Below the pieces are notes generated by a model. That model did no database searches, was not told the DNA's origin, and was given only the letters and a program-made list of their open reading frames with translations. A DNA stretch of 64,000 bases, taken from assembly GCA_001516055.1 (NCBI GenBank), contig LOEZ01000020.1:1-64000 (forward strand). Reading direction: 5' to 3'. Source of the DNA: Gracilibacter sp. BRH_c7a (GTDB taxonomy: Bacteria > Bacillota > Desulfitobacteriia > Desulfitobacteriales > Syntrophobotulaceae). Shown piece after piece: positions 1 through 64,000 of the stretch. The translations under genes and the position numbers were made by a program. Position 1 is the first letter of the stretch. Each line of letters opens with the position of its first letter.

Positions 1-237
1 AGGGCTCAGACAGTGGATAAGGAAAAAGTAAGACAAGCACTTGCGGAAACCGACCTTGAAACCTCATACGGTCATATGAAATATGATGAACGAAATATTT
101 CTGAAGTACCGGTTGTCGTTTCCCAGTGGAAAAAAGGTGACAAATTCCCTTGGGAAAAGAATGTATTATCAAATAGAAAGTTCCCCGAAATTCCAATATC
201 CGATGAGAAACTGTTCTTCTTGCCAAGTTCGGAATAA
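1..237 (+). CDS. C-terminal fragment of an ABC-type substrate-binding protein (LivK/Peripla_BP_6-like)
   Basis: The reading frame is open from the first base of the window to the TAA at 235-237, so only the last 78 or so residues of a longer gene are seen. The tail contains the patterns EKVRQALAETDLETSYG, MKYDER and PVVVSQWKKG. These match the C-terminal lobe of extracellular binding proteins of branched-chain amino acid or related ABC importers. The GTG at position 13 is an internal valine rather than a start. A strong terminator follows directly, so this is the last gene of its unit. The substrate cannot be told from this fragment. Confidence 0.7.
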   Translation, partial: RAQTVDKEKVRQALAETDLETSYGHMKYDERNISEVPVVVSQWKKGDKFPWEKNVLSNRKFPEIPISDEKLFFLPSSE

Positions 238-253
238 GAATAAAAAACACAAA

Positions 254-286
254 GGAAGAAACTGCTTATTTTGAGCAGTTTCTTCC
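254..286 (+). terminator. Intrinsic terminator after the binding-protein gene
   Basis: A perfect 13-bp stem, GGAAGAAACTGCT at 254-266 and its complement at 274-286, encloses a 7-nt loop. It lies 17 bp after the stop codon. The T-tract after it is weak (cccaattt), but the stem is strong. Confidence 0.7.
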
Positions 287-406
287 CAATTTAAAAACAT
301 TATACTGAATAGAGATCCGTGTTTGATAGGGAAAAGGCTAATGGGCCGACTCTTCTTGACGGGGTCAATAAAATGAATTAGTATTTTTGGGGAAGAGGTG
401 AATGCC

Positions 407-1387
407 ATGACCAAAGTTGCAATTCTTTATAAGACTACAGCTAAGGTTCCGATGGTAATAGAGCCCTGGCACGTAGAAAAAATCCGGGAAACGATTCAAG
501 GTGGAGAAGTGATTCATGTAGAAACCGAAGAAGAATTACTTGCTCAAAATTTTAATGCAGACATTTTACTAACCTGGGGTCAACTTACTCCTACAGAGTA
601 CTGCAGAAGTGCTACAAATCTAAAATGGATTCATGTGCTATCAGCAGGAGTAGAAGGTTTGATGAAAATTGATTTCGATAGGTCAAAGCTAAAAGTAACT
701 AATTCCAAAGGAATCCATGGGCTGGCTATGTCTGAATTCACCATGTGGTATATCCTGTCTTTCCTGAAGGGATTTCCTCTTCTCTATCGGCAACAGCAGA
801 ATAAAGTCTGGCAGAAACCCAATAACCCTGGACCGCAAGAATGTCTTGGAAAAACAGTTGGGATTATTGGTATGGGTGATATAGGCAAAGAAGTAGCCCG
901 GAAAGCTAAATTCTTTGGAATGAACGTCTTAGGGGTAAAAAGAAGACCACAACCTACAGAATATGTGGATCAAATGTATTCCCTCGCGGAAGTTAACACG
1001 GTATTGGAACAATCCGATTTTGTGGTTATCCTTGTGCCTTTAACTTCAGAATCGTATCACCTAATTAATGAAGAGAAGCTACGCAAAATGAAAAACTCAG
1101 CTGTAATCATCAATATCGGCAGGGGCCCTGTAATTGATGAGCAAGCCCTTATCAAAGTTTTAGAAGAAGGCGTGATTACCGGAGCGGCACTGGATGCCAC
1201 AGAGGTAGAACCGCTTGATAAAAACAGTCCTCTTTGGGGAATGCCCAATGTCATTATATCCCCCCATATGTCAGCAGATAGTCCGCTTTATATGAGTAGG
1301 GCAATCGACGTTTTCTGTAAAAATATTAGATTATATTTAGACGGCAAAGAGCTAGATAATCAAATTAATTTTGAAGTAAAGTACTAG
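407..1387 (+). CDS. D-isomer-specific 2-hydroxyacid dehydrogenase
   Basis: A 326-residue NAD(P)-dependent oxidoreductase that interconverts a 2-hydroxy acid and its 2-keto acid. The Rossmann motif GMGDIGKEVARKAKFFGM lies in the middle. The family catalytic residues are visible: Arg in NIGRGPVIDEQAL, Glu in DATEVEPLDKNSPLW and His in VIISPHMSADSP. The length is normal for the family. I chose the ATG at 407 because GGAAGAGGTG at 391-400 is then a well-spaced ribosome binding site; the in-frame GTG at 398 would overlap that site. The gene stands alone between two terminators. Glyoxylate/hydroxypyruvate-reductase-like enzymes look similar, and the substrate is not evident. Confidence 0.85.
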   Translation: MTKVAILYKTTAKVPMVIEPWHVEKIRETIQGGEVIHVETEEELLAQNFNADILLTWGQLTPTEYCRSATNLKWIHVLSAGVEGLMKIDFDRSKLKVTNSKGIHGLAMSEFTMWYILSFLKGFPLLYRQQQNKVWQKPNNPGPQECLGKTVGIIGMGDIGKEVARKAKFFGMNVLGVKRRPQPTEYVDQMYSLAEVNTVLEQSDFVVILVPLTSESYHLINEEKLRKMKNSAVIINIGRGPVIDEQALIKVLEEGVITGAALDATEVEPLDKNSPLWGMPNVIISPHMSADSPLYMSRAIDVFCKNIRLYLDGKELDNQINFEVKY

Positions 1388-1453
1388 AATAAATTTCTAT
1401 TCGAATGCGTATAAGCTGCCTAGAAACAGGAATCTGGTCTGCCAAGGTTGGCT

Positions 1454-1478
1454 AATCCGGTTATACCGGATTTTTTTA
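1454..1478 (+). terminator. Intrinsic terminator after the 2-hydroxyacid dehydrogenase
   Basis: An 8-bp stem (AATCCGGT at 1454-1461, ACCGGATT at 1465-1472) with a 3-nt loop runs into a T-tract at 1471-1477. Confidence 0.85.
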
Positions 1479-1555
1479 TTATGGGAAAAGATAAATAAAA
1501 ACAATCAGTTTAATAAAGAATAATATTAGTAAATAGAAGTATAACCAAAATCCTA

Positions 1556-1584
1556 CTGATAGAAGTTTCACTATATGATATAAT
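1556..1584 (+). promoter_or_regulatory. Sigma-A promoter of hpt-guaA
   Basis: A -35 box CTGATA (1556-1561) and a perfect -10 box TATAAT (1579-1584) are separated by exactly 17 bp, about 34 bp upstream of the hpt start. No purine riboswitch or PurR box was recognised in the short leader. Confidence 0.65.
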
Positions 1585-1617
1585 CTAGTGGTAAATTTTA
1601 ATAACGGAGTGAAAACA

Positions 1618-2157
1618 ATGGAAGAACAAATTGAAAAGGTATTGATTTCGGAAGAAGAACTAAAAAAAAGGGTATCGCAATTAGGTGAAGAAATTACAAA
1701 GGATTATAGAGGTAAAGACCTTTTGATAATAGGCATTTTTAAAGGGGCTGTTCCTTTTCTTGCTGACCTGATTAGACATATCAAGATTCCCCTGAGGTAC
1801 GATTTTATGGCAGTATCGAGCTATGGTTCGGCTACTCGCTCTTCAGGTGCGGTAAGAATCTTAAAAGATTTGGATACCAGCGTCGAGGATGTCCATGTCT
1901 TAATTGTAGAGGATATCGTAGATACAGGCCTCACCTTGAAATACCTAAAAGAAAACCTTAGTAGAAGACATCCTCAAAGCCTTAAGGTTATAACCCTATT
2001 AGATAAGCCTGAAAGAAGGGAAGTCGACGTTCAACCTGATTACAATGGTTTTGTTATCCCCAATGAGTTTGTTGTGGGTTATGGGTTGGACTTTAATGAG
2101 ATTTTTAGAAATTTACCTTACATAGGTATCTTAAAGCCCGAGGCTTATGAGAAATAG
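1618..2157 (+). CDS. hpt: Hypoxanthine phosphoribosyltransferase
   Basis: A 179-residue cytosolic purine-salvage enzyme that transfers phosphoribose from PRPP to hypoxanthine or guanine, giving IMP or GMP. The PRPP-binding loop [14 protein letters not shown] is intact near residue 100, and the C-terminal [19 protein letters not shown] is typical of bacterial Hpt. The ATG at 1618 is preceded by CGGAG at 1605-1609 with good spacing. An upstream in-frame GTG at 1588 lies too close to the promoter and lacks a binding site, so I did not use it. It is followed after 21 bp by guaA, forming a purine salvage/GMP synthesis operon. Confidence 0.95.
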
Positions 2158-2178
2158 GTTGAAAGGACGATAAATAAA

Positions 2179-3711
2179 ATGCAACAGGAACTTGTCTTAG
2201 TTTTAGATTTTGGCGGGCAGTATAACCAGCTTATAGCCCGGAGGGTTAGAGAAGCAAAGGTTTATTCGGAAATGATTTCTTACAATACTCCTGTGGAAAA
2301 GATTAAGGATTTGCAACCTAAAGGAATTATTTTTTCTGGAGGACCTGCTAGTGTCAATCAGGCAGGTGCACCGATTATCGATCCCAAGATATATGATTTG
2401 GGTATTCCAATCTTAGGTATATGTTATGGTATGCAACTGATGACAATTCAATTGGGTGGTCAAGTTGAGAGGCCTAAGGCTCACGAGTACGGAAGAACCA
2501 TGATCACAATTGATGCTGACGAGGGCATATGGCAGGGCCTAAAAGGTAAAAGAGAGTGCTGGATGAGTCACGGAGATTCTGTTAAAGAACTGCCCTCAGG
2601 GTTTAAGCAGGCAGCATATACAGATAATACGCCTGTAGCTGGTATCTTCTGTCCAGATAGGAATTTTTATGGTGTCCAGTATCATCCGGAAGTTAAACAT
2701 ACTCCTGAAGGACAAACCATGTTAGAGAACTTTCTTTATAACATCTGTGGATGTGAACCCAACTGGACCATGGAATCGTTTATAGAATCACAGATAAAAG
2801 ATATTCGCCTGAAAGTTGGAGATAAGAAGGTTTTATGTGCTTTAAGTGGTGGGGTAGATTCTTCAGTAGCAGCTCTGCTAGTACATAAAGCAGTAGGTGA
2901 TCAACTAACATGTATATATGTTGATCATGGTTTTATGCGCAAAGATGAATCTGAACAAGTAAAAGAGACTTTTTCTGAAGGATTCCATCTGAATCTAGAT
3001 TTTGTAGATGCCAGTGAACGCTTTATCGCCAAGATGGAAGGAGTATCCGAACCTGAACAGAAACGAAAGATCATAGGGAATGAATTTATTCGCCTTTTTG
3101 AGGATGAAGCCCGTAAATTAGGAGAGATAGATTTCTTGGTTCAAGGAACACTCTATCCAGATATAGTAGAGAGTGGTACAGACACAGCAGAGACAATTAA
3201 GACTCACCATAATGTTGGCGGTTTGCCTGAAGATATGCAATTCGAACTGATAGAACCTTTAAGGATGCTCTTCAAGGATGAGGTTCGCGAGGTGGGGAAA
3301 GAGCTGGGATTACCTGAGGAAATCGTTTGGAGACAACCTTTCCCTGGACCGGGACTGGCAATAAGGATCATAGGCGAGGTCACTGCGGAGAAGCTTCATC
3401 TTCTAAAGGAAGCGGATGCTATCGTCCGCGAAGAGATAAAAAATTACGGCTTACACATGGATGTCTGGCAGTACTTTGCCGTTCTTCCCTCTATCCGCAG
3501 TGTAGGTGTGATGGGAGATAGTCGTACCTATGGCTATCCCATCGTCTTAAGAGCAGTAACCAGTGATGATGCCATGACAGCAGACTGGGCGAAACTGCCT
3601 TATGAATTACTGGAGCGGATCTCCAATAAGATTGTTAACCAAGTGAATGGGATTAATCGTGTCGTGTATGATATCACCTCTAAGCCTCCTGGGACGATTG
3701 AGTGGGAGTAG
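2179..3711 (+). CDS. guaA: GMP synthase (glutamine-hydrolysing)
   Basis: A 510-residue cytosolic enzyme that aminates XMP to GMP using ATP and glutamine. The N-terminal class I glutamine amidotransferase domain carries the nucleophile Cys82 in GICYGMQLM and the YHPE His-Glu pair near residue 170. The ATP pyrophosphatase domain follows, with the P-loop SGGVDSS near residue 222. The C-terminal dimerisation domain ends in KPPGTIEWE, as expected for full-length GuaA. It is co-transcribed with hpt, so base salvage and GMP synthesis are made together. Nothing is missing or odd. Confidence 0.97.
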
Positions 3712-3773
3712 AATATTTCTAATGAAATAGGCTATTTAAAGAAAAGACATAGGTTGAATTGAGGAGGAGAAGG

Positions 3774-4133
3774 ATGAATAAGAAAAGGATACTGTATGTA
3801 ACCCTGTGTTTGATATTAATGATGCTTGTAGTTGTTGGATGTGGGGAAAGTAGTAGTTCAAGCTCTGCAGATTTGAAAGATGGGGACAGTCAAAGTCTCA
3901 AGCTAATAGATGATGTGCTTGTTTGTTCTTCAAAAGAGAATGTAGAGAAAATGATTTCGTATATTCGAAAGAGCGACCTCACAGCCGTAGAAGACATGCA
4001 ATTAAGTGGACAAGCTACCATTTTAAAAAGCGGGACAATAATCAAAATAATAGATGATGGAAACGTTACTGAGATTGAAACACAAAGTGGAGAAAAATGG
4101 TTCGGTCCAAGAGAAATTTTTGAAAATATTTAA
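3774..4133 (+). CDS. Small secreted lipoprotein of unknown function
   Basis: A 119-residue protein. The N-terminus has a lysine/arginine start, a hydrophobic stretch and a lipobox ending VVVGC, so it should be lipidated at Cys and anchored outside the membrane. A serine-rich linker (SSSSSSA) follows, then about 85 residues of mixed character with no domain that I recognise. The ATG at 3774 sits behind GAGGAGGAGA at 3761-3770; an in-frame TTG at 3759 would overlap that site. It lies 62 bp after guaA without a clear terminator between, so partial read-through is possible. Confidence 0.65.
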   Translation: MNKKRILYVTLCLILMMLVVVGCGESSSSSSADLKDGDSQSLKLIDDVLVCSSKENVEKMISYIRKSDLTAVEDMQLSGQATILKSGTIIKIIDDGNVTEIETQSGEKWFGPREIFENI

Positions 4134-4183
4134 AGTTTTAAATAATCTTATTTAGTAAATTAAGATTTGCAAGTTGGTACATC

Positions 4184-4220
4184 ACAGCCCACAGTTCTCG
4201 ATACAGAGAATGTGGGCTGT
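4184..4220 (+). terminator. Long hairpin between convergent genes
   Basis: ACAGCCCACA (4184-4193) pairs with 4211-4220, and TTCTC (4195-4199) pairs with 4206-4210, with one bulged G and a 6-nt loop. The T-tract is poor on both strands. The position between the convergent lipoprotein and cupin genes suggests a transcription boundary. Confidence 0.45.
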
Positions 4221-4281
4221 TGAAATAGTACTAGGTGAAGGTTTACAAAACTTTAGATGTACATAAATTGACGTTTGCTTT

Positions 4282-4617
4282 TTAAGGCAAAAATTCTTCC
4301 CGTACAGGACTGAAAACTTCTACAACAAGGGAGTCTTCTATAGCTTCCACGCCATGTTCTAAATTCTCAGGGATGCAATAACTATCTCCGGCATGTATTT
4401 CCACTTTTTCCCCATCAATATTAAAGATAAGATGTCCTGAAATTAAATAACCCGCCTGTTCCTGCGGATGTTTATGTAGGGTAAGTAAGGTCCCTTTTTC
4501 CAGCTTAACTTCAATCATTAAACTGTTTCTTCCATATACAAGTGTTCTACGCTTTAGGCCTTCGACTGGACTAATATAACCCTCTTCGGACTTTTTACAA
4601 ACTACTCTTTTCTTCAT
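4282..4617 (-). CDS. Cupin-domain protein
   Basis: A 111-residue single-domain cupin. The metal-binding pattern is seen as LHKHPQEQAGYLISG (motif 1: two His, then Gln-Glu-Gln) and PENLEHGVEAIED (motif 2: His), so a mononuclear metal site is likely. Small cupins of this type act as sugar-acid or small-molecule binding proteins or as isomerases; the role here is unknown. The start is the ATG at 4617, with AAAGGG about 8 nt upstream. An upstream GTG at 4626 would overlap the binding site. It is transcribed alone, convergent with the lipoprotein gene. Confidence 0.75.
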   Translation of the reverse strand: MKKRVVCKKSEEGYISPVEGLKRRTLVYGRNSLMIEVKLEKGTLLTLHKHPQEQAGYLISGHLIFNIDGEKVEIHAGDSYCIPENLEHGVEAIEDSLVVEVFSPVREEFLP

Positions 4618-4688
4618 AGGGAACACCCTTTCTTTATTAGCTTTATTTCAATATTTTACCATGCTTACTGTATATCCTTCAATAGAAC

Positions 4689-4713
4689 GGACACCTCTGG
4701 AAACGAGGTGTCC
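4689..4713 (-). terminator. Hairpin downstream of the first ferritin-like gene
   Basis: A perfect 9-bp stem (GGACACCTC and GAGGTGTCC) with a 7-nt loop lies between the end of the minus-strand ferritin-like gene and the start of the cupin gene. The T-tract on the minus strand is weak, so termination is probable rather than certain. Confidence 0.45.
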
Positions 4714-4766
4714 CTTTAGGCATAATATGTTAATCTATTTTTGTGACAGACAAATTTCTGGATATT

Positions 4767-5216
4767 TTACGTTGATTGAACCAGAGATGAAACATGCTTA
4801 AGGTTATCCTTAAACCATAATAAGTGGAATTCCTCATCGGCCATATTATGCCAGAGTCTTTTGCATATATCTGGATGTTTCCACGCTTCTATAATAAATA
4901 TTCGAGTCATATCTATGGCTTTGTTTTCTACTGCAATGCCCATCTTATATCGGTTTTCAGCCGAGGTCAGATCAAGTGTTTCACCCATGAAATGACCGGC
5001 AAGTGTAAACAACCCTCCACTTATCTTAGGAACATCTTCTCCCATCTCCTGAAGTGTGGATTTGTAATAATTAACATGGTGTTTTTCTAATTCGATAATT
5101 CTCTCATATGCATGATATATATATTGATTTTGAAGTGAATCCATCTGGGATTGGTACAAAGTAAGTTGAAACATTTCGAGTAAGTAAAACTCTTTCAGTC
5201 TAAGGACAAGATCCAT
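4767..5216 (-). CDS. Ferritin-like (rubrerythrin-fold) protein, copy 1
   Basis: A 149-residue, all-helical protein. Two ExxH iron-binding motifs are visible, EKHH in IIELEKHHVNYY and EEFH in MADEEFHLLWF. Further acidic residues occur in the first helix (LKEFYLLEM) and in VENKAID, which is the usual layout of a four-helix diiron carboxylate protein. It may bind iron, detoxify peroxide or act in spores; the sequence does not decide. GAGGAAG lies upstream of the ATG at 5216. It is related in layout to the neighbouring gene at 5430-5912 and probably arose by an old duplication. Confidence 0.65.
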   Translation of the reverse strand: MDLVLRLKEFYLLEMFQLTLYQSQMDSLQNQYIYHAYERIIELEKHHVNYYKSTLQEMGEDVPKISGGLFTLAGHFMGETLDLTSAENRYKMGIAVENKAIDMTRIFIIEAWKHPDICKRLWHNMADEEFHLLWFKDNLKHVSSLVQST

Positions 5217-5429
5217 TTCCCATCTTCCTCACCTTTTGAATTTAAATATTAATACATTTTTGCTTGATTTCTTATTCAAGTTTATACTAATGAACCATGC
5301 TGCTATAGCACCCCATACAGATGACTCACTAAATCGATAATTGCTTCATTAATGAAAGTAATAACTTATCTTTTAAATATGTAGCTAGAATATATTGAAA
5401 ATAATGTTATTTCTCTGAGATAGATAAAC

Positions 5430-5912
5430 TTAAGGCTTAATAGAAAACTCTAAAGTCTGAATCTCAGAGAGTTTAGTTTTAAACCACTCTGTATGGAGAT
5501 TTTCGTCAATGAAGTTTTGGGTGAGGAGTCTTATTAAATCATTACTGCCATATTGACTATATTTCACGTTATTGATAAGTTCTTTGTAATCCTTCATCGC
5601 TTTTTGTTCAATCATGATGTTGATTTTTAATACATCATGCAGTTCCCTCATACCAATGATTTTACCTGCAATACTACCAATGATGGGAGAGATAACATCA
5701 CCAATTTTAGTTGGAGTGGCACCTAATTCCGAAATTTTGGTAAAAATATTATCTACATGCAGTTGTTCAATTTCAGTAAGCTTCTCAAATACTAACCCAG
5801 CGTATTCGTCAGCAAAGGCTTTGCTTTGAGATTTATACAGATCTACTTGGTTTAATTCAAGGCTGTAGAACCAGTTGAGTTTTGAAATCAACTTTTCTTT
5901 ATCCAATATCAA
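5430..5912 (-). CDS. Ferritin-like (rubrerythrin-fold) protein, copy 2
   Basis: A 160-residue helical protein with the same arrangement as its neighbour: first-helix acid in FYSLELNQVDLY, ExxH in EIEQLHVDN, Glu in IMIEQKAMKD, and a final ExxH in DENLHTEWF. A glycine/isoleucine-rich turn (IGSIAGKIIG) sits between the helix pairs. The start is a TTG, at 5912 or 5906; both share the AAGGA site upstream. The two proteins are diverged but share the DE..LH.xWF ending. The gap of about 210 bp between them shows no clear terminator. The function is unknown beyond a likely diiron site. Confidence 0.65.
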   Translation of the reverse strand: MILDKEKLISKLNWFYSLELNQVDLYKSQSKAFADEYAGLVFEKLTEIEQLHVDNIFTKISELGATPTKIGDVISPIIGSIAGKIIGMRELHDVLKINIMIEQKAMKDYKELINNVKYSQYGSNDLIRLLTQNFIDENLHTEWFKTKLSEIQTLEFSIKP

Positions 5913-6083
5913 TCAATCCTTCAGTTAAGGTTTATAGAATTTGTGTTGTTTGTCTGGTTATTATAATCAAACAAAATATAATGTATGTATACTAACTGCC
6001 TCTGATTATTGTTAAATTATAAAACTTAGTTTCTGAGAGAGAATGGATTATTGCTGATGGGAAGGATTGAGACGTAACACTGG

Positions 6084-6112
6084 TTGCGATTTTTTTTGTC
6101 TTTTGTTACTAT
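6084..6112 (+). promoter_or_regulatory. Candidate sigma-A promoter of the hydratase gene
   Basis: TTGCGA (6084-6089) and TACTAT (6107-6112) are separated by 17 bp, mostly a T-run, about 84 bp upstream of the hydratase start. Each box has four of six consensus matches. The 5912-6196 gap otherwise shows nothing recognisable. Confidence 0.4.
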
Positions 6113-6195
6113 AGGTTATTGGAACTATTAATAATCTTAAAAAAACTTTAAGATATCTAAGTGATTAATTTCGTCGGCAAATTGGAGGGATATCT

Positions 6196-8523
6196 ATGAT
6201 CCAAGTAATAGATAACGGAGTCTACCTTATCTCTGGACAAACTATTATCAATCAGGGCGACACTAACGCCGAAAAAAAGGTTGAGTCCACCAGCATCCTT
6301 CAAGAAATAGAGCCTAAAACTGCTCGTAAACATACCATTGCTTATAAAATATTAACGCAGCATAATACTTCTAACAGTTCGGAACAACTGAAAATTCGTT
6401 TTGACAGTTTGGCTTCCCACGATATTACCTATGTGGGGATTATTCAGACAGCAAGAGCAAGCGGGTTAGAACAATTTCCGGTACCCTATGTTCTCACGAA
6501 TTGCCATAATAGTCTTTGTGCTGTAGGCGGGACTATTAACGAAGATGATCATGTATTTGGTCTGTCGGCTGCCAAAAAATATGGTGGGATATTTGTTCCT
6601 GCACATCAGGCAGTAATCCATCAGTATGTCAGAGAGGCCATGACCGGTTGCGGTAGAATGATTATCGGTTCAGACAGCCATACGCGGTATGGAGCCCTCG
6701 GGACCATGGGGATCGGTGAAGGGGGACCGGAGCTGGTTAAACAGTTGCTTGAGAAAACGTATGATATAACCTATCCAGATATTATTGGGGTATACCTGCA
6801 AGGAAACCCTCGGCCAGGTGTTGGGCCTCAGGATGTGGCTCTAGCTATTATTAGTGCAGTATTTAAAAGTGGTTTTGTAACCAATAAAGTACTGGAATTT
6901 GTAGGGCCGGGGATAGCTAATCTATCGGTAGATTATCGTAACGGAATCGATGTGATGACGACAGAAACGACTTGTCTAAGTTCCATTTGGAAGACAGACG
7001 ATAAAGTTAGGCAATACTTTGAAATCCATGGTAGGCCAGAAGCTTATACCAAATTAGAACCTGGAGAAGTCTCATATTATGATGGGATGATTATGGTTGA
7101 CCTTGATAAGATAGAGCCTATGATTGCTTTGCCTTTCCATCCCAGCAATGCTTATCCTATCTCTACCCTCAATGAAAACGCCCAGGATATTCTGCGTATT
7201 GTTGAAGAAGAAGGTAGACAGCAGATTGGTAATAAAAAACTCAAGTTTTCTTTAACGGATAAGATTATAGATGGTAGATTACAAGTAGATCAAGCCATTG
7301 TTGCCGGCTGTGCCGGAGGCACTTTCGAGAACATGGTGGAAGCTGCTCAGATTCTCAATCAACGGTCCATAGGAAATGAGCAGTTATCTCTTAGTATGTA
7401 TCCAGCAAGTCAGCCTATATATTTGGAACTTGTTAAGAATGGAACTATTGCCAAGATGATGAGCGCAGGAGCAGTGATAAAAACTGCATTTTGTGGACCA
7501 TGCTTTGGGGCAGGGGATGTACCCGCCCATGGAGGAATCAGTATCAGGCATACTACCAGAAACTTCCCTAACAGGGAGGGTTCAAAACCGGGGGATGGTC
7601 AGATCTCATCCGTAGCATTAATGGATGCCAGGTCGATTGCTGCCACAGTTCTAAATGGAGGGAAATTAACTCCAGCAACCGAGATTGAATATGAAAATCC
7701 ATTTGTTAGATATGAATTTGATCAAGGGATCTATGCTAACAGAGTATACAATGGATTCAACGGACCGAAAAAAGAGAAGGAATTACAATTTGGCCCTAAT
7801 ATTGCAGATTGGCCGAACATGGTTGCCTTACCAGATAACCTTATGCTCAAGGTTACGGCAGTAATTATGGATCCTGTAACGACGACGGATGAACTAATAC
7901 CATCGGGAGAGACATCTTCCTATCGATCCAATCCCATTAAACTTGCTGAATTCACCTTATCAAGGAAAGAACCACAGTATGTAGAGAGGTCTAAACAAAT
8001 ACAATCTTTAGAACAAGAAAGAAGAGAATTAATATCCTCTAACCGTAATGATTTTGAGATATCTGATGCACTGAAAGAGCTAGGCCAAAGAATTTTAGAC
8101 TTGGATGCCGTAACGGGTACAGATCTAAAAGGATTACTTGAAAGTACAGGAATTGGCTCGGTCATCTATGCGATTAAACCTGGGGACGGTTCTGCTAGAG
8201 AACAGGCAGCTTCTTGTCAAAAGGTTTTAGGAGGCTGGGCTAATATTGCCACGGAATATGCCACTAAACGTTACAGGAGTAATCTGATTAACTGGGGAAT
8301 GCTGCCGTTCACTATAGCAAAGGAAGTCGTTTTCGAAACTGATGATATAATCTATATTCCAGGGCTTAAAAAGAAGATTATAGAAGGCGAAGAGCGTATT
8401 CCCGCTTTACTACTCACTTCTAAAGGAAATCAGGAGATCGAACTTCAACTAAAGAACCTTACCGGAGATCAAAGGGATATTATTTTAAAGGGAAGTCTGA
8501 TTAACTATTACACAGTGTCTTGA
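6196..8523 (+). CDS. Aconitase-family hydratase (YbhJ-like)
   Basis: A 775-residue [4Fe-4S] dehydratase of the aconitase superfamily. The three cluster cysteines are in place: Cys372 in VAGCAGG, and Cys433 and Cys436 in FCGPCFG. The active-site stretch [20 protein letters not shown] is also present. The C-terminal part continues into a swivel-like domain. Size and organisation are closest to the putative hydratases of the YbhJ type rather than AcnA, AcnB or LeuC. The physiological substrate is unknown; reversible dehydration of a tri- or dicarboxylic hydroxy acid is expected. GGAGGG precedes the ATG by 7 nt. It is a single-gene unit closed by a strong terminator. Confidence 0.85.
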
Positions 8524-8565
8524 ATCAATCCAATCTTAATATAGCGTGAGAGGGCTAAGACATTC

Positions 8566-8604
8566 AAGGAGCCTCCAGAAAATACTCTGGGGGCTCCTTT
8601 TTTT
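8566..8604 (+). terminator. Intrinsic terminator after the hydratase
   Basis: A 14-bp stem with one G-U pair (8566-8579 with 8586-8599) and a 6-nt loop is followed by a T-run at 8598-8604. Confidence 0.9.
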
Positions 8605-8713
8605 GCTATAGAAGATAAAATGAAATAATTAAATGGGTCTTTATTTTTTAAGACTATACCCTGATAATAGTAATTAAAATGTCATTATTTAGAAAAGTGA
8701 AAGGAAAGAACTT

Positions 8714-9892
8714 ATGTTTCAAATGTCGAACTCAGAGCAAGCTGCTCTTCTTATCACTATCGGTTTTTCATTCTTAATCTTAGGCTTCACCTATATCCTC
8801 TATAAAGAGAAAAGTTTAATAAATAGGATTGGGCTTAGTTTCTTCGTTCCTATTTCCCTTTGTCTTTTTTCACTTTTTAACCCAACTATAATCCCAGCAA
8901 CAATGCTTCTGTACATAGATTCTTCTTTGCTTGGGATTATTTTTTTATTAGTTTGGCTTTCACACTTAAAACTAAATTATGTTTTTAGCATTATGCTTAT
9001 TCTACTATTTCCTGCAGCGATTATCCTGGCAAGTTGGTATGGAGAAGCTTTACCTGACGTATTTTTTCTATATCCTGTTCAGGCGATAATCGTAGGGATG
9101 CTCACTATTTCAACAATTTATATATTGCAAAAATATACCAAGATAAATAATTCGAGATTCGTAGGAGGTTTATTATTACTAGGTACAGGACAAATAATAC
9201 ATTTGATCATATCTCAGGAGATGATTTTTATAGGAGTAGCGTTGAAGTTCTTGGCTTATCTGCTGCTTGCTTATTATATTATCAATACGATACAGACTTC
9301 TTTTACGAAGAGATTAACCAAAGCGGAATCAAAGCTCGCTGATCTGAATAAAACCATAAACTTAGAGGTTAAGAAAAAGATGATCCCAATAGAACAGCAC
9401 AATGAACATCTTCAGAATATGGTCATGATAGATAATCTTACAAATGCCTACACCAAAAAGTTTATCCTTAATACTATTGACGAAAGGATAGATACTCCTG
9501 GCAATGAAGGGTTTGCTGTTCTTATGTTCGATATAGATAAATTCAAAGTACTTAACGATACTCAGGGTCACTTAGCCGGAGATATTATCCTGAAAAAGGT
9601 TGCTACCATTGCTAGGTCTAGCATAAGGAGCTTGGATGTTCTTGGACGTTATGGCGGGGATGAATTTATCGTCGTTCTCCCCGGAATAGTTGCCTCAGAG
9701 GCGATGTTCATTGCTGAAAGATTTAGAAAAAAGGTCAAGGAAGCAGACCTGAATATATCCGTATCTATAGGAGTGGCTTCTTACCCTGAAGATGCTAAAA
9801 CCGTTGAGGAACTGATCGAAATAGCAGATGCGGGACTTTATCATTCTAAAAAACTAGGTAGGAACACCGTAACTCACTATCCAGAAGTGTAG
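8714..9892 (+). CDS. Membrane diguanylate cyclase (GGDEF)
   Basis: A 392-residue protein. The first 200 residues form about six or seven membrane helices. A short coiled linker leads to a GGDEF domain (about residues 235-390). The active-site motif GGDEF is exact at residues 314-318. An RxxD inhibitory site, RSLD at 305-308, sits exactly five residues upstream, so product inhibition is expected. The enzyme should make cyclic di-GMP from two GTP at the inner face of the membrane. The sensor part has no named domain that I recognise. A PilZ protein encoded in the flagellar island of this window is a plausible receiver of the signal; that link is inferred. Confidence 0.88.
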   Translation: MFQMSNSEQAALLITIGFSFLILGFTYILYKEKSLINRIGLSFFVPISLCLFSLFNPTIIPATMLLYIDSSLLGIIFLLVWLSHLKLNYVFSIMLILLFPAAIILASWYGEALPDVFFLYPVQAIIVGMLTISTIYILQKYTKINNSRFVGGLLLLGTGQIIHLIISQEMIFIGVALKFLAYLLLAYYIINTIQTSFTKRLTKAESKLADLNKTINLEVKKKMIPIEQHNEHLQNMVMIDNLTNAYTKKFILNTIDERIDTPGNEGFAVLMFDIDKFKVLNDTQGHLAGDIILKKVATIARSSIRSLDVLGRYGGDEFIVVLPGIVASEAMFIAERFRKKVKEADLNISVSIGVASYPEDAKTVEELIEIADAGLYHSKKLGRNTVTHYPEV

Positions 9893-9942
9893 TTTCTTTG
9901 CATCTTCTCTCTTAATTAAGAATCTATCACGAGGTGACTATT

Positions 9943-11775
9943 ATGAGGCCAAAGCTACTTCTAGTTGCACCTAATGAAAATATTGCCCATTCAGCTAGAG
10001 AGGTAGCTGAGGAAGGGGAGTTCAATTGTCGCATTGTCGTAGGGAATCTACAGAATAATGGAACTAAGTTTGCGCGAGAGGCAGAGAAAGACGGAACAGA
10101 AGCAATCATAAGCAGAGGGGGGACCTTCTTATTTATTAAGGAAATGGTTGAGAATATTCCCTGTATTCCTATCAGTGTATCTACATTAGATTTGCTTCAG
10201 GCTCTTAAAGCTGTATCTCATAATTATAGAAAAATCGGAGTTATGGGTTTTCCAAATACAATATATGAAGCTTCTTCAGTAGGAAAGTTTCTAGACCTGA
10301 AGATTGTAGAGATTCCCTTACAGGACCTTGTCTCTCTTACCCATAGAATAAAAGAACTGCAAGCTAAAGGACTTGAAGCAATTGTTGGCGATACAGTTTC
10401 TTCTTTTATTGCTTCGGAGATTGGAGTTGAAAGTGTACTTATCAATTCTGGTAAGAGAGCTATTTTTCATGCTATGGAGAGAGCTGAAGAATTGGCTTAT
10501 CTGCGACGCAAAGAAGCCTTTGTTCAGCAACGTGTTCGGGCGATTCTAGACAGTGTTACTGAAGGGATTATTGCCTTGGATAACCAGCATACAATTATAG
10601 ACATTAATCCAGCAGTTGAACGCTATTTTGGATTAAAGAGGCACAACTTACTCGGCAAATTAATCAAAGAAGCATTACCTGAATATCAATCTGTAAATGA
10701 TGAACTGCTGACCATTAAGAATCAAAAATATCTAATTGTTTCCCAACGTATTCGTCATGAAGGAATCGAGGGCGGGTCTATTCTTACTTTGAAACCTTTG
10801 AAACAGATTCAAGATTTGGAAAAGAAAGCTCGTAAGAAACTGTATGCGCGTGGATTAGTGGCTAAACATACATTTGCGGATATCATGGGAAAAAGTGAAC
10901 CTATCTTAAAAGCTGTGGAATGGGCTAAAAGAATTAGCAAATCAAATTCCACAGTGATTATTGATGGAAGAACAGGCACTGGTAAAGAAATGTTTGCCCA
11001 AAGTATTCACAATGCAAGTTTACGTGAGAATGAACCGTTTGTTGCGGTAAACTGCGCATCTCTTCCTGAATCTCTATTAGAAAGTGAACTTTTTGGATAT
11101 GTAGAAGGAAGTTTTACAGATGCACGGAAAGGCGGAAAGGCTGGGTTATTTGAGCTTGCTCATCAAGGAACTATTTTTCTGGACGAAATAGGGGATATGA
11201 GTATTGCAGTTCAAGCTAAGGTTCTGCGCGTACTGCAGGAGAAAGAAGTTATTCGTTTAGGAGATAATAAAGTGATCCCCGTCGACATCAGGGTCATTGC
11301 TGCAACCCACGTAGATCTCCGAGAAGCAGTAAAAGAGGGGAAATTTAGAGTGGATCTATTTTATAGAGTTAATGTCTTGAAACTGACAATACCTACTTTG
11401 GCAGAACGGAAAGAGGATATCTGCCTTTTGGCGGAACATTTTTTACAGAAGTTCAAGATACCGCTTACTTTCGAAACAGAAGCTTTGCTAGCCCTTCTTG
11501 GATATTGCTGGCCAGGGAATATTAGAGAACTACATAATTTCATTGAAAGACTAGTGGTGTTGAGTGATGGGCCTATGATAGGTAAAAGGGATGTGTTAGC
11601 GCTTCTTCCTGAAGAGATGGTGAACACAAACGAAATAAGGCGTTCACGACGCTTAACAGACAATGATCTGCTAGAAGCATTACGAAAGACTAGCGGGAAT
11701 CAAACCCATGCATCTGAAATGCTTGGGATAAATAGATCCACTCTCTGGAGGCGATTACAGAAGATTAATGAGTAG
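9943..11775 (+). CDS. PrpR-type sigma-54-dependent transcriptional activator
   Basis: About 610 residues. The order is a PrpR_N-like ligand domain (about 1-190), a PAS-like domain (about 200-290), an AAA+ domain (about 310-545), and a Fis-type helix-turn-helix (ASEMLGINRSTLWRRLQK) at the end. The Walker A is GRTGTGKE (342-349) and the Walker B is TIFLDEIGD. The sigma-54 contact loop is GSFTDA (389-394) instead of GAFTGA. The start is the ATG at 9943 with GAGGTGA 6 nt upstream, not the GTG at 9934. It lies just upstream of a sigma-54 promoter and the tctCBA genes, which it very likely controls in response to a small organic acid. Confidence 0.88.
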   Translation: MRPKLLLVAPNENIAHSAREVAEEGEFNCRIVVGNLQNNGTKFAREAEKDGTEAIISRGGTFLFIKEMVENIPCIPISVSTLDLLQALKAVSHNYRKIGVMGFPNTIYEASSVGKFLDLKIVEIPLQDLVSLTHRIKELQAKGLEAIVGDTVSSFIASEIGVESVLINSGKRAIFHAMERAEELAYLRRKEAFVQQRVRAILDSVTEGIIALDNQHTIIDINPAVERYFGLKRHNLLGKLIKEALPEYQSVNDELLTIKNQKYLIVSQRIRHEGIEGGSILTLKPLKQIQDLEKKARKKLYARGLVAKHTFADIMGKSEPILKAVEWAKRISKSNSTVIIDGRTGTGKEMFAQSIHNASLRENEPFVAVNCASLPESLLESELFGYVEGSFTDARKGGKAGLFELAHQGTIFLDEIGDMSIAVQAKVLRVLQEKEVIRLGDNKVIPVDIRVIAATHVDLREAVKEGKFRVDLFYRVNVLKLTIPTLAERKEDICLLAEHFLQKFKIPLTFETEALLALLGYCWPGNIRELHNFIERLVVLSDGPMIGKRDVLALLPEEMVNTNEIRRSRRLTDNDLLEALRKTSGNQTHASEMLGINRSTLWRRLQKINE

Positions 11776-11785
11776 CATATTATAC

Positions 11786-11813
11786 CGTCAGTTTAAATAA
11801 CTGACGTTTTTTA
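11786..11813 (+). terminator. Intrinsic terminator after the sigma-54 activator gene
   Basis: A perfect 8-bp stem, CGTCAGTT (11786-11793) and AACTGACG (11799-11806), is followed by TTTTTT. It separates the regulator from the operon that it is thought to activate. Confidence 0.88.
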
Positions 11814-11822
11814 TTAGGAACG

Positions 11823-11870
11823 TTGCAAGTGTTGCGAATAATGTTGCGTATATATTGCAAGGCTGTTGCG
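11823..11870 (+). promoter_or_regulatory. Candidate upstream activator sites: five TTGC repeats
   Basis: TTGC occurs at 11823, 11832, 11844, 11855 and 11866, mostly as GTTGCG or TTGCAA. The last four are spaced 12, 11 and 11 bp, about one helical turn, so they lie on one face of the DNA. They sit roughly 100-140 bp upstream of the predicted sigma-54 start site, where enhancer-binding activators usually bind. Confidence 0.55.
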
Positions 11871-11904
11871 ATGTTAGGCTTGTGTAAAACGTTTGGCTGG
11901 AGAA

Positions 11905-11919
11905 CCGTTATTATAACGG
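11905..11919. promoter_or_regulatory. 15-bp perfect palindrome upstream of the sigma-54 promoter
   Basis: CCGTTAT-T-ATAACGG is a perfect inverted repeat centred on 11912, about 29 bp before the -24 element. It may be an operator or a second activator site. No protein can be assigned from sequence. Confidence 0.45.
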
Positions 11920-11939
11920 GATTTAGTCAATTGAGAAGT

Positions 11940-11955
11940 TGGCATGATACTTGCT
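11940..11955 (+). promoter_or_regulatory. Sigma-54 (-24/-12) promoter of the tct operon
   Basis: TGGCATGATACTTGCT matches the consensus TGGCAC-N5-TTGCW, with one change in the -24 element. GG (11941-11942) and GC (11953-11954) are exactly 10 bp apart. The start site should fall near 11966, about 48 bp before tctC. The neighbouring activator gene of the sigma-54 class supports the call. Confidence 0.88.
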
Positions 11956-12013
11956 TTATATAATGTATTGAAACAAGTCCTGATAATAGGGGAGTAAAAA
12001 AGGAGGAATTTTA

Positions 12014-13039
12014 GTGTCGAGAAAAAGAAATCACATTGTAGTAGTTCTACTGATAGTTGCCCTTATGTTTACTTTGATCGCCTGTGCAAAGCCGACAGCT
12101 GCGCCAACACCAGCTCCAGCTCCAGCTCCAGCAGAAAGCAACTATCCCGAGAAACCGATTACCAATTTGATGGGTTTTAGTCCTGGTGGTGGCAGTGATC
12201 AACTCGCCCAACTAACAGTACCGTTCTTATCCAAGAACCTAAACACAACTTTTACCAATGTTTATAAGCCGGGAGCAACAGGTGCTATTGCTTGGACTGA
12301 GTTAGCCAAGCAAACAAAAAACGATGGTTATACAATTAGTGTAACGCCTACTCCTATGCTCATGACCAACTATATTATGAATCCCGATATTACTTATACG
12401 ATTGAAGAACTTGAACCTCTCGCTAATGTTGTCACTGATCCTGCGGTTATTGCAGTAGGTGTCGATAGTCCTTTTAAAACATACGAGGATTTTGTTAACG
12501 CTGTTAAAGCTGAACCTGGAAAAGTTACAGTTGGAAATTCTGGGACAGGAGGAGACGACTTTTTCACTGTTTTAATGTGGGAACAACAAACCAACCTAAA
12601 AGTTCAGATGGTACCTTTCCAAGGAGATGGACCTTCCTGGCAGGCTGCGCAGGGTGGTAAGATTGATGCTAGCTTTACTAACCTTGGTATAACCTATCCT
12701 CAAGTAAAAGCGGGGAATCTCAGAATTCTTGCTATTTTCTCTGCAGAAAGATCAAAACTCTTACCCGATGTTTCAACGGCCAAAGAACTTGGAGCCAATG
12801 TTGTTACGGGTGCCTCCCGTGGATACAGTGCACCAAAAGGCATCCCTGCGGATGCTAAAGCTAAATTACTTGATGCCTTTGATGAAATGTTTAAAGATCC
12901 CGAATTCGTTGCTGCTTGTGAAAAACAAGGTCTGGAAATTGATGCAATGATCGGGGACGAGTATGGCAAATTCCTTAAAGATAACGAAGCTGCGTACAAG
13001 GACATCTGGAATGCGGTTAAAGATCAATACAAGAGTTAA
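12014..13039 (+). CDS. tctC: Tripartite tricarboxylate transporter substrate-binding lipoprotein
   Basis: A 341-residue extracytoplasmic receptor. It has an N-terminal signal with lipobox LIAC, a PTPAPAPAPAPA linker, and then a TctC/Bug domain starting YPEKPITNLMGFSPGGGSDQ, typical of this family. The start is GTG with AGGAGG at 12001-12006. It captures an organic acid, such as a di- or tricarboxylate or a hydroxy/sulfo acid, and hands it to the TctB-TctA membrane unit encoded next. It is the first gene behind the sigma-54 promoter. The ligand cannot be read from sequence. Confidence 0.92.
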   Translation: MSRKRNHIVVVLLIVALMFTLIACAKPTAAPTPAPAPAPAESNYPEKPITNLMGFSPGGGSDQLAQLTVPFLSKNLNTTFTNVYKPGATGAIAWTELAKQTKNDGYTISVTPTPMLMTNYIMNPDITYTIEELEPLANVVTDPAVIAVGVDSPFKTYEDFVNAVKAEPGKVTVGNSGTGGDDFFTVLMWEQQTNLKVQMVPFQGDGPSWQAAQGGKIDASFTNLGITYPQVKAGNLRILAIFSAERSKLLPDVSTAKELGANVVTGASRGYSAPKGIPADAKAKLLDAFDEMFKDPEFVAACEKQGLEIDAMIGDEYGKFLKDNEAAYKDIWNAVKDQYKS

Positions 13040-13052
13040 TAGCATGATTATG

Positions 13053-13083
13053 AAGGGGAGAGCAGTCTCGCGCTCTCCCTTTT
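13053..13083 (+). terminator. Partial terminator/attenuating stem-loop between tctC and tctB
   Basis: GGGAGAGC (13056-13063) pairs with GCTCTCCC (13072-13079), extended by a G-U and two A-U pairs, and is followed by a short T-run. It could stop part of the transcripts, or protect the 3' end of tctC mRNA, so that the binding protein is made in excess over the membrane subunits. Confidence 0.55.
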
Positions 13084-13113
13084 ATACGAATACTGCCTCT
13101 ATAGGAGGAGAAA

Positions 13114-13557
13114 ATGAAAAAACAATTAATATTAAATATGGCAGCTGTATTTTTAGCACTTTTTATGGCTTGGTTATTCTACTATGAATCATTGGATTTA
13201 CCTAAAGTCGCTTATCAGCTTCCTAGAATGCTAACCTATCTGATTACTATTCTTGCTATTATTCTAATTATTGAATCGTATCTAAAGTACCGCAAAACAA
13301 CGGAAGAAGTGCAAGAAGAAGGGATTATGGTTCGACGTACCTTCCTGTTTATTTGTTCAATAGCACTTTACATCTATCTTATTGACTTTCTAGGTTATTT
13401 CATTACTACACCATTATTTATTTTTGGTTCAATGTATTTTTTAAAAGCTACTAAAATACGTAATATTTTATATGTCACCATAGGGTTCACCTTATTTGTA
13501 TATCTGCTATTTGTGAGATTCCTTCATTTGCCAATTCCGTTAGGACCATTATCCTGA
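13114..13557 (+). CDS. tctB: Tripartite tricarboxylate transporter small membrane subunit
   Basis: A 147-residue protein with four predicted membrane helices, the TctB/DUF1468 layout. The family is poorly conserved in sequence but is recognised by size, topology and place between tctC and tctA. AGGAGG precedes the ATG. It forms the permease together with TctA in the cytoplasmic membrane. The last helices end in PIPLGPLS, 14 bp before tctA. Confidence 0.88.
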   Translation: MKKQLILNMAAVFLALFMAWLFYYESLDLPKVAYQLPRMLTYLITILAIILIIESYLKYRKTTEEVQEEGIMVRRTFLFICSIALYIYLIDFLGYFITTPLFIFGSMYFLKATKIRNILYVTIGFTLFVYLLFVRFLHLPIPLGPLS

Positions 13558-13571
13558 GAGGAGGATGAGTC

Positions 13572-15068
13572 ATGGAGAATGTATTACTTGGACTTACTAA
13601 TGTTTTAAACTTAATCAATATCGTAGCAATTTTTGCTGGAACCGCTATCGGTCTATTTGTAGGCGCAATGCCTGGGCTTTCTGCGACCATGGCGATAGCT
13701 CTTCTTTTACCACTTACCTTTGGGCTACCTCCTGCTACAGGAATCAGTATGTTGGCTTCATTATACCTAGCCGCAATGTACGGTGGCTCAATCGCTGCTA
13801 TTCTTATTCGTACTCCGGGGACTCCTGCAGCGGCTGCAACAGTGTTAGATGGGTACCCGATGGCTCAGAAGGGACAGGCAGGAAAAGCTTTGGGAGTATC
13901 ACTGGTAGCCTCTCTAGTTGGCGGGATTATTAGTAGTATTGCTTTACTTACAGTAGCACCAATTCTGGGTAAAATAGCACTTCAATTTGGACCAATCGAA
14001 TTATTCGCTGTAGCTGTTCTGGGTATGACTATCATTGGATCCTTATCTCAGGGTTCAACTACCAAAGGACTATTAGCGGGAGCTATAGGAGTTATGATCG
14101 CAATGGTAGGTATGGATCCTATCTCAGGTGCTCCGAGGTTTACCTTTGGATATTTACAGTTGTTTTCCGGTATTTCTTTCGTTGTCGCCTTAATTGGTCT
14201 TTTCTCAATTCCCCAAGCGATAAGGCTTATTGAAAAAGATATAAAATTACAAAAAGCAAACAAGATTACAGATAAAATGCTTCCAACTCTTAAAGAGTTA
14301 AAAACAATGTGGGTGACAATGATTCGTTCCAGCTTTATTGGAATTTTTACTGGTCTTATTCCGGGAACTGGAGGTGACACTGCATGTTGGTTTGGTTATA
14401 ACGAAGCAAAACGCTTTTCTAAGCATAAAGAAAAGTTTGGGACCGGTTATCCTGAAGGGGTTGCCGCTTCTGAGGCGGCTAATAATGCAGTGGTGGGGGG
14501 AGCACTTATTCCTACGCTCGCTTTAGGTATTCCAGGGAGTTCCGGTACTGCAGTTCTCATGGGAGGATTAATGGTGCATGGAATAATGCCGGGTCCAACG
14601 CTGATGACGGAATATGCAGATGTAACTTACACTTTGATTTGGGCGGTTATGCTCGCAAATTTTGCGATGTTTGGTGTTGGTTTACTCTTCACTAGAGTTA
14701 GCGTATCTGTAACGAAGGTGCCGAATAAAGTGCTTGCACCAATCATTGTTATTCTAAGTGTTATCGGATCTTTTAGTATTAATAACAGTGTTTTTGATGT
14801 AGGCTTAATGTTCGGATTTGGTCTTTTAGGATATTTTATGGATAAGATCAAAATGCCGACTGCACCTATGATTGTGGGTTTAATTCTGGGGATGATGTTA
14901 GATAATTCTTTTAACCAGTCTATGATGATGAGCCAAGACGATTATCTAGTATTCTTTAAGAATCCGATTGCCGCTACGTTACTCGCCATCGCTGGGCTAT
15001 CTATTCTTCAGTCTACTCCACTGTTTGGATTCTTACGTAGCAAGTTAATAAGAGGCAAAAATCCATAA
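13572..15068 (+). CDS. tctA: Tripartite tricarboxylate transporter large membrane subunit
   Basis: A 498-residue permease with about 11-12 membrane helices. The family signature appears twice: GTAIGLFVGAMPGLSATM near the N-terminus and FTGLIPGTGGDTACWFGY near residue 260, followed by GTGYPEGVAASEAANNA. Together with TctB it drives ion-coupled uptake of the acid delivered by TctC. AGGAGG lies just upstream of the ATG. Full length, with no defects seen. Confidence 0.95.
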   Translation: MENVLLGLTNVLNLINIVAIFAGTAIGLFVGAMPGLSATMAIALLLPLTFGLPPATGISMLASLYLAAMYGGSIAAILIRTPGTPAAAATVLDGYPMAQKGQAGKALGVSLVASLVGGIISSIALLTVAPILGKIALQFGPIELFAVAVLGMTIIGSLSQGSTTKGLLAGAIGVMIAMVGMDPISGAPRFTFGYLQLFSGISFVVALIGLFSIPQAIRLIEKDIKLQKANKITDKMLPTLKELKTMWVTMIRSSFIGIFTGLIPGTGGDTACWFGYNEAKRFSKHKEKFGTGYPEGVAASEAANNAVVGGALIPTLALGIPGSSGTAVLMGGLMVHGIMPGPTLMTEYADVTYTLIWAVMLANFAMFGVGLLFTRVSVSVTKVPNKVLAPIIVILSVIGSFSINNSVFDVGLMFGFGLLGYFMDKIKMPTAPMIVGLILGMMLDNSFNQSMMMSQDDYLVFFKNPIAATLLAIAGLSILQSTPLFGFLRSKLIRGKNP

Positions 15069-15072
15069 TGAA

Positions 15073-15111
15073 AAATCTTTTAGATGCAAAAGATTTATGT
15101 AAGCATCTAAA
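15073..15111 (+). other. Two mutually exclusive hairpins between tctA and the lyase genes
   Basis: Stem A pairs AAATCTTTT (15073-15081) with AAAAGATTT (15088-15096). Stem B pairs TTTAGATGC (15079-15087) with GCATCTAAA (15103-15111). Both are perfect 9-bp helices and share 15079-15081, so only one can form in full at a time. Neither has a T-tract, so processing or differential expression is more likely than classical attenuation. Confidence 0.45.
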
Positions 15112-15178
15112 TTGCCATATGATTAATTGAGCTTTGCAAACGAACAAATTTAGCAAGTCTTTAAAGGGAGAGAGAACA

Positions 15179-15463
15179 ATGAATAGTTCAAAAGCAGTAC
15201 AGGTTGACTCGCGTGATAACGTTGCCGTAGTCCTCTCTGATATTAAAGTTGGGGACAAAGTAAATGTTGTTACTGAAACAGAAGTCATTGAAATAATTGC
15301 AAAGTCAGATATCACTTTCGGGCACAAAATAGCCTTAGTTGCTTTTCAACCCCAAAAGCCTATCATCAAGTATGGCGAAGAAATAGGCAAAAGCCTGGAT
15401 GCAATAGCTGTAGGGGAATGGGTTCACTTGCACAATGTCTATTGTGAGCGAGGCAGACAATAA
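15179..15463 (+). CDS. UxaA/SuyA-type lyase small subunit (SAF domain)
   Basis: A 94-residue protein made of one SAF-type domain. It carries the signature GHKIALVAFQ, IIKYGEEIGK and the final GEWVHLHNVYCERGR, matching the N-terminal domain of altronate/galactarate dehydratases and the alpha subunit of (2R)-sulfolactate sulfo-lyase. The start is the ATG at 15179 behind AAAGGGAGA; longer in-frame starts lack a binding site. It pairs with the large subunit 46 bp downstream. Either a sugar-acid dehydratase or a sulfolactate lyase fits. The split two-gene form is shared with SuyAB and many anaerobe homologues. Confidence 0.85.
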   Translation: MNSSKAVQVDSRDNVAVVLSDIKVGDKVNVVTETEVIEIIAKSDITFGHKIALVAFQPQKPIIKYGEEIGKSLDAIAVGEWVHLHNVYCERGRQ

Positions 15464-15509
15464 TGTGAGGTTTACAGCTGTATAAAGGCAAGGAAGGAAA
15501 AGAGTTTAT

Positions 15510-16679
15510 ATGAAAACATTTATGGGATACCGTAGGCCAATAGGTCTGCCTGGAGTAAGAAACATGGTTGCAATTATTCCCTCGGTTTTTTGTGCCAATA
15601 CTGTTGTGCAACGCATTTCCGATCAAGTTAGTGGAACAGTTTGCTTTCCGCATCCAGTAGGTTGTTCTCAAGTGGGAAACGACCTGGAACTTACGGCGAA
15701 AGCTTTAAAAGGGCTTGGTAGACATCCGAATTTTTACGGAGTAGTTATTATTGGACTTGGTTGTGAGCGTTTTAAACCTGAAGAGCTCGAAGCTAGCATT
15801 AAAGAATGGGATAAACCTGTGGAAAGTGTAGTTATTCAAGAGGCAGGAGACACCCTTAAAACTATAGAACAAGGGGTAAGAATTGCCCAAAGAATGGTTG
15901 CTGAAGCTGCCAAACAACAGCAAGAAGAGTTCCCAATTTCGGAACTTTGTCTCGGTCTTAAATGTGGAGGGACAGATGCCACATCTGGAATTGCTGCTAA
16001 TCCTACTCTTGGCTGGGTTACAGATCAGATTGTAGCGGCAGGTGGACGGGCAATTTTTACAGAAGTAACAGAACTCATAGGTGCTGAGCACGTTCTAGCA
16101 AAAAGAGCTGTTAATGAGCAAGTAGCAAAGGATATATACGATACGATATCCTGTATGGAAGAAAAGCTTAAACTTGGAACACATCATGCTGATCTTCAGA
16201 ACCGTTCTGCTCTGATCTCTCCAGGAAATGAAGATGGTGGAGTAACCACTGTATCAGAAAAGGCCCTTGGGGGGATTCACAAGGCAGGTACAGCTCCTAT
16301 TAATGGCGTACTAAAATATGGAGAAGCAATCACTAAGTCTGGCCTGCATATTCTTGATTGTCCAGGGCATGATGGAGAAGCAGTAACAGGATTAGTTGCA
16401 TCAGGCTGTCAAATAATCGGTTTTACCTCAGGAAGAGGTACCCCTACAGGTTTTGCTGGGGTACCTGTAGTGAAGATTACAGGAAACAACATCACATACC
16501 AACGTATGGGCTTTAATCTTGATTTCAATGCCGGTGGAATCATCGATGGTAAAACTATCTCGGAAGTGGGCGCAGAACTACTAGAACTATTTATTAAAAC
16601 AGCTTCAGGCGTGCCAACCAAAGCTGAAATGATTAAAGGTAATGAGTTATTCTGTATCACTAGGAGTTATGGTGGATAA
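15510..16679 (+). CDS. UxaA/SuyB-type lyase large subunit
   Basis: A 389-residue catalytic subunit. Family motifs in order: GYRRPIGLPGVRNMVAIIPS at the N-terminus, LKCGGTDATSGIAANPTLGW, SPGNEDGGVTTVSEKALGG, and FTSGRGTPTGFAGVPVVKIT near the C-terminus. Enzymes of this family remove water from altronate or galactarate, or sulfite from (2R)-3-sulfolactate, at a metal-dependent site. Its place behind tctCBA suggests that the imported acid is its substrate. The sequence alone does not separate the alternatives. The preceding AAGGAAGGAAAAG is the likely ribosome binding site. Confidence 0.87.
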   Translation: MKTFMGYRRPIGLPGVRNMVAIIPSVFCANTVVQRISDQVSGTVCFPHPVGCSQVGNDLELTAKALKGLGRHPNFYGVVIIGLGCERFKPEELEASIKEWDKPVESVVIQEAGDTLKTIEQGVRIAQRMVAEAAKQQQEEFPISELCLGLKCGGTDATSGIAANPTLGWVTDQIVAAGGRAIFTEVTELIGAEHVLAKRAVNEQVAKDIYDTISCMEEKLKLGTHHADLQNRSALISPGNEDGGVTTVSEKALGGIHKAGTAPINGVLKYGEAITKSGLHILDCPGHDGEAVTGLVASGCQIIGFTSGRGTPTGFAGVPVVKITGNNITYQRMGFNLDFNAGGIIDGKTISEVGAELLELFIKTASGVPTKAEMIKGNELFCITRSYGG

Positions 16680-16733
16680 TTCTTGAATTAGAAAACAATC
16701 ATTTGTCAATTGCTTTCTTAACCTCCTTCTTAT

Positions 16734-16758
16734 TAGGCTGTCGCATTGCGGCAGCCTA
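16734..16758. terminator. Hairpin between convergent lyase and dinB-operon ends
   Basis: TAGGCTG-T-CGC (16734-16744) pairs with GCG-G-CAGCCTA (16748-16758), an 11-bp stem with one G-U pair and a 3-nt loop. It lies between two converging units and may serve both, but no strong T-tract is present on either side. Confidence 0.5.
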
Positions 16759-16760
16759 GC

Positions 16761-17024
16761 TTATATCTTGTAGAGATACCATCGACAAGTACTTAGCTCA
16801 TATTTTAGTTCGAATACCTTTAGAACACCGTTTATTTCTCCCTGACATCGAAAAAGCAGCATACGATTACCTGCAACTTTTTCCTCTTCTCTAAAAAGTA
16901 CGTGGTTTATTTTTATAGTCTTATAGGCATCATCTTCGGTTAAAATTCTATATCTTAAGGGATGAGGAATTCCCTCTCTGTTGAACCAGACCATAGACTC
17001 TATAGGTTGCATGTAAATTTTCAT
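16761..17024 (-). CDS. Small conserved-looking protein downstream of dinB
   Basis: An 87-residue protein with no signal peptide or membrane segment. It is rich in beta-like stretches, with aromatic ends (MVWFNREGIPHPLRY at the N-side, CRWYLYKI at the end). The general pattern, a small protein of Pro-x-Arg-Tyr followed by a final aromatic strand, recalls the small DUF6504-type proteins found beside Y-family polymerases; I hold this loosely. AGAGGTGAT lies just upstream of the ATG. The gene begins 36 bp after dinB on the same strand, so it should be SOS-induced with it. Confidence 0.6.
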   Translation of the reverse strand: MKIYMQPIESMVWFNREGIPHPLRYRILTEDDAYKTIKINHVLFREEEKVAGNRMLLFRCQGEINGVLKVFELKYELSTCRWYLYKI

Positions 17025-17060
17025 GATATCACCTCTGGGGAATTATTTATGAGTAGGAAT

Positions 17061-18314
17061 TTAAAGAATACTGGACATCATAGGATATTCTTCTGTTTCA
17101 ATAACACCGCCACTGAGGGGTTTTAAACCACTACCTAAAAAGGCTGAGCGAAAGACGGACTGAGCCCCATATTTTAAGCGGATGGTATCGACAGCTTGGT
17201 CGATACGTTTTTGTTTTTCGATATCTTTCTCAAAGAGAGAGGGTTGAAAGAGGTTATTGCTGCTTAGCTCTGAAACTCGTAGTCCCAGATGACGGATGGG
17301 CTCACCCTGCCAGAGTTCAGCTAATAACTGACAAGCTATTTGATGAATTACAGAAGTACAATCAGTAGGTAAATGAAGTTTTTTTTGATGGGAATAATAG
17401 AAGAAATCTTTAGTTTTAAGCGAAATAGAGATTAGACTGGTACAATAATCATCCTCTCTCAGCCGCATCCCTACAGTCTCAGCAAGTGACAGTAAGACAA
17501 GATGAGCAGCACTTTCATCTTCGACATCAAAGGGTATAGTGGTAGAGTTTCCTATCCCTTTAACTGGAATGGAATTGTTGTAACGGACAGGGGAATTATC
17601 TCGGCCATGAGCATAGTTCCATAATAGGAGACCGTAGCTTTTAAGATACCTTTTAAGGTCATCAGGATTTTCAGAAGCGAGATCCCCTATAGTACGTATT
17701 CCCCTGTCTCTGAATTTACGCAAAGTGGCTCTGCCTACTCCGAATAACTCTTCAACAGGGAGAGGCCACATTTTGGAAGGGATTTCTTCAGGGAACAAGG
17801 TATGGACCTTATCAGGTTTTTGTAGTTCAGAAGCCATTTTGGCTAAGAGTTTATTGGAGGAGATCCCTATATTGACGGTGAATCCAAGCTTCTCTTTAAT
17901 TTTGTCTTTTATCAGATAAGATGTTTGCATGGGATCCCCCAAGAGCTTCTCCATTCCGGTGAAATCCAGAAAAAACTCGTCTACAGAATACTGTTGGATA
18001 AGAGGGGAATATTCCTGGATTACTTCTTTAAGTGCCATGCTGCATTGTCTGTAAAGATTATAATTAGGACTAACGATTAGAAGATCCGGACACTTATTCC
18101 TGGCAGAATATAAAGTCTCACCGGTTTGAATCTTGAACTTTTTGGCAGGAATGGATTTAGCTAGGATTATTCCATGACGTGTCTCCGGATCTCCTCCGAT
18201 GGCTGAAGGGACGGTACGCAAGTCCAGTGAATCTCCGCGTTGAAGTCTATGAGAAGCCTCCCAGGAGAGATAGGCAGAGTTGACATCTATATGGAAGATG
18301 AAACGCTTTTTCAT
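17061..18314 (-). CDS. dinB: DNA polymerase IV (Y-family translesion polymerase)
   Basis: A 417-residue error-prone polymerase that copies past damaged bases. The catalytic acids are visible: Asp10 in FHIDVNSAYLSWE and the Asp-Glu pair in SVDEFFLDFT near residue 105. The helix-hairpin-helix VEELFGVGRATLRKFRDRGI and the little-finger domain follow. I place the start at the ATG at 18314 behind AAAGGG. A longer frame back to 18443 exists, but it runs through the promoter and LexA box, has no ribosome binding site and would add a spurious hydrophobic segment. The SVDEFFLD form rather than SIDEAYLD is seen in some clostridial homologues. Confidence 0.92.
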   Translation of the reverse strand: MKKRFIFHIDVNSAYLSWEASHRLQRGDSLDLRTVPSAIGGDPETRHGIILAKSIPAKKFKIQTGETLYSARNKCPDLLIVSPNYNLYRQCSMALKEVIQEYSPLIQQYSVDEFFLDFTGMEKLLGDPMQTSYLIKDKIKEKLGFTVNIGISSNKLLAKMASELQKPDKVHTLFPEEIPSKMWPLPVEELFGVGRATLRKFRDRGIRTIGDLASENPDDLKRYLKSYGLLLWNYAHGRDNSPVRYNNSIPVKGIGNSTTIPFDVEDESAAHLVLLSLAETVGMRLREDDYCTSLISISLKTKDFFYYSHQKKLHLPTDCTSVIHQIACQLLAELWQGEPIRHLGLRVSELSSNNLFQPSLFEKDIEKQKRIDQAVDTIRLKYGAQSVFRSAFLGSGLKPLSGGVIETEEYPMMSSIL

Positions 18315-18338
18315 CGGTATCAAACCCTTTTTAAATTC

Positions 18339-18367
18339 AATATACCAGAACATATGTTCGGTGTAAA
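18339..18367 (-). promoter_or_regulatory. dinB promoter (sigma-A type)
   Basis: On the minus strand, -35 TTTACA (18367-18362) and -10 TATATT (18344-18339) are 17 bp apart. The spacer contains the LexA box. Transcription should begin about 15-20 bp before the dinB ATG at 18314. Confidence 0.8.
18348..18359. promoter_or_regulatory. LexA (SOS) operator
   Basis: GAACATATGTTC is a perfect palindrome of the Gram-positive SOS box form GAAC-N4-GTTC. It sits between the -35 and -10 boxes of dinB, so LexA binding would block RNA polymerase directly. Confidence 0.9.
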
Positions 18368-18476
18368 GGAAATAGACTAGGGAAATTATGACATTGATGA
18401 CAATCGCGACCCCAAATATTATTACCGTGACGTTTCGCCTCATTTATTCGTCTTAATAGTTGGGAGGGAGAAAATA

Positions 18477-18986
18477 GTGAGCAAATTGAAAGAACATCAA
18501 CAACTTCGGCAATGGTGTAACGAGAGCTGGCCCGAGCTTTATCGCTATATTTATAAGAGAGTTCAGAATCGGGAAGAAGCTGAAGATGTGACGCAGGACA
18601 CCTATGCCCGAACCTTACCTAAGTTTACCTTCCCAGAATTTCCTTCATCAGCTTATCTTAAGACTGTGGCTTTGAATATTATTCGTGATCGCTGGCGCCA
18701 GCGAAAAGTACGAGGAATCCAGGTTCAACTGGAAGAGGCTCTACTTGTTGCTGAGAATGATGTGTCTAAGGTACTGGATAGCACTTGGGTGGAAGAAGTT
18801 ATGAAACAACTATCTTGGGAACAGCAAACAGTATTAAAACTTCGAATTGTAGAAGGGTATTCCCGGGCGGAAACGGCTCAAAAAATGAATAAAAGCGAAG
18901 ATGCAGTCCGAGGCTTACAATACAGGGCTATTCAGAATTTAAGGGGATTATTACTTGATAATTTAAAGGGGGCAGATGAGGGATGA
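18477..18986 (+). CDS. ECF-type RNA polymerase sigma factor
   Basis: A 169-residue two-domain sigma factor. Region 2 is seen in YRYIYKRVQNREEAEDVTQDTYAR, and region 4 with its helix-turn-helix in LKLRIVEGYSRAETAQKMNKSEDAV. The length and the lack of region 3 are typical of the ECF class. The start is GTG behind GGGAGGGAG. Its end overlaps the anti-sigma gene by 4 bp, so the two are translationally coupled. It presumably directs a cell-envelope stress response when released from the membrane partner. The signal is unknown. Confidence 0.92.
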   Translation: MSKLKEHQQLRQWCNESWPELYRYIYKRVQNREEAEDVTQDTYARTLPKFTFPEFPSSAYLKTVALNIIRDRWRQRKVRGIQVQLEEALLVAENDVSKVLDSTWVEEVMKQLSWEQQTVLKLRIVEGYSRAETAQKMNKSEDAVRGLQYRAIQNLRGLLLDNLKGADEG

Positions 18987-20479
18987 GACAGACTCCAGAA
19001 CAAGAACTGGATTTTATGATAGATACTCTTAACAAGGAACAAGACCCTAAAATGGAACTCCATGATAATTCGGCGGGGATGTTAGCGGCAGTTAGAGCAG
19101 TAAGAACTTTACGTAAACCTGCAGAACCGAATTCCAGTTTTGGGCAGAGAATATATAAGATCTTAAAAGCAGATTCCCAACGTAAAAGAACACCTGTCAG
19201 GCTGGCTGCAATTGCAGCAGGGGTAATCTTGGTTTTAGCTCTAACTTTCGGGAAGAGTTTCTTGAATGGTGATGTGGTTTATGCCATGGAGAAGGCAGTT
19301 CTCCAATTATCCAGTTACCAAGGAACACTGGAAATGAGTACCGAAAATTTGGCCGGAGAAAAGTGGATGGTCCGAAAAGTTGAGATTTGGTCAGAAGGAG
19401 AAAAATATGCTCTTCGTCAGACTGACGGTACTCTAACCGTCAATAATGGTGAACAAAAATTTCAGGTTAGAGCAAAGGACCAAGAGATAGCGATACTTCC
19501 CTTAGTACCAGACTATACGAAACGTGGTTTTGATTTACATGATGAAGCCGAAAAGGCAAAACAGTATAGTCATACAATTGTTGGGCAGGAGAATATTGCT
19601 GGACGGGAAACCATCAAGCTGAAGATCTCACCTCCTGGAGGAGAACCCTATCATCTTTGGATTGATGCCGAGACAGATTTACCTTTACAATTACAGACTG
19701 CCGTTCAGAACGCTTTGCAGACAACCTATACCTTTGTTTCCTTTGAACCGAATGTTCAAATTGATTCGCAGATCTTTAACTTAAATGTGCCTGAAGGGTT
19801 CAAAGTAGTAGAGCAAGATCCTGGACAATTAGTAAATACTATTAGTGAAGCCAGTGATATAAGCAAATTTGTCCCGTTGGTTCCCCAAAATTCTCCTTTG
19901 CGCATTTTCGTGTTTAAGGAGCGGATAGTTTTAGACTATGGAGATACTACTATAATAGAAACTCCCGCTCAAGAACCTTTTAAACCTGCCGGTTATGGTG
20001 CTTGGGGTGACGTTAATGGAAAGCCCTTAGAGGTGATTAAGGAACGACTTCGTTGGCAGCAGCAAGGGTTGGAAATTATCGTGGAAGGGCCTCAGAGTCT
20101 AGAACTTGCTCGTCAGATTGCACCCGATTTGGTCTTGCCGGATAAAGACACCGAGTTTTCATCCCAAGCTAAGGTTAAGGTGTCTGTAGACATGGAGATT
20201 GTTAAAGCTGACCAAAAGCAGGTGGATGGAGGTCATACTCCCTGGCAGTTAGATCCGCTTTCAGTAGCTCTCACCTTTGTCAATCTCCAGGTGACTCCGG
20301 AAGGAATCGTCGGCGAACCGGAGATACCGTATTCTACTTTTGAAATTGGGAACAATAACGGAGTAGAAGCAATAATCAACGTTGCCGAAGGCCCGATTAG
20401 TAAAGTTTATCTGAAACGTCTTGTCCGCCAGGATGAGTCAGGCATCTGGTCGGTAATAGGCTATGATCCACGACTTTAG
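18983..20479 (+). CDS. Membrane anti-sigma factor with RseB/LolA-like outer domain
   Basis: A 498-residue protein. An N-terminal cytoplasmic part (about residues 1-70) should bind the ECF sigma factor encoded just upstream. One membrane helix (about 73-95, RLAAIAAGVILVLALTFGKS) follows. A large outer domain begins with the pattern MEKAVLQLSSYQGTLEMS and contains YHLWIDAETDLPLQLQ, as in MucB/RseB or LolA-like lipid-sensing folds. The distal half (about 300-498) has no fold that I recognise. The start overlaps the sigma stop (ATGA), a standard sigma/anti-sigma arrangement. The one-protein fusion of anti-sigma and RseB-like sensor is found in Firmicutes. Confidence 0.78.
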   Translation: MRQTPEQELDFMIDTLNKEQDPKMELHDNSAGMLAAVRAVRTLRKPAEPNSSFGQRIYKILKADSQRKRTPVRLAAIAAGVILVLALTFGKSFLNGDVVYAMEKAVLQLSSYQGTLEMSTENLAGEKWMVRKVEIWSEGEKYALRQTDGTLTVNNGEQKFQVRAKDQEIAILPLVPDYTKRGFDLHDEAEKAKQYSHTIVGQENIAGRETIKLKISPPGGEPYHLWIDAETDLPLQLQTAVQNALQTTYTFVSFEPNVQIDSQIFNLNVPEGFKVVEQDPGQLVNTISEASDISKFVPLVPQNSPLRIFVFKERIVLDYGDTTIIETPAQEPFKPAGYGAWGDVNGKPLEVIKERLRWQQQGLEIIVEGPQSLELARQIAPDLVLPDKDTEFSSQAKVKVSVDMEIVKADQKQVDGGHTPWQLDPLSVALTFVNLQVTPEGIVGEPEIPYSTFEIGNNNGVEAIINVAEGPISKVYLKRLVRQDESGIWSVIGYDPRL

Positions 20480-20534
20480 TAATCATTAATAAATGTGTTC
20501 CAATATTATTTAATAGTTTAGGAGAAATGGAAAA

Positions 20535-21668
20535 ATGGCAAAAAAAACATTAGGGTCTTTAATGGGGGTATTATTAGTAGGCTTGTTAGTATTTTTAGCA
20601 GGCTGTACGCCTACCCCGAGCGAACCAGGTGACAATAACCAGAATGAAGAAGTATTTACTAAAGAAGAAATACAGGCAGCATTATCTTCTAAGGGAGATG
20701 AAGTTTTTAAAATAATCTGGTCTCCGGATGATAAAATGGCACTCTATATCCAAGCAGGTAAGCCTGAGAAAGAGGGTATGGATGAAGCATATCTTTGGAA
20801 GGTCGGTGAAGAAGACCCCAAGTCTGTAAGAGACGTTTCTCCAACTACCCATGGGTTTGCCTGGTCACCTGACAGTAAATATTTCCTCATTAGCGAGAAG
20901 CTGGGGGAAGGTGCGATCAATAGTATTGTTAAAGCCGATACTTTGCAAGAAGAAACCTATAAGCCAAAAAGTTTTGGTATTCCTGTCTGGAATCCCGACA
21001 GCTCAGCTATAGCCTATGGGAATGAATCCCATGAATATGGAGATAGTTGGGGATTTTTGGAAGTTTATACATTGGGCCAAGAGGAAAGTGAATATATTTG
21101 GAAAACAAGGGGTTACCTATATAAAGTAGAATATTGGGATAAAGAAGGGAATATAGGTTATACGGAAATAAATGATCAAGGTAAGGAAACCAAGAAGACT
21201 ACTAAAAATATTAAACCTAGCATTTCAGGTGTACATCTTGGAGATAGCAAAGCGCAAGTGGAAGCAGCCTTGGGTAAGGATTACAAAGAGACTCCCCCCG
21301 GTGAAGAAGTAGGACATTTTCCTGAACAAGTATTTAGATGGGATTATGATGGCTATAGGATATTTATTGGTGCCGAATCGGGAGGAGTGCTAGAATTGAA
21401 TGTTACCTCTCCCCAAGCTGAAACTAACTTGGGAATAAAGATGGGGGATACGGCGGCTGCGGTATTTGAGGCTTATCGGCCAAAATATATCGAACCCGAG
21501 AGTATCCATGGTGGTAAACTTTATGGGATATTTAAGGTTGAAGGTGCTGCAGCTATGTTCTTTAGTTTCGATTTGAAGGAAGGCCAAACACTAGAGGATA
21601 TTAAGCCGGAGAATAAGGTTGAAAGAATAATTCTAACTTATCCGGGAATAATGGATGATTCTTTTTAA
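20535..21668 (+). CDS. Lipoprotein with beta-propeller-like and repeat domains
   Basis: A 377-residue lipoprotein (lipobox FLAGC, N-terminal MAKKTLGSLMGVL). Three blades with the pattern W-S/N-P-D (WSPDDKMALY, WSPDSKYFLI, WNPDSSAIAY) suggest a TolB/WD40-like region at about residues 60-170. A tandem module follows: SGVHLGDSKAQVEAALGK and LGIKMGDTAAAVFEAYR, like DUF4309-type repeats of surface proteins. It is 55 bp after the anti-sigma gene and ends in a strong terminator, so it is probably the third member of the ECF operon. It may be the envelope sensor partner or an effector; the role is inferred from position only. Confidence 0.72.
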   Translation: MAKKTLGSLMGVLLVGLLVFLAGCTPTPSEPGDNNQNEEVFTKEEIQAALSSKGDEVFKIIWSPDDKMALYIQAGKPEKEGMDEAYLWKVGEEDPKSVRDVSPTTHGFAWSPDSKYFLISEKLGEGAINSIVKADTLQEETYKPKSFGIPVWNPDSSAIAYGNESHEYGDSWGFLEVYTLGQEESEYIWKTRGYLYKVEYWDKEGNIGYTEINDQGKETKKTTKNIKPSISGVHLGDSKAQVEAALGKDYKETPPGEEVGHFPEQVFRWDYDGYRIFIGAESGGVLELNVTSPQAETNLGIKMGDTAAAVFEAYRPKYIEPESIHGGKLYGIFKVEGAAAMFFSFDLKEGQTLEDIKPENKVERIILTYPGIMDDSF

Positions 21669-21693
21669 AAAGAGGTCTTGGTATTAATGATTG

Positions 21694-21728
21694 AACCCGG
21701 GAGCATGTTGATATGCTCCCGGGTTTTT
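21694..21728 (+). terminator. Strong intrinsic terminator of the ECF operon
   Basis: A perfect 13-bp stem (AACCCGGGAGCAT at 21694-21706, complement at 21713-21725), 6-nt loop, then TTTTT. Confidence 0.95.
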
Positions 21729-21820
21729 AATTGGATTTATTTATCCCCGTTCTATCTGAGTTGTTTAGAAGCTACTCTAGAGTCCGTGTAAAGTAAAGAA
21801 CCGTCCCTGACTTTATGACT

Positions 21821-22615
21821 TTACTGTTTTTGGTAGAAAAAGGAGGAAACTGGTTTCAAACCCAAATGATTCTTGCCAAATAAGTGTTCCGTGCTTCCTG
21901 TAAAGAGTATTCCTCCGGGGTTAAGAGAATCTGCGAATTTTTTATAGAGTAAATCTTTAGCATCATCCGTGAAATAAATTACTACATTGCGACAAGCAAT
22001 AAAGTCAAAACCCTGATCAAACCTGTCGGTTAACAGGTTTTGTTCCTGGAAAGTCATACTCCTTTTCAAGTCATCCTTGACCTGATATTGTCGGTCTCCA
22101 AGAGTAAAATATTTTTGAAGAATATTTTCAGGGGTACTGGCAAAATCCCGTTCATCATAGGTGCCGAGACGAGCTTGCTTTAAGACGTTAACATCGATGT
22201 CAGTTCCTAAGATGCTGTATTTAGTGTTGGGGAAGTATTCATTCATAATAATTGCCATGGTATAAGCTTCTTGGCCAGCAGAACAACCTGCACTCCAAAG
22301 CTTGAGGTTATTTTTCTTTTGAACAAGGTCAGGAATAATCTTGTCTTGAAAGATATCCCATAACTTAATATCTCGAAAGAACTGAGTAACGTTAATAGTC
22401 AGATGTTTAAAAAACCCATCGAACAGTTTAGGATCCTGGCTAAGTGTTTTAAGAAAGCCAGTATAGTCATCCTTATGGTTATGAGTATTCATAAAGTTAT
22501 TGATCCGGCGTTTCATTTGGTTTTCTTTGTAAAAGTTCAAATCAAGTCCGCTTAAAGTATGAAAAGCCTTAACAAATTTCTCATAACTGTCGATATTAAT
22601 AAAGTGATGACTCAA
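21821..22615 (-). CDS. cheR: Chemotaxis protein methyltransferase
   Basis: A 264-residue S-adenosylmethionine-dependent enzyme that methylates receptor glutamates, the counterpart of CheB at 37303-38421. An N-terminal all-helical CheR_N part is followed by HLTINVTQFFRD and then the SAM-binding WSAGCSAGQEAYTMAIIM. GTDID and FIACRNVVIYFTDDAK complete the domain. The SAM loop has SAGQEAYT where most CheR proteins have STGEEPYS, a mild deviation. The start is TTG at 22615 with GGAGGG 7 nt upstream. It is not in the main chemotaxis operon but on the opposite strand, with a DUF327 gene as its first cistron. Confidence 0.93.
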   Translation of the reverse strand: MSHHFINIDSYEKFVKAFHTLSGLDLNFYKENQMKRRINNFMNTHNHKDDYTGFLKTLSQDPKLFDGFFKHLTINVTQFFRDIKLWDIFQDKIIPDLVQKKNNLKLWSAGCSAGQEAYTMAIIMNEYFPNTKYSILGTDIDVNVLKQARLGTYDERDFASTPENILQKYFTLGDRQYQVKDDLKRSMTFQEQNLLTDRFDQGFDFIACRNVVIYFTDDAKDLLYKKFADSLNPGGILFTGSTEHLFGKNHLGLKPVSSFFYQKQ

Positions 22616-22628
22616 GATATTCCCTCCA

Positions 22629-23069
22629 TTAAGCTAATAGGTCTAGTATCAGACCTTTAATCTCGTCTATTTTAGTTAGTATCTTTAAGGGTTCTGCCTG
22701 CGAAGATAGTACTTGTTCACCCAGTTCTTCCAAGGCTCGATTAATCTTAGTTACCCTGGCCATAACTTTAGGTTGGCCGCGATAGTCCCATAATGTTTCC
22801 TCTTGCATGTTACGTGCCTGACCCAAAGTCGATTTGAGAAAACTTTTAACCATCTTCTTGAATTCTACGAGGTCTTGCAAAGAAAGGCTTTGAGCAAGTT
22901 TTTTACCTTGTTTCTCTAGTTTATTAAGAAAAAGTTGAAGTTCTGTACTCTCCAGCTGACGGGTTTGTGCTAAAATATTGCTGAAATTAGCTTCTCTCTT
23001 TTCCGTCAGAGACTGAGGAGTAATAGCTAAGGATTGAGTTTGGTCTGAATTATTTACTCTGAATGACAT
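22629..23069 (-). CDS. DUF327 (YaaR) family protein
   Basis: A 146-residue helical cytoplasmic protein. The centre, LSLQDLVEFKKMVKSFLKSTLGQ, and the end, LTKIDEIKGLILDLLA, fit the YaaR/DUF327 family found near flagellar or DNA-metabolism genes in Firmicutes; its function is unknown. GGGAGGAAATAG precedes the ATG at 23069. It is 13 bp upstream of cheR on the same strand, so both should be one transcript. Confidence 0.75.
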   Translation of the reverse strand: MSFRVNNSDQTQSLAITPQSLTEKREANFSNILAQTRQLESTELQLFLNKLEKQGKKLAQSLSLQDLVEFKKMVKSFLKSTLGQARNMQEETLWDYRGQPKVMARVTKINRALEELGEQVLSSQAEPLKILTKIDEIKGLILDLLA

Positions 23070-23097
23070 GTCTATTTCCTCCCAGAAAGGGTAAAAG

Positions 23098-24141
23098 ATG
23101 AATACACGACGTACCTTTATAAAATTTCTATCTTTTTTCGGGGCTTTGATTATTCCCTGGACTATTCTGCCTCAAAAGTGGTCCCGGAGTTTAAGTCTCT
23201 TGGTTGGCAAGCCTCCGATTAAGCTTGATATAGCTCGAGCTGATGGAGCGGATGGTTCCAATAAGATTGCTGCTGAGATTCTGGCGAAGAAAGGATTTGA
23301 AGATATTCAGGTCCTTTGCCAAGTCGATATGCAGGGACGCAGAGCTGGTACGATTGGTGAAACCAGAGCCTATGTCTACCTTGAAGAGCAACTTAGAGCA
23401 CTGCAACTTGAGCCTTTCGGGGACAATAACTATTTACAAACTTTTTCTATCCCAGAGATGGCAGAAAGAGTAATCAATGGCAGAGCGCTTTTTCGTCCCA
23501 AACAAGTGGATGTTTCCTCGATATTAGCTACAAATCTTCTGGCCGGTATCAAGGGGGCCAACCAAAATGAAGCTATTATTATCTCAGCTCATTATGATCA
23601 TTTAGGTATATATAATGGAGAGCTGCACAGAGGAGCCAATGATAATGCCTCTGGTGTAGGTTGTATTCTCGAAGTGATGCGTCGTTTAGTCCAAGAGAAT
23701 CTGGTAGGATTGATTCCAAAGATCAATATAGTAGCAGTATTTTGGGGTGCTGAAGAAATGGGATTTCTAGGTTCTAAATATTTCGTCAAAAATCCTACAA
23801 TTCCTCTTTCTAATATCAGAGCAATAATCAATTTCGACACCATAGCTACTGGTATTAAAGAAGAATTCATTTTCTGGGTTCCAAAGGATAATTCTCTAAT
23901 TGAAATTGTTAAGCAGGTAGCAAAACAAAATGGTGCTAGAATCGAAAAAGACTATGGTAATGGGCATAAGAGTGACGAATCATCTTTCCTTGACACCAGT
24001 ATTCCGGCTCTTACCGTTCTAAGTAAAGCTTGGCTTAGGAAGAATCACACTCCGGAAGATGACATAACTATTATCAATGAAGAAAAACTTAAATTAGCAT
24101 GTAATATTCTTTATGATACAGTGAAAGAGTTGGCTTATTAG
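23098..24141 (+). CDS. Secreted M28-family metallopeptidase
   Basis: A 347-residue zinc aminopeptidase-like enzyme. The N-terminus MNTRRTFIKFLSFFGAL is a twin-arginine-type signal (RRTFIKF followed by a hydrophobic core), so export in folded form is likely. Metal and catalytic residues are visible: His165 in SAHYDHLG, Asp182 in GANDNASGV, Glu219-Glu220 in WGAEEMGFLGS, Asp in INFDT, and a final His in KNHTPEDD. A short insertion separates the signal from the catalytic domain. AAAGGG precedes the ATG. It is divergent from the cheR operon with only 28 bp between starts. The substrate is unknown. Confidence 0.88.
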   Translation: MNTRRTFIKFLSFFGALIIPWTILPQKWSRSLSLLVGKPPIKLDIARADGADGSNKIAAEILAKKGFEDIQVLCQVDMQGRRAGTIGETRAYVYLEEQLRALQLEPFGDNNYLQTFSIPEMAERVINGRALFRPKQVDVSSILATNLLAGIKGANQNEAIIISAHYDHLGIYNGELHRGANDNASGVGCILEVMRRLVQENLVGLIPKINIVAVFWGAEEMGFLGSKYFVKNPTIPLSNIRAIINFDTIATGIKEEFIFWVPKDNSLIEIVKQVAKQNGARIEKDYGNGHKSDESSFLDTSIPALTVLSKAWLRKNHTPEDDITIINEEKLKLACNILYDTVKELAY

Positions 24142-24143
24142 GA

Positions 24144-24316
24144 AATATTTGTGCATCCGCCCGAGCACCGAAATGTAATTCTTTGTGGTTTGCGGCTTCG
24201 GAGTTTATCTCAGCAGGAGACAAACGTACCGCGCGCCGGAGCTGTTCACTTGCTGATTCAGCTACGCTCTCGACGCTTCTCTGCTTTAAAGGTTCGCTTA
24301 GCAATGCACAAATATT
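24144..24316. repeat. 173-bp element with 13-bp perfect terminal inverted repeats
   Basis: AATATTTGTGCAT (24144-24156) and its exact complement (24304-24316) bound a segment that is clearly richer in G+C than its surroundings. It begins 2 bp after the stop codon of the M28 gene. The minus strand stays open across it but has no ribosome binding site. No transposase is present. It looks like a small non-autonomous mobile or dispersed repeat. No obvious target-site duplication was seen, and no second copy lies in this window. Confidence 0.55.
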
Positions 24317-24409
24317 AATGCTAAATCTTAATAGAGGTAATATTTGAAGATATTAGAAGCATAATAGAAGTATTGTATAGTATTTTAATGTAATTGGTGT
24401 TTTTGGGTT

Positions 24410-24437
24410 TATAGTAAGCTCGAGTGATTTTCGATAA
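24410..24437 (+). promoter_or_regulatory. Candidate SigD-type promoter of the flgM operon
   Basis: TTCGATAA (24430-24437) matches six of eight positions of the SigD -10 element GCCGATAA. TATA lies 16 bp upstream at 24410-24413 instead of TAAA. The same octamer core recurs before flaG and fliK. The region 24317-24489 shows nothing else. Confidence 0.4.
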
Positions 24438-24488
24438 ATCTAACGTATACAATTATGGGTTAAAAAATTTTTCAGGTTGGTGAGTGTT

Positions 24489-24767
24489 ATGAAAATCGAT
24501 GGAATTCCTCCCGTAGGCGGCGTGCACCCTGTAAGTAAAACTTCTCCGGTAAGCCGCAATAATAAAAACGCTGAGCAAGATAAAGTGGCTGTATCAGATA
24601 ATGCTCAGGTTTATCAAAAACTTATTCAGAAAGTCAAGGAATTGCCGGATGTAAGACAAGACAAGGTCCAAGCAATCACGGAACAGATTGCGCGTGGCGA
24701 CTTTAGTCTCGATAGTGATTCCATTGCAGAAAGCATGCTTTCTTCCGAGAAGATGGAGGGAAAATAA
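24489..24767 (+). CDS. flgM: Anti-sigma factor FlgM
   Basis: A 92-residue cytoplasmic protein that holds SigD inactive until hook completion. The basic, unstructured N-terminal half (MKIDGIPPVGGVHPVSK) and the SigD-binding C-terminal half are typical, including VYQKLIQKVKELPDVRQDKV and IARGDFSLDSDSIAESML. The start is the ATG at 24489 with GGTGAG upstream; the in-frame TTG at 24477 lacks a site. It is the first gene of flgM-flgN-flgK-flgL-DUF6470-fliW-csrA, the same order as in Bacillus. Its target, sigD, is encoded at 57430. Confidence 0.9.
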   Translation: MKIDGIPPVGGVHPVSKTSPVSRNNKNAEQDKVAVSDNAQVYQKLIQKVKELPDVRQDKVQAITEQIARGDFSLDSDSIAESMLSSEKMEGK

Positions 24768-25256
24768 GTGCCGGAAATTATAAATAACTTAGGTATCAAC
24801 CTGAAGAAACAGACTCAGCTTTACAAGGATTTAATAGAATTTGAAATACAAAAGCAGGAGTCCCTTGTCAACAATAACATTCAGGGAATAGAAGATATAA
24901 CCGTTCAAGAGGAAAAGATTCTGCACCAACTCAGTCGCTTAGAAGATGAGCGACTCCACTGGGCAGAATTTTTTGGCAAAGAGGTCGGTAAACAAGCGGA
25001 AGAAATCACATTAGCTGACTTAGTCGAAAGCTTTCCTGCTTTAAACGATGTGCGTATAGATTTGGAAAAAGAAATGGTTAAATTAAAGGACCTGCATGAA
25101 ACGAATACCAAATTATTAGAAAATGCTGTGAATATAGTCAATTTCACGATCCAATCTCTAACGAATGACAGACAGACAACTTATTCTAATCCTAGCAATA
25201 GAGCTAAGAAAAAAGAAGAAAAAAGTATAGTAAGTATTATAGATAAAAGTATTTAG
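24768..25256 (+). CDS. flgN: Flagellar export chaperone FlgN
   Basis: A 162-residue helical chaperone that keeps the hook-filament junction proteins FlgK and FlgL unfolded for export. Long amphipathic helices and the central LHQLSRLEDERLHWAEFF fit the FlgN family. The GTG start follows directly on the flgM stop codon with GGAGGG inside the flgM end. The two client genes follow immediately, supporting the assignment. Confidence 0.85.
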   Translation: MPEIINNLGINLKKQTQLYKDLIEFEIQKQESLVNNNIQGIEDITVQEEKILHQLSRLEDERLHWAEFFGKEVGKQAEEITLADLVESFPALNDVRIDLEKEMVKLKDLHETNTKLLENAVNIVNFTIQSLTNDRQTTYSNPSNRAKKKEEKSIVSIIDKSI

Positions 25257-25290
25257 ATGAGAACATTATGAATCAAAGGGAGAAAAAGAT

Positions 25291-26877
25291 ATGTACTCCA
25301 CATTCTTCGGATTACAAATAGCTAGTCGGGCACTTTCTACTCAGCAGGCAGCCTTGGATGTGACCGGGCATAATATTGCCAATGCTAATAATAAGGGATA
25401 TACTAGGCAATTACCCAATATTCAAGCAGCTAACCCTTTGACCTTTAATGCAGCGGGAAAGCCGATTACCATTGGGGCTGGTTCTACCATGGACAGCATA
25501 ATCCGAGCTAGAGATTCATATGTGGATCGTCAATTCCGATGGGAAACTTCTAAATATGAATACTGGGCAGGCAAAGAGCAAACGCTCAATATGGTAGAAG
25601 GTTTATTAAATGAGCCTTCAGACTATAGTCTGAGTAGTGATTTGAATAATTTCTTGAATTCCTGGAGCGAACTGGCCAAGAATCCTCAGAATGTCGGAGC
25701 GCGTGCTGTTTTGAAAGAAAGAGCATTGACGCTTGTTGATACCTTGCATCACATTGATAATCAAATCACAGATATGCAAAACGACCTAGATGCTAATGTA
25801 AGTGTCACAGTATCCCAAATCAATACTATTGCCAATCAGATTAAAGAATTAAACACTCAGATTAAGAGATCAGAAGCGGCCATGGATAATCCAAATGACT
25901 TAAAGGATCAGCGCGATGCTCTGGTTGATCAGTTGTCTAAGCTTGTACCGGTAAGGGTAGTAGAGACACAAGATCCTGGCTTTACCGACAGAACCGTTGG
26001 AAATTTTAAAGTTATTATAGGGAATGAATCTGATGTTGATAATGTGCTGGTAGATGACCAGGTTGTTAGACAATTGCAGAATCCAGCCCCAACAGTAAAT
26101 GGTTTTAGTCGGGTTGTCTGGAAAGCCCTAGATGCGGGTGATCCAGATCCGGATCCGAATGATCCGGACAACTGGGTAGACCTGGGCAATCAAATGGGGG
26201 AACTTCAAGCTAACATAGAGATTAGAGACCAATATTTGGTTAATTTCCGCAGCCAATTCGATACTTTTGCTGAGGGAATGGCCACTGCAGTCAATACCAT
26301 CCATCAGACCGGACAAGGATTGGAAGCTGAGGGTATAACGGGTATCGAATTCTTTACTTTGATAGATGATACTCAACCGTTTACTGCCGCTAATATTACC
26401 GTTAACCCACTGATAAGAGAAAACTTAAACAGGATTGCTACAGGTACGATACCTTTAGATACTACTACGGATCCTCCGACGCATATCCAAGATGATGATG
26501 GTAACGACCTGCTTGAGGTAGGTGACGCTAGTGTAGCTCTAGATATAGCGTCCTTGTCTCAGGGGTGGGAAAAGTTGCAAGCCTACCTTGATCCTGGTGA
26601 TCCAATGCCTCTGGATGCTGGCTCTCTCGGTGACTTCTATGGATCTGTAATCTCCCAGATGGGAGTGGATATCCAACAAGCCAAAAGGATGGCTGAAGGG
26701 CAGTCTGTGTTGGTTAATCATATGAATAATCAACGCGAATCGGTGTCTGGAGTATCTTTAGATGAAGAAATGGCTAATCTGGTCAGATTCCAGAAAAGTT
26801 ATAGTGCTGCTGCCAGACTCGTGACAATGATGGATAGCATGTTGGATAGTCTTCTGGGAATGGGTACAACAAGATAG
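25291..26877 (+). CDS. flgK: Flagellar hook-associated protein 1 (FlgK)
   Basis: A 528-residue junction protein between hook and filament. The N-terminus has the rod-type motif LDVTGHNIANANNKGYTRQ, and the C-terminus ends in a coiled-coil of the usual form (LDEEMANLVRFQKSYSAAAR, MMDSMLDSLLGM). It is secreted by the flagellar export gate. A DP-rich loop, DPDPDPNDPDNW, near residue 284 is probably a surface insertion. A good AGGG-type site precedes the ATG. Confidence 0.95.
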   Translation: MYSTFFGLQIASRALSTQQAALDVTGHNIANANNKGYTRQLPNIQAANPLTFNAAGKPITIGAGSTMDSIIRARDSYVDRQFRWETSKYEYWAGKEQTLNMVEGLLNEPSDYSLSSDLNNFLNSWSELAKNPQNVGARAVLKERALTLVDTLHHIDNQITDMQNDLDANVSVTVSQINTIANQIKELNTQIKRSEAAMDNPNDLKDQRDALVDQLSKLVPVRVVETQDPGFTDRTVGNFKVIIGNESDVDNVLVDDQVVRQLQNPAPTVNGFSRVVWKALDAGDPDPDPNDPDNWVDLGNQMGELQANIEIRDQYLVNFRSQFDTFAEGMATAVNTIHQTGQGLEAEGITGIEFFTLIDDTQPFTAANITVNPLIRENLNRIATGTIPLDTTTDPPTHIQDDDGNDLLEVGDASVALDIASLSQGWEKLQAYLDPGDPMPLDAGSLGDFYGSVISQMGVDIQQAKRMAEGQSVLVNHMNNQRESVSGVSLDEEMANLVRFQKSYSAAARLVTMMDSMLDSLLGMGTTR

Positions 26878-26889
26878 GGGGGTAAGTAG

Positions 26890-27804
26890 ATGCGTGTAAC
26901 CAATAATATGCTGACTCAGAATCTCCTGAAGAATCTGGCGTCAGCCAACAATAGAATGGATCTTATCCAAAACCGTTTGGCAACCGGACAAGAAATAACC
27001 AAACCCTCGGATGACCCAGTCAAGATTGGAACAGTTTTAAGGTTTAAGAGCAGTTTGGCATCCATGGAACAATGGAAAGCAAATGCCGGTGAAGCATCAG
27101 CGTATATGGATACCACTGAAGGGATACTTAATAATATGACTTCCATGCTGCAAAGGGTTAGGGAGTTAACAGTTCAGGGTGCTAATGGCTCCAATTCAGA
27201 CAGTGACTTAGTTCAGATAGCCAAAGAAGTTGATCAGCTCACCGAGCAATTCCAGGTTCTGGCTAACAGTCAGGTAGGGCCTAAGTATATTTTTAGTGGA
27301 ACACAGATCAATAAACCCCCTATTCCACCTAACACACCAACTGTACTTACCCAATGGGACGGAAATGATAAGGCTTATGAATTTGAAGTTGGGCCTAACG
27401 TTAGTATTTCTGTGTCAGTGGAAGGGACCAGACTTTTTGGAATTACGGATAACGGTGATGGAACGCAAAGCTCATCGTTTTTCAACACTCTCCATAAACT
27501 CAGTTCCAGTCTTAACAATGCTGATCAGGACCAAATTAATGAGGCTTTGCAGGAAATAGACGATCAGATCGATAATGTTCTGGGTTTACGGGCGGAATTA
27601 GGTGCTAAATCTAACAGAATGCAGACTGTATCTGACCAAATGGATAATAGCATCCTAAGCATGAAAAAGAGCCTTTCTGATATCCAGGATGCGGACATGG
27701 CAGAAACAATTATGGAATTCCAGTCTGTCCAAAATGTTTATCGGGCTGCCCTTTCTGTCGGCTCCCAGATTATCCAGCCTTCGCTGGTTGATTTCATCCG
27801 TTAA
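26890..27804 (+). CDS. flgL: Flagellar hook-associated protein 3 (FlgL)
   Basis: A 304-residue protein with flagellin-like ends: an N-terminal MRVTNNMLTQNLLKNLASAN and C-terminal coiled-coil VYRAALSVGSQIIQPSLVDF. It joins FlgK to the filament outside the cell. GGGGGGTAAG precedes the start, and the gene lies 12 bp after flgK. The middle domain carries KPPIPPNTPTVLTQW, a proline-rich turn. Confidence 0.94.
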   Translation: MRVTNNMLTQNLLKNLASANNRMDLIQNRLATGQEITKPSDDPVKIGTVLRFKSSLASMEQWKANAGEASAYMDTTEGILNNMTSMLQRVRELTVQGANGSNSDSDLVQIAKEVDQLTEQFQVLANSQVGPKYIFSGTQINKPPIPPNTPTVLTQWDGNDKAYEFEVGPNVSISVSVEGTRLFGITDNGDGTQSSSFFNTLHKLSSSLNNADQDQINEALQEIDDQIDNVLGLRAELGAKSNRMQTVSDQMDNSILSMKKSLSDIQDADMAETIMEFQSVQNVYRAALSVGSQIIQPSLVDFIR

Positions 27805-27836
27805 TTGCTTTTTTTATTCCACAATAAGGTGATAAT

Positions 27837-28397
27837 ATGATAGATTTAAAAATATCCCAACAATTCGGCAGGATTGGGTTGGAAAAACAGGATGCTCAAT
27901 TTCAATTAAGACAGAAGCAGCCAAATCTGGAGCTCACACAGACTCCCGCCGATTTTTCGCTGGAATTTAAGGAACAAGAATTGACTATCGATTATACCCC
28001 CGTGTTGGAGTCTCTGGGGTATGGGGGATTGGAATTTATGTCTCGGTCTTATGTCAATAAAAGCCAAGCAGAATACCTTGGTAATCTGGAAAAGACTGTC
28101 TATGAAGGATATAGCATAGGAGCAATTGAAAAAGAACAATCTATTGGGGAAGTCATATTTCAGAATACCGCTCCACAAGAGCAGGGAGTGGTGATTGCTC
28201 CCCTTCCTCCTATAAATATTTCTTATGAAGCCGGAGCAGTAAGCTCAAAAGTTAATCTGGGAGGAGTAAAGGGTTATTTTGATCGTGGTGAGGTCAAAAT
28301 CGAAAACTTTGTTTTTCCCAAAATGAAGGTTTTTCTGGAACAGGAACCATATATAAAGATAGAAAGTGTCGGTCAGACTATAGATCTTAGCAAATAA
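27837..28397 (+). CDS. DUF6470 (YviE) family protein
   Basis: A 186-residue soluble protein between flgL and fliW, the same place as yviE in Bacillus. The sequence contains ISQQFGRIGLEKQDAQFQ, VLESLGYGGLEFMSRSYV and a proline-containing C-terminal half. Its function is not established; the constant position suggests a part in flagellin or hook-associated protein handling. AAGGTGAT precedes the ATG. Confidence 0.75.
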   Translation: MIDLKISQQFGRIGLEKQDAQFQLRQKQPNLELTQTPADFSLEFKEQELTIDYTPVLESLGYGGLEFMSRSYVNKSQAEYLGNLEKTVYEGYSIGAIEKEQSIGEVIFQNTAPQEQGVVIAPLPPINISYEAGAVSSKVNLGGVKGYFDRGEVKIENFVFPKMKVFLEQEPYIKIESVGQTIDLSK

Positions 28398-28420
28398 ATC
28401 TTGATTAGGGAGTTGTAAAG

Positions 28421-28873
28421 ATGAACGACAATGAGAATAAAAAGACAATTGTATTCCCAAAAGGGATTCCTGGATTTGAAGATCATACAACCTTTATCTT
28501 AGAAAAGGAAGAGGATAGTCCCATAGTTCATTTGGAATCTGCGAAAGACAAAGAAGTCGGATTTGTTCTATTTCCACCCCAATTATATTTTAAAAATTAT
28601 CTTTCCAAGATTGAATTTGGCTCTGAGGAAGTAGAAGCTCTGGAAATTACTGCTGAGGATACTGTGGAAATTTGGGCGATTATAACCTTATGCTTGAGTG
28701 ATATCAGTAAATCCACAGTTAATCTGAGAGCACCAATCGTTATAAACCCCCGAACCAACCAAGGTTTTCAGTTTATTTTAAATGACGAGAATTATTCTTC
28801 CAGACAACAACTCTTTGTTGATGGACAGCAAGAAGATAAAGACCGGAGCAATGAGGAAGGGGCTGTCGGCTAA
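28421..28873 (+). CDS. fliW: Flagellar assembly factor FliW
   Basis: A 150-residue cytoplasmic protein that binds CsrA allosterically and binds flagellin; free flagellin titrates it. The family opening [20 protein letters not shown] is present, and the centre [18 protein letters not shown] and [19 protein letters not shown] match well. Its stop overlaps the csrA start by one base (TAATG), so the two are made together. This pair is placed to control hag translation downstream. Confidence 0.95.
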
Positions 28874-29130
28874 TGTTAGTCTTATCTAGAAAAGTAAATG
28901 AAACAATCCTCATTGGTGATGATATTGAGATTGTAGTCGTCGCTGTAGCCGGTGACAATGTACGCTTAGGAATCAAGGCTCCTAAAGATGTTAAAATCTT
29001 GCGTAGTGAAGTATACGAAGATATCCAAAAACAAAATGTAGAAGCAGCCTCAGGTTCGCCTTTGCATAACAAAGATATTTCAGCCAAACTCCAGCAGATG
29101 CTTGGTGATAGATTGAATAACAAAGAATAA
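28873..29130 (+). CDS. csrA: Carbon storage/translational regulator CsrA
   Basis: An 85-residue RNA-binding dimer. [20 protein letters not shown] and the region [20 protein letters not shown] are the family core, with the RNA-contacting Leu4/Arg6 and Arg in ILRSEVY. It binds GGA motifs in hairpin loops and blocks ribosome access. The hag leader in this window has such sites. The C-terminal tail of about 25 residues, rich in polar residues, is longer than in enteric CsrA, as is common in Firmicutes where FliW binds it. Confidence 0.96.
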
Positions 29131-29145
29131 AACAGGGAGATTATA

Positions 29146-29505
29146 ATGAATGTTGAAAAAGATATCAAGCTAAGAATATTATTACTCGGAGAAAACATCT
29201 TAGAGGCCTTGGAACATATCTCTAAAATTATCTCCAACGGTGATGAAGAGCAAACACTTGATTTAATGACAGATGTTTTGGAGGGTTTTAAGAGTATAGA
29301 AGAGGCTACGATTGTAGTTGAAACTATCAATTCCGAGGAAATGATGAACTTGACTTCAAGGTTGCGCAGCTCTTTTAATCTTCTGGTCAAATCCTATGAA
29401 CAAAAAGATGAAGTTGCCGTAAATGAGGTATTAAATAACGATGTATTGCCTGATTACCGTAGTTGGCTAAATTACATTAAAAGTGAGAATGGAAGCTTTT
29501 CGTAA
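29146..29505 (+). CDS. Unknown helical protein between csrA and hag
   Basis: A 119-residue, acidic, helix-rich protein with no membrane segment or signal. The sequence has MNVEKDIKLRILLLGENIL at the start, a central VLEGFKSIEEATIVVET and the end LPDYRSWLNYIKSENG. I recognise no domain. AGGGAG precedes the ATG, and a terminator overlaps its stop codon. It lies 15 bp after csrA, so it is the last gene of the flgM operon. Its position suggests a small flagellin chaperone or a regulatory partner; this is inference. Confidence 0.7.
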   Translation: MNVEKDIKLRILLLGENILEALEHISKIISNGDEEQTLDLMTDVLEGFKSIEEATIVVETINSEEMMNLTSRLRSSFNLLVKSYEQKDEVAVNEVLNNDVLPDYRSWLNYIKSENGSFS

Positions 29506-29518
29506 GAAGAGCTTTTTT
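29493..29518 (+). terminator. Terminator of the flgM-csrA operon
   Basis: AAGCTTTTC (29493-29501) pairs with GAAGAGCTT (29506-29514) with one G-U pair and a 4-nt loop, then TTTTTT. It overlaps the stop codon of the 119-residue protein. Confidence 0.8.
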
Positions 29519-29662
29519 ATTTTGATATAGAAATACTATAATAGTAAATTACCGTATTAAATAAAATTATTATAAAAAAACTAAAAAGCACAAATCACCA
29601 AGATATTGGAAGATAGTTAGAGATAATAAGATATAATTTAATATAAATAAGAATTTAGAGGG

Positions 29663-29690
29663 TAAAGGATACAGATAATTCTAACGAAAG
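29663..29690 (+). promoter_or_regulatory. Candidate SigD-type promoter of hag
   Basis: TAAA (29663-29666) and AACGAAAG (29683-29690) are 16 bp apart, the same geometry as the fliK promoter. Only the CGA core and an A match the -10 consensus, so the call is tentative. The start would fall near 29697, giving a leader of about 88 nt. Confidence 0.4.
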
Positions 29691-29699
29691 ATTAATTAG

Positions 29700-29779
29700 T
29701 TGGAAGGTTTCCAACGCCGGCGGAAACCGGAAGACTAAAATAATCGCATGGATGCGATTAATAAAATTCATGGAGGGAT
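29700..29779 (+). promoter_or_regulatory. Flagellin leader with CsrA-type GGA hairpins
   Basis: Hairpin 29741-29760 has a perfect 8-bp stem TAATCGCA/TGCGATTA closing the loop TGGA, a textbook CsrA site. A smaller hairpin at 29717-29730 (CCGG/CCGG) shows GGA in its loop CGGAAA, and 29700-29714 (TTGGAA/TTCCAA) lies further upstream. The hag ribosome binding site itself, ATGGAGGGA, contains another GGA. Dual binding would let CsrA mask translation, relieved by FliW. Confidence 0.65.
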
Positions 29780-29784
29780 AATCA

Positions 29785-31269
29785 ATGATAGTTAACACCA
29801 ATATTGCGAGCATGAATGCTCAAAAAAGCCTTTTAGGCACCAACAATGCGATGCAGAAATCTCTAGAGAAATTATCTTCGGGTTCCCGCATCAACAAAGC
29901 AGCTGATGATGCAGCAGGACTGGCCATGTCCGAGAAAATGCGCGGTCAGATCAAAGGCTTGAATCAGGCTGTACGGAATGCTCAGAGTGCGATTTCTCTT
30001 ATCCAGACAGCTGAAGGTGCTTTGAATGAGACCCACAGCATCCTCCAGAGAATGAGAGAACTAGCTGTACAATCAGCATCTGACACCAACACTACGGATG
30101 ATCGTGCTAAGATTCAGGCTGAAATGGATCAGCTCGCCAAAGAAGTTACTCGTATTTCCAATACCACAGAGTTCAACACCCAAAATCTTCTAGCTGGAGG
30201 CTTAGATAACACCTTCCATATCGGTGCCAATGCAGGTCAGAATATGTCACTTTCTGTTGGAGCCATGGATGCTAAGTCTTTGAACGTAGCAGGAAATATG
30301 GTCACAACTTCGTTTGGAGCAGGAGAATTAGCACAAACCGGTATCACTGGAATAACTACCCAATCCGAAGGTTTGGATGGAAAATTCATCGCTGCGAAAA
30401 AGACAGTAGCTACCTATACCCCGGGTGCAGTATTTGCTGGAGCTGCTGCTGTTACTGATAATGCTAGTGCTTATACTGGTTCGGTAGATAAAACATTTAC
30501 GCTAAAAGTTGCAACTGTTGCGGCGAATGAAGTTACTCAGCTACAGTATTCTACTGATGGCGGAGCCACTTTTAAAGCTGCTACATGGACTGCAGCTGGT
30601 CAGTTTACTTTGGAAGATGGTGTAAAAATTGATATCGAAGCGGATGGTGCTCTTGCTGCAGACCAAACATCTACCTTTGCAGTAACCGCTGACAAAATCA
30701 CTTTTACCCTCGCTGGGGCAGACGATGGTTCATCTCCAATTGGAGATGAGGTTAATGTTTACAGAAATAATACTTCAGCTATAATCGGAGATCCTGCAAC
30801 TGATACAGAGGCAACTGTTAACTTTGACTTCGCTACCGTACTTGCTGCTGTCGGTGCTGCTTATGATGCAGCTGATTCATCTGAAATTAGCCAAACTACA
30901 CAAAGTTCAACTGCAGCAGTCACAGGAGCCAATGGAGCTGTCTCAACAGAAGCGGTCACTTATAGCGGTATCAAAGTTACCTCTCAAGCTAAAGCCAACC
31001 TCGCTATTACAACAATTGATAACGCGATTAATGCAGTTTCCGAAGAGCGATCCAATCTTGGTGCTATGCAGAACCGTCTGGAACACACCATCAACAACCT
31101 TCAAACGGCTTCTGAGAATATGACTTCTGCAGAATCCCGTATCCGCGATGTAGATATGGCTGCTGAAATGTCCCAGTTCACCAAGAGCCAAATCCTCAGC
31201 CAGGCAGGCGTAGCCATGCTGGCTCAGGCTAACCAGGTTCCACAAGCTGTTCTTAAGCTTCTGGGATAA
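29785..31269 (+). CDS. hag: Flagellin
   Basis: A 494-residue filament subunit. The conserved N-terminal domain (about 1-140) opens MIVNTNIASMNAQKSLLGTN and contains LSSGSRINKAADDAAGLAMS. The C-terminal domain (about 405-494) contains NAVSEERSNLGAMQNRLEHT and ends QANQVPQAVLKLLG. Between them lie about 260 variable residues rich in Ala, Thr and Asp, which form the outer surface and make it larger than the Bacillus protein. It is exported by the flagellar gate and folded at the tip. GGAGGG precedes the ATG. Transcribed alone, with a long controlled leader. Confidence 0.97.
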   Translation: MIVNTNIASMNAQKSLLGTNNAMQKSLEKLSSGSRINKAADDAAGLAMSEKMRGQIKGLNQAVRNAQSAISLIQTAEGALNETHSILQRMRELAVQSASDTNTTDDRAKIQAEMDQLAKEVTRISNTTEFNTQNLLAGGLDNTFHIGANAGQNMSLSVGAMDAKSLNVAGNMVTTSFGAGELAQTGITGITTQSEGLDGKFIAAKKTVATYTPGAVFAGAAAVTDNASAYTGSVDKTFTLKVATVAANEVTQLQYSTDGGATFKAATWTAAGQFTLEDGVKIDIEADGALAADQTSTFAVTADKITFTLAGADDGSSPIGDEVNVYRNNTSAIIGDPATDTEATVNFDFATVLAAVGAAYDAADSSEISQTTQSSTAAVTGANGAVSTEAVTYSGIKVTSQAKANLAITTIDNAINAVSEERSNLGAMQNRLEHTINNLQTASENMTSAESRIRDVDMAAEMSQFTKSQILSQAGVAMLAQANQVPQAVLKLLG

Positions 31270-31302
31270 TTCTAACCTAATAAGATCTTAGCCGGCACTT
31301 TC

Positions 31303-31329
31303 GAGCCGGCCGGCCTGTCCGGCCGGCTC
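31303..31329 (+). terminator. GC-rich hairpin after flagellin
   Basis: An 11-bp stem of almost pure G and C, GAGCCGGCCGG (31303-31313) and CCGGCCGGCTC (31319-31329), with a 5-nt loop. Only a short TT and an A-run follow, so besides ending transcription it may protect the very abundant flagellin mRNA from 3' decay. Confidence 0.75.
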
Positions 31330-31355
31330 TTAATAAAAAAGTATTTTGATTAAAC

Positions 31356-31383
31356 TTTACGATAAAGATTGATTCGATATAAT
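31356..31383 (+). promoter_or_regulatory. Promoter region of flaG-fliD
   Basis: TTTACG (31356-31361) and TATAAT (31378-31383) are 16 bp apart, a good sigma-A promoter. The SigD-like octamer TTCGATAT at 31373-31380 overlaps its -10; a TAAA lies 18 bp upstream of that octamer. Either or both sigma factors could act here. Confidence 0.5.
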
Positions 31384-31423
31384 TTTAACTTCAACACCAT
31401 TACCTTTAGAGGAGGAAAATATA

Positions 31424-31795
31424 ATGGTTACTCCCGTCCAGCCTGGTGGGCAGATGCCCGTTATCCCCGTCGATGCTTTTGCCGGGCAAAAGATGGAACG
31501 GGGTCAAGAGGAGATGCCTCGCCTAGTTGTAGAGAAGAAAGATAACGTAACTTCCGCCAGGGAAGAAGTTCCTCGGGAAGAAGTAGAGCAGGCTGCAGAA
31601 AAGTTAAACCGCTTAATGGGACTTGTCGAAAGAAGATTGAAGTTTGAAATTCACGATAAATCAAATAGAGTAATGGTAAAGATTATAGATGAGAAAAGCG
31701 GAGAGGTTCTAAGAGAAGTACCACCTAAGAAGATATTGGATATGCTCAGCTCTTTTGCTGAGTATGTAGGTCTGCTGGTAGATAAGAAAGTTTAA
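31424..31795 (+). CDS. flaG: FlaG family protein
   Basis: A 123-residue protein. The C-terminal half, LKFEIHDKSNRVMVKIIDEKSGEVLREVPPKKILDM, is the FlaG signature (quoted here as two runs of one stretch: LKFEIHDKSN and GEVLREVPPKKILD). FlaG proteins influence filament length or cap function in several bacteria. The N-terminal half is charged and probably disordered. AGAGGAGG precedes the ATG. It is followed by the cap genes fliD and fliS. Confidence 0.88.
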   Translation: MVTPVQPGGQMPVIPVDAFAGQKMERGQEEMPRLVVEKKDNVTSAREEVPREEVEQAAEKLNRLMGLVERRLKFEIHDKSNRVMVKIIDEKSGEVLREVPPKKILDMLSSFAEYVGLLVDKKV

Positions 31796-31860
31796 GTAAT
31801 TCCAAAACAACTTTAGTTGGGTACAAATGATTAATGCTGATGAATCCTGGAGGTGAGAAG

Positions 31861-33309
31861 ATGTCTATAGGTTCTAATATGGCTTTGCCTGGTCTTTCAG
31901 GCTATGATTTCAGTGCGATCGTTGATATGATGGTTAATAATTATAGTCTGCCTTTAAACCAGATGGAGCAGAAGAAAGGCATACTGGAAACCAAAAAAAA
32001 TGCCTGGAGAGATATTAATACCCGTCTATCTGCCCTGGAGAACACGCTGGACAAATTACGGCAGAGCACCACTTGGAGTGCGACATCATCTTCTTCCAGT
32101 AATACGGAAATTTTGAATGTTACCAGTATTCCCGGGACTGTCAAAGGCAGCTACAGTATAAAAGTACTCGAAGTTGCAGTAGCTCAGACTGCAGCAAGTA
32201 GTACGGTTGACGTGGAAGAATCTTCTTCTTCCACAGTAATAGCAGAAGGAAGTTTTAGGATTGCAATAGGGGATAAGGTTGAAGATATCAATGTTGAAGA
32301 TGGAGCTAGTCTGGATAGCATTGCAGAATCCATAAACAATGCGAAAGTGGGAGTAAATGCCTCTGTGATTAAAGTTGATGGAGGCTATAGGTTGGCTTTA
32401 CTTTCCACAGATACTGGAACCGAAAATGCGGCAACTTTTTCTGATATAGATGGAAATGTCCTGGAGAGTTTGGGAGTTCTGAGCACAGGAGTTTTAAATG
32501 TAACACAGGAAGCTAATGATGCTAGTATCGAAATTAATGGGATATCACAGATAACCAGTTCTTCTAATACAATAACTTCAGCTATCCCTGGTATGACCTT
32601 AAATCTAAGTAAGGAAGCTCCTGATACTACAGTAGTAGTTAAGGTCTCTGCGGATTATACGGACGCACAGAAAGCAGTTCAGGCTTTCGTTGATCAGTAT
32701 AACTCGGCAATGACCTTCGTTGAAAATAAATTGGACTATGACAAAGATACAAAAATCAAAGGTGACTTGTTTGGCGATCCCATTCTTCAGGGGATTCAGA
32801 GTAGATTAAGGAGTATGGTTTCAGGTGCAATGAATAATCCCACCGGCCCTTTCAACATTCTGGCAGATATAGGGATTACAACTTCTGCCGATAACTTTGG
32901 CAAGAGTGCTAAACTGGAGTTCGACACCTCAAAATTTAATGAAGCGTTGGCTGAGAATCCTGATAGTGTTGCCAACCTTCTGGGTGCCTCATCTGGAGGT
33001 GTCAGCCCTGTAACTGAATCTACTGAGGAACAAGCAGCTCAGGGATTAGCCAATATTCTGAAAGAATATGTACGGCCTATGGTGATGTATCAGGGGACTT
33101 TGGATAAGACGAATAATAATTATGAGAAACAACTTGATGATCTTAAGACCGAGATGGAATCATTCACAGATCGAATAGCGCAGTATGCTGAACGTACGAG
33201 ACTTAGATTTACAGCTCTAGAGACTCAACTAGCTGGATTAAGCAGCCAGAGTGAATGGTTAAACGGACAGATTACAGCTATGAATTCCTTTAATCAAGAT
33301 ACTAAATAA
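31861..33309 (+). CDS. fliD: Flagellar filament cap protein FliD
   Basis: A 482-residue cap protein that guides flagellin insertion at the filament tip. The N-terminal domain contains LPGLSGYDFSAIVDMMVNNY, and coiled-coil ends are visible (NNNYEKQLDDLKTEMESF). The start is the ATG at 31861 with GGAGGTGAG upstream; the frame extends back to an ATG at 31834 that lacks a site. It is exported with the help of FliS/FliT-type chaperones, whose genes follow. Confidence 0.94.
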   Translation: MSIGSNMALPGLSGYDFSAIVDMMVNNYSLPLNQMEQKKGILETKKNAWRDINTRLSALENTLDKLRQSTTWSATSSSSSNTEILNVTSIPGTVKGSYSIKVLEVAVAQTAASSTVDVEESSSSTVIAEGSFRIAIGDKVEDINVEDGASLDSIAESINNAKVGVNASVIKVDGGYRLALLSTDTGTENAATFSDIDGNVLESLGVLSTGVLNVTQEANDASIEINGISQITSSSNTITSAIPGMTLNLSKEAPDTTVVVKVSADYTDAQKAVQAFVDQYNSAMTFVENKLDYDKDTKIKGDLFGDPILQGIQSRLRSMVSGAMNNPTGPFNILADIGITTSADNFGKSAKLEFDTSKFNEALAENPDSVANLLGASSGGVSPVTESTEEQAAQGLANILKEYVRPMVMYQGTLDKTNNNYEKQLDDLKTEMESFTDRIAQYAERTRLRFTALETQLAGLSSQSEWLNGQITAMNSFNQDTK

Positions 33310-33359
33310 TTGGTACAGTAAAGAAAAGTTTTAGAAAAAAGTTTTAGGGGTGTCACTGC

Positions 33360-33767
33360 ATGAGTAATATTTTACAAGGTCGAAATATAAATCCGCAAGC
33401 TGCCTATAAACAAACTGCTGTGGAGACAGCTTCTCCGGAAAAACTGTTGGTCATGCTTTATACGGGTGTGATAAAGTTTTTACGACAGGCAGAGATAGCT
33501 CTGAAAGAACACAACTACGTAGAGGCTCATAACAGCTTAACCAAGGTTCAGGATATAATTTCTGAACTCAATATAACCCTGGATATGGAACGTGGAGGAG
33601 AAATCGCCGTTAATCTACGAGAACTTTACACTTTCTATCATAATGAAGTGGTACAAGCAAACCTTAAAAAGGATGATACCAAGTTGATTCCTGTAATCGA
33701 ATTCTTTGAGACTTTCAGGGATATGTGGATTGAGACTGCTAAAATTGCGCGTATGGGGGCCAAATAA
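33360..33767 (+). CDS. fliS: Flagellin export chaperone FliS
   Basis: A 135-residue helical chaperone that wraps around the flagellin C-terminus. The signatures AAYKQTAVETASPEKLLVML and YTGVIKFLRQAEIALKEH are typical. In Gram-positive bacteria FliS also bridges to FliW-CsrA control. AGGGGTGT precedes the ATG. The last base of its stop is the first base of the next gene. Confidence 0.94.
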   Translation: MSNILQGRNINPQAAYKQTAVETASPEKLLVMLYTGVIKFLRQAEIALKEHNYVEAHNSLTKVQDIISELNITLDMERGGEIAVNLRELYTFYHNEVVQANLKKDDTKLIPVIEFFETFRDMWIETAKIARMGAK

Positions 33768-34312
33768 TGGTCGCCAAGCTAATTGCAGCTCTCATCGAGT
33801 CCTACCATCTAGATATAGTTGATTACAATCAACTCAAACTCAAGATGCAGGAATTTTTCATTTTGCTTGAACAAAATGAAAAAAACAAAAAAAGGGAAAA
33901 AAGTCCTATTCAAGATTATGCTTCTGAGTTAGCTGATAGATATGAACAAAGCTTGCGAGAGTTTTGCAGCTATAGGGAAAAGACTTTTGAAAAATTACAA
34001 AAAAGAGCATATGAAGAGAAAAAAGTTCAGAACCAAGCTTGTTACGCAATAGGAATAGATTCTTTTGAGATAGATTGTTTCAAGATGTATCTAAGTGAAA
34101 ATGTATATAACGAACTTATTTCTGTGACAGATTTATTGAGGGAAAAGATGGCCTATATACTGGTAATGGATAAAGATCTTATCCACAAACTCAGCCAAAA
34201 TCTTGAAGAGCTCAAATTAGATATTCATCGAATGGAAAGCGTTAAAAAAACTCGGAATGCCTATAGCAATAAGGTAAATTATGAGGCTATCTATATAGAT
34301 CGTTCTAAATAA
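33767..34312 (+). CDS. Putative FliT-like flagellar chaperone
   Basis: A 181-residue, charged, helical protein coupled to fliS by a one-base overlap (TAATG). The place directly after fliS is where fliT lies in many genomes, but the sequence is longer than usual FliT and diverged. It has two cysteine-containing stretches, SLREFCSYREKTF and QNQACYAIGIDSFEIDCFKM, unusual for such chaperones. I call it FliT-like only by position and helical content. Confidence 0.55.
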   Translation: MVAKLIAALIESYHLDIVDYNQLKLKMQEFFILLEQNEKNKKREKSPIQDYASELADRYEQSLREFCSYREKTFEKLQKRAYEEKKVQNQACYAIGIDSFEIDCFKMYLSENVYNELISVTDLLREKMAYILVMDKDLIHKLSQNLEELKLDIHRMESVKKTRNAYSNKVNYEAIYIDRSK

Positions 34313-34398
34313 CGACATTTTAAATTTTAATAAAGATATGGAAAAGAAAACTATAATATCTGTAAATCGTTAGGACTTTAGAACTAGTCTAACACATG

Positions 34399-34429
34399 AA
34401 AATTCTTTGATTTTAAAGGATTTTTTTTT
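34399..34429 (+). terminator. Terminator of the flaG-fliD-fliS unit
   Basis: AAAATTCTTT (34399-34408) pairs with AAAGGATTTT (34415-34424), with a G-U pair and a 6-nt loop, and runs into nine T residues (34421-34429). The rest of the 34313-34680 gap is very AT-rich and holds the next promoter. Confidence 0.8.
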
Positions 34430-34468
34430 ATCTTATCCAAATGGATAAATTTAGGTAAAATTTAGCAC

Positions 34469-34497
34469 TTTACAGCTCTAAAGGAAAAAGATACTAT
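34469..34497 (+). promoter_or_regulatory. Sigma-A promoter of the cheA-sigD operon
   Basis: TTTACA (34469-34474) and TACTAT (34492-34497) are exactly 17 bp apart. They lie about 185 bp upstream of cheA and 40 bp after the preceding terminator, so they are the likely start of the 23-kb operon. The long leader shows no recognised riboswitch. Confidence 0.5.
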
Positions 34498-34679
34498 TAA
34501 TTTGGTTAAGATTATCTAAATTAATACTAATGTAAAACTATATATAGAAAATAATGAAATGGTTACAAACTTTGGAGGATTTTAAGAATAAATAGAGAAC
34601 TTTGTATGTTAAAGTATTGAATGGAATTTGGGAATTAGAGCAAAGATTTTTGCAATAAGTCAAAGTTAGGGGTGCTTGC

Positions 34680-36845
34680 ATGGACCAGGATAGTAACAAT
34701 AAAAAAATCGATTTTGGAGACTTTTTAGAGTTCTTTCTACTTGATTCTCAGGAACAGATAGACAAACTCGGGGCGGGGCTATTACAGTTAGAAAAAGACG
34801 GTGAAAACATTGCCCTTATTAACGAACTATTCCGAAGTGCTCACAGCCTTAAAGGAGCTTCCGGTACTATGGGATTTACTCCTATAGTGGAATTGACTCA
34901 CAATGCAGAAGATTTATTGGATAAATTAAGAATAGGGCGTATTCAAGTAACAAACGAGATTATTGATGTTCTTTTGGCGGTAACGGATAAAGTTAAAATT
35001 ATGTTAGATCAGGTAAAACAGAATTTACCCATTACTGAAGATGGCGGAGATCTGGCTTTAGTAATGAAAACTCTTGCTGAAAAGGGTTCTTTAACGGAAC
35101 AAGAACTGTCAGTGTATAAGAAAACGAAGTCGGATAAAAACATAACCAAAAGCCTAATAGATTTTTCTCTCTTGCCTACAGAGTTAGATAATCTCAAGGA
35201 GGCTATCCTGGCGGGAAATGCAATCTATCAAATTGAGGTAACCCTTACGCCTAATACTTTGATGAAGGCAGTAAGGGCAATTATGGTGATTCAGAGGCTG
35301 GAACCGCTGGGGAGTGTGGTAAAAGTTCTTCCTTCTGTAGAGGAACTGGAAACGAACGATGCGGATAAATTCAGTCTTTTGTTTATTACAAAAGAGTCAC
35401 CCGAAGAGATTCAAGCGGATATTGGGGAAGTGTCGGAAATATTGGACACTGCTGTATCTCATTATTCTATTTCCGATTCAGCTTCTGTAGTCAATCAGAA
35501 AAATCAGGAGGGAGATAAGAAGGGAGAAAGTCACCCTTCAGAATCTCAAGAATCTACGGGTATAACGCATAATGTTGATTCTCCGCCTAATGCTCAGCAA
35601 GCTAAAACCAATACCCTCAGCTCTGAATTAGCGGGCGAAAGCGGAAATAATCAGGTACATACTATTAGGGTAGATACTTTGAGGATGGATAATCTTATTA
35701 ATTTAGTGGGGGAAATGGTAATAACCAGAACTAGATTAGTAAAAATAAGTGAAGATTTGCATGCACAATATCAATCGAATGGATTGGTCAGTAGTCTTAA
35801 CGAAACGAATGTTTATCTGGGACGGCTAATGAGCGATTTGCAAGAAAGTGTAATGAAACTGCGTATGGTTCCGATTGGTACGGTTTTTAGCCGCTATCCA
35901 CGACTTGTTCGGGATTTCTGTCGTAAATCAGGGAAGAAAATAGAACTGGTTATCAAAGGAGAAGAAACTGAATTAGATAAAACCGTAATCGAAATGATTG
36001 GTGATCCTCTCACCCATATTATTCGCAATTCGGTAGATCATGGGATAGAAATCCCAGGAGATAGGTTAGCTGCAGGTAAACCAGAAAACGGGACGATAAC
36101 TCTTGATGCCTACCATGAGGGTAATCATATTGCTATCATAGTTTCCGATGATGGAGCGGGACTTAACCTCAAAAAAATATATAACAAAGCATTACAACAA
36201 GGTCTAATTGGTGAAAAAGAGGAGTTGACGGATAAAGATATAGCTAACCTAATATTCCTCCCCGGATTTAGTACTGCAGACAAGGTGACAGATATCTCCG
36301 GTCGAGGTGTCGGTATGGATGTTGTGAAAAAATCGCTAAACAGTCTTGGCGGTTTAATCGATATAAAAACCAAGGAAGGAGAAGGGACATCTTTCATTAT
36401 CAGATTACCGCTAACGTTAGCCATCATTCAGGCCCTGTTGGTAGAAGTCGGCGTGGAAATATATGCTATCCCTTTATCTTCCGTAATTGAAACTTTAATC
36501 GTTAAAAACAGTGATATTAAGACTGTAGGCGGTCTTCAGATGGTTCAGTTAAGGGGGAATACGCTGCCAATTATTTCCCTCAAAGAAAAATTTGGGTTGC
36601 CGGAGGATCGAGAGAAACAAGATGAATCTTTTGTTGTAGTAGTAGGACTAGGAGATAAGGCTATAGGTCTGGTTGTCGATGAACTGCAAGGACAACAAGA
36701 AATTGTTATCAAAACGCTTGGGGAGTATTTGAACGGTCTTCCTGGAATTGCCGGGGCAACTATTCTGGGAGATGGAAAAGTAACCCTTATTCTGGATATC
36801 GGTTCCCTTATACAAGATGTATTGATTTCTGACAGATTAAAATAA
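34680..36845 (+). CDS. cheA: Chemotaxis histidine kinase CheA
   Basis: A 721-residue kinase that phosphorylates CheY and CheB when receptors signal. Domains in order: HPt with phospho-accepting His55 in FRSAHSLKGASGTMGF; a diverged P2 region; a linker (about 275-325); the dimerisation helix with NLINLVGEMVITRTRL; the ATPase with DPLTHIIRNSVDHGIE, DDGAGL and GRGVGMDVVK; and a C-terminal CheW-like domain. All catalytic boxes are intact. It is the first gene of the long operon, with cheW and cheB following. Confidence 0.96.
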   Translation: MDQDSNNKKIDFGDFLEFFLLDSQEQIDKLGAGLLQLEKDGENIALINELFRSAHSLKGASGTMGFTPIVELTHNAEDLLDKLRIGRIQVTNEIIDVLLAVTDKVKIMLDQVKQNLPITEDGGDLALVMKTLAEKGSLTEQELSVYKKTKSDKNITKSLIDFSLLPTELDNLKEAILAGNAIYQIEVTLTPNTLMKAVRAIMVIQRLEPLGSVVKVLPSVEELETNDADKFSLLFITKESPEEIQADIGEVSEILDTAVSHYSISDSASVVNQKNQEGDKKGESHPSESQESTGITHNVDSPPNAQQAKTNTLSSELAGESGNNQVHTIRVDTLRMDNLINLVGEMVITRTRLVKISEDLHAQYQSNGLVSSLNETNVYLGRLMSDLQESVMKLRMVPIGTVFSRYPRLVRDFCRKSGKKIELVIKGEETELDKTVIEMIGDPLTHIIRNSVDHGIEIPGDRLAAGKPENGTITLDAYHEGNHIAIIVSDDGAGLNLKKIYNKALQQGLIGEKEELTDKDIANLIFLPGFSTADKVTDISGRGVGMDVVKKSLNSLGGLIDIKTKEGEGTSFIIRLPLTLAIIQALLVEVGVEIYAIPLSSVIETLIVKNSDIKTVGGLQMVQLRGNTLPIISLKEKFGLPEDREKQDESFVVVVGLGDKAIGLVVDELQGQQEIVIKTLGEYLNGLPGIAGATILGDGKVTLILDIGSLIQDVLISDRLK

Positions 36846-36872
36846 AAGATAGCAAAAAGGAGGCAGCTCTTA

Positions 36873-37319
36873 ATGGCAGAAGAACAGTTGGTGACATTTT
36901 CCTTGGGTACAGAAGAATTTGGTGTTGATATTATGAGAGTACAGGAAATCATTCGTATACCTCCCATCACTCGTGTTCCCAAAGCCCAGGCATATGTTGA
37001 AGGTGTAATAAATTTACGCGGGAACGTTATCCCGGTAGTAAATCTTCGCAAACGTTTTGGGATGGGACTTCAAGAAGAAACTGATCTGAGCAGGATAGTG
37101 GTACTGCAATTCAACGGAAAAGTTTTTGGTGTACGGGTTGATGGGGTAACCGAAGTATTGCGTTTGGATAATGATTCAATAGAACCACCCCCGCCTGTAG
37201 CGTTAGGGATGGATTCTCATTTTATTCGTGGAGTAGGAAAAATAGGAGAGCGACTTCTCATACTCCTTAATCTTGACCAGCTTATGGGCGGAGTTGTACA
37301 AAATGAACAAACCGCTTAA
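36873..37319 (+). CDS. cheW: Receptor-kinase coupling protein CheW
   Basis: A 148-residue adaptor linking receptors to CheA at the membrane. The core includes FGVDIMRVQEIIRIPPITRV, YVEGVINLRGNVIPVVNLRK and the C-terminal GVGKIGERLLILLNLDQL. AAAGGAGGCAG precedes the ATG. Its end overlaps cheB by 17 bp. A second, more diverged cheW is at 63456. Confidence 0.94.
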   Translation: MAEEQLVTFSLGTEEFGVDIMRVQEIIRIPPITRVPKAQAYVEGVINLRGNVIPVVNLRKRFGMGLQEETDLSRIVVLQFNGKVFGVRVDGVTEVLRLDNDSIEPPPPVALGMDSHFIRGVGKIGERLLILLNLDQLMGGVVQNEQTA

Positions 37320-38421
37320 AACTATCAAGGTTCTGATTGTTGATGATTCTCCCTTTATTAGGATGTCACTTAAAAAAATCTTAGATAGAGACCCAGGAAT
37401 AGAGGTTGTAGATACTGCCCGTGATGGACGCGAAGGGATAACAAAACTTCAGGCTTTGAAACCTGATGTGGTAACCATGGATGTTGAGATGCCCGTTATG
37501 AACGGTTTACAAGCTTTAGAAGAGATAATGCGTTGGCAGCCGACCCCTATAATCATTCTTAGTTCAGTCACAACAGAGGGAGCTAAACTTACTATTAAAG
37601 CTTTCGATTTAGGAGCAGCCGAAGTTGTAGCGAAGCCTTCCGGTAAAGCTGGAGATGATTTGGTTGCTTTGGCGGAGGATTTGACTCTCAAAGTTAAGAG
37701 TGTGGCAGGGATTGACCCTAAACGTTTAAAAAATAGAACAATAGACTGTCGCGGGATAGTTCCCACACCAGTCTCTAAGCCTAAAAATCTAGATTTAAAA
37801 ACCGAACCAAAAGGAACTGGTTTATCTACTTGGCCTCGAAAAAATATTGAAGTTGTTGCTATTGGCACTTCTACTGGTGGGCCAACTGCTTTACAAATAG
37901 TTCTGAGCAAATTGCCGAAAAATTTCCCTGTTCCGGTAATCGTTTCTCAGCACATGCCGGTAGGATTCACATTGTCGCTTGCTTCTCGGCTTGATAGTCT
38001 GTCCGAGGTGAAGATTAAACAAGTAGAAAATGATGAGGTTCTGAAGCCGGGGACAGTATATATTGGCGAAGCAGGGAAACAGTTTCAAGTTAAAAAAGAT
38101 AGAAATGAACTGGTAGCTGTGATTACTACCGAATCCCCGATTAATACTCTTTATAAGCCCTCGGTAGATGTCATGTTTATGTCTTTAGCCAAAGTAGTTG
38201 GTGGAGGAGTATTGGGAGTAGTTATGACAGGGATGGGGACTGATGGATCGCAAGGGATGCAAGAGTTGAAAAACCAAGGAGCCTTCGCCATTGCGGAGTC
38301 CGAAACCACTTGTATTGTCTATGGTATGCCTCGTTCGATTGTAGAGCGGGGGTTAGCTGATAGAATTGAACAACTTCCCAATATTGGTCAAGCTATTATA
38401 GACTGTGTAAATAGGAGGTAA
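37303..38421 (+). CDS. cheB: Chemotaxis response regulator/methylesterase CheB
   Basis: A 372-residue, two-domain enzyme that removes receptor methyl groups laid down by CheR. The receiver domain has the phospho-acceptor Asp60 in VTMDVEMPVMNG. The esterase domain has its triad in GTSTGGPTAL (Ser190), SQHMPVGFT and MTGMGTDGSQG. I start at the ATG at 37303, with CGGAG 9 nt upstream, within the end of cheW. Both domains are complete. Confidence 0.95.
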   Translation: MNKPLKTIKVLIVDDSPFIRMSLKKILDRDPGIEVVDTARDGREGITKLQALKPDVVTMDVEMPVMNGLQALEEIMRWQPTPIIILSSVTTEGAKLTIKAFDLGAAEVVAKPSGKAGDDLVALAEDLTLKVKSVAGIDPKRLKNRTIDCRGIVPTPVSKPKNLDLKTEPKGTGLSTWPRKNIEVVAIGTSTGGPTALQIVLSKLPKNFPVPVIVSQHMPVGFTLSLASRLDSLSEVKIKQVENDEVLKPGTVYIGEAGKQFQVKKDRNELVAVITTESPINTLYKPSVDVMFMSLAKVVGGGVLGVVMTGMGTDGSQGMQELKNQGAFAIAESETTCIVYGMPRSIVERGLADRIEQLPNIGQAIIDCVNRR

Positions 38422-38426
38422 AACTT

Positions 38427-38909
38427 ATGGGTTTATTTACAGGAATCAACACGAGTACTTCTGCCCTTACGGCCCAAAGACTGCGGTTGGACCTTATAGC
38501 CAATAACATTGCCAATCTAAACACAACCAATACGGGTCAAACAACTCCGGCAGGCAATCCTATACCTTATAGTCGACAAATGGCTATATTTACCACTCGC
38601 CCTCCCGAAAAAAACTTTGTATCTTTATTTAAGGATGCTCGTCAAACTCTAAATAGTGAGGGCGTACAAGTTAAGAAAATTGTGGAAAGTGATGCACCAT
38701 ACAGGCTAGAATATGATCCGAATTCTCCTGATGCCGCGAAAGAAGAAGAACTTGGAGTTCCTGTAGGATATGTTAGATATCCTAATGTCAATATTGTTGA
38801 AGAGATGATGGATATGATTTCCGCTTCCAGATCGTACGAAGCCAACGTAACTGCTCTCAATGCCAGTAAAGCGATGGCGATGAAAGCACTTGAAATAGGA
38901 AGGGGGTAG
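38427..38909 (+). CDS. flgC: Flagellar basal-body rod protein FlgC
   Basis: A 160-residue proximal rod subunit exported early. The N-terminal LDLIANNIANLNTTNTGQTT is a rod motif, and the end SRSYEANVTALNASKAMAMKALEIG is diagnostic of FlgC. AGGAGG precedes the ATG. Unusually, flgB is not before it; it lies 24 kb away at 62250. Confidence 0.95.
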   Translation: MGLFTGINTSTSALTAQRLRLDLIANNIANLNTTNTGQTTPAGNPIPYSRQMAIFTTRPPEKNFVSLFKDARQTLNSEGVQVKKIVESDAPYRLEYDPNSPDAAKEEELGVPVGYVRYPNVNIVEEMMDMISASRSYEANVTALNASKAMAMKALEIGRG

Positions 38910-38915
38910 AGCTAA

Positions 38916-39239
38916 ATGAACGATTATCTCGCTAAAATTCCGTCTATAAATACGATTACCCCTCTGAAAAGCGTGGATTTAGAAGGACTTCAGTCCAGTA
39001 TTGATGAGCCAGGGCAAGGTAAGGCATTCTCTTCTTATCTTAATGATGCTATTCAAGAAATTAGTAAGACTCAACAAGAAGCAGATATGGCTACGACTGC
39101 GCTTGTTACGGGACAGATTGAAGATTTCCACACACCGGTAATCGCGATGGAAAAGGCGAGTTTAACACTAGGTTTAGCTGTTACCGTCAGGAATAAAATG
39201 CTCGATGCTTACCATGAGATTATGCGTATGCAAATCTAA
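38916..39239 (+). CDS. fliE: Flagellar hook-basal body protein FliE
   Basis: A 107-residue protein that joins the MS ring to the rod. The family end, TLGLAVTVRNKMLDAYHEIMRM, is clear. It is 6 bp after flgC, and fliF follows. Confidence 0.92.
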   Translation: MNDYLAKIPSINTITPLKSVDLEGLQSSIDEPGQGKAFSSYLNDAIQEISKTQQEADMATTALVTGQIEDFHTPVIAMEKASLTLGLAVTVRNKMLDAYHEIMRMQI

Positions 39240-39261
39240 TCTATATAGGGGGAGACCTTAG

Positions 39262-40875
39262 TTGAATTTTTCCTTTGCTGAAATAATTAATTCAATGCAA
39301 AATTACTGGAAAAAACTTACTCGTTCGCAACAGACAGTATTAGTGCTGGCTCCTCTCATCGTTGGGACGGCTTTATTCGTTCTCGTTTTCTGGGCAAGTC
39401 GGCCTCAATATGTGGTTCTGTTCAATAAGCTTAGTGCGAGTGAAGCCGGAGCAATAACGGCTAAACTTAGTGACTTGGCGGTAAGTTATCAATTATCTGA
39501 TAGTGGTTCAACTATACTTGTCCCTAATAAAGATGCATCTGAGGTTCGTCTCCAGCTTGCTAATGCAGGATTGCCCCAGGAAAGTACGTTCAGTTTTGAA
39601 AACCTTGATCAGATGAGGATAGGAGATACTGACAAGGACAGACGATTAAGGTATATCCTCGGTCTACAGAATGAGTTGGAGAAAACTATAGAAATCCTGG
39701 ATGGGGTGGAGTATGCCAGAGTCCATATAGTTATGCCTGAACAATCATTATTTATGGAAGAAAATAATGAATCCACTGCTTCTGTAACTCTTAAGACTAC
39801 ATATGGGGTTCAGTTAGGAGAAGACCAGGTAAGATCAATAGCCAATCTGCTTGCTTATTCAGTTGAAGGACTGAAGATAGATAACGTATCTATCGCTGAT
39901 ACTAACGGTCATGTATTATCTGATATTATTGGAAAAAGCAGTGAGCCCCATCGATTGACCACCAATCAAATCCAGGTACAACAGAGTCTGGAAGATAATA
40001 TCCAAAGGTCAGTACAGAGTATGTTGGATAAGGTTTTTGGCACGGGGAAGACCATTGTAAGAATTAATGCTACCCTTGATTTTGACCAAAAAAAGATAAC
40101 CAGCCATATAAGCGAAGATGGGGCTATCCTTAGCCGTCAGGAAACACAGGAGCGTTCACAAAATATGAACGGCACCGAGGGTGTACCAGGAGAAGATCCA
40201 AACGTTCCCGAAGAAGATACACCAGGATATATGTTGGATAATGCAGGCAACTCTTCCTCTGTATCTGAAAGTTCAAGCCTTACAGAAAACTTCCAACCTA
40301 GTTTGATTCAAGAAGAAACTATAATCAGTCCCGGTCAGATTAAAAGGATGACAGTGTCTGTCATGGCTGATTCTGACAGCGTCACTGAGGAGCAGCTTGT
40401 CAATATAGAGAGTATTATTTCTTCTTCTGTGGGAGTCGATGAGGCTCGTGGTGACCTTATACAAGTCGCTAGATTGCCTTTTAACAAGACCTCTATGTTG
40501 GAGGAGAGAGCGGCCATGGAAAATGCAGCTCGGACTCAGCAACTTATATTTTATGCCCAAATAGCTGGAGGAATAATAGGTAGTCTATTCCTAATTATTA
40601 TGGTTTTTAGACTACGCTCTCGGAGAGTAGCAGGATTCGACCAGTTTGAAGCGCAAACTGGAAATAAACCGGTAACCATCCATGAAGCCGAGCAAATTCT
40701 TGCTAGTCAAATAGATGCTGAGCGTCAAGCGGAATTAAAGCTGGCACTCAGAAAAACCAAGTCACCGGAAGCAATTGAAAAAGAAAAAACCAGAAAAGAA
40801 GTGGAAAAGTACTCCCGCGAAAATCCTGATGAAACGGCCAGATTGGTGAGGACTTGGCTAGCGGAGGAAAGATAA
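39262..40875 (+). CDS. fliF: Flagellar MS-ring protein FliF
   Basis: A 537-residue membrane ring subunit. It has an N-terminal membrane helix (about 25-45), periplasmic ring-building motifs ANAGLPQESTFSFENLDQM and VEYARVHIVMPEQSLF, a second helix (about 430-450) and a cytoplasmic tail that binds FliG. The start is TTG at 39262 with GGGGGAGA upstream. The outer region has an acidic linker, GEDPNVPEEDTPGYML, near residue 313. Confidence 0.95.
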   Translation: MNFSFAEIINSMQNYWKKLTRSQQTVLVLAPLIVGTALFVLVFWASRPQYVVLFNKLSASEAGAITAKLSDLAVSYQLSDSGSTILVPNKDASEVRLQLANAGLPQESTFSFENLDQMRIGDTDKDRRLRYILGLQNELEKTIEILDGVEYARVHIVMPEQSLFMEENNESTASVTLKTTYGVQLGEDQVRSIANLLAYSVEGLKIDNVSIADTNGHVLSDIIGKSSEPHRLTTNQIQVQQSLEDNIQRSVQSMLDKVFGTGKTIVRINATLDFDQKKITSHISEDGAILSRQETQERSQNMNGTEGVPGEDPNVPEEDTPGYMLDNAGNSSSVSESSSLTENFQPSLIQEETIISPGQIKRMTVSVMADSDSVTEEQLVNIESIISSSVGVDEARGDLIQVARLPFNKTSMLEERAAMENAARTQQLIFYAQIAGGIIGSLFLIIMVFRLRSRRVAGFDQFEAQTGNKPVTIHEAEQILASQIDAERQAELKLALRKTKSPEAIEKEKTRKEVEKYSRENPDETARLVRTWLAEER

Positions 40876-40876
40876 C

Positions 40877-41881
40877 ATGATTGCAGGATTTTCAGGCATA
40901 CAAAAAGCAGCTATATTACTTATATCTCTTGGGCCGGAAAAGTCATCGGAAATCATTAAGCATTTAAATGAAGCAGAGATTGACCAGCTTACTTTAGAGA
41001 TGGCCAATATGCGTAAGGTCTCTGAGGATCAGAGAGATTCTGTTATAGATGAATTTCATAAAATGTTTATTGCCAGCAACTTTATAGCCCAAGGAGGGAT
41101 TGAATATGCTCGTGAAGTATTGGAACGAGCTTTAGGAGAACAGAGAGCTTTTGATATCATAAGCAGGTTATCTTCATCTTTAAAGATGAGACCGTTTGAT
41201 CTTGTCAGACGATCTGACCCAAAACAACTATTTTCCTTTATCCAGGGTGAACACCCTCAGACTATCGCTTTAATCATGACCCATCTTCCTGCAGAAAAGT
41301 CTGCCGTCTTACTAGCAAGCTTATCTCAGGATATTCAGGCCGAGGTTACTAAAAGAATAGCACTTATGGGTAGAACCAGCCCTGAAGTACTTAAGGAAAT
41401 TGAAAAAGTATTGGAAAATAAGATTTCTAATCTTGCTCCTACAGATTATACTACTTCAGGGGGTATCCAATCTGTCGTAGATATGCTTAACAGAGTAGAC
41501 CCTGGTACGCTGAAGGTAGTCATGGATGTTTTGGAAATGGATGACCCTGATCTTGCAGAACAGATTAAAAGGCAAATGTTCGTGTTTGAAGATGTTGTGC
41601 TGCTTGATGATAGAGGAATCCAACTGGTACTTCGTGAAGTTGACACGAAAGATCTCGCCCTTGCCCTTAAAGGGACTAATGAAGAGGTTACTGAGAAAAT
41701 ACTCAGTAATATGTCTACCCGTGCTGCAACTATGTTAAAAGAGGATATGCAGTATATGGGACCGGTTAGAGTACGCGAAGTGGAAGATGCTAAGCAGAAG
41801 ATAGTTAAGATTATCCGTAAGTTGGAAGAAGCCGGCGTAGTAGTAATATCTAGGGGTGGTGCTGATGAGATCATTTATTAA
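40877..41881 (+). CDS. fliG: Flagellar motor switch protein FliG
   Basis: A 334-residue C-ring protein that contacts FliF, FliM and the stator. It contains IQKAAILLISLGPEKSSEII in the N-domain, the EHPQTIALIMTHLPAEKSA middle domain and the charged torque helix LLDDRGIQLVLREVDTKDLA in the C-domain. It starts 1 bp after fliF and overlaps fliH. Confidence 0.96.
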   Translation: MIAGFSGIQKAAILLISLGPEKSSEIIKHLNEAEIDQLTLEMANMRKVSEDQRDSVIDEFHKMFIASNFIAQGGIEYAREVLERALGEQRAFDIISRLSSSLKMRPFDLVRRSDPKQLFSFIQGEHPQTIALIMTHLPAEKSAVLLASLSQDIQAEVTKRIALMGRTSPEVLKEIEKVLENKISNLAPTDYTTSGGIQSVVDMLNRVDPGTLKVVMDVLEMDDPDLAEQIKRQMFVFEDVVLLDDRGIQLVLREVDTKDLALALKGTNEEVTEKILSNMSTRAATMLKEDMQYMGPVRVREVEDAKQKIVKIIRKLEEAGVVVISRGGADEIIY

Positions 41882-42728
41882 CAGTCCTGTAATTAAAAAT
41901 ACAACAGTTGAAATCATTTCACCTAAGTTAGTCGAGTCTAATGATTTTGAACGATATATACCCAGACAGTCCGTAATCAAGGGGACAGCCGTAGTAGAAT
42001 ATCTTCCGCTATCTGATTATCGTACTACTATTTCTCAAGCAGAACCTAATTATATGAAGCAATTCTCTTTAGTAGAGCAGCAGGAAGAGGTATCAGCTTT
42101 ACTTCTCCAAGCTAAAAAAGAAGCAGATCATTTAATAGCTGAAGCCCAAAAAGAAGCAGCATTAATCTTACAAACCGCTCAAGCTGAAAGAGATATGCTT
42201 AAGGAAACTATGACAGAATCCATTCGAGAAGAAGTATTTCCTTTGGCTCAGTCTGAGGGCTATGAGAAAGGTCTGCAGAATGCAGAGAAGGAAGCAGAAA
42301 AAATCAAAAAGCAGGCTAAAAACTACTTACAATTAGCCCAATCTGCTTTGATGGACGAATTCCAGCGAGTTGATAAAGAGTTACTAAGTCTATGCCTTAA
42401 AATCAGTGAACGTATCACTCATTCTACCTTATCCATGGAGCCTTCGAGGCTCTTAAATGTAATTAGAAACTTAACTCTTATGCCAAGAGAGAAAACGAAC
42501 ATAAAAATTCATATCTCTAATGAAGACTGGGAATGGTTTAAGAAGTTACCAGAAGAAGATAAACCACCTTATGCAATTGTTATAGATGAGTCATTGGGAA
42601 TTGGTGACACTTTTCTGGAGTGCGAAGAGGGAATTTTTGATGGTAGGATAGACTCTCAACTAGATAAAATTGGACAATTTTTGTTTGAGGAGTTAGACAA
42701 TGGCAGATTGGATGGCACTAGCACGTAA
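41865..42728 (+). CDS. fliH: Flagellar export apparatus protein FliH
   Basis: A 287-residue ATPase regulator that holds FliI near the export gate. A coiled-coil rich in Ala, Glu, Gln and Lys (about residues 75-155) precedes the ATPase-binding C-terminal domain ending with ECEEGIFDGRIDSQLDKI. I take the ATG at 41865, preceded by GGGGTGGTG; the GTG at 41856 overlaps this site. It overlaps fliG by 17 bp and fliI by 29 bp. Confidence 0.85.
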   Translation: MRSFINSPVIKNTTVEIISPKLVESNDFERYIPRQSVIKGTAVVEYLPLSDYRTTISQAEPNYMKQFSLVEQQEEVSALLLQAKKEADHLIAEAQKEAALILQTAQAERDMLKETMTESIREEVFPLAQSEGYEKGLQNAEKEAEKIKKQAKNYLQLAQSALMDEFQRVDKELLSLCLKISERITHSTLSMEPSRLLNVIRNLTLMPREKTNIKIHISNEDWEWFKKLPEEDKPPYAIVIDESLGIGDTFLECEEGIFDGRIDSQLDKIGQFLFEELDNGRLDGTST

Positions 42729-44013
42729 GATTGAATATGTGGAACCCATATCCGCACAGGGACTGATTTCTAGAATCACTGGTCTGATGGTAGAAGCTGA
42801 TGGACCGAGGGTTAGTGTGGGAAGATACTGTCATATCCTCTCTCAGTCCGGAGAGATCCCAGCAGAGGTAGTGGGTTTCCGAGGTTCTAAAACATTACTT
42901 ATGCCTTTAGGTGAGCTAGAGGGTGTCGCTCCAGGAGACAAAGTAATACCTCAGAAACAAAAATTAACGGTTGGGGTCGGGCCTATGTTGTTAGGAAGAA
43001 TCCTTGATGGCCTAGGGCGGCCCATAGATGGGAAGGAAGTAACTTTTCAAGAGAATTATCCTTTGCATAATTCTCCGCCCAATGCCTTATTTAGGCCACG
43101 TATTACCGACTCCCTGAATGTAGGTGTTAGAGTAATTGATGGATTGCTCACCTTAGGCAGAGGGCAGAGGATGGGTATCTTTGCAGGGTCCGGTGTGGGA
43201 AAGAGTACACTTCTGGGGATGATGGCTCGCAATACTGAAGCTGATGTGAATGTTATTGCCCTTGTGGGAGAGCGAGGACGTGAACTAAGAGACTTTATGG
43301 AAAAGGATCTAGGACCCGAAGGACTTGCTCGTTCAGTTATTGTGGTGGCTACATCCGATCAGCCGGCTCTAGTAAGGCTAAAAGCCGCTTTTACCGCAAC
43401 TGCTATAGCTGAATACTTTCGTGATAAAGGAAATAATGTTTTATTTATGATGGATTCTGTAACCCGTTTTGCTATGGCTCAAAGAGAGATAGGCCTGACA
43501 ATAGGGGAGCCTCCTGCTACCAGAGGATATCCGCCTTCCGTGTTTGCCCTGCTGCCTAAGTTATTGGAAAGAGTAGGCATGTCTGAAAAAGGAAGTATCA
43601 CAGGAATCTATTCGGTACTTGTAGATGGTGATGATCATAATGAACCTATAGCTGATGCTGTGAGAGGTATTCTCGATGGTCATGTTGTTTTATCTAGAGA
43701 TTTAGCATCTAAAAACCATTATCCTTCTATTGATGTACTGCAGTCAGTTAGCAGGATAATGAACGATATCACAGATTCTGAGATCCAAGCTCTGGCTAGT
43801 AGAATTAGAGAACATCTCGCTATCTATCAAGATGCCAAGGATTTGATAGATATCGGTGCTTATGTCGAAGGGAGCAATCCCAAGATAGACGAGGCTATTA
43901 GATATATTGATAGGATTAGGAATTTCCTTTGCCAAGATATTGATGAAAACAATTCTTACGAAAACATGTTAATTTCTATGAAAAAAGTGTTTGAAGGGGC
44001 AGAAACAAGCTGA
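42700..44013 (+). CDS. fliI: Flagellum-specific ATP synthase/export ATPase FliI
   Basis: A 437-residue hexameric ATPase that powers unfolding and delivery of export substrates. The P-loop GIFAGSGVGKSTLLGMM, the Walker B VLFMMDSVTRFAMAQREI and the IYSVLVDGDDHNEPIAD stretch are all intact. GAGGAG precedes the ATG, located within the end of fliH. Confidence 0.97.
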   Translation: MADWMALARKIEYVEPISAQGLISRITGLMVEADGPRVSVGRYCHILSQSGEIPAEVVGFRGSKTLLMPLGELEGVAPGDKVIPQKQKLTVGVGPMLLGRILDGLGRPIDGKEVTFQENYPLHNSPPNALFRPRITDSLNVGVRVIDGLLTLGRGQRMGIFAGSGVGKSTLLGMMARNTEADVNVIALVGERGRELRDFMEKDLGPEGLARSVIVVATSDQPALVRLKAAFTATAIAEYFRDKGNNVLFMMDSVTRFAMAQREIGLTIGEPPATRGYPPSVFALLPKLLERVGMSEKGSITGIYSVLVDGDDHNEPIADAVRGILDGHVVLSRDLASKNHYPSIDVLQSVSRIMNDITDSEIQALASRIREHLAIYQDAKDLIDIGAYVEGSNPKIDEAIRYIDRIRNFLCQDIDENNSYENMLISMKKVFEGAETS

Positions 44014-44444
44014 TGGCTTTTAAATATCGCTTGGAAACGAGTTTACGATTAGCCGACCAGGAATTAGATATCGCTCAGAGCCTCCTAGCTGTAGAGATGA
44101 GAACACTATCTAAGCTCCAGGAGGAAAAACATATCCAGGCTGAAAACTTTGCTCAAGCAATCGAAGGGCAGAAGCAGGCCTGTCTAGGAGAGCCACTACA
44201 TGTTAGGCTATGGCAGCGATATGGGGAAGAACAAAAAAATAAACTTGCTCAAATTGAACAAGAAGTTCTGTTTCAAGAAACTGTTGTAAAGGAATCCCGA
44301 GCAAAGCTAATCCAATGTCGTATTAACTTAGAGAAATTTAAAAAGCTGAAACAAAAAAAGTTAAAGCTTTATAATATAGAAGAGCTAAAAAAAGAACAGG
44401 CTGTAATTGATGAGATTCCTCAAAGCCAAAAGAGTAGTGGTTAA
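44013..44444 (+). CDS. fliJ: Flagellar export protein FliJ
   Basis: A 143-residue antiparallel coiled-coil, the stalk-like partner of the FliI ring and an escort of export chaperones. The content is almost all charged helix (FKYRLETSLRLADQELDIAQ at the start). The start overlaps the fliI stop by one base. Recognised by position, length and composition. Confidence 0.82.
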   Translation: MAFKYRLETSLRLADQELDIAQSLLAVEMRTLSKLQEEKHIQAENFAQAIEGQKQACLGEPLHVRLWQRYGEEQKNKLAQIEQEVLFQETVVKESRAKLIQCRINLEKFKKLKQKKLKLYNIEELKKEQAVIDEIPQSQKSSG

Positions 44445-44464
44445 TGTTGATATAGGAGGACGAG

Positions 44465-44680
44465 ATGATTTATGTAACAAGAATTAACGGTAAAGAATTT
44501 GCCATTAACCCTGATCTAATCGAAACTATGGAAAAAACACCTGATACCCTTATAACACTCACTAATGAGAGACGATATATTGTCAAGGAGCCTATTGAAG
44601 TTCTGATAAATAGAATTATTGATTATCGTAAGCAATGTTATCCTGATTTTCGTGGGAGGATTAATGTTAATGAGGCTTAA
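44465..44680 (+). CDS. flbD: FlbD family protein
   Basis: A 71-residue protein with MIYVTRINGKEFAINPDLIE and the family pattern ETMEKTPDTLITLTNERRYI. FlbD-like proteins accompany flagellar operons in Clostridia and Bacilli; their function is not clear, and they are unrelated to the Caulobacter FlbD regulator. AGGAGG precedes the ATG. It overlaps the next gene by 11 bp. Confidence 0.88.
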   Translation: MIYVTRINGKEFAINPDLIETMEKTPDTLITLTNERRYIVKEPIEVLINRIIDYRKQCYPDFRGRINVNEA

Positions 44681-45128
44681 ACTGGACAAGAAGAAAGTCA
44701 TAGCGATTATTGGTATTTTTGTGGTTGGGCTTATCTTTGGTGTAGGAACCCTGATTTTCAAAGGCATCATTCCTCTTGAAATTGCTTCTCTTGAAAAGTA
44801 CAAGCAGGCCCAGGCTGAAAAAAAATCTCATGAAATTGGACCGCTTCTTAATTTAGAAGAGATAATTGTTAATCTTGATGGGGGCGGCATCTTAAAAACA
44901 GAGATCACAATTGAAGGGACAAACGATAAATCAGCCGAGCGCCTTAAGGAGAAAGAAGTATTCCTTAGAGATCGAACTATAGCAGTTTTGGCTTCCAAGC
45001 AGATTAATGATGTCAAAACTACTGAAGGACATCTTTTAATTAAAGAAGAACTTATTCATGAGATGAATGAGATTAGCAAAGATGATGTTAAAGATGTATT
45101 ATTTAGGAATTTTATATATTCATTTTGA
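44670..45128 (+). CDS. fliL: Flagellar basal body-associated protein FliL
   Basis: A 152-residue single-pass protein. One membrane helix (VIAIIGIFVVGLIFGVGTLI) is followed by an outer domain with LEEIIVNLDGGGILKTEITIE. It associates with the stator and rod. I choose the ATG at 44670, 9 nt after GGAGGA; the ATG at 44664 would be too close. It is the membrane gene between flbD and fliM, as is usual. Confidence 0.88.
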   Translation: MRLKLDKKKVIAIIGIFVVGLIFGVGTLIFKGIIPLEIASLEKYKQAQAEKKSHEIGPLLNLEEIIVNLDGGGILKTEITIEGTNDKSAERLKEKEVFLRDRTIAVLASKQINDVKTTEGHLLIKEELIHEMNEISKDDVKDVLFRNFIYSF

Positions 45129-45179
45129 TTATACAGTTAACTATCTCTATATAAAGGGTTAAGATAAAGGAGGGATTGG

Positions 45180-46172
45180 ATGGGAGAAGTATTATCACAA
45201 GCAGAAATAGATGCCTTGCTTAACGCTTTATCAGACGGCTCCGTTGATGAAGAAACTATAAAAAGCTCCACCCCTCAGAAAGTAAGGGTGTATGATTTTA
45301 AGAGACCGAATAAGTTTTCGAAAGGCCATTTGCACTCTCTTTTAAATATTCATGAGAATTTTTGCCGAATCTTAGCGACATATTTAGCTGGTAACCTTCA
45401 TATCGCGGTAGAGGCTAAAGTATTGTCTACAGAACAAGTAACCTATGATGAATTCACTCGTTCTCTTCCATATCCGACAATCCTAGGAATATTTGCCATG
45501 AATCCTCTAGAAGGAAATGCTTTAATTGAAATAAGCCCATCCTTGACTTTCTTGATGGTGGAACGTCTTTTAGGAGGGCAAGGTTTAGAGACTAATAAGA
45601 ACCGTGACTTGACCGAAATAGAGCGTAAGATTATTCATAGCAGATTGGGTAAAATCGTCCAATTGATTGGTGATTCTTGGCTAGAAATTGTGGAAATGAA
45701 TTCTGAACTGGTAGATATGGAAACCAATCCTCAATTTACCCAAATCGTAGCACCTAACGAAATGGTAGTAGTTATAACTATGGAAGTTAAAGTTGCTGAA
45801 GCTAAAGGGATGATTAATATATGTTTACCTTATATCGTTATGAAACCTATACTTGATAAGCTTCATAATTTGTTATTTTTTTCTTCAGAGTCTAAAGGAA
45901 TATCTACTACAGAACAGGAACTCATTAAGCAGAAAATAGAATGGGCTAAGGTACCTTTAAAAGTACTGATGGGGAATACTCAGATAACTGTTCATGATCT
46001 TCTGCATTTGGAGTGTGGTGATGTGATTCCTTTGGATAAAGGTATCAAGGATTCTTTAGCTATCTATGTGGGGGATTATATTAAGTTTAAAGGTAATCCT
46101 GGTTTGTCTGGCAACAAAATGGCAGTTCAAATCACGGAAATCATAACCAAAGGAGGAGATAACGATGGGTAA
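45180..46172 (+). CDS. fliM: Flagellar motor switch protein FliM
   Basis: A 330-residue C-ring protein. The CheY-binding N-terminal peptide LSQAEIDALLNAL, the FliG-contacting YDFKRPNKFSKGHLHSLLNI, and the C-terminal SpoA domain are all present. AAGGAGGG precedes the ATG. It overlaps fliY by 8 bp, coupling the two switch proteins. Confidence 0.96.
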   Translation: MGEVLSQAEIDALLNALSDGSVDEETIKSSTPQKVRVYDFKRPNKFSKGHLHSLLNIHENFCRILATYLAGNLHIAVEAKVLSTEQVTYDEFTRSLPYPTILGIFAMNPLEGNALIEISPSLTFLMVERLLGGQGLETNKNRDLTEIERKIIHSRLGKIVQLIGDSWLEIVEMNSELVDMETNPQFTQIVAPNEMVVVITMEVKVAEAKGMINICLPYIVMKPILDKLHNLLFFSSESKGISTTEQELIKQKIEWAKVPLKVLMGNTQITVHDLLHLECGDVIPLDKGIKDSLAIYVGDYIKFKGNPGLSGNKMAVQITEIITKGGDNDG

Positions 46173-47355
46173 CGGGATGCTTTCCCAAGAAGAAATAGAT
46201 GCGTTGCTTTCTGGATCCGATGATTTTGAGACGACACCCGAAAAAGAAGTTTCTTTAGAATCTATTACTGATATTGAAAAAGATGCAATAGGGGAGATCG
46301 CCAACATATCTATGGGAACGGCAGCTACGACATTATCTCAACTTGTGGGTAGAAGAGTCCAGATTACCACACCTCGAGTTGATTTGACAACAGTACGCAA
46401 AATATTCGATGAGTATTCCGTACCACATGTCTTGATTAATGTTAACTACAAAAAAGGAATAAATGGTTCCAATATCTTAGTTCTCTCCAGAGAAGATGGG
46501 GCAATAATCGTGGATCTGATGATGGGAGGTATGGGTAATCCTAGCTCGGATCTTTCGGAAATACAGATTAGTGGTATTTCTGAAGCCATGAATCAAATGA
46601 TGGGATCAGCCGCTACATCCATGTCCACTATGTTTAGCTCAGTTGTAGATATTAGTCCTCCTAAGATATATGTAGCGGAAACTGAAGATGAGATAAACCT
46701 TGTGCAACAGAATTTGGAGACAGACGAGACTTTAGTCAGGATTTCTTTTCGACTTGTTATCGAAGATATAATAGATAGTGTCATGCTTCAAGTTCTCCCC
46801 CTTAATGTTGCCAAAGAGATGGCAGATAAATTGATTAAGCAAATGAGCACGAGTAAAGATAATAATTCTCAATCAAGCTCAATCCATCAGAAAAATCCAA
46901 TTCAACCAACAGAAACACCAAGATATCAAGCACCCCCTCCTCCCCCCGAAACCAATTGGCAACCACCATTGGAAGCCTCACCACCTCCGATGGGAACAAA
47001 TGGATATGACTCTATGTATAACAAAACACAGACAAACTTCGTCCAACAGGCCCGATTCAGCCCACTGTCACCTGCAGGAAATACTTCTCTGCCTAGTAAC
47101 CTTGGGCTAATATTTGATGTTCCGTTGCAGGTAAGCGTGGAATTGGGTAAAGCAACGAAAACTATCAAAGAAATACTAGAGTTAGGACCTGGATCAGTAA
47201 TAGAGTTGAACCGCCTTGCTGGTGAGCCTGTGGATATGATAGTTAATGGCAAGCTTATTGCTAAGTGTGAGGTAGTAGTGATAAATGAGACTTTCGGTAT
47301 TCGCATTACGGAAATCATTAGTCCAAGTGATAGAATCATAGATACTTTAAATTAG
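46165..47355 (+). CDS. fliY: Motor switch phosphatase FliY (CheC-like plus FliN-type domain)
   Basis: A 396-residue protein. It opens with a CheY-P binding peptide (LSQEEIDALLSG). Two CheC-type active-site helices follow: GEIANISMGTAA and SEAMNQMMGSAA, each with the E-x2-N pair, so CheY-P phosphatase activity is expected. A proline-rich linker (APPPPPETNWQPP, about residues 253-268) leads to a FliN/SpoA domain near the end (IELNRLAGEPVDMIVNGKLI). This full arrangement replaces a plain FliN in Bacillus-type motors. Confidence 0.94.
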   Translation: MGNGMLSQEEIDALLSGSDDFETTPEKEVSLESITDIEKDAIGEIANISMGTAATTLSQLVGRRVQITTPRVDLTTVRKIFDEYSVPHVLINVNYKKGINGSNILVLSREDGAIIVDLMMGGMGNPSSDLSEIQISGISEAMNQMMGSAATSMSTMFSSVVDISPPKIYVAETEDEINLVQQNLETDETLVRISFRLVIEDIIDSVMLQVLPLNVAKEMADKLIKQMSTSKDNNSQSSSIHQKNPIQPTETPRYQAPPPPPETNWQPPLEASPPPMGTNGYDSMYNKTQTNFVQQARFSPLSPAGNTSLPSNLGLIFDVPLQVSVELGKATKTIKEILELGPGSVIELNRLAGEPVDMIVNGKLIAKCEVVVINETFGIRITEIISPSDRIIDTLN

Positions 47356-47371
47356 TTAAGGAGGAAAGAAA

Positions 47372-47734
47372 GTGGCTTATACAGTAATGTTAGTAGATGA
47401 CGCTGCCTTTATGAGAATGATGCTCAAGGATATCCTATCGAATAACGGTTATCAAATAGTTGGGGAAGCAGAGAATGGGATGATAGCCGTGGATAAATAC
47501 TCTGAATTAAAACCGGATATTACCATAATGGACATAACTATGCCGGAAATGGATGGTCTCCAAGCAGTTAAAGAAATCCGTGCCAAGGATCCACAAGCAA
47601 AAGTTATTATGTGCAGCGCTATGGGTCAACAAACCATGGTAATCGAAGCAATTCAGTCAGGAGCGAAAGACTTTGTCGTCAAACCTTTCCAACCGGATAG
47701 AGTTCTGGAAGCTGTTGGCAAGGCTTTAAAATAA
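47372..47734 (+). CDS. cheY: Chemotaxis response regulator CheY
   Basis: A 120-residue receiver domain with acidic pocket MLVDDAAFMRMML, phospho-acceptor Asp54 in ITIMDITMPEMDG, and the Lys in DFVVKPFQPDRV. Phosphorylated by CheA, it binds FliM and FliY to set rotation direction. The start is GTG behind AAGGAGG. Confidence 0.95.
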   Translation: MAYTVMLVDDAAFMRMMLKDILSNNGYQIVGEAENGMIAVDKYSELKPDITIMDITMPEMDGLQAVKEIRAKDPQAKVIMCSAMGQQTMVIEAIQSGAKDFVVKPFQPDRVLEAVGKALK

Positions 47735-47736
47735 CT

Positions 47737-48204
47737 ATGAACGAAAACTATGAAAGCCTGCCGTATGATCCTAGTGTGACTGTGCCGGCTGCGACAGAAC
47801 CATTTTCCTGGTATGGATTGATTGGTACAGTCATCGTCTTTTTAATTATTTTGGGTATAGCTTTTTGGTTGATAAAAAGACTGAATCGCTACACTGTACG
47901 CAATATGGATTCCCCTTGGGCCAGAGTCTTAGATCGCCAGGTTCTATATGGGAACCAAGTTTTATACCTAGTGGAGATAGCTGGAAAGATACAAATCCTC
48001 GGGGTTACAGATCATCATATTTCCAAAGTGGAGGAGATAGATGATCCCGATATTGCCTCAGAGATTCTTGAAGAAATAGCGCATAGACCAGAAGAAAAGC
48101 TGGATAAATTCATGTCAGGCATCTTCAATAAGCTTAGATCTAAGAAAAGAAGAGATCCATTTTCCTCTGAACTTGAGCGTATGCTTGAGGAGGCTAGAAA
48201 ATGA
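47737..48204 (+). CDS. fliO: Flagellar biosynthetic protein FliO/FliZ
   Basis: A 155-residue protein with one membrane helix (about 25-45) and a cytoplasmic domain containing RVLDRQVLYGNQVLYLVEI, typical of FliO. It helps assemble the FliP ring. It begins 2 bp after cheY and overlaps fliP by 4 bp. Confidence 0.88.
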   Translation: MNENYESLPYDPSVTVPAATEPFSWYGLIGTVIVFLIILGIAFWLIKRLNRYTVRNMDSPWARVLDRQVLYGNQVLYLVEIAGKIQILGVTDHHISKVEEIDDPDIASEILEEIAHRPEEKLDKFMSGIFNKLRSKKRRDPFSSELERMLEEARK

Positions 48205-48860
48205 ACCCTGGAGATATAACATTTAGTCTTGGAGAGACAGGATCTGTAGTACGGCTTTTTATGATTGTTACTGTACTGTCTCTAGCACCTGCAATTCTGG
48301 TGCTGATGACTTCATTTACCAGGATTGTGGTAGTTTTATCTTTTGTTCGTAATGCATTAGGAACACAACAATTGCCTCCTACACAAGTGATAATTGGACT
48401 CTCTCTATTTCTGACTTATTTTGTAATGGCACCTACTTTTACCCAACTGAACGCAGAGGCTCTGCAGCCTTATCTGGCTAATGAGATTACCCAAGAGCAA
48501 GCCCTGGAAAATGCTGAACAACCTCTAAGAAATTTCATGTTCCATCAGACTAGGGAGAATGACTTAGAACTTTTTGTTAGCATGGCCAAAATCGAGAGAC
48601 CACAGACTTATAGCGATATTCCCACCCATGTTTTAATTCCTGCATTCGTAATTAGTGAATTAAAGACCGCTTTTCAGATGGGATTCGCAATTTTTATTCC
48701 TTTTATGATTATCGATATGATTGTGGCCAGCACCCTCATGTCTATGGGGATGATGATGATGCCCCCGATGATGATATCACTGCCTTTTAAAATATTACTT
48801 TTTGTATTAGTTGACGGCTGGTCTTTAGTAGTAAAATCTTTAGTTACAAGTTTTTTCTGA
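48201..48860 (+). CDS. fliP: Flagellar export gate protein FliP
   Basis: A 219-residue membrane protein with the signatures ILVLMTSFTRIVVVLSFVRN and FVISELKTAFQMGFAIFIPF, and the methionine-rich loop LMSMGMMMMPPMMISLPFKI. It forms the central pore with FliQ and FliR. Length and topology are as expected without a cleaved signal extension. Confidence 0.96.
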   Translation: MNPGDITFSLGETGSVVRLFMIVTVLSLAPAILVLMTSFTRIVVVLSFVRNALGTQQLPPTQVIIGLSLFLTYFVMAPTFTQLNAEALQPYLANEITQEQALENAEQPLRNFMFHQTRENDLELFVSMAKIERPQTYSDIPTHVLIPAFVISELKTAFQMGFAIFIPFMIIDMIVASTLMSMGMMMMPPMMISLPFKILLFVLVDGWSLVVKSLVTSFF

Positions 48861-48912
48861 TTTTTACAGATAAGTCTAAGGGTTCATATATTTGGATTAA
48901 AGAGGGGTTTTA

Positions 48913-49185
48913 ATGTCACAAGCGCACGTTATTTATATGGCTAAAGAAGCTCTGGGAACTGCAATCATAGTAGGAGGACCACTGCTGCTCGTGAGCCTGT
49001 TGGTAGGACTTGTAGTAAGTATCTTTCAGGCTATGACCCAAATCCAGGAGCAGACCTTAACCTTTATTCCTAAGATTTTATCTATCGCGTTGATTTTATT
49101 ATTTATGGGGCCATGGATGTTAAATATCATGACTTCCTATACCATCAACCTTTTTACTGAATTGGCAACATATGCTAGGTATTAA
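48913..49185 (+). CDS. fliQ: Flagellar export gate protein FliQ
   Basis: A 90-residue protein with two membrane helices and the motif LVVSIFQAMTQIQEQTLTFI. Part of the FliPQR channel. AGAGGGG precedes the ATG. Confidence 0.95.
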   Translation: MSQAHVIYMAKEALGTAIIVGGPLLLVSLLVGLVVSIFQAMTQIQEQTLTFIPKILSIALILLFMGPWMLNIMTSYTINLFTELATYARY

Positions 49186-49202
49186 AAACGGGGGAAGAAA
49201 TC

Positions 49203-49982
49203 TTGGGCTTAGCTGATTTGTTACAGTGGAATCTTTCTTTGTTTTTACTTATTTTTACGCGCTGGGCGGGAATGGTTATGATTGCTCCCGTTTTCGGTGC
49301 ACGGGGAGTTCCCGCCTTAGTTAAGTTTGGATTAGCTGCCAGCTTATCAGTAGTGGTATTTCCACTTGTACATGTTCAAGCACCGGAAATCCCTACCGAG
49401 TTGTTCCCTTATGTAGGACTCCTTGTCAAAGAAGTTCTTGTCGGCCTAACCATGGGTTTTATCATTAACCTTATTACAGCCATCATGCAGGGAGCAGGAC
49501 AACTAATAGACTTTCAGGCAGGCTTTATTATGGGAAATACCGTGGATCCTATTAATGGATTACAAACTCCCATGACAGGAAGATTTTTAACAGTTTTAGC
49601 AACCTTACTCCTATTGGCTACCGATTCCCATCATTATATTATTGCGGCTTTGGTAAAAAGTTATGATTATCTGCCCATCAATCCGCTGGGGATATCTTAT
49701 GGGGCAGCTTTCTTTATAGATATCACTGCTAAAGTATTAGCACTATCTTTACAGATAGCTTTACCGGTTTATGGTGCTTTGTTTCTAGCTGATATTGGGG
49801 TTGGTCTTCTGACCAAGACCGTCCCTCAGCTTAATATATTTTCAGTTATTTTTCCAGTAAAAATAATCTTCGGCGTGATTCTCCTTTATCTTATGGTTGC
49901 TTTCTTTGGTGAATCTGTTGCCAGAGTCTTTGATCTTACAATGGAGTGGACCTTTGAACTATTGAGAGGGTGGAGACAATAG
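49203..49982 (+). CDS. fliR: Flagellar export gate protein FliR
   Basis: A 259-residue multi-span protein with FTRWAGMVMIAPVFGARGVP and GAGQLIDFQAGFIMGNTVDP, the FliR signatures. The start is TTG behind GGGGGAAG. It overlaps flhB by 13 bp. Confidence 0.95.
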   Translation: MGLADLLQWNLSLFLLIFTRWAGMVMIAPVFGARGVPALVKFGLAASLSVVVFPLVHVQAPEIPTELFPYVGLLVKEVLVGLTMGFIINLITAIMQGAGQLIDFQAGFIMGNTVDPINGLQTPMTGRFLTVLATLLLLATDSHHYIIAALVKSYDYLPINPLGISYGAAFFIDITAKVLALSLQIALPVYGALFLADIGVGLLTKTVPQLNIFSVIFPVKIIFGVILLYLMVAFFGESVARVFDLTMEWTFELLRGWRQ

Positions 49983-51040
49983 CTGAAAAAAGATTTCCAG
50001 CAACCCCTAAACGAAAACAGGAAGCCCGCAAAAAGGGGCAGGTACTTAAGAGTCAGGAATTAACATCAGCGGTGATGTTGTTAGCCTTAGTGGGCCTATT
50101 AAAATTATGGCTTCCTCATATGTTTAATGGTATGGCAGAGCTTTTTTCATACGTCACCGAGATATCTGTCGAGTGGAATAATCGTTTGGTTTGGGAGGTA
50201 ATGGTTACCCTCTCCTGGAAATGTTTCTTGTTATTAGGACCATTATTTTTAGCATCAGCAGTAGCTGCCATTCTTATTAATTATTTACAAGTAGGTTCAT
50301 TATTGACAGTGGAGACTATTAAGCCCAAGATCTCGAGACTCAGTCCTATTGAAGGGCTGAAAAGGATGTTTGGAGTTAAAGCTTTAGTTCAACTGATTAA
50401 ATCTCTGATTAAAGTTGGGATTATCGGGTATTTTCTGTTTGATGTTTTACGCAGCAATGTTGACGTCTTTCCTGGACTCCAAGGTCTGAATGTAATTCAA
50501 TCAACTGTTATACTAGGAAATCTTCTATATGAACTAGCTTGGAAAACAGCCGTGGCCTTTATAATAATCGCTATCCTTGACTTTATATATCAATGGTATG
50601 ATTATGAGAAGAACTTAAGAATGTCTCATCAAGAGATAAAAGAAGAGTATAAGCAGACCGAAGGAGATCCCCAGTTAAAGGCTCAGATCAAGAAACAGCA
50701 GCGCCAGCTCGCTATGAGAAGAATGATGGAAGATCTTAAAGGAGCCGATGTAGTTATTACTAACCCAACTCATTTCTCGGTTGCTTTAAAATATGACTCG
50801 CAAAAATACTCTGCTCCTTATGTTGTTGCCAAAGGACAGGATGAAGTGGCTCTAAAGATAAGGGAAATAGCAAGAGATAATTATATAGTCATTATGGAAG
50901 ATAAACATTTAGCCAGAGCGTTATACGCACAGGTGGAGATAGGCCAGACCGTTCCAGCTGATCTTTACAAGGCAGTAGCGGAAGTATTAGCTTTTGTGTA
51001 TAGAATCAATAAACGTAAAAAGTTCTACTCAGCTAAATGA
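49970..51040 (+). CDS. flhB: Flagellar export switch protein FlhB
   Basis: A 356-residue substrate-specificity switch. The N-terminus ATPKRKQEARKKGQVLKSQE, four membrane helices and the self-cleavage motif NPTH in VVITNPTHFSVALKY are present. Cleavage there, with FliK, switches export from rod/hook to filament parts. The only start in frame is the GTG at 49970 with a weak site, so translation is probably coupled to fliR. Confidence 0.95.
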   Translation: METIAEKRFPATPKRKQEARKKGQVLKSQELTSAVMLLALVGLLKLWLPHMFNGMAELFSYVTEISVEWNNRLVWEVMVTLSWKCFLLLGPLFLASAVAAILINYLQVGSLLTVETIKPKISRLSPIEGLKRMFGVKALVQLIKSLIKVGIIGYFLFDVLRSNVDVFPGLQGLNVIQSTVILGNLLYELAWKTAVAFIIIAILDFIYQWYDYEKNLRMSHQEIKEEYKQTEGDPQLKAQIKKQQRQLAMRRMMEDLKGADVVITNPTHFSVALKYDSQKYSAPYVVAKGQDEVALKIREIARDNYIVIMEDKHLARALYAQVEIGQTVPADLYKAVAEVLAFVYRINKRKKFYSAK

Positions 51041-51079
51041 TCGCAAGCATATATTTGACAACGAGAGGATAGCGGAAAA

Positions 51080-53140
51080 ATGGCAGAGACAGGGCGCAGT
51101 AGAATAACAAAAAGTACTGACATCATTGCAGCCTTCGGTATTGTAGGTATAATAGTAATGATGGTGGTTCCTTTACCTCCATCCTGGTTAGATATACTTA
51201 TTACTTTAAATATTGCAGGTTCTGTTCTTATCTTAATGTTAGCAGTTTTCACTAAAGATCCCTTGGAATTCTCTGTTCTGCCCTCTCTCCTGCTGACCAT
51301 GACTCTTTTCCGTCTTTCCCTGAACATATCCACAACGCGCTTAGTGCTCTTAGACGCCTATGCAGGGGAAGTCATTCAGCAGTTCGGGGAATTCGTTATT
51401 AGAGGGAATCCCGTCGTAGGATTTATAGTATTCAGTATTCTAGTCATAGTCCAGTTTATTGTCATAACAAAAGGAGCTGAACGTGTCTCTGAAGTGGCGG
51501 CACGCTTTACGCTAGATGCTATGCCGGGTAAACAGATGAGTATCGATGCTGATTTGAATGCCGGCGTAATCACAGATCAGGAAGCCAGGGATAGAAGAAA
51601 AGGGATTCAGCAGGAAGCAGACTTTTATGGTGCTATGGATGGTGCAAGTAAATTCGTTAAAGGAGATGCCATAGCGGCTATAATCATCCTGTTTATCAAT
51701 ATAGTTGGTGGTTTGATTATCGGGGTTCTGACCATGGGCATGCCTATTATGGAGGCTCTTAACGTTTACACCCTATTAACTATAGGTGATGGTTTAGTAT
51801 CTCAGATTCCATCTCTACTCATTTCGACTGCAACAGGGCTGGTTGTTACCAGAGCGGCATCAGATAGTAACTTGGGACAAGACTTAGCTAAGCAGCTCTT
51901 TAGACTTCCCAAGGCTTTATATATTACAGCTACCGTTCTAGTTGCTCTAGCACTTCTAGGGTTACCCAAATTACCTATGTTTTTGCTGGCAATCATGGCA
52001 GGAGGTATTGGTTATTATATTCAGAAAACATCTGTAGTCATGGCTGAACAGGAAAGTGCGGCAGCCATTCAAAGTGAAGTAGAAGAAACCAAGAAACCGG
52101 AAAATGTAATGGGCATGTTGAATATTGATTATATGGAGCTTGAAATAGGATATGCTTTGATACCGCTTGTAGATACTGGCCAAGGGGGAGACCTGTTGGA
52201 TAGAATAGTGCTTATCCGCCGACAAATCGCAGGAGAACTAGGATTTATTGTTCCTGTAATCAGGGTTAGAGATAATATGAATATCCAGCCTAATCAATAT
52301 ATTATTAAGATTAAGGGCGCAGAAGTAGCCACTGGAGAACTATTGGCAGATCATTACTTATCTATCAGCAGTGGACTGGAAGATGATTCTATTGCAGGAA
52401 TACCTACTAAAGAACCAGCCTTTGGACTTGATGCCAAGTGGATAAACTCTTCCTACAGAGAACAAGCTGAGTTATCAGGTTATACAGTTGTTGATGCTCC
52501 TACAGTCTTGGCTACTCATATAACCGAAGTGATTAAAGCCCACGCTCAGGAAATTATTAGCCGTCAAGATGTTAAGAAACTTGTTGATCATGCCAGAGAA
52601 CAGGCTCCCGCTGTTGTTGAGGAACTTATTCCGGATCTATTGAATCTAGGTCAGGTTCAAAAGGTCTTAAGCAATCTTCTCCAAGAGAGAGTCTCTATTA
52701 AGGACATGGTTACCATCTTAGAAACCCTTGCTGATTATGCAGTTCTCACCAAAGATATTGACAGACTCACAGAGCATGTTCGCCAAGGATTAGCACGTCA
52801 AATAGTTCAACCATTGTTGAATCAAGATAAAAAGCTTCCGGTAATTACTTTGGACCCCAGAATAGAACAACTTATTTTAGATAACTTAAAACCTTCTGAT
52901 TATGGTAACTATGTAAGTCTGGATCCTAATATAGTTAATTCATTAATTAAGAAGATAACATCTGAAGTAGAAAAGGCATTATTAAATGGACATAATCCGG
53001 CAATTTTATGTGCTCCTGTTGTTCGGATTAACTTGAAAAGAATGACTGAAAGACAGCTTCCTAATATCGTGATTCTTTCTTATAATGAACTTGTACAGGG
53101 TATAGATGTGCAAGCCCTGGGAATGGTGGGGATAGAATGA
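51080..53140 (+). CDS. flhA: Flagellar export gate protein FlhA
   Basis: A 686-residue protein. The membrane half (about 1-310) contains LLLTMTLFRLSLNISTTRLV and the conserved FHIPEP-type loop AARFTLDAMPGKQMSIDADL. The cytoplasmic half docks export chaperones. The size and motifs are standard. Confidence 0.97.
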   Translation: MAETGRSRITKSTDIIAAFGIVGIIVMMVVPLPPSWLDILITLNIAGSVLILMLAVFTKDPLEFSVLPSLLLTMTLFRLSLNISTTRLVLLDAYAGEVIQQFGEFVIRGNPVVGFIVFSILVIVQFIVITKGAERVSEVAARFTLDAMPGKQMSIDADLNAGVITDQEARDRRKGIQQEADFYGAMDGASKFVKGDAIAAIIILFINIVGGLIIGVLTMGMPIMEALNVYTLLTIGDGLVSQIPSLLISTATGLVVTRAASDSNLGQDLAKQLFRLPKALYITATVLVALALLGLPKLPMFLLAIMAGGIGYYIQKTSVVMAEQESAAAIQSEVEETKKPENVMGMLNIDYMELEIGYALIPLVDTGQGGDLLDRIVLIRRQIAGELGFIVPVIRVRDNMNIQPNQYIIKIKGAEVATGELLADHYLSISSGLEDDSIAGIPTKEPAFGLDAKWINSSYREQAELSGYTVVDAPTVLATHITEVIKAHAQEIISRQDVKKLVDHAREQAPAVVEELIPDLLNLGQVQKVLSNLLQERVSIKDMVTILETLADYAVLTKDIDRLTEHVRQGLARQIVQPLLNQDKKLPVITLDPRIEQLILDNLKPSDYGNYVSLDPNIVNSLIKKITSEVEKALLNGHNPAILCAPVVRINLKRMTERQLPNIVILSYNELVQGIDVQALGMVGIE

Positions 53141-54345
53141 GAGTTAAAAGATTTGTAGGGGAAAATGTAACTGATACTATGGGTAAGATTAAAAGGGAAC
53201 TAGGACCTGAGGCCGTCATCCTACAAACACGTCAAATCAAAGAAGGCGGTTTCTTGGGTTTTTTTGCCAAAACGAAAGTGGAAATAACTGCTGCGGTTGA
53301 TGATAAGCTTCAAGTTAACAATCCACCTGAAGAGAATAATTATGCTGTTAAGCATGATGATATCAAGAGGGCCTATGAAGCATATAGAGAAAAGGAAATT
53401 GAGTTTGCCAAAGAGAAGTCCGACAAAGAAATTGTGCCCCCTTCAGAAGAAAAGACAACTCACACGAATTCTGAGTTGCAGGAAATGCATACCATTCTGA
53501 AGGAAATAAAAGGACATATCACCCGAAGAGAAGAGGTCAGCCCATCTGTTCCTGAACCTTTGGAGAAATGGATTAAGTTCTTAACCCAGAGAGGGGTAAG
53601 TAAAGAACTATCTACCAGTATTATTAACACCTTAAACGATAATTTAGCTGAAGATGATTGGCAAAATCATGATATAGTCTTTACGAGCATAAAGAAACAA
53701 GTGATAATGGCTTGTACGAATACAGAAATAATAAGACCCAAAAAAACTAAAGCACTGGTGGTCGCTCTTGTTGGGCCCACCGGAGTCGGGAAAACAACTA
53801 CCATAGGTAAACTCGCAGCTGGATTTAGTATAATTGAGAGAAGAAAAGTAGCTCTTATTACTGCCGATACTTATAGGGTAGCAGCAGTGGAGCAGCTAAA
53901 AACTTTTGGGGAAATAATTGGAGTACCAGTCGAAGTTGTTATGACACCTGATAGTTTACAAGAAGCAATCGATAGGCATAGAGACAAAGAATTAGTATTT
54001 ATCGATACTGCAGGACGCAGCCCCCATCATGATCTTCATATGTCAGAATTGGAAGCATTTCTAGAAAAAGGGAAACCGGACTTGACTATGTTAGTAATGA
54101 GTGTAACGACTAATCTTCCTGACCAACTATTAGTGTTTGAAAGATTTAGAGAAATCTCTACTCATTTAATATTAACCAAACTAGATGAAAGCTTTAGTAC
54201 TGGCTCATTATTGGATCTTATTATTAAAACAAACCTTCCTGTTGCTTACCTTACCAATGGTCAGAATGTTCCAGATGACATTGACGCTGCAACTCCTGAA
54301 AAGTTAACTCACTGCGTCATAGGGGAGGAAAGACCCAATGTATGA
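53137..54345 (+). CDS. flhF: Flagellar biosynthesis GTPase FlhF
   Basis: A 402-residue SRP-family GTPase that places flagella. It has a basic N-terminal part and an NG domain with P-loop VGPTGVGKTTTIGKLAAGF, ITADTYRVAAVEQLKTF and DTAGRSPHHD. It overlaps flhA by 4 bp and flhG by 8 bp. Confidence 0.95.
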   Translation: MRVKRFVGENVTDTMGKIKRELGPEAVILQTRQIKEGGFLGFFAKTKVEITAAVDDKLQVNNPPEENNYAVKHDDIKRAYEAYREKEIEFAKEKSDKEIVPPSEEKTTHTNSELQEMHTILKEIKGHITRREEVSPSVPEPLEKWIKFLTQRGVSKELSTSIINTLNDNLAEDDWQNHDIVFTSIKKQVIMACTNTEIIRPKKTKALVVALVGPTGVGKTTTIGKLAAGFSIIERRKVALITADTYRVAAVEQLKTFGEIIGVPVEVVMTPDSLQEAIDRHRDKELVFIDTAGRSPHHDLHMSELEAFLEKGKPDLTMLVMSVTTNLPDQLLVFERFREISTHLILTKLDESFSTGSLLDLIIKTNLPVAYLTNGQNVPDDIDAATPEKLTHCVIGEERPNV

Positions 54346-55210
54346 CCAAGCGAGTACTTTACGTAAACTTGCGGGGGAGAGGGACTCTACACGCAAAAGA
54401 AATATGAGAGTTATAGCAGTTAGCAGTGGTAAGGGTGGAGTTGGCAAGACTAGTTTGGTGGTAAACCTTGCCCTAGCCTTAATTGAACACAACCACCGAG
54501 TAATTGTCCTGGACGGAGATTTGGGTTTGGCCAATGTCGATGTAGCTTTCGGCATTACTCCTCGTTATAGTATTAAGCATTTACTTTCTGGAGAGAAAGG
54601 GATTGAAGAAATCCTTTATGAAGTCGAAGGAGGAGTCAAAGTTCTACCAGGGGCTTCAGGCGTAATCGAGCTGGCTAATCTTGATAGGGGACAACTTAAA
54701 AATGTCCTTGTTAATCTAGGGCGTTTAGAGAAATATACCGATATCTTACTTATTGACACCGGAGCAGGGCTGGGTCATAACGTGCTTAACTTTATCTGTG
54801 CTTCAGATGATGTGATTGTAGTGATGACACCTGAACCTCCATCTATGACGGACGCATACGGTCTGCTTAAATCCATAAGAAGTCAGGCAGATCGATTAAA
54901 TATAAATATTGTAGTAAACAGAGTTAAGAATGAGATTGAAGCTAAACAGGCTTATGACAGGTTGGAACATGCAGTCACAAAATTTCTCGGATTATCTATA
55001 AACTTACTGGGTTGGGTTTATGATGATCCCTTGGTTGGCAAATCTGTCATGGAACAGAAGCCAGTGGGTCTGTCACATCCTACAAGTTATGCCTATAAAT
55101 GTGTGCAATGGATAGCCAGTAATGTTACCGGAATTTTTGTAGACCCTCCTACTCAGAATGGAGGAATAAAAGGGTTTCTTACTTCTCTACTTAAAGGTAA
55201 TCAGAATTAA
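54338..55210 (+). CDS. flhG: Flagellar number regulator FlhG (MinD-like ATPase)
   Basis: A 290-residue ATPase. It carries the deviant Walker A SSGKGGVGKTSLVVNLALAL and LDGDLGLANVDVAFG. The N-terminal helix DQASTLRKL is the motif by which FlhG activates the FlhF GTPase. It limits the number of flagella. Full length and intact. Confidence 0.94.
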   Translation: MYDQASTLRKLAGERDSTRKRNMRVIAVSSGKGGVGKTSLVVNLALALIEHNHRVIVLDGDLGLANVDVAFGITPRYSIKHLLSGEKGIEEILYEVEGGVKVLPGASGVIELANLDRGQLKNVLVNLGRLEKYTDILLIDTGAGLGHNVLNFICASDDVIVVMTPEPPSMTDAYGLLKSIRSQADRLNINIVVNRVKNEIEAKQAYDRLEHAVTKFLGLSINLLGWVYDDPLVGKSVMEQKPVGLSHPTSYAYKCVQWIASNVTGIFVDPPTQNGGIKGFLTSLLKGNQN

Positions 55211-55262
55211 GAAGTAATTTAAACTATTGCTGGGAAGTTTTGATAAATAAGGGGATGGGTAC

Positions 55263-55907
55263 ATGAGATACCAAAATAAATTATTTGAAGGGCAACCTGT
55301 CGAGATCGTGATCTCCGAAGGCGAATATCAAGGAAGATATAAAACGAAAGTAGAAGAACTGGGAGTAAGAATTATTTCTATCGGTATTCCTATTGATCAA
55401 GGAATGATTATCCCTTTGAGGGAAGGGACTAATTTAGATGTGGTTTTTTCCGATGAATTATCTGCTTATACTTTTTCCAGTGTGATTATCAAAAGGATTG
55501 CTGCTCCAATCCCAACTTTGATTCTTGAATTTCCAAGTAAGATTACTAAAATTCAACGCCGCCAATATGTAAGGGTTGAATTGGTAACACCTATAGAATA
55601 TCAAGTTTTACAAAAAGAAGGGTTAAGTAAGGCTAATAAGGGCTATGTAGTTGATTTAAGTGGTGGAGGTATATCTTTCAAAGCTAAGGATGAATTACTG
55701 CTTAATACGATTATTATTATTAAAACTATAATCGGGGGTGTTAGTATAGAGCTGCCGGCAGCAGTTGTTCGTTCTATTAAGAAAGAGGATGATAACGAAT
55801 ATAACATATCTGCTGAGTTCCAGGAAATATCTGAAAATATTCGGGATAAGATTATCCAATATATATTTGATATTCAAAGAGAAAGGCGCAAGAAAGGTTT
55901 GATTTAA
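55263..55907 (+). CDS. PilZ-domain flagellar brake protein (YcgR-like)
   Basis: A 214-residue protein with an N-terminal YcgR-type barrel (about 1-95) and a C-terminal PilZ domain. The c-di-GMP contacts are both present: the arginine pair in QRRQYVRVE and DLSGGG. Binding of c-di-GMP should let it slow or halt the motor. It lies within the flagellar operon, which fits this task. It could respond to the cyclase encoded at 8714. Confidence 0.88.
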   Translation: MRYQNKLFEGQPVEIVISEGEYQGRYKTKVEELGVRIISIGIPIDQGMIIPLREGTNLDVVFSDELSAYTFSSVIIKRIAAPIPTLILEFPSKITKIQRRQYVRVELVTPIEYQVLQKEGLSKANKGYVVDLSGGGISFKAKDELLLNTIIIIKTIIGGVSIELPAAVVRSIKKEDDNEYNISAEFQEISENIRDKIIQYIFDIQRERRKKGLI

Positions 55908-55909
55908 TA

Positions 55910-56506
55910 ATGGAGATATCGGCAATTAGGTTCGAAGCACTAAAAGAAATTGGAAATATCGGCTCAGGACATGCAGCGACATCACTTTCTAATATGCTCC
56001 AGACTAGGATAGATATGTCTGTTCCCAAGGTTTGGCTTGTTCCTCTAGAGAAGATGGGTGAAGCCTTAGGAGAGATGGACGCCAATAGAGTAGCGTTATA
56101 TCTTAAGGTTGAAGGGGAAGCATCTGGCAAAGCTTTATTTGTTCTACCTATCCCAAGTGCAGAGGGAATAGCAAAAAATTTACTTTGGATGGAAGAACCC
56201 CCTGATATTTTTCATGACGAAATGGCTCAATCAGCCTTGAGAGAAGTAGGGAACATTCTGGTGAGTTCTTTTGTAATTGCGCTCACTCAGTTTTCGGGAA
56301 TTCAGCTTCAGCCTTCAGTGCCTGCCCTGGCAGTAGATATGATAGGGGCTATGATTGATTCAGTCCTCTTAGAAGATGGTCGGGTTGACGATAACGTACT
56401 AATCATAGATACTAAACTATCGGGGTTAGATGATATTGAAGGGAAATTTTTATTTATACCCGATGAAGGTTCATTAGATAAAATTTTTGGAGTATTTGGC
56501 ATATGA
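55910..56506 (+). CDS. cheC: CheY-P phosphatase CheC
   Basis: A 198-residue phosphatase with two active-site helices, LKEIGNIGSGHAATSLSNML and LREVGNILVSSF, each with E-x2-N. It removes phosphate from CheY and is stimulated by CheD, encoded next. It starts 2 bp after the PilZ gene and overlaps cheD by 4 bp. Confidence 0.93.
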   Translation: MEISAIRFEALKEIGNIGSGHAATSLSNMLQTRIDMSVPKVWLVPLEKMGEALGEMDANRVALYLKVEGEASGKALFVLPIPSAEGIAKNLLWMEEPPDIFHDEMAQSALREVGNILVSSFVIALTQFSGIQLQPSVPALAVDMIGAMIDSVLLEDGRVDDNVLIIDTKLSGLDDIEGKFLFIPDEGSLDKIFGVFGI

Positions 56507-56985
56507 GTACAACATTAGTAGTTGGGATGGCAGATTATAAAATAGGTAGAACACCAGATAAATTAATGACTGCCGGGCTCGGTTCTTGTATAGGAATCTG
56601 TGTATTTGATTTATATGCACAGATAGGGAGTATGGGCCATATTATGCTTCCAAGCTCAAGGGAAAACATGAAAGGTAATCCAGCCAAGTATGCTGATACC
56701 TGCTTGGAAATCATGCTGGAGGAATTATTTAGGTTAGCAGGTAATAGGCTGAGACTTCAGGCCAAAATAGCAGGTGGTGCGCAGATGTTCTCTTTTAATG
56801 GCAAGGCACCTCTTTTGAAGATTGGTGAACGTAATGCTGAAGCTGTCCAACAAGAACTTAAAAAGGCCGGGATACCTTTGCTGTCCTATGATGTGGGAGG
56901 AACACATGGAAGGACTATTAATTTTGATCTCAAGACGGGGAACTTACATATTAGAACCATTAACCATGGCGAAAAGGTGATCTGA
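56503..56985 (+). CDS. cheD: Chemoreceptor glutamine deamidase CheD
   Basis: A 160-residue enzyme that deamidates receptor glutamines and binds CheC. Catalytic Cys in TAGLGSCIGICVFD and His in GSMGHIMLPSS are visible, together with Thr in GGTHGRTINFD. The coupling of cheC and cheD by overlap supports their joint role. Confidence 0.94.
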   Translation: MSTTLVVGMADYKIGRTPDKLMTAGLGSCIGICVFDLYAQIGSMGHIMLPSSRENMKGNPAKYADTCLEIMLEELFRLAGNRLRLQAKIAGGAQMFSFNGKAPLLKIGERNAEAVQQELKKAGIPLLSYDVGGTHGRTINFDLKTGNLHIRTINHGEKVI

Positions 56986-57416
56986 TGACAGCACCCAATT
57001 TATCGAAGATTGAAAGTTTATTTTATAAATTAGCTTTAGGATCAGCGATAATTGTTCTCTTTTTCTCTATTCTGAATGGTTATGGATTTCTATTTATTAT
57101 TTTTCGAACTGCTTTAGCTTTTATCTTAATGTATTTTCTAGGTCAGATTCTTTTATTGCTATGGCAGAGCATATCTCCAGCAACATCTCCAATACCAAAT
57201 AAAGAACAAAAATCAAGCCAATTTTTTGATGTCATGGTCGGAGATGAAATAGATCTTTCGGAAAATAATGAAGAAACTGTAAATATCGAAAACGTCAATA
57301 AAAGCGAAAGCCTTCCGGGTCAGATTAGAATGGATCTTAAAAATGGTCTGCCAGAAGATGTTAACGCAAGAGCTGAGTTGATAAGAAGGATGGGATGGGA
57401 AGAAAACCAGGAATAG
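56985..57416 (+). CDS. Unknown membrane protein between cheD and sigD
   Basis: A 143-residue protein with two adjacent membrane helices (about 15-35 and 38-60) and an acidic cytoplasmic tail ending AELIRRMGWEENQE. No domain was recognised. It overlaps cheD by one base and precedes sigD by 13 bp, so it is a true member of the operon. Small membrane proteins at this place are common in related genomes but unnamed. Confidence 0.7.
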   Translation: MTAPNLSKIESLFYKLALGSAIIVLFFSILNGYGFLFIIFRTALAFILMYFLGQILLLLWQSISPATSPIPNKEQKSSQFFDVMVGDEIDLSENNEETVNIENVNKSESLPGQIRMDLKNGLPEDVNARAELIRRMGWEENQE

Positions 57417-57429
57417 GAGGCTAAGTCTA

Positions 57430-58182
57430 TTGTATAACGCAAGTTATCCCTCAAATAATCAAACTGTCTGGACAGAAGAACATTTGGAGAAATATTTACC
57501 CCTCGTCAAACGTATTTCCGGTAGACTGGCGATATCTCTTCCAGCACATATTGACGAAGAGGACCTTATCGGTTATGGGGTTTTTGGCCTATTAGATGCC
57601 CTGCAGAAATATGAACCTTCTCGAGGGGTTAAATTTGAAACTTATGCTACTTTGAGAATAAGAGGATCGATGATAGATGGCTTAAGAGCAATGGATTGGG
57701 TACCCCATTCCGCTCGTCAGAAAGTAAAACGTGTTTATCAGGGTTTTACTCAACTAGAAAGTGATCTAGGAAGAACACCCGAAATGAAGGAAGTTGCTGA
57801 GTATCTAGAGATCTCGCAAGAAGAGTTAACGACAACACTTTTACAAGGTCAACACATGACACTTATCTCACTAGAGGATATATCGTCTAACGATAATGCT
57901 GAATCTAACGTTTCTCCTGTAGATAAGATTATTGATCATAGTTCTCAGGAATCATACAAACAAATTGAGCTGGAAGAGCAAAAACAAATACTGTCCAGAG
58001 TGATTGAGAAACTTTCCGAGAAAGAAAAATTAGTTGTTGCACTTTATTACAGAGAAGAATTAACGCTTAAAGAAATAGCTGCAGTTATGAATCTCTCTGA
58101 ATCAAGAATATCCCAGATCCATTCTCAAGCTATTTTGCGATTACGCGGGTATCTTAGTAGACAAAAGAAAAATCTCTTCTAG
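57430..58182 (+). CDS. fliA: Flagellar sigma factor SigD/FliA (sigma-28)
   Basis: A 250-residue sigma factor that reads the late flagellar promoters. Region 2 (HIDEEDLIGYGVFGLLDALQ, RGVKFETYATLRIRGSMIDG), region 3 and region 4 (LTLKEIAAVMNLSESRISQI) are all present. TTG start with AGGAGG upstream. Its inhibitor FlgM is at 24489. Last gene of the long operon. Confidence 0.96.
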   Translation: MYNASYPSNNQTVWTEEHLEKYLPLVKRISGRLAISLPAHIDEEDLIGYGVFGLLDALQKYEPSRGVKFETYATLRIRGSMIDGLRAMDWVPHSARQKVKRVYQGFTQLESDLGRTPEMKEVAEYLEISQEELTTTLLQGQHMTLISLEDISSNDNAESNVSPVDKIIDHSSQESYKQIELEEQKQILSRVIEKLSEKEKLVVALYYREELTLKEIAAVMNLSESRISQIHSQAILRLRGYLSRQKKNLF

Positions 58183-58222
58183 AAGTTATTCTTGAGTCTT
58201 AAGGAATAACTTCTTTATTTAT
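58181..58222 (+). terminator. First terminator after sigD
   Basis: AGAAGTTATTC (58181-58191) pairs with GAATAACTTCT (58204-58214), followed by T-rich sequence. Confidence 0.8.
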
Positions 58223-58229
58223 ATTTTTG

Positions 58230-58260
58230 AATCATCCCTAAAGTGACGGGATGATTTTTT
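58230..58260 (+). terminator. Second terminator after sigD
   Basis: AATCATCCC (58230-58238) pairs with GGGATGATT (58248-58256) with a 9-nt loop and a T6 run at 58255-58260. It overlaps the SigD-type promoter of fliK. Confidence 0.85.
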
Positions 58261-58266
58261 CGATAT
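58239..58266 (+). promoter_or_regulatory. SigD-type promoter of the fliK operon
   Basis: TAAAGT (58239-58244) and TTCGATAT (58259-58266), with TAAA and the octamer 16 bp apart, match the sigma-28 consensus TAAA-N15-GCCGATAT in ten of twelve positions. The -35 lies in the loop of the second terminator and the -10 at the end of its T-tract, 32 bp before the fliK ATG. Confidence 0.6.
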
Positions 58267-58297
58267 AGTTGGTAGTAGCTAAATTGGAGGTGATAGG

Positions 58298-59776
58298 ATG
58301 GATATTTCCAATGTTCTTTCGCTGGGGAGCCCCGAAGCCTTAGGAGACAGCAAGATGAGCAATGAAAATGGGCTTAATGAAGGGGACGCAGTATTGTTTT
58401 CACTTCTTCTAGGTAATATCTTGGGTATTAAGCAAGAAGCGAAAGAACAAATTGCTGAAGGATTAGTATCTGCTGATTCGCTTTTTTCCACCAATAGTAT
58501 TGAAACGGAGAATATACTTGGGCAGAATATGTACCAGCAGATCCTTCAGAACATATTTCCGGCAGGCAAGGATGCCAATTCCGGATTAAATGGGGAACAG
58601 ATTGCCTTGTCTGTAGTACAAGAGGGCATGGGTAAGGAGAATTTGCTTGAAGCTTTGAAGAATAGTCTTCTTGGAGAAGATAGTGATATTAATAAGTATC
58701 TAGTTGGGCAGATCAGCACTGATTCAGATCCTTTGCCAAAGAATAATCAGACAAGTTTGGAAAAAACATTATTTGATACGGTTCTCCCCTTAAAGGATAT
58801 CGGATTAGAAGGGATTAAAAGTTCGATATCCAGAGAGATTTCTTCTCTCAGTCCTGCGGAGTTGGATAAATATATAGGTGCTTTAGAGTTATTAAAAGGA
58901 CTATCGGGACAGATTACGCTTACTGATAGTCAAAAACCAATCTTAAACGATTTGGCTAATGTGATTTCTTACCTAATAAATCAACAACAAGCTCCTGGAA
59001 AGGAGAGTGTTGACCAAGTTAAAGTAACGGGAATTTTATCCGCTGAAAAGAATCCAGTCGACTTCTCAGTTAAAACTGAAGGAAGTAATGGGCAAGCTCT
59101 GACCAAAGACACTGATAAAAAAGCTTTTGGAGATCAGAACCTAGAAAACCAAGACCTAGAAGAACAGACACTAGATAATAAAAAGCTGGCAGAAATGAAT
59201 AACTCATTTACTGCCAAATATTCTAGTGTGCCAGCTTCAACAGAGGAATCGCCTTTTAAAACTGAACCTCAGTTAATTATCCCGGGGCAACACGCTATAA
59301 CTAAGACGGAGAGTACTCCCATAGCCGATAAGGCAACCCTAAATCCTGATCAGTTCAATCTGAACTCGGGGAAAATATGGGATCAGGTTATGACCCATCT
59401 TAGAAAACAAGAATATAGTCAAGTTAAGGAATTGTCTATCCAACTACATCCGGCTGATCTGGGCAAGGTAAATTTTTCGGTGCGTTTAGAAAACGGGCAG
59501 GTTCATATGGTAATTAACGCTACGGAAAGCTCTACCGCTAATTTTCTGCAGAATAATCTATCAGATTTAAGAAGCGGCCTTTCTCAGAGCGGAGTAGACT
59601 GTGGTTCTCTGGAAATGGGATTTAACGATAGTGGATACGGGTCAAATAGGGATTTTAACTCCGAAGAAAAAGATTCACTACCAATATTACCCGAAGAAGA
59701 AAGGACTTATTATCCAGGATTTGTTTCTGCTATGTCAAACAGCAGTTCAGGCAGTAGGATAAACGTTAAGGCCTAA
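58298..59776 (+). CDS. fliK: Flagellar hook-length control protein FliK
   Basis: A 492-residue export-switch ruler. A low-complexity N-terminal and central part precede the conserved C-terminal domain (about 370-445) with IQLHPADLGKVNFSVRLENG and NLSDLRSGLSQSGVD. It measures the hook and triggers FlhB. GGAGGTGAT precedes the ATG. First gene of the hook unit. Confidence 0.92.
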   Translation: MDISNVLSLGSPEALGDSKMSNENGLNEGDAVLFSLLLGNILGIKQEAKEQIAEGLVSADSLFSTNSIETENILGQNMYQQILQNIFPAGKDANSGLNGEQIALSVVQEGMGKENLLEALKNSLLGEDSDINKYLVGQISTDSDPLPKNNQTSLEKTLFDTVLPLKDIGLEGIKSSISREISSLSPAELDKYIGALELLKGLSGQITLTDSQKPILNDLANVISYLINQQQAPGKESVDQVKVTGILSAEKNPVDFSVKTEGSNGQALTKDTDKKAFGDQNLENQDLEEQTLDNKKLAEMNNSFTAKYSSVPASTEESPFKTEPQLIIPGQHAITKTESTPIADKATLNPDQFNLNSGKIWDQVMTHLRKQEYSQVKELSIQLHPADLGKVNFSVRLENGQVHMVINATESSTANFLQNNLSDLRSGLSQSGVDCGSLEMGFNDSGYGSNRDFNSEEKDSLPILPEEERTYYPGFVSAMSNSSSGSRINVKA

Positions 59777-59788
59777 GGAGGAAATCAA

Positions 59789-60385
59789 ATGACTACGGTT
59801 AACGGATCAAACTATTCATCTTATACCAGTAATACAACTGATGAGGTAAACACTAAGAATAATCAGACTTTGATGAAAGACGATTTCCTTAAGCTTTTTA
59901 TCACTCAATTAAAAAACCAAGACCCTCTTTCGCCTGTAGATGATAGTCAGTTTCTCGCACAGCTTGCTCAATTTAGTTCACTAGAACAGATGAGTAATGT
60001 AGCTGAATCTGTAGAAGCGTTAAACAAAAATATGACAGCACTCACATCACAGTCCTTATTAGTCCAAGGAGCAGCAATGATTGGCAAGGAAGCTATTGGC
60101 ATAGGTGAAGACGGCTTGGAAGTAAGCGGTATAATATCTTCTGTCAAATTGAATGGGGCTGCTTTGCAAGTAGTGATTGGTGATAAATTGATAGACATGG
60201 AAAATATAGTAGAAATAAAAGAAGCAGGTACTGTTTCAAGTCCCGAGGACTCAACCGAAGAGACGGTAGATGAGTCCGGCAGTGTGGATAATACAGTGTC
60301 AAATGACGGAGCTGAGTTGGCAGATACAACAGATACAACAGATACAACGGAGACTGATACACAAGATTCCGTTGAAAGTCCATAG
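59789..60385 (+). CDS. flgD: Flagellar hook-capping protein FlgD
   Basis: A 198-residue hook scaffold. The family motif LFITQLKNQDPLSPVDDSQF is followed by LAQLAQFSSLEQMSNV. A short beta domain follows, then an acidic tail with repeated Asp-Thr-Thr encoded by three 9-bp tandem repeats (60323-60349). AAGGAGG precedes the ATG. Confidence 0.93.
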   Translation: MTTVNGSNYSSYTSNTTDEVNTKNNQTLMKDDFLKLFITQLKNQDPLSPVDDSQFLAQLAQFSSLEQMSNVAESVEALNKNMTALTSQSLLVQGAAMIGKEAIGIGEDGLEVSGIISSVKLNGAALQVVIGDKLIDMENIVEIKEAGTVSSPEDSTEETVDESGSVDNTVSNDGAELADTTDTTDTTETDTQDSVESP

Positions 60386-60437
60386 ATAAAACAAGCTGAA
60401 GTTAAGTTGTTTAATAAATATTTGGAGGTAAGGCCTT

Positions 60438-61379
60438 ATGATGCGTTCATTGTATTCAGCCATTACAGGCTTGAAAAATCATCAGATAAGTATGGATGTT
60501 ATAGGTAATAATATTGCTAATGTTAATACAGGAGGATACAAAAGAGAAAGAACTAGTTTTGCTACAATGCTGGGACAGTCTATTCGGGGGGCATCTGCTC
60601 CTGACGAAGCCAATGATCCGCCTGCCTTCGGTGGAACGAACGGAATCATGGTTGGACTGGGAAGCACCTTAGGTTCTGTGGACAAAGTAATGACTCAGGG
60701 TAGTTCTCAGTATACTGGTAAAGATACGGATATGATGATTCAAGGGCCGGGGATGTTCGTTCTAAATCTTGCTGGCAACACTGTTTTCACAAGAACCGGA
60801 AACTTTGGCTTTGACAAAGAAGGTAATCTGGTTGATCCTTCTACAGGGGCCTTGGTTCAAGGGTATGAATCGGAGTACGATACAGTTGAAGATGCGTGGG
60901 CTTGGTCTGCTACGACGGGGAATATTTCCTATAAATTAGGTGATCCCCATCCTCTTGATGTTGTTGGAACTGATGATGAGATTTCTGATGATGGTAATAA
61001 TTATGATGACTTTCAACTCACAAGTTTCAGTATTGACCAGAGCGGAATAGTGACAGGTGTATATAGTGATGGGATTTCCTCAACAACCGCACCGATGTTC
61101 CAAATAGCCATTGCCAAGTTTGCTAATGATGCTGGCTTGACTTCCAGAGGTAATAACTTTTTTGTAGAAAGCAATAACTCTGGTGTGCCAGTTATTGGTG
61201 GAGCAGGTGAAGACGGCAGGGGCAACATTGTACCTAATACTATCGAGATGTCCAATGTTGACCTGTCTCAGGAATTTACAGATATGATTGTTACCCAACG
61301 TGGTTTCCAGGCCAATTCCAGGGTAATCACCGTTTCTGACACGATCTTACAAGAACTGATTGACCTCAAACGTAACTAA
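60438..61379 (+). CDS. flgE: Flagellar hook protein FlgE
   Basis: A 313-residue hook subunit. Rod/hook N-terminus MDVIGNNIANVNTGGYKRER and C-terminus SQEFTDMIVTQRGFQANSRV are typical. It follows flgD, as expected for hook and hook cap. It is shorter than enteric FlgE, with a DxDxD-rich loop TDDEISDDGNNYDDFQ near residue 175. Confidence 0.92.
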   Translation: MMRSLYSAITGLKNHQISMDVIGNNIANVNTGGYKRERTSFATMLGQSIRGASAPDEANDPPAFGGTNGIMVGLGSTLGSVDKVMTQGSSQYTGKDTDMMIQGPGMFVLNLAGNTVFTRTGNFGFDKEGNLVDPSTGALVQGYESEYDTVEDAWAWSATTGNISYKLGDPHPLDVVGTDDEISDDGNNYDDFQLTSFSIDQSGIVTGVYSDGISSTTAPMFQIAIAKFANDAGLTSRGNNFFVESNNSGVPVIGGAGEDGRGNIVPNTIEMSNVDLSQEFTDMIVTQRGFQANSRVITVSDTILQELIDLKRN

Positions 61380-61473
61380 TCAGATAAGTTTTTAAGATAA
61401 ATAATGTCAGAAAACGTAAATAAATGCAGGAATTTGAGTATCTGATAGAGAAAATAACTAAGGAGTTTTGCGC

Positions 61474-62247
61474 ATGAAGGTCTCATCTGAATATCTCCAA
61501 ACTCTTCAGAATCGGATTGAAATAATTGGTAATAATATTGCGAATGTTAATACCCCGGGATTCAAAGAGGGATTGCTTTTTATCGAAGAAACTTATGATG
61601 CCCAGGAAAGAAGTAATACCAAAGCTTTCTTTGGCGGCGTCGTTCCCGGAAATGAAGAGTTTCCTACATTAGAAAGCAATTTATATGTTGGTCAACGTAT
61701 TGACTTTAGGCAGGGACCATTAGTAGAAACTAATATGCCTCTTGATATGGCGATATTTGGAGAAGGTTTCTTTCAAGTCAAGACTCCGGATGAACAAATT
61801 GCCTATACAAGGGTAGGTTCATTTACAACAGATGAGCAAGGTAATCTAGTAACGAACAGTGGAATGCTGATAGAGCCTCATACTGTAATACCGACTAATG
61901 TATCTGACATAAGTGTTAAGACAGATGGTACTATCAAAGGGATTATTGATGAAGAAGTAGTTGACTTAGGTAAAATTTCACTCTTTAGGTTTGAGAATCC
62001 ACATGGCTTAGAACAAATAGGAAACAACCTTTTCCTTCCTACAGCGGCTACGGGCGAAGCGATAATGGGAGAGGCTGATTCAGAGGAATTCGGCACAATC
62101 AAGGGTGGAATGCTGGAAAGATCTAATACAGATATTGTAAATGCGATGACTAAACTGATTGAAGCTCAAAGAGCTTATCAGTTTGACTTAAGAGTTGCTA
62201 AAGATCAAGATGAAATGATGGTACAAGCTATACAAATGAGGGGATAA
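61474..62247 (+). CDS. Flagellar rod protein of the FlgF/FlgG family, copy 1
   Basis: A 257-residue distal rod protein. It has the motif IIGNNIANVNTPGFKEG, the middle MPLDMAIFGEGFFQVKTPDE and the end MTKLIEAQRAYQFDLRV. The usual opening MxRxLWTAASGM is replaced by MKVSSEYLQTLQN, so this copy is diverged. I chose the ATG at 61474, with AGGAG 8 nt upstream, over the TTG at 61468. Which of FlgF or FlgG it represents is not certain. Confidence 0.82.
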   Translation: MKVSSEYLQTLQNRIEIIGNNIANVNTPGFKEGLLFIEETYDAQERSNTKAFFGGVVPGNEEFPTLESNLYVGQRIDFRQGPLVETNMPLDMAIFGEGFFQVKTPDEQIAYTRVGSFTTDEQGNLVTNSGMLIEPHTVIPTNVSDISVKTDGTIKGIIDEEVVDLGKISLFRFENPHGLEQIGNNLFLPTAATGEAIMGEADSEEFGTIKGGMLERSNTDIVNAMTKLIEAQRAYQFDLRVAKDQDEMMVQAIQMRG

Positions 62248-62249
62248 GG

Positions 62250-62648
62250 ATGACCAATTGGCTGGATTCTAAAATATTCACGTTGCTGGAAGGTGGTCTG
62301 GACGGACTTAGTCTGCGTAACAAAGTTATGGCAGATAATATCGCTAATGTAGATACACCTAATTTTAAAAGAGCAGATGTGAACTTTGAGAAAGTACTTC
62401 AGGCCGCTCTAAAGGATAAGGATGCTGATATCCAACTCCAAAGAACATCATCCGTTCATTTTCCCGGGACAACAATCAACGGAAATTTTGTGGTGAAAGA
62501 TAATTCTACATCCTTTCGTAATGACGGGAATAATGTTGATATTGATTTGGAGATGACAAAGCTAGCTCAAAACTCTCTTCATTACAATGCGCTATCGGCT
62601 GCTTACACATCTCATATCAATATGTTACGACAAGTTATACAAAGCTAA
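62250..62648 (+). CDS. flgB: Flagellar basal-body rod protein FlgB
   Basis: A 132-residue proximal rod protein, MADNIANVDTPNFKRADVNF being the family signature, ending in LHYNALSAAYTSHINMLRQV. It is normally directly before flgC, but here lies 2 bp after a distal rod gene, far from flgC-fliE. Full length and intact. Confidence 0.93.
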   Translation: MTNWLDSKIFTLLEGGLDGLSLRNKVMADNIANVDTPNFKRADVNFEKVLQAALKDKDADIQLQRTSSVHFPGTTINGNFVVKDNSTSFRNDGNNVDIDLEMTKLAQNSLHYNALSAAYTSHINMLRQVIQS

Positions 62649-62672
62649 TAATTTTGACGGGCGGTGAGACAG

Positions 62673-63437
62673 GTGATTCGTGGTTTATATACATCTGCGT
62701 CTGGAATGATTCTGTGTAATCAACAAAGTGAAGTTATGGAAAAAAATATTGAAAATCTAAGAAATCCTGGTTATAGGCAGGCTAGTGAAAGAGTCACCTC
62801 ATTTCCGAGACAGCTTGTAAGCAGAATATCAGCAAATGCGCCCCAGAGTTCAGAAAAAGAGACCTTGGGGATAATGGGAACAGGAGTATACGCTGACAGA
62901 AAATATTATAGCCCGGAACCGGGGGATCTCCGCAAAACAGAGAACAATACAGATATTGCCTTGAATTCAGAAGGTTATTTTGTCATACAGACTATCGATG
63001 GGGAACGTTATACAAGAAATGGACATTTTCAACTCGATCCCTCAGGCAGACTAAGAACTGCAGGTGGTAATATGGTCTTAGGAGAAAATGGTCCAATAGG
63101 TCCTTTGCCTGAAAAATTTGAAGTAAGTCTTAACGGAACAATTCAGGATTCTGAGACCCATGAAATAATTGATAGGCTTAGAATTGCTGATATACCCCCC
63201 TTGGATCTTCAAAAGGAAGGAATTACTAATCTTTATAGCTCAGTCAATGAACCGTTAGAGGTTGATAGGGATTTGATAAGGATTCATCAAGGATACGTTG
63301 AAGAATCAAATGTAAATCTGGATGCCCAAATGGTGAAGATGCTCCAGGTATCAAGAGCTTACTCTGCTAATCAAAAAATGGTTCAAATTAATGACGCTTT
63401 ATTACAGAAAGCAGCTAATGAAATAGGGAAACTATAA
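62673..63437 (+). CDS. Flagellar rod protein of the FlgF/FlgG family, copy 2
   Basis: A 254-residue rod protein that opens MIRGLYTSASGM when the GTG at 62673 is used; this matches FlhO/FlhP-type rod proteins. GGTGAG lies 5 nt upstream. The GTG at 62664 would add three residues and has no site. The end, AQMVKMLQVSRAYSANQKMV, is the family hallmark. Three rod genes in series build rod parts next to hook genes. Confidence 0.85.
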   Translation: MIRGLYTSASGMILCNQQSEVMEKNIENLRNPGYRQASERVTSFPRQLVSRISANAPQSSEKETLGIMGTGVYADRKYYSPEPGDLRKTENNTDIALNSEGYFVIQTIDGERYTRNGHFQLDPSGRLRTAGGNMVLGENGPIGPLPEKFEVSLNGTIQDSETHEIIDRLRIADIPPLDLQKEGITNLYSSVNEPLEVDRDLIRIHQGYVEESNVNLDAQMVKMLQVSRAYSANQKMVQINDALLQKAANEIGKL

Positions 63438-63455
63438 GGTTTTCAGGAGGTAGAC

Positions 63456-63893
63456 ATGAGTTTACAAGCAGTAATTTTCTCCTTAGGCAATGAAGAATAC
63501 GGAATTCCTATAGAAGACGTGCAAGAAATAACTTCAATTAGTATGACCGAAATCCACCCGATACCTCAAGCTCCGGAATATATCAAGGGCCTTATTACGA
63601 TCAGAGGGGAAGCAATACCTTTAATTGATATGCACTGGCGTTTCGGGATTAAGTCGGAGGGAAACAATAGTTTTGCCATAATTGTTGGAATTAATGACAC
63701 ATTAGTAGGTCTGGCAGTCGATGAAGTTAAAGAAGTGAGGTTCCTGGATAATGTATCCCCCCCTCCTGCTTTGATTGCAACTCCTTTTATAGGGGGAATT
63801 GTAAATTTACCTGATAGAATAATTATCCAAATAATTCCCAAGTTGTTAATGGGAGAAAATGAGATAAACGATTTAAATAGCCTCCTGAGTTAG
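63456..63893 (+). CDS. cheW: Second CheW-type coupling protein
   Basis: A 145-residue adaptor: IPIEDVQEITSISMTEIHPI, IKGLITIRGEAIPLIDMHWR and a final hydrophobic RIIIQIIPKLL. It is more diverged from the cheW at 36873 and closes the rod gene cluster. It may serve a subset of receptors or a scaffold. GGAGGTAG precedes the ATG. Confidence 0.9.
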   Translation: MSLQAVIFSLGNEEYGIPIEDVQEITSISMTEIHPIPQAPEYIKGLITIRGEAIPLIDMHWRFGIKSEGNNSFAIIVGINDTLVGLAVDEVKEVRFLDNVSPPPALIATPFIGGIVNLPDRIIIQIIPKLLMGENEINDLNSLLS

Positions 63894-63945
63894 AAGGTAA
63901 TCATGAAGAGTTAATTAGCTAGGTGGTAAAGTTACATCTTAGGAC

Positions 63946-63974
63946 TTGACAAGCTTCTTGAGTTATTTTATCTT
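63946..63974 (+). promoter_or_regulatory. Sigma-A promoter for the next, unseen gene
   Basis: A perfect TTGACA (63946-63951) and TATCTT (63969-63974) are 17 bp apart. The gene that it serves would start beyond the window. Confidence 0.6.
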
Positions 63975-64000
63975 ATGTGAGTAATAGGCTAAAGTAGAAA

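Follow-up and report, generated by a model that had tools for sequence, protein, structure and literature searches.

A candidate self-pairing hairpin at the 5' end of flagellin mRNA leaders in Bacillota, upstream of a CsrA-type operator

The leader of the flagellin gene hag of Gracilibacter sp. BRH_c7a is probably composed of two RNA modules, a 3' CsrA operator and a putative 5' kissing loop that could pair with the same loop on another copy of the message. The CsrA site is a known arrangement and nothing new; what truly sets this leader apart from the Bacillus subtilis scheme is its 5' hairpin with a palindromic loop, a self-complementary candidate RNA element that apparently has not been described previously and is widespread in Bacillota. 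It is quite possible, although proposed here only tentatively, that flagellin mRNAs of many Bacillota homodimerise via this palindromic 5' kissing loop, beside and independently of CsrA–FliW, and that dimer formation tunes the stability, location or translation of this abundant motility message in response to its own concentration.

The window, that is, the whole stretch of 64,000 nucleotides analysed, comes from contig C20 of the draft genome (4.1 Mb) and harbors a flagellar cluster with flgM, flgN, flgK-like and flgL-like genes, a DUF6470 gene, fliW, csrA, a 119-aa ORF, hag, flaG, a fliD-like gene and fliS, where flgK, flgL and fliD are names that we presume to apply. The features mapped from fliW to hag lie on the plus strand. 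FliW (28421–28873, 150 aa) matches the Pfam FliW family (6.8e-34) and the FliW chain of PDB 5dmb, and csrA (28873–29130, 85 aa), whose ATG overlaps the fliW stop, is the single match found in the whole genome (Pfam CsrA, 3.1e-26; PDB 5dmb_D and 1t3o). Hag (29785–31269) encodes a flagellin of 494 aa with Pfam Flagellin_N and Flagellin_C domains. The original prediction had placed fliW and csrA immediately upstream of hag; both are indeed upstream, but csrA is not adjacent to hag, as the 119-aa ORF (29146–29505) and a terminator-like hairpin (29491–29516) intervene, the latter overlapping the 3' end of the ORF and parting it from the hag promoter. This ORF belongs to no known family (no Pfam match at 0.001, and in NCBIfam only a weak, irrelevant one at E 0.03), and in the relative G012 the csrA–hag gap of about 288 bp is too short for a counterpart. 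After fliS, an ORF of 181 aa (33767–34309) without a Pfam match possibly encodes a FliT-like chaperone, judging from its position alone. The genome also holds a second, orphan flagellin (L003, G000:C85:1722-5135), a 580-aa open frame adjoined by what we take to be a LytTR-type response regulator gene; a CsrA hairpin of its own, with the same AUGGAU loop as that of hag, recurs before it, and the palindromic element is absent or changed there.

Transcription of hag would be driven by a sigma-D/sigma-28-like promoter (29663–29689), spotted by eye from its likeness to the consensus, with a –35-like TAAAG (29663–29667) and a –10-like ACGAAA (29684–29689); close relatives carry TAAAG and ACGAAA or CCGATA with about the same spacing and place. 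From this promoter the transcript is predicted to start near 29696 and would carry both RNA modules. The weak point that the original prediction had named, a transcript beginning 3' of 29752, is unlikely, since another conserved hairpin and the sigma-D-like promoter itself are located upstream.

The 3' module would be a two-GGA CsrA operator formed by a hairpin (29741–29760) and the Shine-Dalgarno sequence. In the hairpin, UAAUCGC (29741–29747) pairs with GCGAUUA (29754–29760) around the loop AUGGAU, and a possible extra pair, A29748–U29753, would give an 8-bp stem topped by the tetraloop UGGA. The GGA in this loop (29750–29752) lies 33 nt 5' of the hag ATG, and a second CsrA-type GGA (29772–29774) is found in the Shine-Dalgarno region CAUGGAGGG (29769–29777), which contains GGAGGG at 29772–29777. 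The original prediction of a perfect hairpin with TGGA in its loop at this distance, and of another GGA in the ribosome binding site, is thus borne out, but GGA occurs five times, not twice, in the predicted transcript (the others at 29702, 29722 and 29729). A stem of eight Watson–Crick pairs around a GGA loop is reached by 5 of 5000 dinucleotide shuffles of 29690–29784. Conservation of the stem in relatives, which had been suggested as a check, is seen when 14 close leaders are aligned: changes in the helix are compensated, with both sides altered at 5/7 pairs, and CATGGAGGG, where the second GGA overlaps the Shine-Dalgarno sequence, is found in 14/14. The two named helices of the leader together are paired in 77.0% of the cells of this alignment, against 32–50% when they are slid, and one shuffle control failed to favour the structure on two measures out of five, with values as high reached by 48/500 and 436/500 shuffles. 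Beyond these relatives, 102 of 145 flagellin leaders, which were not chosen for this hairpin, have a GGA-loop hairpin between –62 and –14, where shuffles give 6.8; they divide into 43/65 leaders of the order (2.9 expected) and 59/80 named Bacillota leaders (3.9 expected). The 145 were drawn from 148 extracted leaders by removing duplicates, a 65-nt leader (L098) having been excluded earlier. The hairpin-plus-Shine-Dalgarno pattern is present in 65 of 120 Bacillales genomes and the reversed pattern in none of the 120; since the 66 Bacillales leaders used below were selected by this pattern, they provide no evidence for the CsrA hairpin.

CsrA–FliW control of hag is well supported by these comparisons and by the co-occurrence of csrA and fliW with flagellin in this genome. 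CsrA of the window aligns without gaps, up to residue 62, to the CsrA of PDB 1t3o, presumably that of B. subtilis, with an asparagine at position 55, and it also matches the CsrA chain that is bound to FliW in 5dmb. In the model suggested by homologous systems, a CsrA dimer would hold both GGAs, that of the loop and that of the Shine-Dalgarno sequence, blocking the ribosome, and flagellin export would free FliW to remove CsrA from the leader. The B. subtilis hag leader shares with the window the fliW–csrA pair, the sigma-D-type promoter and the GGA hairpin together with a GGA-bearing Shine-Dalgarno sequence, and family matches, compensated stems and recurrence in Bacillota all sustain the proposed likeness. 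The further claim that the GGA hairpin is an addition with respect to B. subtilis does not hold, as B. subtilis-type leaders also have a GGA hairpin 5' of a GGA-bearing Shine-Dalgarno sequence, and two CsrA sites are described for B. subtilis hag (PMC7652899, cited in part). The 5' UTR of Campylobacter jejuni flaA, which is subject to CsrA and FliW, likewise has two GGA stem-loops, SL1 and SL2, one upstream and the other over the ribosome site; unlike the window, its leader measures 45 nt, and the cited part of that paper does not describe a palindromic third hairpin (PMC4894983).

The 5' module (29696–29738) was absent from the original prediction. In both the minimum free energy and the centroid structure, an outer stem pairs UUAGUU (29696–29701) with GACUAA (29733–29738), followed by a purine internal loop GGAA/GGAA (29702–29705, 29729–29732) and an inner hairpin (29706–29728), in which GGUUUCC (29706–29712) and GGAAACC (29722–29728) enclose the 9-nt loop AACGCCGGC. 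The outer stem is predicted from the fold of the window leader alone, and the inner hairpin probably sits inside this longer stem, whose 5' end would roughly coincide with the transcription start if the promoter is right. The inner stem is conserved: aligned in 14 relatives, it has both-side changes at 3/7 pairs and 78.5% of cells paired. Both hairpins of the leader are conserved, with compensated stem changes. An alternative fold of 29700–29734 into two small hairpins, drawn by eye, was rejected because the GGUUUCC/GGAAACC stem is kept in relatives and preferred by RNAfold. The two-hairpin leader (29696–29760) folds at –23.1 kcal/mol (z = –4.19), which none of 200 shuffles equalled. Within the apical loop, the six-base palindrome GCCGGC (29716–29721) is left unpaired in the predicted fold, as in a kissing loop, and is the proposed homodimer site. 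When two strands of the leader were folded together, the energy was –61.3 kcal/mol, compared with twice –23.1, and the structure was drawn as an extended duplex, because the folding program does not draw kissing loops. No Rfam covariance model matched 29400–29900 up to E 5, and none reached its gathering score at the leaders in the loci of 10 relatives. A model of the leader had its strong matches at flagellin starts, and nothing else in this genome matched it below E 0.1.

Hairpins with a self-complementary loop recur at this place in flagellin leaders across Bacillota. A GC-rich palindromic hexamer in a loop that 4 or more pairs close is found at the 5' position in 96 of 208 flagellin leaders where 6.1 are expected, and over half (112/208) fail this rule. 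The excess is seen in leaders of the order (29/65; 1.8 expected), in named Bacillota (37/80; 2.8) and in Bacillales (30/63; 1.5), the last comprising 66 leaders before duplicate removal, not selected for the palindrome. It could be argued that only the CsrA module matters and that the enrichment reflects common ancestry and GC-rich stems, as CGGCCG is dominant in Bacilli and many leaders are non-independent; this reading is very unlikely, since the excess persists when distinct loops are counted once and each is shuffled internally. In that analysis, stems at –125 to –48 were picked blind to their loops (208 of 211 leaders used, 175 passing the stem threshold), and 52 of 130 distinct loops turned out to hold a palindrome of 6 or more, where shuffling gave 11.6 ± 3.0, the largest of 200 shuffles reaching 20. 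Of the two control regions, the one upstream had 9 palindromic loops among 137 (9.0 expected) and the CsrA region had 2 among 48 (0.9 expected). Under the blind-stem rule the palindromic-loop leaders numbered 94, with at least 4 G/C in the core in 92 and a median position of –77. A pseudoknot within the leader was also considered and ruled out, as a downstream partner for the core (a second copy, at least 5 bases) exists in the own leader in only 1/94.

The sequence of the loop core changes and its self-complementarity persists, as expected of a kissing loop. Eight core palindromes were found, namely GCCGGC, CGGCCG, GTCGAC, CCCGGG, TGGCCA and GGCGCC, with AGGCCT and CTGCAG in one case each. 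GCCGGC is the core in the window's family, and CGGCCG that of most Bacilli and of genomes that we guess to be Desulfosporosinus-like. Loops were compared in an alignment of 110 of the 144 leaders kept for a recognisable –10 and GGA site. Between similar leaders, matched changes occur inside the core (CTGCAG in L228 and CGGCCG in L229; AGGCCT in L232 and CGGCCG in L233), and a broken core, CGTCCG, was found in one row, L251. On a flagellin tree, 6 palindrome-to-palindrome changes are counted among 53 palindrome-bearing leaves, versus 12.4 with shuffled labels, which means that palindrome types cluster by descent; this tree holds 137 of the 208, labels 84 of the 137 'none' under a strict rule, and contains neither GTCGAC nor several other cores. 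As the core in Bacilli is mostly CGGCCG, much of the Bacilli count is shared ancestry. The loop comparison and the tree indicate that several palindromes arose separately, which further argues against common ancestry and GC content as the whole explanation.

The same variation bears on two other readings. A dimeric transcription factor could use the palindrome as a DNA operator just 3' of the hag promoter, and the location of the six-base palindrome, at about +20 relative to a promoter under regulation, would suit it, as would the good conservation of CGGCCG in Bacilli; this is highly improbable in view of eight different GC-rich palindromes and of flanking stems kept by compensated change, which is RNA behaviour. 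Moreover, in 56 of the 88 distinct hairpins the centre of the palindrome does not coincide with the stem dyad, being displaced mostly toward the 3' side, which speaks for RNA loops over a DNA operator. The commonest loop layouts among the 88 are 1+6+1 (24) and 2+6+1 (15), the second being also the layout of the HIV-1 DIS (2 nt + 6 + 1 nt). Self-pairing energies of the eight cores range from –7.5 to –11.7 kcal/mol, comparable to those of two HIV-1 DIS cores (–7.9 and –10.9). Alternatively, the loop could be the site for a trans-acting protein or sRNA. One candidate is FliW, since binding of this protein to the hag leader of B. subtilis has been reported, for reasons yet unexplained (PMC6529632, cited in part). 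We give this reading very little credence: such a factor would be expected to preserve sequence and not self-complementarity, B. subtilis-group leaders have no palindrome, and FliW was not detected in two hairpin-bearing genomes. These are G042 and G047 (97 and 98% complete), flagellin-bearing genomes of the order without a CsrA or FliW match, in whose flagellin leaders a 10-pair hairpin carries CCCGGG in its loop and the GGA hairpin is absent by eye. The palindromic hairpin there persists apart from the CsrA module, in line with an independence from CsrA.

The distribution of the hairpin touches on its position at the transcript end. In G013, G017 and G023, the downstream members of flagellin tandems carry the CsrA hairpin without the palindromic one, which fits an element of the transcript 5' end. 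The B. subtilis group keeps the 5' hairpin itself, without a GC-rich palindromic loop in any of 17 leaders (an AT-rich one in 4/17), and the 5' palindromic hairpin is missing from most of the f4 leaders seen in the same class; both sets were kept outside the counts. Sitting where this abundant mRNA is predicted to begin, the hairpin could be a mere stabiliser against 5'-end decay, its palindrome being incidental, and leaders that carry the hairpin without a palindromic loop, or neither of them, would accord with that. We regard this as rather unlikely, because a stabiliser has no need of a self-complementary loop, yet palindromes survive sequence change.

Some leaders have further features. 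In G033 and G043, additional small csrA genes, three of them in tandem at G033:C6:115102-115924 and two at G043:C21:11804-12292, lie directly 5' of a flagellin with TGGCCA in its 5' hairpin loop. L102, L134 and L147 look like a separate leader type, longer, with a GGCGCC loop about –110 before flagellin and a common downstream GGAGAAAGGATTCTCC hairpin. Peribacillus muralis (L117:2325-2660) and Geobacillus jurassicus (L138:2851-3209) have group I introns (Rfam RF00028) 3' of the flagellin start.

The proposed model is then that the GC-rich, six-base self-complementary loop on its stem would pair with the twin hairpin of another flagellin mRNA, so that the abundant message would dimerise through its 5' ends. 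We infer this pairing, and any effect of the dimer, by analogy with known kissing loops. The HIV-1 DIS also presents a six-base GC-rich palindrome in an apical kissing loop, and so does the 3'-UTR of oskar mRNA, where it joins two copies of the mRNA (PMC7357161, cited in part). The former is an element of a viral genome with a proven dimer, whereas the window has a bacterial mRNA leader with a putative one; the latter is eukaryotic, sits in the 3' UTR, has a role in mRNA transport and has no known link to flagellin leaders. The likeliest outcomes of dimerisation would be shielding from 5'-end decay or message clustering; these effects, like cooperative CsrA binding, are conjecture. Polar placing of C. 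jejuni flaA mRNA depends on translation and CsrA–FliW and therefore offers no direct precedent (PMC4894983, cited in part).

Functional RNA oligomers are seldom observed in nature (PMC7357161, cited in part), and among the matches listed for open-licence papers, titles and abstract openings contained no self-pairing loop in a flagellin mRNA. Lack of the palindrome in the group of the model organism would explain why the element has gone unnoticed. A 5' loop that drifts yet stays palindromic would provide an evolutionary argument for mRNA–mRNA pairing as a regulatory device in bacteria.
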